From Deltaproteobacteria bacterium (lineage in GTDB: Bacteria > Desulfobacterota > GWC2-55-46), in contig JACRCH010000028.1 of assembly GCA_016219115.1 (NCBI GenBank), positions 1-34,092 of the forward strand: a stretch of 34,092 bases of DNA, written 5' to 3'. Positions 1 to 34,092 of the stretch are shown piece by piece. A model generated the notes under the pieces. The model saw only the letters and a list, made by a program, of their open reading frames with translations, was not told the origin of the DNA and did not search any database. How positions within the stretch are numbered: the stretch's first letter is position 1; the number at the start of each line of letters is the position of its first letter. Made by a program: the position numbers and the translations under genes.

Positions 1-1
1 C

Positions 2-637
2 GGCGGGGCCTTCAAGCCCCGCACGTCCCCGTACGACTTCCAGGGGCTCGGTGTCGAGGGTCTGAAGCTTTTAGCCGAGGCCCGGAAGGCCACGGGCCTC
101 CCGATAGTAAGCGAGCTGATGGACCCGCGCGACACTGAAGTGTTCTGCGAGTATGTCGATGTCGTCCAGATAGGCGCCCGTAACATGCAGAACTTCAGGC
201 TCCTGACCGAGGTCGGCAAGATAAAAAAACCGGTGCTCCTTAAAAGGGGGCTTTCGGCCACGATAAAGGAATTCCTCATGTCGGCCGAGTACATAGCCGC
301 GCAGGGCAACGCCAACATAATACTCTGCGAGCGCGGCATACGGACCTTCGAGACCGCCACCAGGAACACCCTTGACTTAAGCGCCGTGCCGGTGCTCAAG
401 GAAGAGACCCATCTGCCTGTTTTCGTCGATCCGAGCCACGCCGTCGGAAGATGGGCGCTTGTGGCCCCTCTGGCCAAAGCGGCAGTGGCGGTAGGCGCGG
501 ACGGGCTCATGATAGAGGTGCACCCCGACCCCGAGAACGCCCTGTGCGACGGAGCTCAGTCGCTGAAGCCCAGCAAGTTCGCCCGCCTGATGGAAGAACT
601 CAGAAAGGTGGCCTCTGCCGTTGGAAGGACCATGTAG
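2..637 (+). CDS. aroF: 3-deoxy-7-phosphoheptulonate (DAHP) synthase, 3' part only
   Basis: C-terminal 211 residues of a DAHP synthase; the 5' end lies before the window. The enzyme condenses phosphoenolpyruvate with erythrose-4-phosphate, the first step of the shikimate pathway. The frame opens with [15 protein letters not shown], the conserved segment of the type I-beta (Thermotoga/Bacillus-like) class. Metal-ligand motifs are visible: His in DPSHAVG, Glu in LMIEVHP and Asp in [17 protein letters not shown] and [11 protein letters not shown] are further family signatures. The fourth ligand, a Cys, would lie upstream of the window. It is followed by tyrA and aroA, so it belongs to an aromatic amino acid cluster. 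The class assignment rests on motif recall. Confidence 0.93.
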
Positions 638-905
638 TCCGGGAATTCCAGCGGCCCGGCCTTAGAAAACCCTCCCCCTCGATGGGGGTACTGGCGTACG
701 GCGGATTGATACAAACTGCACTGGCGGGTTCAATCTTGCAGATTGAATCCGAATGATTCGTGGCTTCTATACGAAATTCAGGGTTCAGGTTGCAAAACTG
801 AACCCGCAAAAGGTATCTCCTTAACCCTCCCCTCCCCCTCGATGGGGGAGGGTTTTTATAGGGAAACCCTGCTAGCTTGCTACATGGAATTTTGTGATTA
901 AAGTA
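638..905. other. intergenic region with tandem hairpins and repeat pieces
   Basis: No gene is seen in this gap. It holds an isolated piece of repeat R1 (about 664-687, CCCTCCCCCTCGATGGGGG). Two successive hairpins follow: 726-736 pairing with 740-750 around a TGC loop, and 781-788 pairing with 798-805. The two hairpins resemble each other (GGGTTCA arms around a TTGCA centre). A short copy of repeat R1 follows and runs up to the tyrA start. No clear Shine-Dalgarno or strong promoter was found. Confidence 0.6.
811..903 (+). repeat. dispersed repeat R1, short copy (A)
   Basis: About 93 bp, from GGTATCTCCTTAACCCTCCC to GGAATTTTGTGATTAAA. Both ends match the two long copies at 20980-21157 (- orientation) and 23150-23327. 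This copy lacks the central GTGAAAAC/GTTTTCAC hairpin present in the long copies. It contains CCCTCCCCC-TCGAT-GGGGGAGGG, a perfect 9-bp inverted repeat, and the segment GGAAACCCT...TAGCTTGCTA. The GTG near its end could be misread as the tyrA start codon. Confidence 0.8.
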
Positions 906-1781
906 ATGGGAACTGACCTTCATTTTAAAAAGGTAACGGTCATCGGCGTGGGCCTCATCGGAGGCTCGCTCGCCCTTGTGCTGAGACGCAAGGGCCTTGC
1001 CGGGACTATCGTCGGGGTGGGTCGAGGCGAGAATAACCTCGAAACAGCCAGGAGGCTCGGCATAATAGACTCCTTCACGCGCGACATCGCCGAGGGCGTG
1101 AAAGACTCTGACCTCGTCCTGGTAGCCGTGCCGGTATTGAAGATCGCCGGGACTATAAAAGAAATGGCTCCCCACCTCAAGCCCGGCTGCATAGTGACTG
1201 ACGCGGGGAGCGTTAAAAAGGCCGTTGTGGACGAGATCGAGCCCATAATCCCCTCAGGCGTCCATTTCGTCCCCGGCCACCCGATAGCCGGGACCGAGCA
1301 TTCAGGGGCCGAGGCGGCCTTCCCGGAGCTCTACATCGACAGGAAGTGTATCCTCACGCCAACCTCAAAGACCGATAAACACGCCCTTGAGACCGTCAAA
1401 AAGGTCTGGGAGGCGGCCGGCTCGAAGGTCATGGTGATGGACGCCGCGGTCCACGACAGGATATTGGCCGCCGTGAGCCATCTCCCGCACATGATAGCCT
1501 ACACGCTCGTAAACACGGTGGCCGACATGCAGGAGCGCGGCGACGACGCGTTAAGCTACTCGGCAGGCGGCTTCAAGGACATCACCAGGATAGCCTCAAG
1601 CTCCCCGGAGATGTGGTGCGACATCTGCGCCATGAACAAAGAGTCTATCGTAAGCATGATAGAGGGCTTTCAGGCCCGGCTTGAATCCCTCAAGAAGCTC
1701 ATTAAGGACGGCGACCTCACGGGCCTCAAAGATGACTTCGAGAGGGCCAAAAAGGTGCGGGACTCGCTCCTTGAAAAATGA
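906..1781 (+). CDS. tyrA: prephenate dehydrogenase
   Basis: 291-residue enzyme that oxidatively decarboxylates prephenate (or arogenate) with NAD(P)+ on the tyrosine branch. A Rossmann fold begins at VIGVGLIGGSLALVL (GxGxxGxS). HPIAGTEHSGAEAAF is the conserved active-site segment, and SHLPHMIAYTLV with GFKDITRIASSSPEMW mark the helical dimerisation domain. No ACT or chorismate mutase domain is fused. A GTG at 894 would add four residues, but it lies in a dispersed repeat (copy A) that ends the same way at other loci. ATG 906 is therefore preferred, although neither start has a convincing ribosome binding site. It sits between the DAHP synthase and aroA genes. Confidence 0.9.
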   Translation: MGTDLHFKKVTVIGVGLIGGSLALVLRRKGLAGTIVGVGRGENNLETARRLGIIDSFTRDIAEGVKDSDLVLVAVPVLKIAGTIKEMAPHLKPGCIVTDAGSVKKAVVDEIEPIIPSGVHFVPGHPIAGTEHSGAEAAFPELYIDRKCILTPTSKTDKHALETVKKVWEAAGSKVMVMDAAVHDRILAAVSHLPHMIAYTLVNTVADMQERGDDALSYSAGGFKDITRIASSSPEMWCDICAMNKESIVSMIEGFQARLESLKKLIKDGDLTGLKDDFERAKKVRDSLLEK

Positions 1782-2155
1782 ACCCTCCCCTCGCCCGCAC
1801 CGGGGTATCTTAAAGATCCAAAGTCATAGGGTTTAAGTTTTCACATAACACCGGGTCCATTGCGTAGCGAGCATAAGGAGAGCGAGAAAGCACAGCCTTT
1901 TATTTTATTGCGCGCGAGCTCGTCATCAAGCCGAGCAATAGCCCCGAGGCGCGCTCCAGCGCGCAAAAAGAACTTTTGTAAAGCGCAGCAAGCTGCGGGG
2001 TATTAAAATTCTCCGCCATAAATGACGGAGAATTTTGATGGTATGGAAGGTCATTTTTATTTGCCAGCCTTGACCCGCCGCTAAAGCGACGGGATTGCGG
2101 CTGGCACACCCATTCAACCCTGAAAGAGAATAAAAATATCGCTCAAGAGGCGCCG
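1782..2155. other. 374-base intergenic region with hairpins and repeat R2
   Basis: No convincing gene. The first part (1783-1860) has a fragment resembling the start of R1 (GGGGTATCT at about 1802). A stretch at 1910-2000 holds small GC-rich palindromes (GCGCGC-TCCA-GCGCGC and GCAGC-AA-GCTGC). The rest is repeat R2. Short minus-strand reading frames here show no family resemblance and cross the palindromes. Confidence 0.6.
2002..2121 (+). repeat. dispersed repeat R2, copy 1
   Basis: About 120 bp that reappears almost identically, inverted, at 33838-33956. It contains an imperfect palindrome (ATTCTCCG-CCATAAATGA-CGGAGAAT), a spacer with GATGGTATGGAAGGTCATTT, and a second palindrome starting GCCAGCCTTGACCCG. 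In this copy the right arm of the second palindrome has decayed (GACGGGATTGCGGCTGGC). It ends CACCCATTCAACCCT. A more diverged relative lies at about 32165-32285. Confidence 0.85.
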
Positions 2156-3475
2156 TTGAACGCTAAAAACGACATATTCTCAGGGACGGTAGCGGCCGGG
2201 CCGGCAAAGGGCCTCAGGGGAGAGATAAAGGTCCCGGGTGACAAATCCATCTCCCACAGGTCCGTCTTCTTCGGCGCGATAGCCGGGGGGACGACCGAGG
2301 TGGAGGGTTTCCTGGAGGGCGAGGATAATTTGAGCACCGTAAACGCCTTCAAGAAGATGGGCGTTGAGGTAGAGACCCTCGGCGGGCAAAAGGTCAGGGT
2401 CAGGGGGAGTGGTGCTGCCGGTTTGAAAGAGCCGGATGACGTAATAGACGCCGGGAACTCCGGGACCACGACCCGGCTTCTTACGGGGCTGCTTTCGGCG
2501 CAGCCTTTCTTCTCGGTGATAACCGGGGACGCGTCATTGAGGAAGAGGCCGATGAAGAGGGTCGTGGAGCCGCTCTCGATGATGGGCGCCTCTGTCGCCG
2601 GACGAAAGAACAACAGCCTGCTGCCGATAGCCATCTCCGGGAAAAAACTCAAGGGGATATCATACAATACGCCCGTTGCGAGCGCGCAGCTGAAGTCCGC
2701 CATACTTTTAGCGGGGTTATACGCCGACGGTGAGACGACCGTAACCGAACCTGAAAAATCGAGGGACCACACGGAGAGGATGCTCAGGCTCTTCGGGGCC
2801 GAGATAAAGGTAGTCAGGAATTCCGTAAGCGTAAGGTCGACAAAAGGACTTATCGGGTGTAAAATAAAGATACCGGGCGATATCTCATCGGCAGCTTTTT
2901 TCATGGTCGGCGCGATGATAACCCGGGATTCCGAACTCCTGATAAAAGACGTGGGCGTAAACCCGACGCGTACCGGCATTATAGACATTTTAAGGAAGAT
3001 GGGCGGGTCCGTCTCCACCCTTAACGAAAGGGAGGTCTCTGGGGAGCCGGTGGCCGACATACTCGTCAGGACCTCACGGCTTAAGGGTATAGAGATAAGC
3101 GGCAGCGACCTGCTGCCTGCCATAGACGAGTTCCCGGTGATATGCGTGGCGGCGGCCTTCGCCGAAGGGACTACCACCATCAGCGGGGCCGCTGAACTCC
3201 GGGTCAAGGAGAGCGACAGGGTAGCCGTCATGGCCGGGTCGTTGAAGGCCGTGGGTGTAAAGAACACCGAGAAGGAAGACGGCATTATAATAGAGGGTAC
3301 TGCCGGGGACATACCCGGAGGCAGGGTGGCAAGCCACGGAGACCACCGCATAGCGATGTCGATGGCCATAGCCGCCCTCAGGTCGAAAAAGTCTGTCGAG
3401 ATAGAAGGGGCCGGGAGCGTAGAGGTCTCTTTCCCCGGTTTCTTCGGTCTCCTTGACGGTGTAAAGGCCTCATGA
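2156..3475 (+). CDS. aroA: 3-phosphoshikimate 1-carboxyvinyltransferase (EPSP synthase)
   Basis: 439 residues. It transfers the enolpyruvyl group of PEP to shikimate-3-phosphate, the sixth shikimate-pathway step. Family signatures run in order: PGDKSISHRS with Lys30, DAGNSGTTTRLLTGLL, GDASLRKRPMKRVVEPL, SAQLKSAILLAGLYADGETTV followed by SRDHTERML, PAIDEFPVICVAAAFAEG, ELRVKESDR, and GDHRIAMSMAIAAL near the end. The start is TTG 2156, with AAGAGG at 2144-2149 six bases upstream; no ATG or GTG fits better. The stop overlaps the cmk start (ATGA), implying translational coupling. Repeat R2 ends 34 bases before the start. Confidence 0.96.
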   Translation: MNAKNDIFSGTVAAGPAKGLRGEIKVPGDKSISHRSVFFGAIAGGTTEVEGFLEGEDNLSTVNAFKKMGVEVETLGGQKVRVRGSGAAGLKEPDDVIDAGNSGTTTRLLTGLLSAQPFFSVITGDASLRKRPMKRVVEPLSMMGASVAGRKNNSLLPIAISGKKLKGISYNTPVASAQLKSAILLAGLYADGETTVTEPEKSRDHTERMLRLFGAEIKVVRNSVSVRSTKGLIGCKIKIPGDISSAAFFMVGAMITRDSELLIKDVGVNPTRTGIIDILRKMGGSVSTLNEREVSGEPVADILVRTSRLKGIEISGSDLLPAIDEFPVICVAAAFAEGTTTISGAAELRVKESDRVAVMAGSLKAVGVKNTEKEDGIIIEGTAGDIPGGRVASHGDHRIAMSMAIAALRSKKSVEIEGAGSVEVSFPGFFGLLDGVKAS

Positions 3476-4143
3476 GCGGCAAAAGAGGCCCAATAATAGC
3501 CGTAGACGGGCCGAGCGGTGTCGGAAAATCGACCGTAAGCAGGCTCCTGGCGCTAAGACTCCATCTGACATACATCAATACCGGCTCCATGTACCGCGCC
3601 ATGGCGCTTGCCGCCGCGGACTCGGGCGTAGACATAACGAACGACGAGGCGCTAAAGGATTACTGCTCAAGGGTCTCACTGAGCTACGATTTTTCCACCG
3701 GCGACACGCTTGTGAACGGGGTGAGCTACTCAGGAAGGATCAGGGATCAGAGAACCGGGGAACTCGCTTCGATAATATCCGCGAAAAAGCCGGTACGGGA
3801 GGTCCTTACAAGCTTCCAGAGGGCCCTTGGCGAAAGGGGCTCCGTAGTCATGGAAGGCAGGGACATCGGAACGGTAGTCTTTCCGGACGCGGATGCCAAG
3901 ATCTTCCTCGACGCCTCACACGAGGTGAGGGCGAAAAGGAGGCATGAAGAGGTCACTTCGTGTGCGTCGCACACCGCCAATGATGTGAGCGATGAGCTTC
4001 GTAAAAGGGATGAGCGGGACGCCGGCAGAAAGAACGCGCCGCTAAAGATGGCCGAGGACGCCGTATACGTGGACACCGGCGAGCTGAACGCCGAAGAGGT
4101 CGTCGACAGGATCGTATCCGTCATAAAGGACAGGAAGATTTAA
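3472..4143 (+). CDS. cmk: cytidylate kinase
   Basis: 223-residue (d)CMP kinase making (d)CDP from (d)CMP and ATP. The P-loop GPSGVGKST lies near residues 13-21. It is followed by YINTGSMYRAMAL, the CMP-site segment, then VVMEGRDIGTVVFPDADAKIFLDAS and RRHEE. It ends with the typical ...APLKMAEDAVYVDTGELNAEEVVDRI segment. Length is normal for the family. The start overlaps the aroA stop by four bases. The aroA-cmk-(ispH)-rpsA order is widespread in proteobacteria, so this is an ordinary housekeeping cluster. Confidence 0.95.
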   Translation: MSGKRGPIIAVDGPSGVGKSTVSRLLALRLHLTYINTGSMYRAMALAAADSGVDITNDEALKDYCSRVSLSYDFSTGDTLVNGVSYSGRIRDQRTGELASIISAKKPVREVLTSFQRALGERGSVVMEGRDIGTVVFPDADAKIFLDASHEVRAKRRHEEVTSCASHTANDVSDELRKRDERDAGRKNAPLKMAEDAVYVDTGELNAEEVVDRIVSVIKDRKI

Positions 4144-4146
4144 GTA

Positions 4147-4168
4147 CCGGCGGCTTGCCCGCCGCCGG
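4147..4168 (+). terminator. GC-rich hairpin after cmk
   Basis: CCGGCGGC (4147-4154) and GCCGCCGG (4161-4168) form a perfect 8-bp stem with a TTGCCC loop, starting three bases after the cmk stop. No T-run follows directly (GCTTGTTG), so it may be an attenuator or an mRNA-stabilising hairpin rather than an efficient terminator. A T5 tract at 4192-4196 and an A7 tract at 4211-4217 follow. Confidence 0.4.
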
Positions 4169-4233
4169 GCTTGTTGACGCGAGGGATCTCTTTTTCCGTT
4201 CGTTCGCGTTAAAAAAAGATGTGAGGTCGCGCT

Positions 4234-5076
4234 TTGGAGATACTGGTAGCCAAGTCGTCGGGTTTTTGCTTCGGGGTAAAACGGGCGATAAACATAGCCC
4301 ACAAATGCTCGAATGAGACACCCGGAGAGATATACACGCTCGGGCCGATAATACACAATCCGCAGGTCGTAAAGAAACTCGAAGAGTCCAATGTATACGC
4401 GAAAAAAGGGCTTGATGAGGTCTCTTCCGGCACCATAATCATAAGGTCTCATGGAGTGAAGCTCGACGAGATAAATGCCGCCAGGGAAAAGGGCCTCGAT
4501 ATCATCGACGCGACATGCCCGTTTGTAAAGAAGGCGCAGGACCTGGTATCGCTTTTAAGCGGGGACGGGTACTCGGTGATAGTCGTCGGGGAGAAGGACC
4601 ACCCCGAGGTAAAGGGTCTCATAAGCTACGGGCAAGGCGACGTAAAAGTTGCGGACTCGCCCGAAGAACTCAGGGGGATGCCCCGGAAAAAGAAGATCGG
4701 AATAATAGCCCAGACCACACTGCCGATGGAGAAACTTGAGGCTGTTGTAAGTTTTTGTTTACATAAGGCCTCTGAAATCAAGGTCTTTAACACTATTTGT
4801 AACGCCACATCGATAAGACAGGAAGAGAGCGCGGAGCTGGCCGAGAAGGTCGATGTCATGATAGTCGTCGGCGGAAAAAACAGCGCCAACACGAGAAGGC
4901 TTGCCGACATTTGCAAGACGATCCAGCCCAGGACATATCATATTGAGGTTGCTGACGAAATAGACCCGTCGTGGTTCGCCGCGGCGAATTCGGTCGGGGT
5001 CACTTCCGGCGCCTCGACCCCGGATTGGGTGATAAACGATGTCGTCGCGAGAGTAGGAGAGATGCAGGTGAAATGA
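4234..5076 (+). CDS. ispH: 4-hydroxy-3-methylbut-2-enyl diphosphate reductase
   Basis: 280 residues. A [4Fe-4S] enzyme that reduces HMBPP to IPP and DMAPP, the last step of the MEP isoprenoid pathway. The three cluster cysteines are Cys12 (GFCFGVKRA), Cys95 (DATCPFVKKAQ) and Cys189 (TICNATSIRQEE), at spacings like those of E. coli IspH. Substrate-site motifs IIRSHGV, AQTTLP, SANTRRLADIC and VTSGASTPDWVI are present. The start is TTG 4234 with GAGG seven bases upstream; the protein then begins MEILVAKSSGFCFG as homologues do. It directly precedes rpsA, a neighbour pair known from other Deltaproteobacteria-like genomes. Confidence 0.95.
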   Translation: MEILVAKSSGFCFGVKRAINIAHKCSNETPGEIYTLGPIIHNPQVVKKLEESNVYAKKGLDEVSSGTIIIRSHGVKLDEINAAREKGLDIIDATCPFVKKAQDLVSLLSGDGYSVIVVGEKDHPEVKGLISYGQGDVKVADSPEELRGMPRKKKIGIIAQTTLPMEKLEAVVSFCLHKASEIKVFNTICNATSIRQEESAELAEKVDVMIVVGGKNSANTRRLADICKTIQPRTYHIEVADEIDPSWFAAANSVGVTSGASTPDWVINDVVARVGEMQVK

Positions 5077-5146
5077 TTTGCACTTTGAAACTCGCTATGA
5101 TATCTTTTTGATAATAAAAGAAAAAGACAGGGGAGGAAGGCAATTG

Positions 5147-6766
5147 ATGATTGGGAGAGAAGAAAAATCTCACGCCGGGGAAGTGTCCAAGACTGATTTC
5201 GAGGAGCTCTTTGAAGCAGAGATAAAGGAGCTTCAGGAAGGTGATATCATAAAGGGTAGGGTAGTGCAGCTCACGCAGGACGCTGTCATGGTCGATATCG
5301 GTTACAAGTCCGAAGGACAGGTCCCTCTTAAGGAATTTCTTGATAAGGACGGAAACCCCACGGTAAAAGTCGGCGATGAAATAAAGGTGCTCCTTGAAAG
5401 AAGAGAGGACGACAAAGGCTACATAGTCCTTTCAAAGGCGAAGGCCGACCAACTGAGGGTCTGGGACGACATAGAGGAGTCGTACGCGACCGGAAAACCG
5501 GTCGATGGAAAGATAACGGAGAGGATAAAAGGCGGGTTTTACGTCGATGTCAAGGGCGTCATTTCGTTTCTCCCGGGCTCGCAGGTCGACCTTAAGCCGG
5601 TCAGAAACCCCGACAAGCTCGTAGGCCAGACCTTTCAGTTCAGGGTCCTTAAGTTCAACAGGCGTAAAAACAACGTGATAGTCTCAAGAAGAAGCCTCCT
5701 TGAAGTGGAGAGGGAAGCGCTTAAAAAGACCACGCTTGAGACGATACATGAGGGCGCGCTTGTCGAAGGCCTGGTGAAAAACATCACCGACTACGGGGCT
5801 TTTATCGACCTCGGCGGCATCGACGGGCTTGTGCACCTCACCGACCTCTCGTGGGGCAAGGTCGCGCATCCCTCGCAGGTATTGAAGATCGGCGATACCG
5901 TGACCGTAAAGATACTCAAGTACAACAAGGAAGACGGCAAGATCTCGCTCGGGATCAAGCAGACCAGGGAAGACCCGTGGGTAACGGTAGCCGGTAAGTA
6001 TCCGGTCGGCGCCAAGGTGACCGGGACCGTCGTAAACATAACCGACTACGGCGCGTTCGTGGAGATAGAGCAGGGCCTTGAGGGCCTGGTTCACATCTCA
6101 GAGATGTCATGGACGAAACTGAAGCACCCCTCCCAGAAGCTTAAAGTCGGCGACAAGGTCGATGTCATGGTCCTGGATATAGACGCGGCCAGCAAAAGGA
6201 TCTCTCTCGGCATGAAGCAGGTGGAGCCCAATCCGTGGGTGGATGTCGAACAGAGATACCCGAAGGGGACAAGGATCAAGGGCGTTGTGAAAAATATCAC
6301 GGACTTCGGGGTATTTATCGGGATAGAAGAAGGCATCGACGGTCTGGTGCACGTATCGGACCTGTCCTGGAAGAAGGTCAAGCACCCTTCCGAGCTCTTC
6401 AAGAAGGGTCAGGAGGTCGAGGCGGTGGTGTTGAATATCGACAGCGCCAACAAGAGGTTCTCGCTCTCCACCAGGGCCCTTGAGAAAAACCCGTGGGAAG
6501 GAGTGGAAAAGCGCTACAAGCCGGGCATGATAGTCGACGGCAAGGTGACGAGCGTCGCGGACTTCGGCGCCTTTGTAGAGCTGGAGGAAGGCCTCGAGGG
6601 GCTCGTGCACGTCTCCGAGCTCAGCAGGGGGAAGAAAAAAGGCGCTGACATCCAGCCCGGCGATATCGTCGAGGTCGAGGTCCTTAACGTCGACTCCGAT
6701 GACAACAAGATCGGGCTCTCGATAAGGACCGTTAAATCCCAGGAGGCTGAAGAAGCTTCCTCATGA
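5147..6766 (+). CDS. rpsA: 30S ribosomal protein S1
   Basis: 539 residues with six S1 (OB-fold) RNA-binding repeats, at about residues 32-98, 115-180, 201-270, 287-357, 374-444 and 460-530. Repeats 3 to 6 carry the canonical pattern ITDYGAF...GLEGLVHISE.SW. S1 helps mRNAs dock on the 30S subunit. The frame is open from TTG 5078, but ATG 5147 is preceded by GGGGAGGAAGG (5130-5140) at ideal spacing. It gives MIGREEKSHAGEV, so it is taken as the start. The stop overlaps the sppA start (ATGA). Confidence 0.96.
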   Translation: MIGREEKSHAGEVSKTDFEELFEAEIKELQEGDIIKGRVVQLTQDAVMVDIGYKSEGQVPLKEFLDKDGNPTVKVGDEIKVLLERREDDKGYIVLSKAKADQLRVWDDIEESYATGKPVDGKITERIKGGFYVDVKGVISFLPGSQVDLKPVRNPDKLVGQTFQFRVLKFNRRKNNVIVSRRSLLEVEREALKKTTLETIHEGALVEGLVKNITDYGAFIDLGGIDGLVHLTDLSWGKVAHPSQVLKIGDTVTVKILKYNKEDGKISLGIKQTREDPWVTVAGKYPVGAKVTGTVVNITDYGAFVEIEQGLEGLVHISEMSWTKLKHPSQKLKVGDKVDVMVLDIDAASKRISLGMKQVEPNPWVDVEQRYPKGTRIKGVVKNITDFGVFIGIEEGIDGLVHVSDLSWKKVKHPSELFKKGQEVEAVVLNIDSANKRFSLSTRALEKNPWEGVEKRYKPGMIVDGKVTSVADFGAFVELEEGLEGLVHVSELSRGKKKGADIQPGDIVEVEVLNVDSDDNKIGLSIRTVKSQEAEEASS

Positions 6767-7644
6767 GGAGAGAGACCTTTAAAAACCTTTTGGCCGCCGT
6801 CGGCGCGGTCTTTCTGGTACTCATGGTATTGTCGCTTATCATCGCTTACCTCTCCGGCAAGGGACCAATCGGCGGCAAGAACAAGGTGGCGGTGGTAAAG
6901 CTCGCGGGGATCATAACAGACCCCACGGACTTTACGGACGAGCTGAGGGAGTACGGGGAGAGAGACGACGTAAAGGCGGTCGTTGTGAGGATAGACTCCC
7001 CGGGCGGCGCCGTCGGGCCCTCACAGGAGATATACAGCGCGATAAAAAGGCTCAGGAAGACGAAGAAGGTAGTAGCCTCCATGGGCGCGATGGCCGCCTC
7101 CGGGGGCTTTTACGCGGCCACGGCTGCCGACAAGATAGTGGCCAACCCCGGCACCATCACCGGCAGCATCGGCGTGATAGTCGAGTTCGTAAACGCCGAG
7201 GAACTGCTCTCAAAGATCGGGCTTCAGGGCTACGTGGTTAAAAGCGGCAAGTTCAAGGACACCGGCTCCCCGCTGAGGAAGATGACGCCTGAGGAGAAAG
7301 AGCTTCTTCAGGACGTCATAAACGATGTCAACGGCCAGTTCGTAAAGGCCGTGGCGGAGGGGAGAGGGCTTAAGGAAGAGGACGTGCGAAAGATCGCCGA
7401 CGGCAGGATATTTTCCGGAGCCCAGGCCAGGGAGAAGGGCCTTGTCGACCGCCTCGGAGACCTTAGCGACGCGATCGACTTAAGCGCCGAGCTTGCCGGG
7501 ATCGAGGGCAAACCATACGTCATCTACCCGGAGAAGAAGGCCCTTGGCATCTGGCGCGCCGTCTTCGGTGAATCGATCGGGAATCTGGCGGGAGCCTTTT
7601 CAGGCTTCCGCGTAATGTACATGACACAAAATCCAGCCAGGTAA
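6763..7644 (+). CDS. sppA: signal peptide peptidase SppA (short, 36K type)
   Basis: 293-residue membrane serine protease that degrades cleaved signal peptides. One N-terminal membrane segment (about residues 9-30, LLAAVGAVFLVLMVLSLIIAYL) is followed by a periplasmic ClpP-like domain. The likely Ser-Lys dyad is Ser113 in AASGGFY and Lys165 in SGKFKDTGSP. The 52-residue separation matches that of Bacillus SppA as I recall it. SPGGAVGPSQEIY and GTITGSIGVI are further family signatures. It is a single-domain type, about half the length of E. coli SppA. It is translationally coupled to rpsA. Confidence 0.93.
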   Translation: MRRETFKNLLAAVGAVFLVLMVLSLIIAYLSGKGPIGGKNKVAVVKLAGIITDPTDFTDELREYGERDDVKAVVVRIDSPGGAVGPSQEIYSAIKRLRKTKKVVASMGAMAASGGFYAATAADKIVANPGTITGSIGVIVEFVNAEELLSKIGLQGYVVKSGKFKDTGSPLRKMTPEEKELLQDVINDVNGQFVKAVAEGRGLKEEDVRKIADGRIFSGAQAREKGLVDRLGDLSDAIDLSAELAGIEGKPYVIYPEKKALGIWRAVFGESIGNLAGAFSGFRVMYMTQNPAR

Positions 7645-7663
7645 AGAAGGAGGCAGCGAGCAA

Positions 7664-7948
7664 ATGACGAAGAGCGAGCTAATCGAGGCGGTTTCAGCGA
7701 AGGTCACGAACTTTTCCAGAAAGGATATCGAGGTGATAGTCGATACCCTTTTTGACAGTATGTCCGCGAGCCTCTCCAAGGGCGACAAGGTGGAGATACG
7801 CGGGTTCGGAAGCTTCAAGATCAAGGCGCGTGACGGCCGCCAGGGCAGGAACCCCAAGAGCGGGGAGAACATCTTCATCGAGTCCAAGAAGGTCCCGTTC
7901 TTCAAGGCCGGAAAAGAGATACGGGAACGGATAAACAACTCAAAATAA
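7664..7948 (+). CDS. ihfB: integration host factor beta-type subunit (HU/IHF family)
   Basis: 94-residue DNA-bending protein. It starts MTKSELIEAVSAK and has the dimer core GDKVEIRGFGSFKIK. The DNA-inserting beta-arm reads RQGRNPKSGENIFIESKKVPFFKAGKEI, with the intercalating proline in RNPKSGE. Synteny with rpsA, as in E. coli rpsA-ihfB, favours the IHF beta name over HU. Its partner alpha subunit is not in this window. AAGAAGGAGGC just upstream gives a strong ribosome binding site. It may act at architectural sites, including recombination sites. Confidence 0.9.
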   Translation: MTKSELIEAVSAKVTNFSRKDIEVIVDTLFDSMSASLSKGDKVEIRGFGSFKIKARDGRQGRNPKSGENIFIESKKVPFFKAGKEIRERINNSK

Positions 7949-7952
7949 CTCT

Positions 7953-8441
7953 ATGAACCAGTTATGGGCCCCCTGGAGAATCGAATACATACAGGGCGAA
8001 AAAGACGGCAGTTGCATCTTCTGCACCGCCTCTGAAAAAGAGATTAAAGACAGCCTTCTGCTCTTCAAAGGCTCCTTTTCGGTCGTCATGCTCAACAAAT
8101 ACCCTTACAACAACGGCCACATAATGATAGCGCCTGTAAGGCACGTGGCCAGGACCGAGGATGTCACGACAGAGGAAGGCTCAGACATCTTCAGGATGAT
8201 AAGCCGCTCTACAACCGTCTTGACAGCGTTATTCAAACCGGACGGCTTCAACATAGGCATGAATGTCGGCAAGGCCGCGGGCGCCGGCATAGATGACCAC
8301 CTGCACATGCATGTGGTGCCGCGATGGAACGGGGACGTCAACTTCATGCCGGCCCTCGCGGACGTGAAAGTGATGCCCGAGCACCTCAGCGCGACTTTTG
8401 AGAAGCTCAAACCCTTTTTCGAGCGCTTTACAGGGTCTTGA
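7953..8441 (+). CDS. HIT-family nucleotide hydrolase/transferase
   Basis: 162 residues of the histidine-triad superfamily. CIFC near the N-terminus is a likely zinc pair, and YPYNNGHIMIAPVRHVA is the conserved nucleotide-site strand. The triad HLHMHVVPRW is complete. The N-terminal MNQLWAPWRIEYI resembles Ap4A phosphorylase/Fhit-like bacterial members (AP-4-A phosphorylase annotation). Substrate is probably a dinucleoside polyphosphate or nucleoside phosphoramidate, but cannot be set from sequence. It begins four bases after ihfB, so it is probably co-transcribed, and it closes the operon before the riboswitch region. Confidence 0.9.
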   Translation: MNQLWAPWRIEYIQGEKDGSCIFCTASEKEIKDSLLLFKGSFSVVMLNKYPYNNGHIMIAPVRHVARTEDVTTEEGSDIFRMISRSTTVLTALFKPDGFNIGMNVGKAAGAGIDDHLHMHVVPRWNGDVNFMPALADVKVMPEHLSATFEKLKPFFERFTGS

Positions 8442-8460
8442 AACCACGGCAACTTTAGCC

Positions 8461-8489
8461 TTGACAACGAGGCCTTTTTATAATAAATT
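8461..8489 (+). promoter_or_regulatory. sigma-70-type promoter driving the ZTP riboswitch
   Basis: TTGACA (8461-8466), a 17-base spacer and TAAATT (8484-8489; four of six to TATAAT). The predicted start at about 8496-8500 lies just before the riboswitch. A perfect TATAAT at 8479-8484 is too close to this -35 box to pair with it. Confidence 0.6.
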
Positions 8490-8510
8490 TTATCCCATAG
8501 ACGAAAGTCA

Positions 8511-8590
8511 AACTTCCGTGACTGACGGGAATAAGGTGGTCACCACCGGGGAGCGGAAGACCCTGATAAGCAAGCCGACCGTCTGGGCAT
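8511..8590 (+). ncRNA. ZTP (pfl) riboswitch aptamer
   Basis: Matches the pfl-motif consensus by eye. P1 is CTTCCG (8513-8518) with CGGAAG (8554-8559). The conserved GTGACTGACGGGAA follows. P2 is GGTGG (8535-8539) with CCACC (8543-8547), followed by the invariant CGGGGAGCGG. The 3' domain ends GCCGACCGTCTGGGCA (8574-8589), equivalent to the family's CCGCCTGGGCA. The class senses ZTP/ZMP (AICAR nucleotides), signals of 10-formyl-THF shortage. It overlaps the terminator at 8578-8638, so ligand binding should allow read-through. The gene downstream, isocitrate dehydrogenase, is an unusual target. Confidence 0.88.
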
Positions 8591-8639
8591 TAAAATGGCA
8601 GAAATCATTTCTCCATTTCAATGTCCAGACGGTTTTTTA
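8578..8639 (+). terminator. intrinsic terminator / expression platform of the ZTP riboswitch
   Basis: ACCGTCTGG (8578-8586) pairs perfectly with CCAGACGGT (8625-8633). The stem continues through a long, slightly interrupted helix (8587-8612) and is followed by T6 (8633-8638). The 5' arm is the same GACCGTCTGGGCA that forms the riboswitch 3' domain. Folding of aptamer and terminator should therefore be mutually exclusive. Confidence 0.88.
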
Positions 8640-11066
<2,427 letters not shown>

Positions 11067-11211
11067 ACTCGTCCCCAACGGAGGGAAGCGCGGGGTCACC
11101 CGTGATCAGGCGACTGACTTCTTGCTGAAGAAGCCGCCCGGCCAAGTCTTCCCAACAGGTAATCGCGTTAACATTCTGTTTTTATAGATAAATTGAATAA
11201 CGGAGGTAGTT

Positions 11212-12474
11212 ATGCAGCTCACAGGTCTTCTGTGGGGCCAGAAGCTCTTAAAACGCGTTGAGTTCCCCTCTTCCGAAGTTCTCGGCCCGGAGGCAAGCGT
11301 TGACGAGATAAAGGACCTGATAAAGAGGTGCGGGCAGGTCTTCATAAAACCCATCTTCAAGGGCGGCGTCGGCAAAAAAGGCAAGGCCGGCCTTATCGGA
11401 AGGGCCAAAGACATCGCCACGGCCCTCAAAGAGAAAGAGAGGCTTTACTTCATCGAGCATACATTCGCCAACTCCGTGGCCAAGGCCGACGGAGTGACCT
11501 TTGAAGGCGGAGTGCCTGCCGAGCACGAGGTATACTTCTCGCTCTCCGAGTCTACCCTTTACCGCGCCCCGACCATGACCATTACACACCACGGCGGCAT
11601 GGACATAGAGGATCTGCCCAAGGATAAGATCAGGGAAGTGCCCTTCGACCCCCTCACGGGACTCAAGAGCTTCCATATTTCAAACGCTCTGGCAGAGCTA
11701 GGCGCGCCGAGCGAGATAATAAGCCCTCTGGTGCAGAACCTCCCGAAGCTCTGGACGCTCTACAACAACTACGGGATGAACACCCTTGAGCTTAACCCCA
11801 TAAGGATGTCTCCCGACTCAAAGGGCAGGCTCGTGCCCGTAGCGTGCGACTTCAAGGGCTCCTTCGATATCGACAACCCGGCGTGGAAAAGGCTCGAGCT
11901 GCCGTCGCACCTGTTCGCGTCTGATTACTCCGAGTTCGAGCAGGAGATAAACCAATTAAGGACCTACCAGGGCCAGAGCGACGTCTTCGTCATGAACCCG
12001 CAGGGGACCATAACGGCCCCCACCTTCGGCGGAGGGGCCAACGCCCTCGTGACGGAGCTCTTGGGCGAGCGGGCGACGATATCCTCCGACTTCGGCGGCA
12101 ACCCGCCGTACGAGAAGATGTTCCAGATCTCAAGGATAGTCTTCAAGTACTGGCTCAAGCAGTCCAATGTCCTTTTCATAATCGGCGGCAAGGCGAACAA
12201 CACCGACATTTTCGAGACATTCAGGGCCATGGCCGACGCCTTGAAGGACCACTTTCACAAAAACGGGGCCACGCCGCTTTATGTCGTAATCGGCAGGGGC
12301 GGGCCGAACCTCATCAGGGGCATGTCCTACATGAGGGACACGCTTGAGAACCTCAAGCTCCCCTACAGGATATTCGGCCATGACAGCGCCATGAGCGAGG
12401 TCGTCAACTACGCCCTCAACGTGGACAAGTGGATGGAGAAGGAAGGCAGGAAGCTCTTCTGCAACAGGGGCTAA
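11212..12474 (+). CDS. aclB: ATP-citrate lyase, small (ATP-grasp/CoA-ligase beta-like) subunit
   Basis: 420 residues, close to the roughly 400-residue AclB of green sulfur bacteria. It is homologous to succinyl-CoA synthetase beta and to the N-terminus of animal ACLY. Segments seen in order: FIKPIFKGGVGKKGKAGLIG (ATP-grasp), THHGGMDIEDL, NTLELNPIRM, VACDFKGSFDID, GTITAPTFGGGANALVTELLG, LFIIGGKANNTDIFETFRAM and VIGRGGPNLIRGM, the latter two in the citrate-binding region. With AclA it cleaves citrate to acetyl-CoA and oxaloacetate using ATP and CoA, the key step of the reductive TCA cycle. CGGAGG lies five bases before ATG 11212. The 145-base gap to icd holds no clear terminator, and a weak promoter (TTAACA 11168-11173, TAAATT 11189-11194, spacer only 15) is possible. 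Confidence 0.93.
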   Translation: MQLTGLLWGQKLLKRVEFPSSEVLGPEASVDEIKDLIKRCGQVFIKPIFKGGVGKKGKAGLIGRAKDIATALKEKERLYFIEHTFANSVAKADGVTFEGGVPAEHEVYFSLSESTLYRAPTMTITHHGGMDIEDLPKDKIREVPFDPLTGLKSFHISNALAELGAPSEIISPLVQNLPKLWTLYNNYGMNTLELNPIRMSPDSKGRLVPVACDFKGSFDIDNPAWKRLELPSHLFASDYSEFEQEINQLRTYQGQSDVFVMNPQGTITAPTFGGGANALVTELLGERATISSDFGGNPPYEKMFQISRIVFKYWLKQSNVLFIIGGKANNTDIFETFRAMADALKDHFHKNGATPLYVVIGRGGPNLIRGMSYMRDTLENLKLPYRIFGHDSAMSEVVNYALNVDKWMEKEGRKLFCNRG

Positions 12475-12536
12475 AGCGCCGCAGGACGGCAACCGCGGGC
12501 GTCAACAAAAATCAGACAGCGAAAGAGGCGAGGGTC

Positions 12537-15248
12537 ATGCATAAACAAGGCGTAAAAAAATTCCCCTATTATGTCGGAATAAACTCGCTGGCCGAGATGG
12601 CCACGAGGGAAGACAGGGTATGCGTGCTTAACATAACGGGCAACGAGAGCCGCTCCGTCACCCCGGTAAGCCACATATACTCCGGCGGCAATATCGTATT
12701 CGGCACCAGCCCCGGGAGGACCGGCCAGTTCGTTGAGACGAAGATCGGCAACATCCCCGTATATAACTCGATAAAGGAAGGCCTCAAGGCCGGACTCAAG
12801 TTCAATACCGCCGTCATCTACCTGCCGCCCTCGGGCGTCAAGGACGGGGTGGCCGAGGCCGTCAGACATAACCCAGACCTTAAAAAGATCGTCATACTCA
12901 CCGAGAAGGTCTCGGTGGCGGACGCCAGGGTCATAAGGGCGATATGCCAGACCAACGGGATAGACGTCTTCGGCGGAAACTGCCTCGGCGTGGCGGACGC
13001 CTGGAACAAGGTGAGGATCGGAGGAGCGCTCGGGGGTAATAAGCCCGAGGAGTCGCTCGTAAAGGGGTCCGTGGCCCTCTTCTCCAACTCCGGCAACTTC
13101 ACCACGACGATCGCCGTCTACCTCCTTACGAAGGGATGGGGCACGACGACATCCGTCTCAAGCGGCAAGGACGTCTACATACACTACGGACCCAGGGAGT
13201 TCTTCCACGCCCTCGACAACGACGACAGAAGCAAGGGGGCCGTCATATACATAGAGCCGGGCGGGTACTACGAGCACAACCTCGAGATCAACAAACCCAC
13301 GGTCGCCTGCGTCGTCGGACGCTGGAAGGCGCGCCTCACGAAAGCGTGCGGACACGCCGGAAGCCTCGCCGGTTCCGGAGACGACGCCAGGGCCAAGGAG
13401 AAGTGGTTCATGGACTACTTCGGGGTCAAGGACATCTATACCCCCCAGAACCCTATAGTCTCGAAGAAAGGCGCCGTCCTCACCAACATCGCCTATATAC
13501 CCGAGGCGTTGTCCAGGGTCATGGAGCTAAACGGGATAAAGCCCGACTTCGAGTCCAGGGGAGACCTCTCCTTAAAGTGCTGGTTCGCCAACAACGCCGG
13601 CCTCTCGCTGCCGCCCGAGCTCGACGCCCCCGTAGTCAAGGCCGAGGCCCCGTACGACGAACAGATAGACCATATCAACAAGCAGATCGGCGCCCAGTAC
13701 CCGAGGCAGGCGATGAAGGACTCAAGCGGCGCTTCGATGATGGACCCGGCAACGCAAGTCTCCAGGGTCCACAACATCTCGATACTCGACGCCTCGAAGC
13801 GTTCCCTCGAAGAGAACCTCTACATGTCCATAATGAAGAGGTATCCGGACGAGTACGGCAGGTCGCTTTTGAACGCCGCGTTCAACTCGTATGTGAACCA
13901 CTTCGGAGACCCCGCCCTGATGGCGGCGGACGCGGCGAGGGAGGCTGAAAGCTCTCCGAACACGGTCCTTTCGGCGGCGGTATCGATAATCGGCAAGGGC
14001 AGAGTAAAGACGGCCCTGGAAGTCTCGGAGCTGCTTCTTGAGCTTTTCCAGACCTCAGGGCTTACAAACCCGACCGAGAAGTTCGACTCCTCGGCAATCC
14101 TCAAGGGTCTCTCCAGGGACGCCGGAAAAGCGTTCACTGCCGACAAGGGAGATAAACTGGCGGACGCAATGCTTAAGAAGACCGACGGGCTTGGCAGGAA
14201 GTCCGTCTTTATCGAGTTCGTGAAGGAGGCGGCCGGAGGCAAGCCGTCTTCCGACGCGGTCTTCTCGGCCATCTGGATGACGCTCGGGTGGGAGGCCCTC
14301 GTAAAGAGGTCGATCTCCAAGATAACGATAGCACGGCTGCCGTGGTACTCAAGGGTCTTCTCGGCGTTCGTAGGCTGCAGCGTCCCGGCGGGCAAGCACA
14401 CGAAGGACAGCTTCTGCGGCGTAAAGAACGACGAGCTTATGGACAAATGGACATTTACCGAGGCCGCTTTCCTCGCCCTCATCGGGAGAAAGCCCTCTGA
14501 CAAGGAGCTCTTCGAGTTCTCGATGCTCCTGGGTCTCATCATCTCCAACGGCCCCGGCACCATCTCGGCGCAGGGCTGCAAGGGAGCGGTGAGCGCCGAC
14601 GGCCCCGAGGACCCGGCAAGGGTCCAGATAAACAAGGCCTTCATCGGTTTCCTCACGCACACCGGGTTCGCCCACGGCGGAAACGGCTACGAGGCCATAG
14701 CGTTTTTGATCGAGCGGTTCAAGGGCTCCGGGCTTAAGGACCCTGCCGACAGGAAACACGGGCTTAATCTCAGGTCCATAGCCGATGAGTACGCCAAAGG
14801 TTACGCCAGGTACAAGGCCGACCAGAAGGCGTTCGGCAACATCGAGTACCTGAAGATACCGTGCGTAAATCACCCGGTATTCAAGGGCAGGGACGTCAAC
14901 TACGACCCGAGGGAGAGGTTCGTGACCTCGCTCTTCGAGGAGAAGGGGATATACAACGTATTCCTGGACTTCTACCACAACCTCGTCCTCTCGCTCTTCG
15001 ACGCGAAGGTCTCCAAGAACGTGTACTGCGTCAACGTCGACGCGGTGATCGCGGTAATACTCCTGAAGGTCGTCTGGGACGCCTTCAACTCTGGCAAGAT
15101 GACCAACAGGGAGGTCGAAAGCGCCGCGTTCACGACCTTCCTCTTCGGCAGGATGATAGGCACCGCCTCCGAGGTGGACGACCACATAAACAGGGGCCGC
15201 AACATGGACACAAGGACAGCGGCTTCCAAATGCATGTTCGTAGGCTGA
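12537..15248 (+). CDS. aclA: ATP-citrate lyase, large subunit, enlarged form
   Basis: 903 residues from ATG 12537 (GAGGCGAGGG upstream); green sulfur bacterial AclA has only about 610. Residues 1-330 are succinyl-CoA synthetase alpha-like, with the phosphohistidine motif CGHAG (His273). The C-terminus is citrate-synthase-like (citryl-CoA lyase): LGLIISNGPGTISAQG, PCVNHPVFKGRD (His779) and NVDAVIAVILLKVVWDAF (Asp835). These match human His900, His975 and Asp1026 by eye, except that the first is Asn671. Between the two lie about 260 extra residues. They look like a further degenerate citrate-synthase-like region, with VNHFGDPALMAADAAREAESSPNTV and SSDAVFSAIWMTLGWEALV. It pairs with aclB, 62 bases upstream. 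Whether it is a known ACL variant or a diverged enzyme cannot be settled here. Confidence 0.85.
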   Translation: MHKQGVKKFPYYVGINSLAEMATREDRVCVLNITGNESRSVTPVSHIYSGGNIVFGTSPGRTGQFVETKIGNIPVYNSIKEGLKAGLKFNTAVIYLPPSGVKDGVAEAVRHNPDLKKIVILTEKVSVADARVIRAICQTNGIDVFGGNCLGVADAWNKVRIGGALGGNKPEESLVKGSVALFSNSGNFTTTIAVYLLTKGWGTTTSVSSGKDVYIHYGPREFFHALDNDDRSKGAVIYIEPGGYYEHNLEINKPTVACVVGRWKARLTKACGHAGSLAGSGDDARAKEKWFMDYFGVKDIYTPQNPIVSKKGAVLTNIAYIPEALSRVMELNGIKPDFESRGDLSLKCWFANNAGLSLPPELDAPVVKAEAPYDEQIDHINKQIGAQYPRQAMKDSSGASMMDPATQVSRVHNISILDASKRSLEENLYMSIMKRYPDEYGRSLLNAAFNSYVNHFGDPALMAADAAREAESSPNTVLSAAVSIIGKGRVKTALEVSELLLELFQTSGLTNPTEKFDSSAILKGLSRDAGKAFTADKGDKLADAMLKKTDGLGRKSVFIEFVKEAAGGKPSSDAVFSAIWMTLGWEALVKRSISKITIARLPWYSRVFSAFVGCSVPAGKHTKDSFCGVKNDELMDKWTFTEAAFLALIGRKPSDKELFEFSMLLGLIISNGPGTISAQGCKGAVSADGPEDPARVQINKAFIGFLTHTGFAHGGNGYEAIAFLIERFKGSGLKDPADRKHGLNLRSIADEYAKGYARYKADQKAFGNIEYLKIPCVNHPVFKGRDVNYDPRERFVTSLFEEKGIYNVFLDFYHNLVLSLFDAKVSKNVYCVNVDAVIAVILLKVVWDAFNSGKMTNREVESAAFTTFLFGRMIGTASEVDDHINRGRNMDTRTAASKCMFVG

Positions 15249-15263
15249 GATCGAACGGCAGAC

Positions 15264-15300
15264 AAAAGGCCCCGGTTTTTAACCGGGGCCTTTTGTTTTT
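15264..15300 (+). terminator. strong intrinsic terminator after aclA
   Basis: AAAAGGCCCCGGTT (15264-15277) and AACCGGGGCCTTTT (15281-15294) form a perfect 14-bp stem with a TTT loop, followed by GTTTTT. It can act in both directions and closes the icd-aclBA unit. Confidence 0.93.
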
Positions 15301-15321
15301 GGGCCGTTTCAAATGAACCCT

Positions 15322-15347
15322 CCCTGGGCTTAAAACCCCAGGGTTTT
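15322..15347 (+). terminator. second hairpin with T-run
   Basis: CCCTGGG (15322-15328) pairs with CCCAGGG (15337-15343) across an 8-base loop and is followed by TTTT. It may be a back-up terminator before the SPOR gene promoter. Confidence 0.5.
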
Positions 15348-15375
15348 CAGAACGTTAAAAATAAAAACGAGAGAC

Positions 15376-15405
15376 TTGCTTTTATTCTTTCTGATTTTGT
15401 AATAT
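15376..15405 (+). promoter_or_regulatory. candidate promoter of the SPOR-domain gene
   Basis: TTGCTT (15376-15381), an 18-base spacer and TAATAT (15400-15405). This sits in an AT-rich stretch between the terminators and the gene, about 40 bases before its start codon. Confidence 0.5.
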
Positions 15406-15444
15406 AGTAAAAGACGGCACAAACAAGGGCAAGGAGGTTTCAAA

Positions 15445-16197
15445 TTGAGTATCGGCGATAATCTTAAGGGAAAGAACCTGATAGTAGTTGCCGCCGCGGC
15501 GCTCGTTCTGGTCATAGTCCTCCTGGTGGTTTTTCTTCCGGGGTCGAAAAAGAGCACCGGTGGACCGGAGGTCATCTCCAAAAGGGTCAAGATAAACCTG
15601 CAGGATGAGGCTATTCCCCAGACAGGTGAGACAAAGTCCGAGCCAACCCCTTCAAAACCAGCCGTAAAGGTAGATACCCCGGCCGCCGATGTAAAAGGCG
15701 TAGTGGTACCCTCAACGCCTCCCATAAAGATAGAGGTGGCCGAGAACAAGGCCCTTGAGGCCAGGGCGCCTGAGAAAAAACAGGCCTCCTCGGAGACAAA
15801 CAAGAGGCCAGCGTCCGAAACAAAAGCCGAGGCGGAAAAGAAACCTAAAAAGGCCGAGCCTGCCACGGAAAAAAACGATACAAAAGCTCCCCATAAGTCT
15901 CAACAGGCCACGGTAGCGAAGGCGCCGTCTCGCGGGGCCTGGGCCTTGAATGTAGCGTCGTTTTCAAACCTGCCTGACGCCAAGAACCTCAGGGGCCGGC
16001 TCAAATCCGCAGGCTACAACTCCTATATCACCGAATTCACCAAGGATTCCATAAGATGGTACCGTGTCAGGGTAGGGTTCTACCAGACAAGGGGCGATGC
16101 CGTAAATATCGGCAAAAAAATAAAACAGAAGTTCAGGGTGCAGACCCCATGGGTCGTGAAGCCCCCGAAGGAAGAGGCGGCGGCCTACGCCGGGTAG
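15445..16197 (+). CDS. SPOR-domain membrane protein
   Basis: 250 residues. A short cytoplasmic N-terminus is followed by one membrane segment (about residues 12-31, IVVAAAALVLVIVLLVVFLP). A long Lys/Pro/Glu-rich linker (about 35-160) follows, then a C-terminal SPOR domain (about 165-240: WALNVASFSNLPDAKNLRGRLKSAGYNSYI...WYRVRVGFYQTRGDAVNIGKKI). SPOR domains bind denuded septal peptidoglycan, so the protein is probably a periplasmic cell-division accessory of the FtsN/DedD type. Whether it activates septal synthesis is unknown. The start is TTG 15445 with AAGGAGG seven bases upstream. It has its own candidate promoter and stands alone before miaB. Confidence 0.88.
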   Translation: MSIGDNLKGKNLIVVAAAALVLVIVLLVVFLPGSKKSTGGPEVISKRVKINLQDEAIPQTGETKSEPTPSKPAVKVDTPAADVKGVVVPSTPPIKIEVAENKALEARAPEKKQASSETNKRPASETKAEAEKKPKKAEPATEKNDTKAPHKSQQATVAKAPSRGAWALNVASFSNLPDAKNLRGRLKSAGYNSYITEFTKDSIRWYRVRVGFYQTRGDAVNIGKKIKQKFRVQTPWVVKPPKEEAAAYAG

Positions 16198-16229
16198 AAG
16201 GCGGGAGATACCCGATAAATGTCCAACAA

Positions 16230-16308
16230 ACAGGGTGTTGAAAAAGTTTGTCCATGGCTTTTCAACTACCGTCCATGGATTGAGGGTGGGTCGGACTGTT
16301 TTTCAACA
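16230..16308. repeat. R3-type inverted repeat (GTTGAAAAA element)
   Basis: ACAGGGTGTTGAAAAA at the left and TTTTTCAAC at 16299-16307 form terminal inverted repeats. An internal TTTTCAAC (16259-16266) also pairs with the left arm (16237-16244). TCCATGG occurs twice inside (16251-16257 and 16272-16278). A related, diverged element lies inverted at 32291-32330. The size suggests a non-coding miniature element. Confidence 0.6.
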
Positions 16309-16365
16309 GAGCGCTAAATACCTTTAAAATCAAATGCTTAACCGTCGATTTTTATAAAAAGTAAC

Positions 16366-16395
16366 TTGACTAAAGCGGCTTAAAAAACTTAAAAT
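16366..16395 (+). promoter_or_regulatory. promoter upstream of miaB
   Basis: TTGACT (16366-16371), 18 bases, TAAAAT (16390-16395; five of six to consensus). The predicted transcription start is about 16402, downstream of the in-frame ATG at 16399, which rules that ATG out as the miaB start. Confidence 0.65.
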
Positions 16396-16458
16396 GTTAT
16401 GTGGGCCGACTCATCTGGACGCCAGGCCCGCAAAACCCCGGCAACGGTCAGAATAGTT

Positions 16459-17817
16459 ATGGAAGTCCTTCATAGAAATAGCTCCGAAAAGCTTGTTTTC
16501 CTTGAGACCTTCGGGTGTCAGATGAACGAGAACGACTCGGAGAGGATGCTCGGTTTCCTCAAGGATATCAGGTACTCGCGCACGGCTACACCCGAGAACG
16601 CGGACCTCATAATCATAAACACCTGCAGCATCAGGGACAAGGCTGAACAGAAGGTCTACTCGATCCTCGGGAGGTTCAAGGAGTTAAAGAAGGAGAACCC
16701 CGGCCTCATAATAGGCGTCAGCGGCTGCGTTGCCCAGCAGGAGGGGGCGACACTGCTTAAAAGGGCGCCGCACCTTGACATCGTCTTCGGCCCGCACAAC
16801 GTCCACAAAGTAAAGTATCTATTGAGCGAAGCCGAAAAGAAGAAGAGGGTGGTCGCGGTCGAGTTTAAAGAGGGGATAGACGAGGACGAGTATGCCTGCG
16901 AGAGGCCGGAAACAGGCCGCAAGGCTTTCGTCAGCATAATGCGCGGGTGCGACAACTTCTGCTCCTACTGCATAGTCCCTTATACCAGGGGCAGGGAGGT
17001 CAGCAGACGGAGCGCCGATATAGTGGCTGAGGTCGTATCGCTTTCCGGGGCCGGGGCCAGGGAAGTGACCCTTATCGGCCAGAATGTCAACTCGTACGGC
17101 ACGGGCGCGGGGGGAGACGTCGGGTTCCCGGAGCTGTTAAGAAAAGTCGCCTCCGTTGACGGCATACAAAGGGTGAGGTTCATAACCTCCCACCCGAAGG
17201 ACATAAGCGAAGACCTCATACGCCTCTTCGGCGCGGAGCCAAAGCTCTGCAGACACATCCATCTTCCGGTGCAGTCCGGCTCGGTCAGGATACTCAAGGA
17301 GATGAGGAGGGGCTATACGGTCAGTGAGTACCTCTCGAAGATATTGTTACTCAGGCAACTTTATCCGGAGATGGCCATAACAACCGATATCATCGTCGGT
17401 TTCCCCGGAGAGACCGACTCGGATTTCAATGACACCATCGAGCTTGTGAATACCGTCCGTTTCGACAACATATTCTCTTTCATGTACTCTCCAAGGCCCG
17501 GAACAAAGGCCGCCGCGTTCGACGGGCAGGTGGAGCCGGAGACAAGGGCGGAGCGCCTGAGGGTGCTCCAGGAGAGGCAGAAGGAGATAACGGCTGAGAG
17601 GAACATGGAACTTGTCGGGCGTACAATGGAGGTCCTGGTCGAGGGCGTGAGCAAGGTGGACCCGGAAGAGATCTCCGGGCGCACGACCTGCAACAGGATC
17701 GTCAACTTCCGGGCCCCCCTTGAGATGAACGGGACCCTTGTCGACGTTTTAATAACCCGGGCTTACGCGAACTCTCTGCGCGGCGAGCAGAGGGAAAGGA
17801 GTGTGTCATGTTATTAG
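16459..17817 (+). CDS. miaB: tRNA-2-methylthio-N6-dimethylallyladenosine synthase
   Basis: 452-residue radical-SAM methylthiotransferase that modifies i6A37 in tRNAs reading UNN codons. The N-terminal MTTase domain carries auxiliary-cluster cysteines Cys20 (TFGCQMNENDSERM), Cys56 (INTCSIRDKAEQK) and Cys90 (SGCVAQQ). The radical-SAM motif is CDNFCSYC (Cys164, Cys168, Cys171), followed by VPYTRGRE and LIGQNVNSYG. It ends with a TRAM domain. The E-T-F-G-C-Q-M-N start and NTCSIRDKAEQK favour MiaB over RimO or MtaB. ATG 16459 is chosen because the promoter's predicted start lies after ATG 16399. The stop overlaps the next gene by 10 bases. Confidence 0.95.
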   Translation: MEVLHRNSSEKLVFLETFGCQMNENDSERMLGFLKDIRYSRTATPENADLIIINTCSIRDKAEQKVYSILGRFKELKKENPGLIIGVSGCVAQQEGATLLKRAPHLDIVFGPHNVHKVKYLLSEAEKKKRVVAVEFKEGIDEDEYACERPETGRKAFVSIMRGCDNFCSYCIVPYTRGREVSRRSADIVAEVVSLSGAGAREVTLIGQNVNSYGTGAGGDVGFPELLRKVASVDGIQRVRFITSHPKDISEDLIRLFGAEPKLCRHIHLPVQSGSVRILKEMRRGYTVSEYLSKILLLRQLYPEMAITTDIIVGFPGETDSDFNDTIELVNTVRFDNIFSFMYSPRPGTKAAAFDGQVEPETRAERLRVLQERQKEITAERNMELVGRTMEVLVEGVSKVDPEEISGRTTCNRIVNFRAPLEMNGTLVDVLITRAYANSLRGEQRERSVSCY

Positions 17818-18305
17818 AGATGAAGGTCTCCGGGCTTACCATAGACCCTTTCACCAACGTACCCATCGTGATACTAAAGGACATGGAGGAGAAAAACGCC
17901 CTGCCGGTCTGGATAGGCGTGCTGGAGGCGAGCGCCATAGCCTCGGAGCTTGAAAAGATACAGTTCTCAAGGCCCATGACCCACGACCTTTTAAAAGAGA
18001 TCCTCAAGAACATAAACGTCACGGTCACCAGGATTGAGGTCGTAGACCTTAAGGAAAACGTCTACTACGCCACCATCCACATGTCAGCCTGCGAAGGCTC
18101 GTTTGTGCTGGACGCCAGACCGAGCGACGCCATAGCCCTGGCGCTAAGGACCCGCTCGCCGATATTCGTGGACACGAAGGTCCTGGAAAAATCCAGGAGC
18201 ATCGACATGCGCGGCGACCAGGGAAAGAAAGAGGAAGGCGCCAGGGACTTCCTCGAGACGCTTGAGGACCTCTCACCGAGCGATTTCGGCAAGTACAAGA
18301 TGTAA
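17808..18305 (+). CDS. bifunctional nuclease family (BFN/DUF151) protein
   Basis: 165 residues of the DUF151 family. It shows MKVSGLTIDPFTNVPIVILKD, LPVWIGVLEASAIASELEKIQFSRPMTHDLLKEIL and RPSDAIALALRTRSPIFVDTKVLEKS. Plant and bacterial members have been linked to RNase/DNase activity, but the bacterial role is poorly defined and no catalytic residue can be assigned here. The start ATG 17808 overlaps the miaB end by 10 bases and is preceded by AGGGAAAGGAG. The miaB-DUF151 pair is a recurring arrangement in related genomes as I recall, suggesting co-expression rather than a proven functional link. Confidence 0.88.
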   Translation: MLLEMKVSGLTIDPFTNVPIVILKDMEEKNALPVWIGVLEASAIASELEKIQFSRPMTHDLLKEILKNINVTVTRIEVVDLKENVYYATIHMSACEGSFVLDARPSDAIALALRTRSPIFVDTKVLEKSRSIDMRGDQGKKEEGARDFLETLEDLSPSDFGKYKM

Positions 18306-18313
18306 GAGTACCG

Positions 18314-18350
18314 CGGGGGCGGCTACTCTTGCAGCCGCCCCCGGCCTTCT
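18314..18350 (+). terminator. GC-rich terminator after the DUF151 gene
   Basis: CGGGGGCGGCT (18314-18324) and AGCCGCCCCCG (18333-18343) form a perfect 11-bp stem with an 8-base loop. The downstream tract GCCTTCTT is only partly T-rich. Confidence 0.6.
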
Positions 18351-18384
18351 TACGGACCCTCACTGAGATGAAGACCCAGGGGGC

Positions 18385-19437
18385 TTGAGGCCGCTAAAAA
18401 GACAAAACCTGACTATATTTTTCCGGGGGCTTGAACTTTTGGAGATAGGAACGAATTCGGTCTTTACCGGGAAGATATTCCCGAGCAGGTTCTACGATTC
18501 CTACTTCGTAAACGAATACGGGAAGCTCGAATCGTTGAGGGCCTCCAGGTACAACACCTGCTTCTCCATAATCCTCATAAGCGTCGAGAGGGCCGGCAAA
18601 GGAACGCCGCACGATGACGACAGGGGGGAGGGTTTTTTACGCAAGCTCGCCTCGACCGTGGCGGACTCCGTCAGGAACTGCGACATCGTCGGGCTTGCGG
18701 ACGACAGTCAGATACTCATAATACTCCCGGAGACGGATTACTTCGGGTCTCTCACGGCCGTAAGGAAGCTCACGAGGGCGGTTGACGCCATCGGCGCCGG
18801 GGCCCCTCTGTCGGCCATAGTCACGCAGGCCACGTTCCCCAAGGACGGCAGGGGGTTTGGGGAGCTCGTAGGCACGGCCTCTAAAAGGGTCGCCCTTAAG
18901 AGGGAATCGCTCTGGGAAAAGCTCGGTCTCAAGGACATCCTCTTCTGGGAGATAATGGGCAGACTGACGGCCACGGCGCACAGCGGCTTCAACAACTCCT
19001 GTTTCGAGGCGGGAGGGGACCGGGAGTTGACGGAGTTTTTCATAGACCAGCTCGACGAGCTCATCGTGAAGGAGATCTCGAGGGGGCCGCAGAAGAGGGG
19101 GGTCCTCTACTTCTCGTCCAAAAAAATCTCACAGAGACTGCCGCTCGTGAAAAACCTCAACGCCTGCGGGGCCTTCTCGACAAAGGTCTTCCTCGTCGGA
19201 GAGCCCGAGGACAATGTATGGGAGATAAGAACGGCAACTCCGCTGCTCCTCGACGACCCGAGGCTCAAGGAGACTTTTTTCACGTTCTACCTGAACGAGG
19301 GCTCAGGCTACGCGTTGATCTGCAAGGAGAACTGGGGCGCGACCTACTCCTGCTTCCACACGGCTGACCCGTACCTTGTGGAGGGGCTTATAACGAAGTT
19401 CCAGACCGAATATTCCCTTCAAGAGCAGCTCGGATGA
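18385..19437 (+). CDS. degenerate GGDEF-like signalling protein
   Basis: Up to 350 residues. Residues 50-140 resemble a GGDEF fold. LESLRASRYNTCFSIILISVER and FLRKLASTVADSVRNCDIVGLADDSQILIILPETDYFGSLTAVRKL align with the diguanylate cyclase pattern, but the position of the GG[D/E]EF loop reads GLADDSQ. Cyclase activity is therefore unlikely. The C-terminal half (about 200-350) is unrecognised; it contains a helix-rich ELTEFFIDQLDELIVKEI and a mixed region ending LVEGLITKFQTEYSLQEQLG. The start is uncertain (TTG 18385 or TTG 18439; neither has a well-spaced ribosome binding site). The end overlaps the next gene (ATGA), so the two are probably co-translated and work together. Confidence 0.65.
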   Translation: MRPLKRQNLTIFFRGLELLEIGTNSVFTGKIFPSRFYDSYFVNEYGKLESLRASRYNTCFSIILISVERAGKGTPHDDDRGEGFLRKLASTVADSVRNCDIVGLADDSQILIILPETDYFGSLTAVRKLTRAVDAIGAGAPLSAIVTQATFPKDGRGFGELVGTASKRVALKRESLWEKLGLKDILFWEIMGRLTATAHSGFNNSCFEAGGDRELTEFFIDQLDELIVKEISRGPQKRGVLYFSSKKISQRLPLVKNLNACGAFSTKVFLVGEPEDNVWEIRTATPLLLDDPRLKETFFTFYLNEGSGYALICKENWGATYSCFHTADPYLVEGLITKFQTEYSLQEQLG

Positions 19438-20969
19438 TGGATAAAAACAGGACCCTGCTGGCGCTCAAGCGCGACGAAGAGATAAAGGACCTGACCGGTT
19501 ACATCACAGGCCTCGGTTTCGACCCGTCCGTTGTGCGTGACGGGGCGCGGGCCATAGAGCTTGCCATCCAGGAAGTGCCTTCTTTCGTAATCGCCGACAT
19601 CGATCTGCCGGTAATCGACGCCGAACGGGTATTCCACATACTGAGGAACAACCCCCACACATCGAACATACCGTTTGTCTTTATCGCGGACAGCGTATCG
19701 GACATAAAGGGTTTCAGGACAGGGATCGACGTCTTCCTCCAGCGCCCCATAAACCTCGATGAGCTCTCGGCGCGGGTCCGCCAGACCCTCTCGGCACGGA
19801 AGTCATCGGGGCCGGGCTCCAGGGGCATCGAGGGCAGATTGAGCCACATGTCCCTGGCCGACATCCTCCAGATACTCCACCTCAACAGGAAAGAGGGAGA
19901 GCTCCGGGTGACCTCTGGCGCCAAATCCGGGTCAGTCTACATAAAGGACGGGGAGATATACAACTCGGCGCTTGAGGGGACGGAGAAGGAAAAGGCGCTT
20001 TTCAGGCTCCTTTCATGGGACGAAGGGAAGTTCGAGTTTATCCCGAAGCAGGTGACCGCCACAAAGAAGATACGCTCCACCACCGGCAACCTCCTGATGG
20101 AAGGGATGAGGCAGATAGACGAGTTCAGGAAGAAAAAGGACCAGTTCCCCGACAAGGATAAAAACCTCAAGTCCAAGGTCGATTCAAAGACCCTGCCGAA
20201 GGGGCTTCAGCCCGTCATCTACGAGGTCATGCAGCTTGTGAACTCGTACCCGAAAGTCTGCGATGTCGTAGAGCGTTCGGCCTACCCGGATTACGAGGTA
20301 TATTCGACGATAGTGTCGATGCTGGCCAGGGGGATCCTCGACTACGGCTCCGAGGAAGGGGCCGCGGCGGCTGTAGCGCCCCAGTTCCTCACCACGGACC
20401 AGGCGATAAGCATCAGGGAGAAGATACTTAGCCACTATACGGACATGAACCTCAACTACGGGAAGATATTTCTCCTGTCCACGTCCGGGCCCCTTGCCTC
20501 CGACTTCATAAAACGCTGCAAGGTCATCCCCGGCTTTTCCATGAACACGAAGTCTTCGTTTTCGCAGATCGCCATCGAGAACCCCCTGGGCGAGATATCC
20601 GCGATAAAGCTCTACGGCGGCATGGACATAACCCTTTTCTCGATACCGACGGTCAGGAACATGGGCCCGCTCTGGAGGGCCTTCTCCGAAAACCTCATCG
20701 GCGTGGTGATGCTCTGGGACGAGCAAGGGGCGGATGAACTCTCCGAGCTTGAGACCGCGAAAAAGGACATACTCTCCAAAAAGCGCGTCCCGGTGCTTCC
20801 GGTCTTTTACGGGCAGGCCGCCAAAGGGGCCGATGAACAGTACAGAAAGGCCCTTGGGCTCAAGCCCGATGAGCCCATGTTCAAGATGGGCCCGTCTGAC
20901 AATAATATGGTATTTGAGATATTTTACTCGCTTTTCAGCAGCATCATAAAAGACGACTACGTAAGATGA
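19434..20969 (+). CDS. pseudo-receiver / PATAN (DUF4388) / GTPase-like fusion protein
   Basis: 511 residues in three parts. Residues 5-122 form a response-regulator-like domain with Asp55 (IADIDLPVIDA), but the acidic pair is replaced by LKR (residues 11-13) and the conserved Lys by Arg104 (FLQRP). Phosphorylation is therefore doubtful. Residues 130-235 are a PATAN/DUF4388 domain (LSHMSLADILQILHLNRKEGELRV...GSVYIKDGEIYNSAL). Residues 340-511 resemble the small-GTPase region of MglA-like proteins (IKLYGGMDITLFSIP..., VVMLWDEQGADELSELETAKKDIL, VLPVFYGQ). The expected P-loop reads LLSTSGPLASDF, with no GxxxxGK[S/T]. It is translationally coupled to the degenerate GGDEF gene. Role unknown; a scaffold or regulator of polarity, motility or surface signalling is possible but unproven. 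Confidence 0.72.
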   Translation: MMDKNRTLLALKRDEEIKDLTGYITGLGFDPSVVRDGARAIELAIQEVPSFVIADIDLPVIDAERVFHILRNNPHTSNIPFVFIADSVSDIKGFRTGIDVFLQRPINLDELSARVRQTLSARKSSGPGSRGIEGRLSHMSLADILQILHLNRKEGELRVTSGAKSGSVYIKDGEIYNSALEGTEKEKALFRLLSWDEGKFEFIPKQVTATKKIRSTTGNLLMEGMRQIDEFRKKKDQFPDKDKNLKSKVDSKTLPKGLQPVIYEVMQLVNSYPKVCDVVERSAYPDYEVYSTIVSMLARGILDYGSEEGAAAAVAPQFLTTDQAISIREKILSHYTDMNLNYGKIFLLSTSGPLASDFIKRCKVIPGFSMNTKSSFSQIAIENPLGEISAIKLYGGMDITLFSIPTVRNMGPLWRAFSENLIGVVMLWDEQGADELSELETAKKDILSKKRVPVLPVFYGQAAKGADEQYRKALGLKPDEPMFKMGPSDNNMVFEIFYSLFSSIIKDDYVR

Positions 20970-20979
20970 CCTTTCATCT

Positions 20980-21157
20980 TTTAATCACAAAATTCCCTGT
21001 AGCTTGCTACAGTGTTTCCTTATAAAAACCCTCCCCCTCGATGGGGGAGGGAAGGGTGGGGGTGAAAACAGGTTTTCACCATCCCCTTGTCTCCCCTCCC
21101 ATCAAGGGAGGGAGGCTTAAGGAGATACCCCGGAGCTTGACTATCGGGGTGGTTCAT
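20980..21157 (-). repeat. dispersed repeat R1, long copy (C), inverted
   Basis: About 178 bp in minus orientation. Read on the - strand it begins ATGAACCACCCCGATAG and GGGGTATCTCCTTAA. It passes through GGTGAAAAC-CT-GTTTTCACC and CCCTCCCCC-ATCGA-GGGGGAGGG, and ends TAGCAAGCTACAGGGAATTTTGTGATTAAA. It aligns end to end with copy B at 23150-23327 despite different arms in the first palindrome. It fills the gap between the GTPase-like gene and the PHP gene. Confidence 0.88.
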
Positions 21158-21259
21158 CGGCAGCCTAAAAACAGTCTTTCAAGGGAAGCTTCCGGCAGGA
21201 TCTTCCCGAAGGGGCCCTTCAGGGCCGCAAAAGACAAAAAAAAAGGGGTAGACGATCCT

Positions 21260-21910
21260 ATGATAGACCTGCATACGCACAGTTTCCTGAGCGACGGGGT
21301 GCTGATACCCTCGGAACTTGTAAGAAGGGCCCGGGTAGCGGGTTACAGGGCGATGGCGATAACCGACCATGCGGATGAGTCGAACATCGAGGCGGTCTTG
21401 AAGCAGATAGCGAAGGTGGCGAAACAGCTCAACACCGACAAGTCCTTCAGGCTCGTCCCCGGGGTGGAGCTTACGCACATACCCCCGGCCCACATCCCGC
21501 TTATGGTCAAAAAGGCCAGGGCCCTCGGCGCCAAAGTAGTCGTGGGCCACGGGGAGACGCTCGCGGAGCCAGTGGAGGCCGGGACAAACGAGGCTTTCAT
21601 AAAGGCCGGCATAGACATACTGGCTCATCCGGGCCTTGTTACGGCCGGGGAGGCCAGGATGGCCGTCAAGAAATCCGTCCACTTCGAGATCACAAGCAGG
21701 GGCGGGCACAGTCTGACGAACGGACACGTGGCGGCAGTGGCAAAAAAATACGGCGTAAAGATGGTATTGAATACCGACACCCACTCACCCGGCGACCTCA
21801 TAACCGACGAGAAGGCCTTGAAGGTCGCGCTCGGCGCCGGTTTGGATGAGGACGACTTCAGGAGAATGCAGGAAAATGCCAAAGAACTTCTTAAGAAAAA
21901 CCGCGCCTAA
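21260..21910 (+). CDS. PHP-domain phosphoesterase
   Basis: 216 residues of the polymerase-and-histidinol-phosphatase superfamily, a metal-dependent hydrolase. Ligand motifs are all present: HTHSFLSDG, TDHAD, VPGVELTH, VVGHGET, LAHPGLV and NTDTHSPGD. Homologues include histidinol-phosphatase-like and nucleotide phosphodiesterase enzymes; the substrate cannot be set. The frame is open from about 21041, but that stretch runs through repeat R1. The conserved MIDLHTH start at ATG 21260 is therefore chosen, with AAGGGG about 12 bases upstream. It overlaps the next gene by 35 bases. Confidence 0.88.
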   Translation: MIDLHTHSFLSDGVLIPSELVRRARVAGYRAMAITDHADESNIEAVLKQIAKVAKQLNTDKSFRLVPGVELTHIPPAHIPLMVKKARALGAKVVVGHGETLAEPVEAGTNEAFIKAGIDILAHPGLVTAGEARMAVKKSVHFEITSRGGHSLTNGHVAAVAKKYGVKMVLNTDTHSPGDLITDEKALKVALGAGLDEDDFRRMQENAKELLKKNRA

Positions 21911-23108
21911 ATTATGCGCGACATTGCTCGGGGCCGCCCTCCTTGCCGGGTGCGCCTCGCAGGCCGCGAAGGTCGAATACAGGCCGTGGGCATCGTATCT
22001 GCATGACGATTCGCGCTCGAACATCTCTTCGGACAAAATAAACCTGCCGATATCGATGTCGTGGGGCAAGGACATCTCGCCGGTAAGGTTTTATAATGTC
22101 TTCCCCAAGGAGCAGCTCTCCCCGCCGGTCATCTCGGAAGGGGTCATGTACGTCGGGTCCGAAAATGAGCGCTTTTACAAGTTCGACCTGAAGACCGGCA
22201 AGGTCCTCTGGACTTTCGACGCCGAATATCTGATCGAGGCCCCGCCCGCCGTCTCCGGCGCGATCCTGTGCTTCGGCACGAGCGACGGGGTCTTGAGGTG
22301 TTTTGACAAGACCGCCGGAAGGATGCTCTGGAGCTTCCAGGCGAAGTCCGAGATCCTCTCCTCTCCGGTGATAAAGGACGGTAAAGTCTACTTCTCATCG
22401 TCAGATGACAAGCTGTACGCCCTCTCGCTTGCCACCGGAGAGAAACTCTGGAGCTACAGCCGCTCCTCGTACCAGACGGTAGCTCCGCGGGTGTACTCCT
22501 CCGCCGCCGTGTCGGGCGGCAGGCTCTTTCAGTTCTTCTCCGACGGTTATATCGTCGCCATCTCCGCCGATACCGGCAAGGAGCTCTGGAGCAGGAAGGT
22601 CGTAAAGAACTTCGATTCCAGCCGTCAGACCAGAAGAACGCCTCTGGCGTCGGAGGGCCTCGTCTACATGATAGACGACACGAACTCGGTAGTGGCCATG
22701 AACGAGGAGAACGGGGATGTCAAGGGGCTCTATAACATCATAAAGACATACGACTTCACGGCCCCCGACAAAAAGACGCTGGTGATGGCCGGGACGGACC
22801 GGGTGGTAGCCATAAACAGGCTCACCGGGTCGATACTCTGGAAGAGGGAGCTTGCATACTCTCCGGTCTCGACGGTCTTTGGCTCCGGCGATTACCTCTT
22901 TGTGCTCTCCAACTACAGGGCCGCGCCTCTCGGTATAAATTTTCTGGCGAAAGACAAGGGATACATCACGGCCCTCAAACTCGATGACGGCTCCGTAGTC
23001 TGGGGCGAAAAACTTCTCTCGACCGTTACCGCCAACGCGTCTTCGGCAGAAGACCATGTGGCGGTATCGACCAACGAAGGCATACTCGAGGTATTCGGCG
23101 CGAAATGA
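21876..23108 (+). CDS. BamB-like beta-propeller (PQQ-repeat) lipoprotein
   Basis: 410 residues. It begins with a basic N-terminus, a hydrophobic stretch and the lipobox LLAGC, giving a lipidated Cys26. The rest is a beta-propeller of PQQ-like blades (SENERFYKFDLKTGKVLWTF, SDDKLYALSLATGEKLWSYS, SADTGKELWSRK, NRLTGSILWKRE, LDDGSVVWGE). This resembles BamB of the outer-membrane assembly machine, but BamB is usually beside other genes, so the role is tentative. A role as a generic periplasmic scaffold is equally possible. ATG 21876 lies inside the end of the PHP gene; the upstream GTG 21846 would spoil the signal peptide. Confidence 0.85.
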   Translation: MPKNFLRKTAPKLCATLLGAALLAGCASQAAKVEYRPWASYLHDDSRSNISSDKINLPISMSWGKDISPVRFYNVFPKEQLSPPVISEGVMYVGSENERFYKFDLKTGKVLWTFDAEYLIEAPPAVSGAILCFGTSDGVLRCFDKTAGRMLWSFQAKSEILSSPVIKDGKVYFSSSDDKLYALSLATGEKLWSYSRSSYQTVAPRVYSSAAVSGGRLFQFFSDGYIVAISADTGKELWSRKVVKNFDSSRQTRRTPLASEGLVYMIDDTNSVVAMNEENGDVKGLYNIIKTYDFTAPDKKTLVMAGTDRVVAINRLTGSILWKRELAYSPVSTVFGSGDYLFVLSNYRAAPLGINFLAKDKGYITALKLDDGSVVWGEKLLSTVTANASSAEDHVAVSTNEGILEVFGAK

Positions 23109-23149
23109 GGCTTTTGCCGTTCTTTTAAGTCACAGGCGGCCTCAAAACA

Positions 23150-23327
23150 ATGAACCACCCCGATAGCTCCGGGGTATCTCCTTAACCCTCCCCGTTGCGC
23201 TCTTCCGATGCAACGGGGAGCGGGGAGGGTGAAAACCTGTTTTCACCCCCACCCTTCTCCCCCATCGAGGGGGAGGGTTTTACAAGGAAACCCTCTAGCA
23301 AGCTAGCAGGGAATTTTGTGATTTAAA
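23150..23327 (+). repeat. dispersed repeat R1, long copy (B)
   Basis: About 178 bp, starting ATGAACCACCCCGATAG and ending GGGAATTTTGTGATTTAAA. Nested palindromes: CCCCGTTGC...GCAACGGGG, GGGTGAAAAC-CT-GTTTTCACCC (23227-23248), CTCCCCC-ATCGA-GGGGGAG, and CTAGC-AAG-CTAG. It occupies almost all of the gap between the BamB-like gene and the GH57 gene and ends four bases before the GH57 start. Confidence 0.88.
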
Positions 23328-23331
23328 AACT

Positions 23332-25554
23332 ATGGAAAACAAACTCAACATAGCCTTCGTCTGGCACATGCACCAGCCGCTCTACAAGGACCCGATAACC
23401 AACGAGTACACGATGCCATGGGTCCTCTTTCACGGCACGAAAGACTACTACGACATGGTCGCGATACTCGAGGCGTTCCCTCAGGTACACCAGACCTTCA
23501 ACCTGGTGCCGTGCCTTATCGAGCAGATAAACGAGTACGGCAGCGGGAAGGCCAACGACAGGTACGGGAACATAAGTAAAAAACCCGCCTCCGAGCTTAC
23601 CAGAGAGGACAAGAGCTTCATCCTCCAGTACTTCTTCCAGGCGAACTGGGAGCACATGATAAAGCCGCTCGCAAGATACCAGGAACTTCTGCGTAAACGC
23701 GGATACGCCATAACAGGCGACGAGATACCGAGCGTTCTGAGGTACTTCATCGAGCAGGACTATCTGGACATCCAGGTGCTCTTCAACCTCGTCTGGATAG
23801 ACCCGTCGATACGCGACGGGGACGCGTTCCTCAGCGCACTGTACGCCAAGGGGGGTGGCTACACGGAGGGAGAGAAACTTAAGCTCCTGGACAAGCAGGT
23901 CGAGATCATGGGCATGATACTCCCCAAGTACAGGGAGATGCAGGACAAAGGCATCATCGAGGTCACCACCACCCCGTACTACCACCCCATCATGCCTCTT
24001 CTTTGCGACAGCTTCAGCGCAAAGGAGGCGATGCCGCATGTGGCGCTGCCCAGGGAGAGGTTCACCCACCCGGAAGACGCCCGTGAGCAGATGAGACGGG
24101 GGGTGGCCCTTTACAAAGAGACCTTCGGCCGCGCCCCCAAAGGGATCTGGCCCTCGGAGGGCTCGGTCAGCATGGAGGTCCTTCCGATACTCGCGGGCGA
24201 GGGGATAGAGTGGTTCGCCACGGACGAAGAGATACTCTCCAATACGCTCAGAAGGCCGGTGAGGAGGGACTCCTCAGGCAACTGCTATGACGCCTTCCTC
24301 TACAGGCCTTACGCGATAGAAACCGACGCGAAGACCTTGTCGGCGGTCTTCAGGGACCACATCCTCTCCGACCTCATCGGGTTCGACTACGCCAAGATGG
24401 ACGCCGAGCACGCTGCCGATGACATGGTAAGAAGGCTTGCCCACATACACGGCATGCTGGAGAACCCCGAGGCCCACATCGTAAACATAATACTCGACGG
24501 CGAGAACGCGTGGGAGCATTTCAGGAACGACGGGCGCGACTTTCTCGCGGCGCTTTACTCAAAACTCTCGAACCACCCGAAGCTCCGCCCGGTCACGGTC
24601 AGTGAGTTCCTCACGAGGAACAAAGACCGCGATACCCTCAACTGGATATACCCAGGCTCATGGATCAGCCATAACTTCAAGATATGGATAGGCCACGCCG
24701 AAGACAACGCCGCGTGGGACTACATACAGGAAGTCAGGTCGGCCCTCGTGGACTACGAGGAGTCCGCTAAAAAATCATCCGACTACAAGTCAAAGAAGAA
24801 GTCGATAGCGGCGGCCTGGGAGACGCTTTACGCCGCCGAGGGGAGCGACTGGTTCTGGTGGTACGGCGACGACCACTCCTCGATGCTCGACGAGCACTTC
24901 GATTACCTCTTCAGGAGGAATATAAAAAAGATATACACCCTCATCGAGATGGAGCCGCCGGACTCCCTTGAGATCCCGATATCTACAGAGATAAAGGGCT
25001 TTCATCCGCCTGTAGCGCCGCAGGCCTACATCAACCCTGTTATCGACGGCTCCGTTACGAACTACTTCGAGTGGCTGGCCGCCGGGGCCCTCGAGCGCCA
25101 GTTCTTCGGCACCGCCATGCACAGGGAGCTTCAGGGAGAGGGGCTTATAGTCGCCGTTGCGTACGGGTTTTCGCGGGACGCGCTTTTTTTCAGGCTCGAC
25201 TACCTGGAGGAACTCATACCGCATGAGACGCAATGGTCCTTCACGATAAACTTCCTGCACCCGGTCCCTTTGAGGGTCAACTCCGTCGTAAAGGGCAAGG
25301 ACGCGAAGGCCATTGTCTACGGGAAGGTAAAGGACAAATGGGTGACAACCGACTTCAGGGCCGATATAGCCGCAGACACCGTCGTCGAGGTGGGGATAGA
25401 CCTTCTGACCCTCGGCGCGGTCAAAGGCGGTGAGATCAAGCTCTTTATAAGCATCGACGGGGCCGACAGGGGCATGGAACGCTGGCCCGTTAAAGGGTTT
25501 TTGATATTCGATGTGCCCTCGGAAGACTTCGAGCAGCAGAACTGGATTGTCTGA
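23332..25554 (+). CDS. glycoside hydrolase family 57 protein
   Basis: 740 residues. The GH57 catalytic (beta/alpha)7 barrel occupies about residues 1-450. Motif 1 is HMHQP (12-16) and motif 2 is TTPYYHPIMPLL. The nucleophile Glu276 is in IWPSEGS and the acid/base Asp342 in FRDHILSDLIGF. The segment DGENAWEHF follows. Members are retaining alpha-glucan enzymes (alpha-amylase, 4-alpha-glucanotransferase, branching or amylopullulanase types). The exact activity is unclear, but glycogen or intracellular alpha-glucan turnover is likely since no signal peptide is seen. The C-terminal 150 residues are a beta-rich domain, perhaps an accessory domain. No Shine-Dalgarno is visible; repeat R1 ends four bases upstream. 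Confidence 0.9.
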   Translation: MENKLNIAFVWHMHQPLYKDPITNEYTMPWVLFHGTKDYYDMVAILEAFPQVHQTFNLVPCLIEQINEYGSGKANDRYGNISKKPASELTREDKSFILQYFFQANWEHMIKPLARYQELLRKRGYAITGDEIPSVLRYFIEQDYLDIQVLFNLVWIDPSIRDGDAFLSALYAKGGGYTEGEKLKLLDKQVEIMGMILPKYREMQDKGIIEVTTTPYYHPIMPLLCDSFSAKEAMPHVALPRERFTHPEDAREQMRRGVALYKETFGRAPKGIWPSEGSVSMEVLPILAGEGIEWFATDEEILSNTLRRPVRRDSSGNCYDAFLYRPYAIETDAKTLSAVFRDHILSDLIGFDYAKMDAEHAADDMVRRLAHIHGMLENPEAHIVNIILDGENAWEHFRNDGRDFLAALYSKLSNHPKLRPVTVSEFLTRNKDRDTLNWIYPGSWISHNFKIWIGHAEDNAAWDYIQEVRSALVDYEESAKKSSDYKSKKKSIAAAWETLYAAEGSDWFWWYGDDHSSMLDEHFDYLFRRNIKKIYTLIEMEPPDSLEIPISTEIKGFHPPVAPQAYINPVIDGSVTNYFEWLAAGALERQFFGTAMHRELQGEGLIVAVAYGFSRDALFFRLDYLEELIPHETQWSFTINFLHPVPLRVNSVVKGKDAKAIVYGKVKDKWVTTDFRADIAADTVVEVGIDLLTLGAVKGGEIKLFISIDGADRGMERWPVKGFLIFDVPSEDFEQQNWIV

Positions 25555-25648
25555 AAAACGCGTCAAACCTCTTTTGTCCGTTCCCGTCAGCGAGGGATAA
25601 TCCATGTGCGCCACGCTGACAGTGCGGCTTTTCAGGACGGGTCTTGAG

Positions 25649-28234
25649 ATGACGAACCTTACGCCTGCCATGAGGCAGTACCTTGACATAAAGGCTGAAA
25701 ACAGCGACGCCATCATCTTTTTCAGGATGGGGGACTTCTACGAGATGTTCTTCGAGGACGCCAGGACCGCCGCGCGCATCCTCGGCATCGCGCTTACTTC
25801 AAGGGACAAGAACCGCGAGATCCCCATGTGCGGGATCCCTTACCACGCCGCCGCCACCTACATCGCTAAACTCGTGAAGGAAGGGCTCAAGGTGGCCGTA
25901 TGCGAGCAGATAGAAGACCCGAACGACGCGAAGGGGATCATCGGAAGGGCCGTCACAAAGATCATCACGCCCGGTATCACGATAGAGGACGAGCTTCTTG
26001 ACCCCAAGACCAACAACTTCATCGCCGCCGTCTCAGTAGGCTCCAGGGTCTCGGGTTTCGCCTACATGGACGTATCCACCGGAGAGTTCAGGGTAGCCGA
26101 GTTCCCTGCCGTGGAAGAGCTCAAGGACGAGGTCAAACGGATACACCCGCTTGAGCTTATCGTCCCGGATAACGCGGCGGAGGCCCTGAGCGCGGCTGAA
26201 CTCCAGGTAAAAAAGATCACGCCAGTACCGAAGTACGACTTCGAGCTTGATAACGCCACCGAGAGGCTCACCGGACACTTCGGCACCGCTTCCCTTGAGG
26301 GTTTCGGCCTTGGAGAGCTCACGGAGGCCGTCAAGGCCGCTGGCGCGCTCCTCAACTACATAAAGTCCACTCAGAAGGCCGAGCTTACGCATATAAAGAA
26401 GTGCACGCAGTACTCGGCCGGCGAGTACCTCATCATCGACCACTCGACCAGGAGAAACCTTGAGATAACCGAGAACATCAGGACCGGCGGAAAGGAAGGC
26501 ACTTTGCTGGACCTTCTCGACAGGACAAGGACAGCCATGGGCGCCAGACGCCTTAAGTCGTGGCTCCTGCACCCCCTGAAGGACGTGATAAAGATCAGCG
26601 CCCGGGCAAGCGCGGTGGAAGAACTTGTAGAGAAAAGGGAGCTCAGGGTGGAGCTTCAGGAGCTTTTAAACGAAGTCTATGACCTGGAGAGGCTCATGGT
26701 GAGGGTATCGCTGAAGGCCGCCAGCCCCAAAGACCTCGTCTCCCTCAAGGCCTCGCTTGAAAAGATACCCTCGATAAAAAAGGCCGTAAACCTTTTCAGC
26801 GCCCCGCTCATAGCGGCGATGTCTTCGGCCACAGACGCCGTGAAAGAAGCCGCCGATATGATCGGCAAGGCGATTCAGGACTCTCCCGCGTACTCCGTCA
26901 AAGACGGAGGGGTCATAAAGGAAGGCTACGACCCCGCGCTCGACGAGCTTCGCTCGATAGGTTCCGGCGGCAAGGACTGGATAGCAAGGCTTGAGTCCGG
27001 CGAGCGCGTCCGCACGGGGATAAACTCTCTAAAGGTCGGCTACAACAGGGTCTTCGGCTACTACATAGAGGTGACAAGGACGAACCTTTCAAACGTACCC
27101 GCTGACTACATAAGAAAGCAGACCCTTGCCAACGCTGAAAGGTACATCACTCCGGCATTGAAGGAGTGGGAAGAAAAGATTCTTACGGCGGAGGAGAAGG
27201 CCAGGGAGCTTGAGGCATTGATCTTCTCAGGCATCGTCGAGGCGCTTGCCGGGTTCTCGGAGAGGGTACAGAGGACCGCTGAGATACTCTCAACCCTGGA
27301 CTCCCTATCGTCTCTGGCCGAGGTGGCCCAGAGGATGAACTACGCGAGGCCTGTCGTAAACGAAGAAGAAGCGATCGAGATAGAGGGAGGCCGGCACCCG
27401 GTGATAGAGGCCGGGGTCAGGGACTTCGTCCCGAACGACATTCTCCTTGATAACGGCTCCAACGGGATAATAATACTGACGGGGCCGAACATGGCCGGCA
27501 AATCGACCTACCTGCGGCAGAACGCCCTCATAGTCCTCCTGGCGCAGATCGGGTCGTTCGTCCCGGCCTCAAAGGCCGCGATAGGAGTGGTCGACAGGAT
27601 CTTCACCAGGGTAGGGGCCTCGGACGACCTGGCCAGAGGCCACTCCACCTTCATGGTGGAGATGAACGAGGCGGCCAATATCCTGAATAACGCCACCGGT
27701 AAAAGCCTCATCATACTCGACGAGATAGGCAGGGGCACCTCGACCTTCGACGGGCTCAGTATCGCGTGGGCGGTGGTCGAGTACATACACGACCGCCCGG
27801 CCCTTAAAGCCAAGACCTTATTCGCCACGCATTACCACGAGCTTACGGAGCTTTCCTTGACAAAGGAACGGGTCAAAAATTATAATATGGCAGTAAAGGA
27901 ATGGGATGATAAGATAATATTTCTAAGGAAGGTCTTGCCCGGAGGGTCGAGCAGGAGCTACGGCATACAGGTGGCAAGGCTGGCGGGACTGCCTGGGCCG
28001 GTGATCACCCGGGCCAGGGAAATACTTAAAAACCTCGAGACCGGCGAGCTTAACGACTCAGGATTGCCCAGGCTTGCGTTTAAAAGGGAACTAAGCCCTG
28101 ATGCCCGGCAGATGACGCTGCTGGGAGACAAAGACGCTGTACGCGAAAAGTTAAGGCATATGGAGCTTGATTCCATGACACCGCTCGAGGCGCTCACGGC
28201 GCTCCACAAAATGAAGGAGATGCTGGAGAATTGA
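25649..28234 (+). CDS. mutS: DNA mismatch repair protein MutS
   Basis: 861 residues. It begins MTNLTPAMRQYLDIK, like homologues. The mismatch-reading Phe-X-Glu is Phe30-Tyr31-Glu32 in FFRMGDFYEMFFEDA. Domains II-IV follow (core and clamp). The ABC ATPase has Walker A GPNMAGKST (from about residue 612), the signature ARGHSTFMVEM, Walker B LIILDEIGRGTSTFDG and ATHYHELTEL. Family member MutS1. The frame is open from ATG 25604, giving 15 extra residues that homologues lack, so ATG 25649 is preferred. It is followed after two bases by amiC, implying coupling. Confidence 0.95.
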   Translation: MTNLTPAMRQYLDIKAENSDAIIFFRMGDFYEMFFEDARTAARILGIALTSRDKNREIPMCGIPYHAAATYIAKLVKEGLKVAVCEQIEDPNDAKGIIGRAVTKIITPGITIEDELLDPKTNNFIAAVSVGSRVSGFAYMDVSTGEFRVAEFPAVEELKDEVKRIHPLELIVPDNAAEALSAAELQVKKITPVPKYDFELDNATERLTGHFGTASLEGFGLGELTEAVKAAGALLNYIKSTQKAELTHIKKCTQYSAGEYLIIDHSTRRNLEITENIRTGGKEGTLLDLLDRTRTAMGARRLKSWLLHPLKDVIKISARASAVEELVEKRELRVELQELLNEVYDLERLMVRVSLKAASPKDLVSLKASLEKIPSIKKAVNLFSAPLIAAMSSATDAVKEAADMIGKAIQDSPAYSVKDGGVIKEGYDPALDELRSIGSGGKDWIARLESGERVRTGINSLKVGYNRVFGYYIEVTRTNLSNVPADYIRKQTLANAERYITPALKEWEEKILTAEEKARELEALIFSGIVEALAGFSERVQRTAEILSTLDSLSSLAEVAQRMNYARPVVNEEEAIEIEGGRHPVIEAGVRDFVPNDILLDNGSNGIIILTGPNMAGKSTYLRQNALIVLLAQIGSFVPASKAAIGVVDRIFTRVGASDDLARGHSTFMVEMNEAANILNNATGKSLIILDEIGRGTSTFDGLSIAWAVVEYIHDRPALKAKTLFATHYHELTELSLTKERVKNYNMAVKEWDDKIIFLRKVLPGGSSRSYGIQVARLAGLPGPVITRAREILKNLETGELNDSGLPRLAFKRELSPDARQMTLLGDKDAVREKLRHMELDSMTPLEALTALHKMKEMLEN

Positions 28235-28236
28235 AT

Positions 28237-29481
28237 ATGCATAGCGAGCGCTTAATTCAACCCGAAGGAAATATCAAAAATGTCACGCTTCTTAAGGGGC
28301 TGGTCCCGTTGCTCCCGGCCTTCGTCATCTTCTATCTATTCGCATTGACGGGCCTCGCCTTTGCCGCCACGAACGCCAGGGTCACCGGGATAAAGCACTG
28401 GTCCAACCCGAACTACACAAGGATAGTAATAAACCTGAACCGAAAGGCCGCCTTCTCGACGCATCTTCTGAAGAAGGACCCGTCCATAAACGTCCCCTGG
28501 AGGCGCCTTTTGATAGACATCACCGGCGCAACGGCCTCATCGGGGATAGACAAGTCCATTTCTATAAACGACGGACTTCTTAAGAAGGCCCGCGTCGGCC
28601 AGTTCAGGAATGATACCGTCAGGGTCGTCCTCGACATCGAATCGATCGAGGACTACAAGGTATTTCCTTTAAGCGACCCGTACAGGATAATCATCGACGT
28701 TACCGGAACCAAGGCTGCGGTTATTGAAAGGCCCGCCGAAGGTCCGGCAAGCTTGCCGGACAAGAAAGGGGCCCTCGCCAGCCCAACGCTCACCCGGCAG
28801 CTCGGGCTCAAGGTACGAAAGATCGTCATCGACCCAGGGCACGGCGGCAAAGACCCCGGCGCTATCGGCAAGGGCGGGCTGAAGGAAAAGGATGTCACGC
28901 TCAAGCTCTCGAAGATGCTCCGCGAGAAGCTTGCCCCGAGCGTATCAAAGATAGTGATGACGCGCGATACCGACGTCTTTATCCCGCTTGAAGAGAGGAC
29001 CGCCATAGCCAACAGCCAGGACGCCGACCTCTTCGTCTCCATACACATCAACGCCAGCCAAAGGGCGGCCGCCTCCGGAGTAGAGACTTACACGCTCAAT
29101 ATCTCCAACGACGAGGAGGCCAGGAGGCTGGCAGCAAGGGAGAACGCCACGTCCAGAAGGTCTGTCAGCGACCTTGAGTTCATACTTAACGACCTTATAA
29201 AGACCGCCAAGACAAACGACTCTGTCAGGCTAGCCACGGTCGTTCAGGAAAGGATAGCCAAGAAACTGAGAGAGAGGTTCAACACGAGGAGTAACGGCGT
29301 GAAGGGAGCCCCCTTCTATGTCCTCGTAGGCACGAAGATGCCGTCCATACTTGTAGAGGTCTCCTACATAAGCAACCCCAGGGAGGAAAAACTTCTCCAG
29401 GACGAGAGATACTTAAACGAGATAATCGATGGTATCTCCAGGGGGCTCCTCGAGTACATCAATGGAACGGGTTCGGTATAA
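28237..29481 (+). CDS. amiC: N-acetylmuramoyl-L-alanine amidase with AMIN domain
   Basis: 414 residues. The hydrophobic N-terminus (about residues 22-46, LVPLLPAFVIFYLFALTGLAFA) is a likely signal peptide. An AMIN domain (about 50-150) targets the septum, and an Amidase_3 domain (about 190-410) follows. Zinc ligands are His202 (DPGHGGKDPGAIG), Glu217 (GLKEKDVTL) and His270 (VSIHINAS); the catalytic Glu374 is in ILVEVSYISN. It cleaves the amide bond between MurNAc and the peptide during daughter-cell separation. GGAG at 28225-28228 spaces correctly to ATG 28237; the TTG at 28231 is too close. Confidence 0.93.
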   Translation: MHSERLIQPEGNIKNVTLLKGLVPLLPAFVIFYLFALTGLAFAATNARVTGIKHWSNPNYTRIVINLNRKAAFSTHLLKKDPSINVPWRRLLIDITGATASSGIDKSISINDGLLKKARVGQFRNDTVRVVLDIESIEDYKVFPLSDPYRIIIDVTGTKAAVIERPAEGPASLPDKKGALASPTLTRQLGLKVRKIVIDPGHGGKDPGAIGKGGLKEKDVTLKLSKMLREKLAPSVSKIVMTRDTDVFIPLEERTAIANSQDADLFVSIHINASQRAAASGVETYTLNISNDEEARRLAARENATSRRSVSDLEFILNDLIKTAKTNDSVRLATVVQERIAKKLRERFNTRSNGVKGAPFYVLVGTKMPSILVEVSYISNPREEKLLQDERYLNEIIDGISRGLLEYINGTGSV

Positions 29482-29496
29482 TAATGGCGCCTGAAT

Positions 29497-32142
29497 ATGT
29501 ATAAGACGATACTCGATACGCTCTGTGGCGCAAGGGCTGCCACCCCTGTCATAAAGGAGTTCCTCTCCAGGGGGGAAAAGGCGCTACGCCATAAACACAT
29601 CGAGGAGAAGCGCGGCACGGAGGTCTGCCGGAGCTACACGCTCCTTATCGACGACATACTGAAGGCCCTTTTCACCAACAAGTCCGAAGGGCTGAAGTGC
29701 GCGGAGAACACGGCCCTCGTCGCTTTGGGCGGCTATGGCAGAGGGGAGCTTAACATCCGCTCCGACATCGACCTCATGCTCCTGTACGACAAGAAGCTCA
29801 CCCCGGCCATAGAGGACTTCACGCAGCAGATACTCTATGTCCTCTGGGACACGGGGCTCGACCTCGGTTTCAGCATCAGATCGGTCGCCGAATCCATCGA
29901 TCTTGCCAGGGACGATCTCAAGACGATGACGGCGCTACTGGACCTGAGGTTCTTACTTGGCTCTGAGAGACTTTACGAAAAACTCAGGACCGGCGTAAAG
30001 AGGAAACTCTTCAACAAGGCCCGCACATCGGCCTTCGTCAACGACAAGCTCGAGGAGACCCGCCAGAGGCATCAGCGCTTCGGAGGCTCGGTCTATATTC
30101 TGGAGCCGAACGTGAAAGAGGGCGAAGGGGGGTTAAGGGACTTCCACACCGCAATGTGGGTCATAAAGGCCAAGAACAATTCGCACGACGACCCGCATAA
30201 CCTCGGCCTCATATCTAAACGGGACTACAGGGAGCTTACGGCCTCACTCGATTTCCTTCTATGGGTGCGTAACGAACTCCACTACGAGTCGAACAGGAAG
30301 GCCGACCAGATGACCTTCGACCACCAGGAGAGGATAACCGGGCTTCTGGGCTTTAAGAACACCGAAAAGGCGCTGGCCGTGGAGGCCTTCATGCAGCAGT
30401 ACTACAGGCACGCCTCCAACATCAACCACTTCTCGGACCTGATACTCTCGAGGGCGATACACAGGGACGAGAAAGTCGTTTTTTCCTGGCCGAAAAAAAA
30501 GGTCCGCATCGATAAAAATTACTCCGTGGCGGGCGGGGTCCTCGCCGTAGCCGACAGAGATGCCTTCGTCAAAGACCCGTCCGTCGCCATGAAGGCGTTT
30601 GAGTACGCGCAGGCCTTCGAGGTGGAGATCAATCAGGGCACGGTCGACCTGATATTGAACCACATGGAGACGGCCGGAGACGAGTTCAGGACATCAAGGG
30701 ACGCGTCGGACTCCTTTCTCAAGATACTCAAAGGCAAAAACGTATACAAGGCCCTCTCTGAGATGCACAGGCTCAAATTCCTCGGCAAATACATCCCGGA
30801 GTTCACCGACATAAGCTGCAGGGTCCAGCATGACCTCTACCATGTCTATACGGTGGACGCCCACACGCTCTTCGCCGTACGCGAGATAGAGCGCCTCAGG
30901 GGGCAGTACAAGCCGGACTTCTCGCTCCACTCGACCATCTTCGAGGAGATCCCCAACCCGGAGATACTGATCCTCGCCGTCCTGTTCCACGATATCGGCA
31001 AGGCCCACGGGAAGGGGCACGCGGAGACGGGCGCCGCGATGGTCCCTGAGATATGCAGGAGGCTGAACCTCTCGGAGGACGACACGAACCTTCTTAAGTT
31101 CCTCGTCAAAAACCACCTGCTCCTTGCCGACACCGCCCAGTACAGGGACCTCCACGACGAGAAGCTCATAATAGAGTTCGCAAAAAAGGTAGGGGACATC
31201 GAGAGGCTCAACCTCCTGTTCCTCCTTACCTTCGCGGACGTAAGGGCCGTAGGCCCGGATGTGTGGAACCAGTGGAAGGGCACGCTTTTTCAGGAGCTTT
31301 ACTTCAAGGCCCTCACTGTGCTTGAGAGGGGGACCTTCGAGGTCGAGGAGGCTCAGATCAAGTATGAGCGGATAAAGGAGCGTGTCGCGGGCATCCTGAA
31401 ATCCGACGGCATAGAGCGCTCTTCCGTAGACGCCTTCTTTGAGCTGCTGCCGCAGAGGTACTTCTTATCCACCAGCCCGGACTTCATAGCCGACCACGTA
31501 AAGATTTTGAAGGACTTCGCGGGAAGGCCCTACGTTATGACTGTAAGGCAGGATACGTTCAGGGAATACACCGAGCTTGTCATATGCACGCATGACGTAC
31601 ACGGGCTCTTCTCGATGATAACCGGGGTCATGGCCGCAAACGCCGTGAACATCCTCGGCGCTCAGATAAACACTCTTAAAAACGGGATAGTCCTCGATAC
31701 CCTCCAGGTCAACAGCCCCATCGGCGAATACATAACCGATGAGACGAAGCTTAAGAAGATAGAGTCCGACCTTGCCAGCGTAATAACCGGAAAGGTAAAA
31801 GTAGCCTCGCTCGTGGGCAAAAGGAAGCCCTCGATACTGGACAGCAAGCCCAAGCCTGTTGTGCGCACCATTGTCCAGATAGACAACGATGTCTCGGACG
31901 CCTACACCGTCCTGGACATCCACACGCAGAACAGGATCGGGCTCCTCTACGACATTACAAGCACGCTCTCGAAGCTCGGCCTCTACATATATATCTCCAA
32001 GATCTCCACCAAGGGGGACGAGGCGGCCGACATCTTCTATGTCAAAGACATCTTCGGCCAGAAGATATTCTACAGGGAGAAGCTCAAGGAGATAGTAGAT
32101 ACGGTCTACAATGTCCTGACCGAACCTGACCGAAAAGGATAA
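29497..32142 (+). CDS. glnD: [protein-PII] uridylyltransferase / uridylyl-removing enzyme
   Basis: 881 residues with the full GlnD domain set. The nucleotidyltransferase motif is GGYGRGELNIRSDIDLMLLYD (about 77-97). The GlnD PII-uridylyltransferase region has EPNVKEGEGGLRDFHTAMW. The HD domain has LFHDIGKAHGKGH (His498-Asp499). Two C-terminal ACT domains (about 710-785 and 805-881) sense glutamine. It senses cellular nitrogen status by modifying and demodifying PII. The start is ATG 29497, 15 bases after amiC. No Shine-Dalgarno is obvious. Length and all catalytic motifs are normal for the family. Confidence 0.95.
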   Translation: MYKTILDTLCGARAATPVIKEFLSRGEKALRHKHIEEKRGTEVCRSYTLLIDDILKALFTNKSEGLKCAENTALVALGGYGRGELNIRSDIDLMLLYDKKLTPAIEDFTQQILYVLWDTGLDLGFSIRSVAESIDLARDDLKTMTALLDLRFLLGSERLYEKLRTGVKRKLFNKARTSAFVNDKLEETRQRHQRFGGSVYILEPNVKEGEGGLRDFHTAMWVIKAKNNSHDDPHNLGLISKRDYRELTASLDFLLWVRNELHYESNRKADQMTFDHQERITGLLGFKNTEKALAVEAFMQQYYRHASNINHFSDLILSRAIHRDEKVVFSWPKKKVRIDKNYSVAGGVLAVADRDAFVKDPSVAMKAFEYAQAFEVEINQGTVDLILNHMETAGDEFRTSRDASDSFLKILKGKNVYKALSEMHRLKFLGKYIPEFTDISCRVQHDLYHVYTVDAHTLFAVREIERLRGQYKPDFSLHSTIFEEIPNPEILILAVLFHDIGKAHGKGHAETGAAMVPEICRRLNLSEDDTNLLKFLVKNHLLLADTAQYRDLHDEKLIIEFAKKVGDIERLNLLFLLTFADVRAVGPDVWNQWKGTLFQELYFKALTVLERGTFEVEEAQIKYERIKERVAGILKSDGIERSSVDAFFELLPQRYFLSTSPDFIADHVKILKDFAGRPYVMTVRQDTFREYTELVICTHDVHGLFSMITGVMAANAVNILGAQINTLKNGIVLDTLQVNSPIGEYITDETKLKKIESDLASVITGKVKVASLVGKRKPSILDSKPKPVVRTIVQIDNDVSDAYTVLDIHTQNRIGLLYDITSTLSKLGLYIYISKISTKGDEAADIFYVKDIFGQKIFYREKLKEIVDTVYNVLTEPDRKG

Positions 32143-32164
32143 GGATATGGAGAAGGCCCGCACA

Positions 32165-32285
32165 ATTGAAGAACCCCGCCATGAATGACGGGGATTGTTC
32201 ACGGTAAGGTGATTGTAATTTTTATAGTTCGCCTTGACCGCATACAGGGCGGCGGGACCGCGGCGTTCACCCGTTCACATCGGAG
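32165..32285 (+). repeat. diverged R2-like repeat
   Basis: Resembles R2 in order. CCCCG-CCATGAATGA-CGGGG matches the first R2 palindrome (CTCCG-CCATAAATGA-CGGAG). A spacer ending TTTTTAT follows, then GCCTTGACCGCA...GGCGGCGGGACCGCGGCG and TTCACCCGTTCAC, matching the second half of R2 in outline. It is diverged enough that it may be an old copy. Confidence 0.5.
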
Positions 32286-32290
32286 AGTCC

Positions 32291-32330
32291 GGCTGAAAAA
32301 GTCCGTGAAGGGCTTTTGCAGCATCCTGTT
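32291..32330 (-). repeat. R3-type inverted repeat, second copy
   Basis: Read on the - strand it starts AACAGGATGCTGCAAAAG, matching AACAGGGTGTTGAAAAAG at 16228-16246, and ends CTTTTTCAGCC. It forms a GCTGAAAAAG / CTTTTGCAGC hairpin. It lies just before the xerD ATG and contains the in-frame TTG at 32316, so that TTG is unlikely to be a start. Confidence 0.55.
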
Positions 32331-32336
32331 AGACAA

Positions 32337-33233
32337 ATGGATATCGGCTCACAGATCATAAGAGAGTTCCTCGACCACATAATAGTGGAGAGGGGGCTCG
32401 CGAAGAACACGGCTCTCTCCTACGGGAGGGACCTCTCGAAGTTCTCCGTCTGGCTTACAGGAAGAGGCATAGACCTCCTTTCAGCCACATCAAAAGATAT
32501 CACCGGGTTTCTCAAGGATGAACGAGAAGCGGGGCTTGCCGTAAGGTCATACACGAGGGGCCTTATAGCCTTAAGGGGCCTTTATAAGTACCTTCTGAAG
32601 AGGGGCAGGATTACCGCTTCACCGTGCACTGACGTCGATATACCGAGGATGCAACGGAGGCTCCCGGAGTTTTTGACGTTTGAAGAGGTTGAAAAACTCC
32701 TTGGAGCGCCAAAAAGCGAACATATTCGCGGGCTTAGGGATAAAGCCATGCTGGAGACCTTATACGCAACGGGCTTGAGGGTCTCCGAACTCGTCTCTTT
32801 AAGGCTCAACGATATAAACCTCCAAGGCGGTTATCTGACGGCCTTCGGCAAAGGCTCCAAGGAGAGGCTTGTGCCGCTGGGCGAGTCGGCCATGGTCTGG
32901 CTCAAAAGGTACATGGAGGAGGCGCGACCGTCATTGCTCAAAGGCAAACATAACAAGTTCCTTTTTGTCACCGGGAGGGGGAGCGGGATGACCCGGCAGA
33001 ACTTCTGGGTCATCGTAAAGACAAACGCCCTGAGGGCCGGTGTTGACAAAAAGAAGATAAAGCCGCACATCATCCGCCATTCCTTCGCCACACACCTCCT
33101 TGAGGGAGGAGCGGATCTGAGGATGGTCCAGGCTATGCTCGGGCACGCCGATATCTCCTCTACCCAGATATACACCCACATCACGAACGAACGACTCAAG
33201 AACCTCCACAAAAAGAGACACCCGAGGGGGTGA
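32337..33233 (+). CDS. xerD: site-specific tyrosine recombinase XerD
   Basis: 298 residues, exactly the length of E. coli XerD. From ATG 32337 the catalytic residues fall at the same numbers as in that protein: Arg148 (GLRVSEL), Lys172 (GKGSKERLVPL), His244 and Arg247 (HIIRHSFATHLL), His270 (LGHADIS) and Tyr279 (IYTHIT). This supports the start choice over TTG 32316. The N-terminal SAM-like domain binds the core (IIREFLDHIIVERGLAKNTALSYGRDL). XerD resolves chromosome dimers with XerC at dif, under FtsK control. A 28-bp dif-like site lies 61 bases after its stop. XerC itself is not in the window. Confidence 0.94.
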   Translation: MDIGSQIIREFLDHIIVERGLAKNTALSYGRDLSKFSVWLTGRGIDLLSATSKDITGFLKDEREAGLAVRSYTRGLIALRGLYKYLLKRGRITASPCTDVDIPRMQRRLPEFLTFEEVEKLLGAPKSEHIRGLRDKAMLETLYATGLRVSELVSLRLNDINLQGGYLTAFGKGSKERLVPLGESAMVWLKRYMEEARPSLLKGKHNKFLFVTGRGSGMTRQNFWVIVKTNALRAGVDKKKIKPHIIRHSFATHLLEGGADLRMVQAMLGHADISSTQIYTHITNERLKNLHKKRHPRG

Positions 33234-33294
33234 GAGGGTCTATCTATTGGCCCTCTAAAGACTCCAAGAACTCTCCTTCTGTACTCTTCGGCTA

Positions 33295-33322
33295 ATTTGA
33301 CATAATATCCATTATGCGACAT
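33295..33322 (-). other. dif: dif-like chromosome dimer resolution site
   Basis: Read on the - strand: arm ATGTCGCATAA, centre TGGATA, arm TTATGTCAAAT. Against E. coli dif recalled from memory (arms GGTGCGCATAA and TTATGTTAAAT around TGTATA), 22 of 28 positions match. The XerD-side arm matches 10 of 11 and the inner CATAA...TTATG is intact. It lies between xerD (+) and a convergent - strand gene. A fortuitous match is possible but the length and 11-6-11 architecture make it unlikely. Confidence 0.68.
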
Positions 33323-33359
33323 AGGGTATATATTGCTTATTCAGGCGGATTGCCATGAA

Positions 33360-33593
33360 CTACTCGATTATCACATTGGTCAGGGTCCGTTTTACGTAAT
33401 TAATCGACTGTATCTTGCTTATCACGACATCCCCGAGGACCTTGAAATTGGAGGCGGCGACAAGCGCTATCAGGTCATATGGGCCGGTGACGATCTTGGC
33501 CTCCTTTACACCCCCGATCTTCATCAGCGCCGCCATAACTTCCCTTGACTTCGCGTGCTCGCACTCGATAAATACATACGCCTCAACGGACAT
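33360..33593 (-). CDS. stand-alone Lrp/AsnC ligand-binding (RAM) domain protein
   Basis: 77 residues, MSVEAYVFIECEHAKSREVM...GVKEAKIVTGPYDLIALVAASNFKVLGDVVISKIQSINYVKRTLTNVII. This is the alpha/beta RAM (regulation of amino acid metabolism) fold of Lrp/AsnC regulators without the DNA-binding helix-turn-helix. Such single-domain proteins bind small effectors and form ring-like oligomers in other species. The start at 33593 is backed by AAAGGAGG five bases upstream on the - strand. A longer start at 33629 is in frame but has no such signal. It is the only - strand gene found and converges on xerD across the dif-like site. Confidence 0.85.
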   Translation of the reverse strand: MSVEAYVFIECEHAKSREVMAALMKIGGVKEAKIVTGPYDLIALVAASNFKVLGDVVISKIQSINYVKRTLTNVIIE

Positions 33594-33636
33594 ACGGACC
33601 TCCTTTAAGGTTAAAGCAGCCCTCAACACACTAATG

Positions 33637-33642
33637 ATTATA
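33637..33642 (-). promoter_or_regulatory. -10 element for the RAM-domain gene
   Basis: A perfect TATAAT on the - strand, about 44 bases upstream of the start codon. The -35 region is poor (TTCATT at suitable spacing). It sits in the AT-rich stretch that continues to about 33837. Confidence 0.45.
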
Positions 33643-33837
33643 CTTAATTCACAATATCAAATGAACGCTATAACTATTGGTATTTCAAAATTATTATACA
33701 TACTAACCAACTTAATTATCAGAGAGATATCTCATGTCGGGCCCTTCTGTCCACTACTCGATATATAGAGGTTAGCAGGTTTTCCAGCTAACGCAAGTAT
33801 CTCCGTAGACGGTCGAAGAATATTTTAATATTTCCTT
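33643..33837. other. AT-rich non-coding stretch
   Basis: Nearly 200 bases with no convincing gene, clearly more AT-rich than the rest of the window. Small palindromes include GAGATATCTC (about 33724), TTAGC...GCTAA (about 33772-33791) and AATATTTTAATATT (about 33820). No tRNA, riboswitch or array was recognised. Confidence 0.5.
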
Positions 33838-33956
33838 AGGGTTGAATGGGTGTGCCAGCCTTGACCCGTCGCTTTAGCGACGGGTCAAGGCTGGCAAATA
33901 CAAATGACCTTCCATACCATCAAAATTCTCCGTCATTTATGGCGGAGAATTTTAAT
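33838..33956 (-). repeat. dispersed repeat R2, copy 2, inverted
   Basis: Nearly identical to 2002-2121 on the opposite strand. Here the main palindrome is perfect: GCCAGCCTTGACCCGTCGC (33854-33872), a TTTA loop, then the exact complement (33877-33895), 19 bp per arm. The second, imperfect palindrome ATTCTCCG...CGGAGAAT lies at about 33925-33950. It ends immediately before the left end of the IS200-like element. Confidence 0.88.
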
Positions 33957-34020
33957 TAAAAACAGGTAAACCCCCGGCTCTGCCGGGGGACTCACAGAGT
34001 TTGACATTTGCGGGAAAATA

Positions 34021-34075
34021 CGAAAACCTCCTTAGCTGTGAACCGCTCAAAGTTTACAGGAAAAGGAGGTTTTCG
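34021..34075 (+). promoter_or_regulatory. hairpin sequestering the transposase ribosome binding site
   Basis: CGAAAACCTCCTT (34021-34033) pairs perfectly over 13 bp with AAGGAGGTTTTCG (34063-34075), with a 29-base loop. The 3' arm contains the full Shine-Dalgarno AAGGAGG and ends right at the GTG start. Folding would block translation, as known for IS200 leaders. Confidence 0.85.
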
Positions 34076-34092
34076 GTGGACGACGAGAAAAG
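34076..34092 (+). CDS. tnpA: IS200-like transposase TnpA, first codons only
   Basis: GTG 34076 opens a frame reading M-D-D-E-K-(S/R), matching the start of IS200-family Y1 transposases (recalled as MDDEKSLxHTRWNCKYH). AAGGAGG lies six bases upstream inside the sequestering hairpin. Only 17 bases are present, so the identification leans on the leader structure and left-end hairpin. Confidence 0.6.

Follow-up and report, generated by a model that had tools for sequence, protein, structure and literature searches.

The question raised by this locus is whether a dif-like sequence lying directly behind xerD forms a compact Xer/dif module, as an earlier note on this DNA had proposed by analogy with the single-recombinase systems XerS/difSL and XerH/difH, or is the chromosomal dif of a two-recombinase system. 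The site lies near the end of a window of 34,092 nucleotides (the whole stretch of DNA that was analysed), which is an entire contig of a 143-contig draft genome, about 89% complete, of a Deltaproteobacteria bacterium. Our favoured reading, to which we give a probability of roughly 0.95, is that the 28-mer is a functional chromosomal dif used by XerC, XerD and FtsK, and that its adjacency to xerD probably goes back to one ancestral rearrangement. This reading draws on the sequence of the site, its single copy, its terminus position in relatives, the polarity of a motif around it and the presence of XerC, XerD and the FtsK gamma domain.

The dif Site and its Surroundings

25604..28234, plus strand: mutS (named by reading; conserved synteny)
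28231..29481, plus strand: amiC-like N-acetylmuramoyl-L-alanine amidase gene (named by reading; conserved synteny)
29497..32142, plus strand: glnD (TIGR01693, 739 bits; conserved synteny)
32337..33233, plus strand: xerD, 298 aa (TIGR02225, 371 bits against a cut-off of 329.6; catalytic residues in E. coli XerD register)
33234..33255, plus strand: hairpin with a 7-bp stem (GAGGGUC/GGCCCUC), found by folding, directly 3′ of the xerD stop and separate from dif
33295..33322, minus strand: dif, 28 bp (22/28 to E. coli dif; best match in the genome; conservation island; at the terminus of G039 and G020)
33295-33305: XerD arm of dif, facing the xerD gene (10/11 identical to E. coli dif, a single mismatch)
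33306-33311: centre of dif, 6 bp (5/6 identical)
33312-33322: XerC arm of dif (7/11 identical)
33360..33629, minus strand: gene for an 89-aa Lrp/AsnC ligand-binding-domain protein (weak match, to the C-terminal half of LysM/AsnC regulators)

The top strand of the window at 33295-33322 is ATTTGACATAATATCCATTATGCGACAT, and the minus-strand reading, ATGTCGCATAATGGATATTATGTCAAAT, aligns with E. coli dif at 22 of 28 positions. The layout is 11-6-11 with partial dyad symmetry, the arms agreeing with each other at 8 of 11 positions, and 61 bases separate the xerD stop codon (33231-33233) from the 28-mer; the coordinates, identity, layout and distance given in the earlier note were all reproduced. At equal base composition, a match of at least 22/28 has a probability of 4e-9 per position, and random 22/28 matches are expected 0.02 times per 2.3-Mb genome and 1.7e-6 times per 200-base stretch. 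The search for a second dif-like 28-mer that the note had called for was made with a relaxed palindromic pattern and found no comparable site in the draft, the site at 33295-33322 being the best match and the runner-up clearly poorer. A stricter pattern matches this draft, about 89% complete, exactly once, as it does nearly all genomes of the class, and a reversed-pattern control gives no match in the draft; dif is therefore taken to be single copy.

The catalytic residues R148, K172, H244, R247, H270 and Y279 are all in register with E. coli XerD (1a0p) in an alignment without gaps, as had been claimed. The Lrp/AsnC-like gene is the first gene past dif and is transcribed towards it, and an asnC neighbour occurs near dif in many genomes of the order. 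The switch in gene orientation previously described at the site is real, but it rests on this one 89-aa minus-strand gene. A synteny comparison shows that the block GH57-mutS-amiC-glnD-xerD-dif is conserved in relatives.

Elsewhere in the window, the final 133 bases (33960-34092) are repeated without a difference at the start of contig C37, and copies with 83-97% similarity, most of them shorter, are found at several further places in the genome; a repeated mobile element probably ends here and interrupted the assembly. At 8847-15248, three adjacent genes resemble, by eye, those for monomeric isocitrate dehydrogenase and the two ATP-citrate lyase subunits, a reading that would suggest a reductive TCA cycle.

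A Complete XerCD/FtsK System

The search for xerC that the note had also suggested found an intact, full-length gene with all catalytic residues at 9505-10368 of contig C80, adjoining hslV-hslU, and an FtsK gamma domain (PF09397) is encoded on contig C52. Because the genome encodes both of these in addition to XerD, the compact-module reading needs correcting, and the analogy with XerS/difSL and XerH/difH fails: the system is a canonical XerCD/FtsK/dif system with an unusual genomic address, not a self-contained module.

Like the XerCD/dif/FtsK systems of E. coli-type Proteobacteria (Carnoy and Roten, 2009, PMC2731167), it has a 28-bp 11-6-11 site with a conserved XerD arm, which is single-copy, non-coding and located at the terminus, and XerC, XerD and the FtsK gamma domain are encoded; it differs from them in that dif lies directly behind xerD. 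With XerS/difSL of streptococci and lactococci and XerH/difH of Campylobacter and Helicobacter it shares a recombinase gene that adjoins the site at the terminus, whereas those systems use one recombinase and atypical sites, and here XerC is present and the site is a classic dif. In some archaea, too, xerA adjoins a classic 28-bp dif (PMC5357621, PMC2958812), but the archaeal system has a single recombinase and its dif is usually not opposite the origin. A survey of predicted dif sites placed xerC mostly in the vicinity of dif and xerD in that of the origin (Kono et al., 2011, PMC3025954), and we found no report of dif downstream of xerD in the openly licensed literature.

Position at the Replication Terminus

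Because the source genome is a draft in 143 contigs, GC skew was analysed in G039, a member of the same family whose closed genome is one contig of 2,751,635 bases, and terminus evidence was also taken from a 768-kb contig of G020, which belongs to another genus of that family. In G039 the 28-mer recurs without change some 0.17 kb past xerD, and this dif lies 49% of the chromosome away from dnaA (at 26,657). In samples of about 20 kb of every 35 kb, the mean GC skew is +0.031 before dif and -0.033 after it, and the extremum of the detrended cumulative skew falls in the sampling bin that holds dif. In the 440 contiguous kb around dif, which were also analysed, the skew forms a plateau from about 1.25 to 1.39 Mb, with dif 42 counts under the maximum of 2,580, and skew alone therefore does not pin dif.

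Motif polarity is sharper. The KOPS-like octamer GGGNAGGG, which is the E. coli motif and may not be this lineage's own KOPS, shows strand counts of 198:95 before dif and 72:230 after it in the sampled G039 sequence, and in the contiguous 440 kb its polarity maximum, at 1,376,296, is 889 bp from dif. The polarity also flips at the dif of G020 (30:7 before and 4:50 after, counted from bins). The dif site thus marks the replication terminus in these two same-family relatives, by the distance from dnaA in G039 and the octamer flip in both, which bears out the terminus proposed for this locus. An E. coli-style comparison of dif orientation with the left and right replichores was dropped, because reversal of the chromosome leaves that orientation undefined.

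Linkage of xerD and dif Within and Outside the Order

A site pattern made of the XerD arm and the core matches 48 of the 63 class genomes, with few exceptions at one place each. Of the 48 genomes of the order, 36 have dif behind xerD on one contig, in an orientation that never varies and with a gap of 30-1848 bases. These comprise 33 genomes in which strict-pattern sites were joined to xerD coordinates, G010 and G045, whose variant dif, missed by the pattern, lies 50-65 bases behind xerD, and G033, whose xerD beside dif is truncated. G041 is a 37th linked genome, in which a 141-base contig overlap places dif about 0.9 kb behind xerD. The 28-mer carries 1.55 bits of information per position and its flanks 0.07-0.10, the former an underestimate because the alignment took in both readings of some sites. 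Conservation of the site beside xerD, which the earlier note had wished to see checked in related genomes, is thus upheld, the 28 bases standing out as an island.

The remaining genomes of the order mostly lack xerD or dif in the assembly or reach a contig edge. Three loci, however, depart from the arrangement, which counts against the favoured reading: at L024, glnD-xerD is present with no dif-like site within 4.8 kb; the only site in G021 is half-degenerate and lies 1.9 kb from xerD; and in G032 the 5.3 kb upstream of a good dif contain no xerD. One unrelated gene lies between xerD and dif in G037 (a 454-aa pectate-lyase-like frame, L233 1303-2667) and in G013 (a 496-aa frame on the opposite strand, L234 1003-2493), so strict adjacency is not required.

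In all eight class-mates outside the order in which both were located, dif and xerD are on different contigs. Because both lie at least about 6 kb from contig ends in G054, G057 and G059, the two are truly separate there, and genes of the glnD-xerD block were absent from the dif loci fetched in class-mates outside the order. In none of a further 75 genomes of the phylum in which both were located does dif lie within 10 kb of xerD on one contig; the nearest distances are 11, 15, 27 and 34 kb, and in 63 of the 75 the two are on different contigs. Among the genomes examined, tight xerD-dif linkage is therefore specific to the order. In four members of other families of the phylum (G187, G095, G137 and G212), xerD lies 11-34 kb from dif, so a location of xerD near the terminus may have evolved on more than one occasion.

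Some observations touch on integration at dif. Two contigs of G047 (L236 on C182, 478-505; L237 on C190, 3587-3614) share the xerD-side flank and dif but differ from the outer boundary of the XerC arm onwards, one continuing into asnC and the other into a 151-aa open frame; integration of an Xer-using element at dif, or differences between strains in carrying one, would give such a picture. G030 has, besides a good dif beside xerD, a second dif-like site near a contig end (ATTTAACATAATATGGATTATGCGCGTC, C23:44700-44719), possibly the attachment site of such an element. No remnant of a second dif was found between dif and asnC in G039 and G020, nor in the 8 kb beyond dif in G028. By eye, contig ends seem to be in excess at dif, an impression for which no claim is made.

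Proposed Function and Alternative Explanations

By analogy with E. coli, from which binding, the order of strand exchange and activation by FtsK are taken, XerC would bind the outer arm (33312-33322) and XerD the arm facing the xerD gene (33295-33305). Polarity motifs pointing to dif from both replichores would load FtsK, which would pair both dif sites of a dimeric chromosome at the septum and, through its gamma domain, activate XerD, so that recombination yields monomers. Recombination itself probably does not depend on adjacency to xerD. In the ancestor of the order a rearrangement probably joined the glnD-xerD block to the terminus, and the two have stayed together since, which would give the adjacency a single origin.

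A single-recombinase module of the XerS/difSL or XerH/difH kind is suggested by the direct contact of recombinase gene and site, since such linkage has been described in a review as a possible hallmark of these systems (PMC5357621). This is the one feature of that class found here: the genome has a second, intact recombinase in the XerC next to hslVU, XerD falls in the XerD equivalog model (371 bits) and scores 105.8 bits against an XerS cut-off of 267, and the site has a 6-bp centre and a classic dif sequence. The intact XerC and the two model scores lead us to exclude the module, which is hardly credible. It is also very unlikely that the 28-mer is, instead of the chromosomal dif, an attachment site or relic of an Xer-exploiting mobile element or the transcription terminator of xerD. 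Its palindromic arms could form a weak hairpin, and the divergence of the two G047 contigs at its outer edge is expected of integration at dif, but the site is single-copy and at the terminus, its outer unpaired bases are conserved, and a 28-mer closely resembling it occurs in class-mates with no xerD in the neighbourhood. The terminator reading was rejected because no T-tract follows the 28-mer and the stronger hairpin is the separate one at 33234-33255.

Selection for the linkage, acting on XerD dosage or local supply through the terminus location or on co-inheritance, would be an addition to the XerCD/FtsK reading, not a replacement of it. It would account for the fact that xerD lies less than 2 kb from dif in all 36 one-contig genomes, including those with 0.6-1.8 kb of intervening genes or DNA, whereas the asnC side drifts (about 18 of 25 on the same contig lie within 2 kb, the others up to 12.6 kb away or on other contigs). 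However, conservation is just as strong across the whole GH57-mutS-amiC-glnD-xerD block, so that normal operon synteny may be explanation enough; elements inserting at dif would displace the far side only; and relatives outside the order live without the linkage. We therefore regard selection as a doubtful addition, and a functional linkage that keeps dif locked 3′ of xerD at the terminus across the whole order as conceivable but rather unlikely.

Implications

Because a complete XerCD/FtsK system has its dif behind xerD, the locus is new in arrangement and not in mechanism: a two-recombinase system whose xerD-dif linkage extends across a lineage. Two ideas that were formerly joined, linkage of a recombinase gene to its site and use of a single recombinase, are thereby separated; if the linkage were functional, the rule that recombinase-site modules are formed only by single-recombinase systems would no longer hold. 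In practice, the arrangement makes the terminus easy to find in draft genomes of this lineage, where xerD can be located and the sequence downstream inspected, and the order as a whole provides a natural experiment on whether the location of xerD matters.
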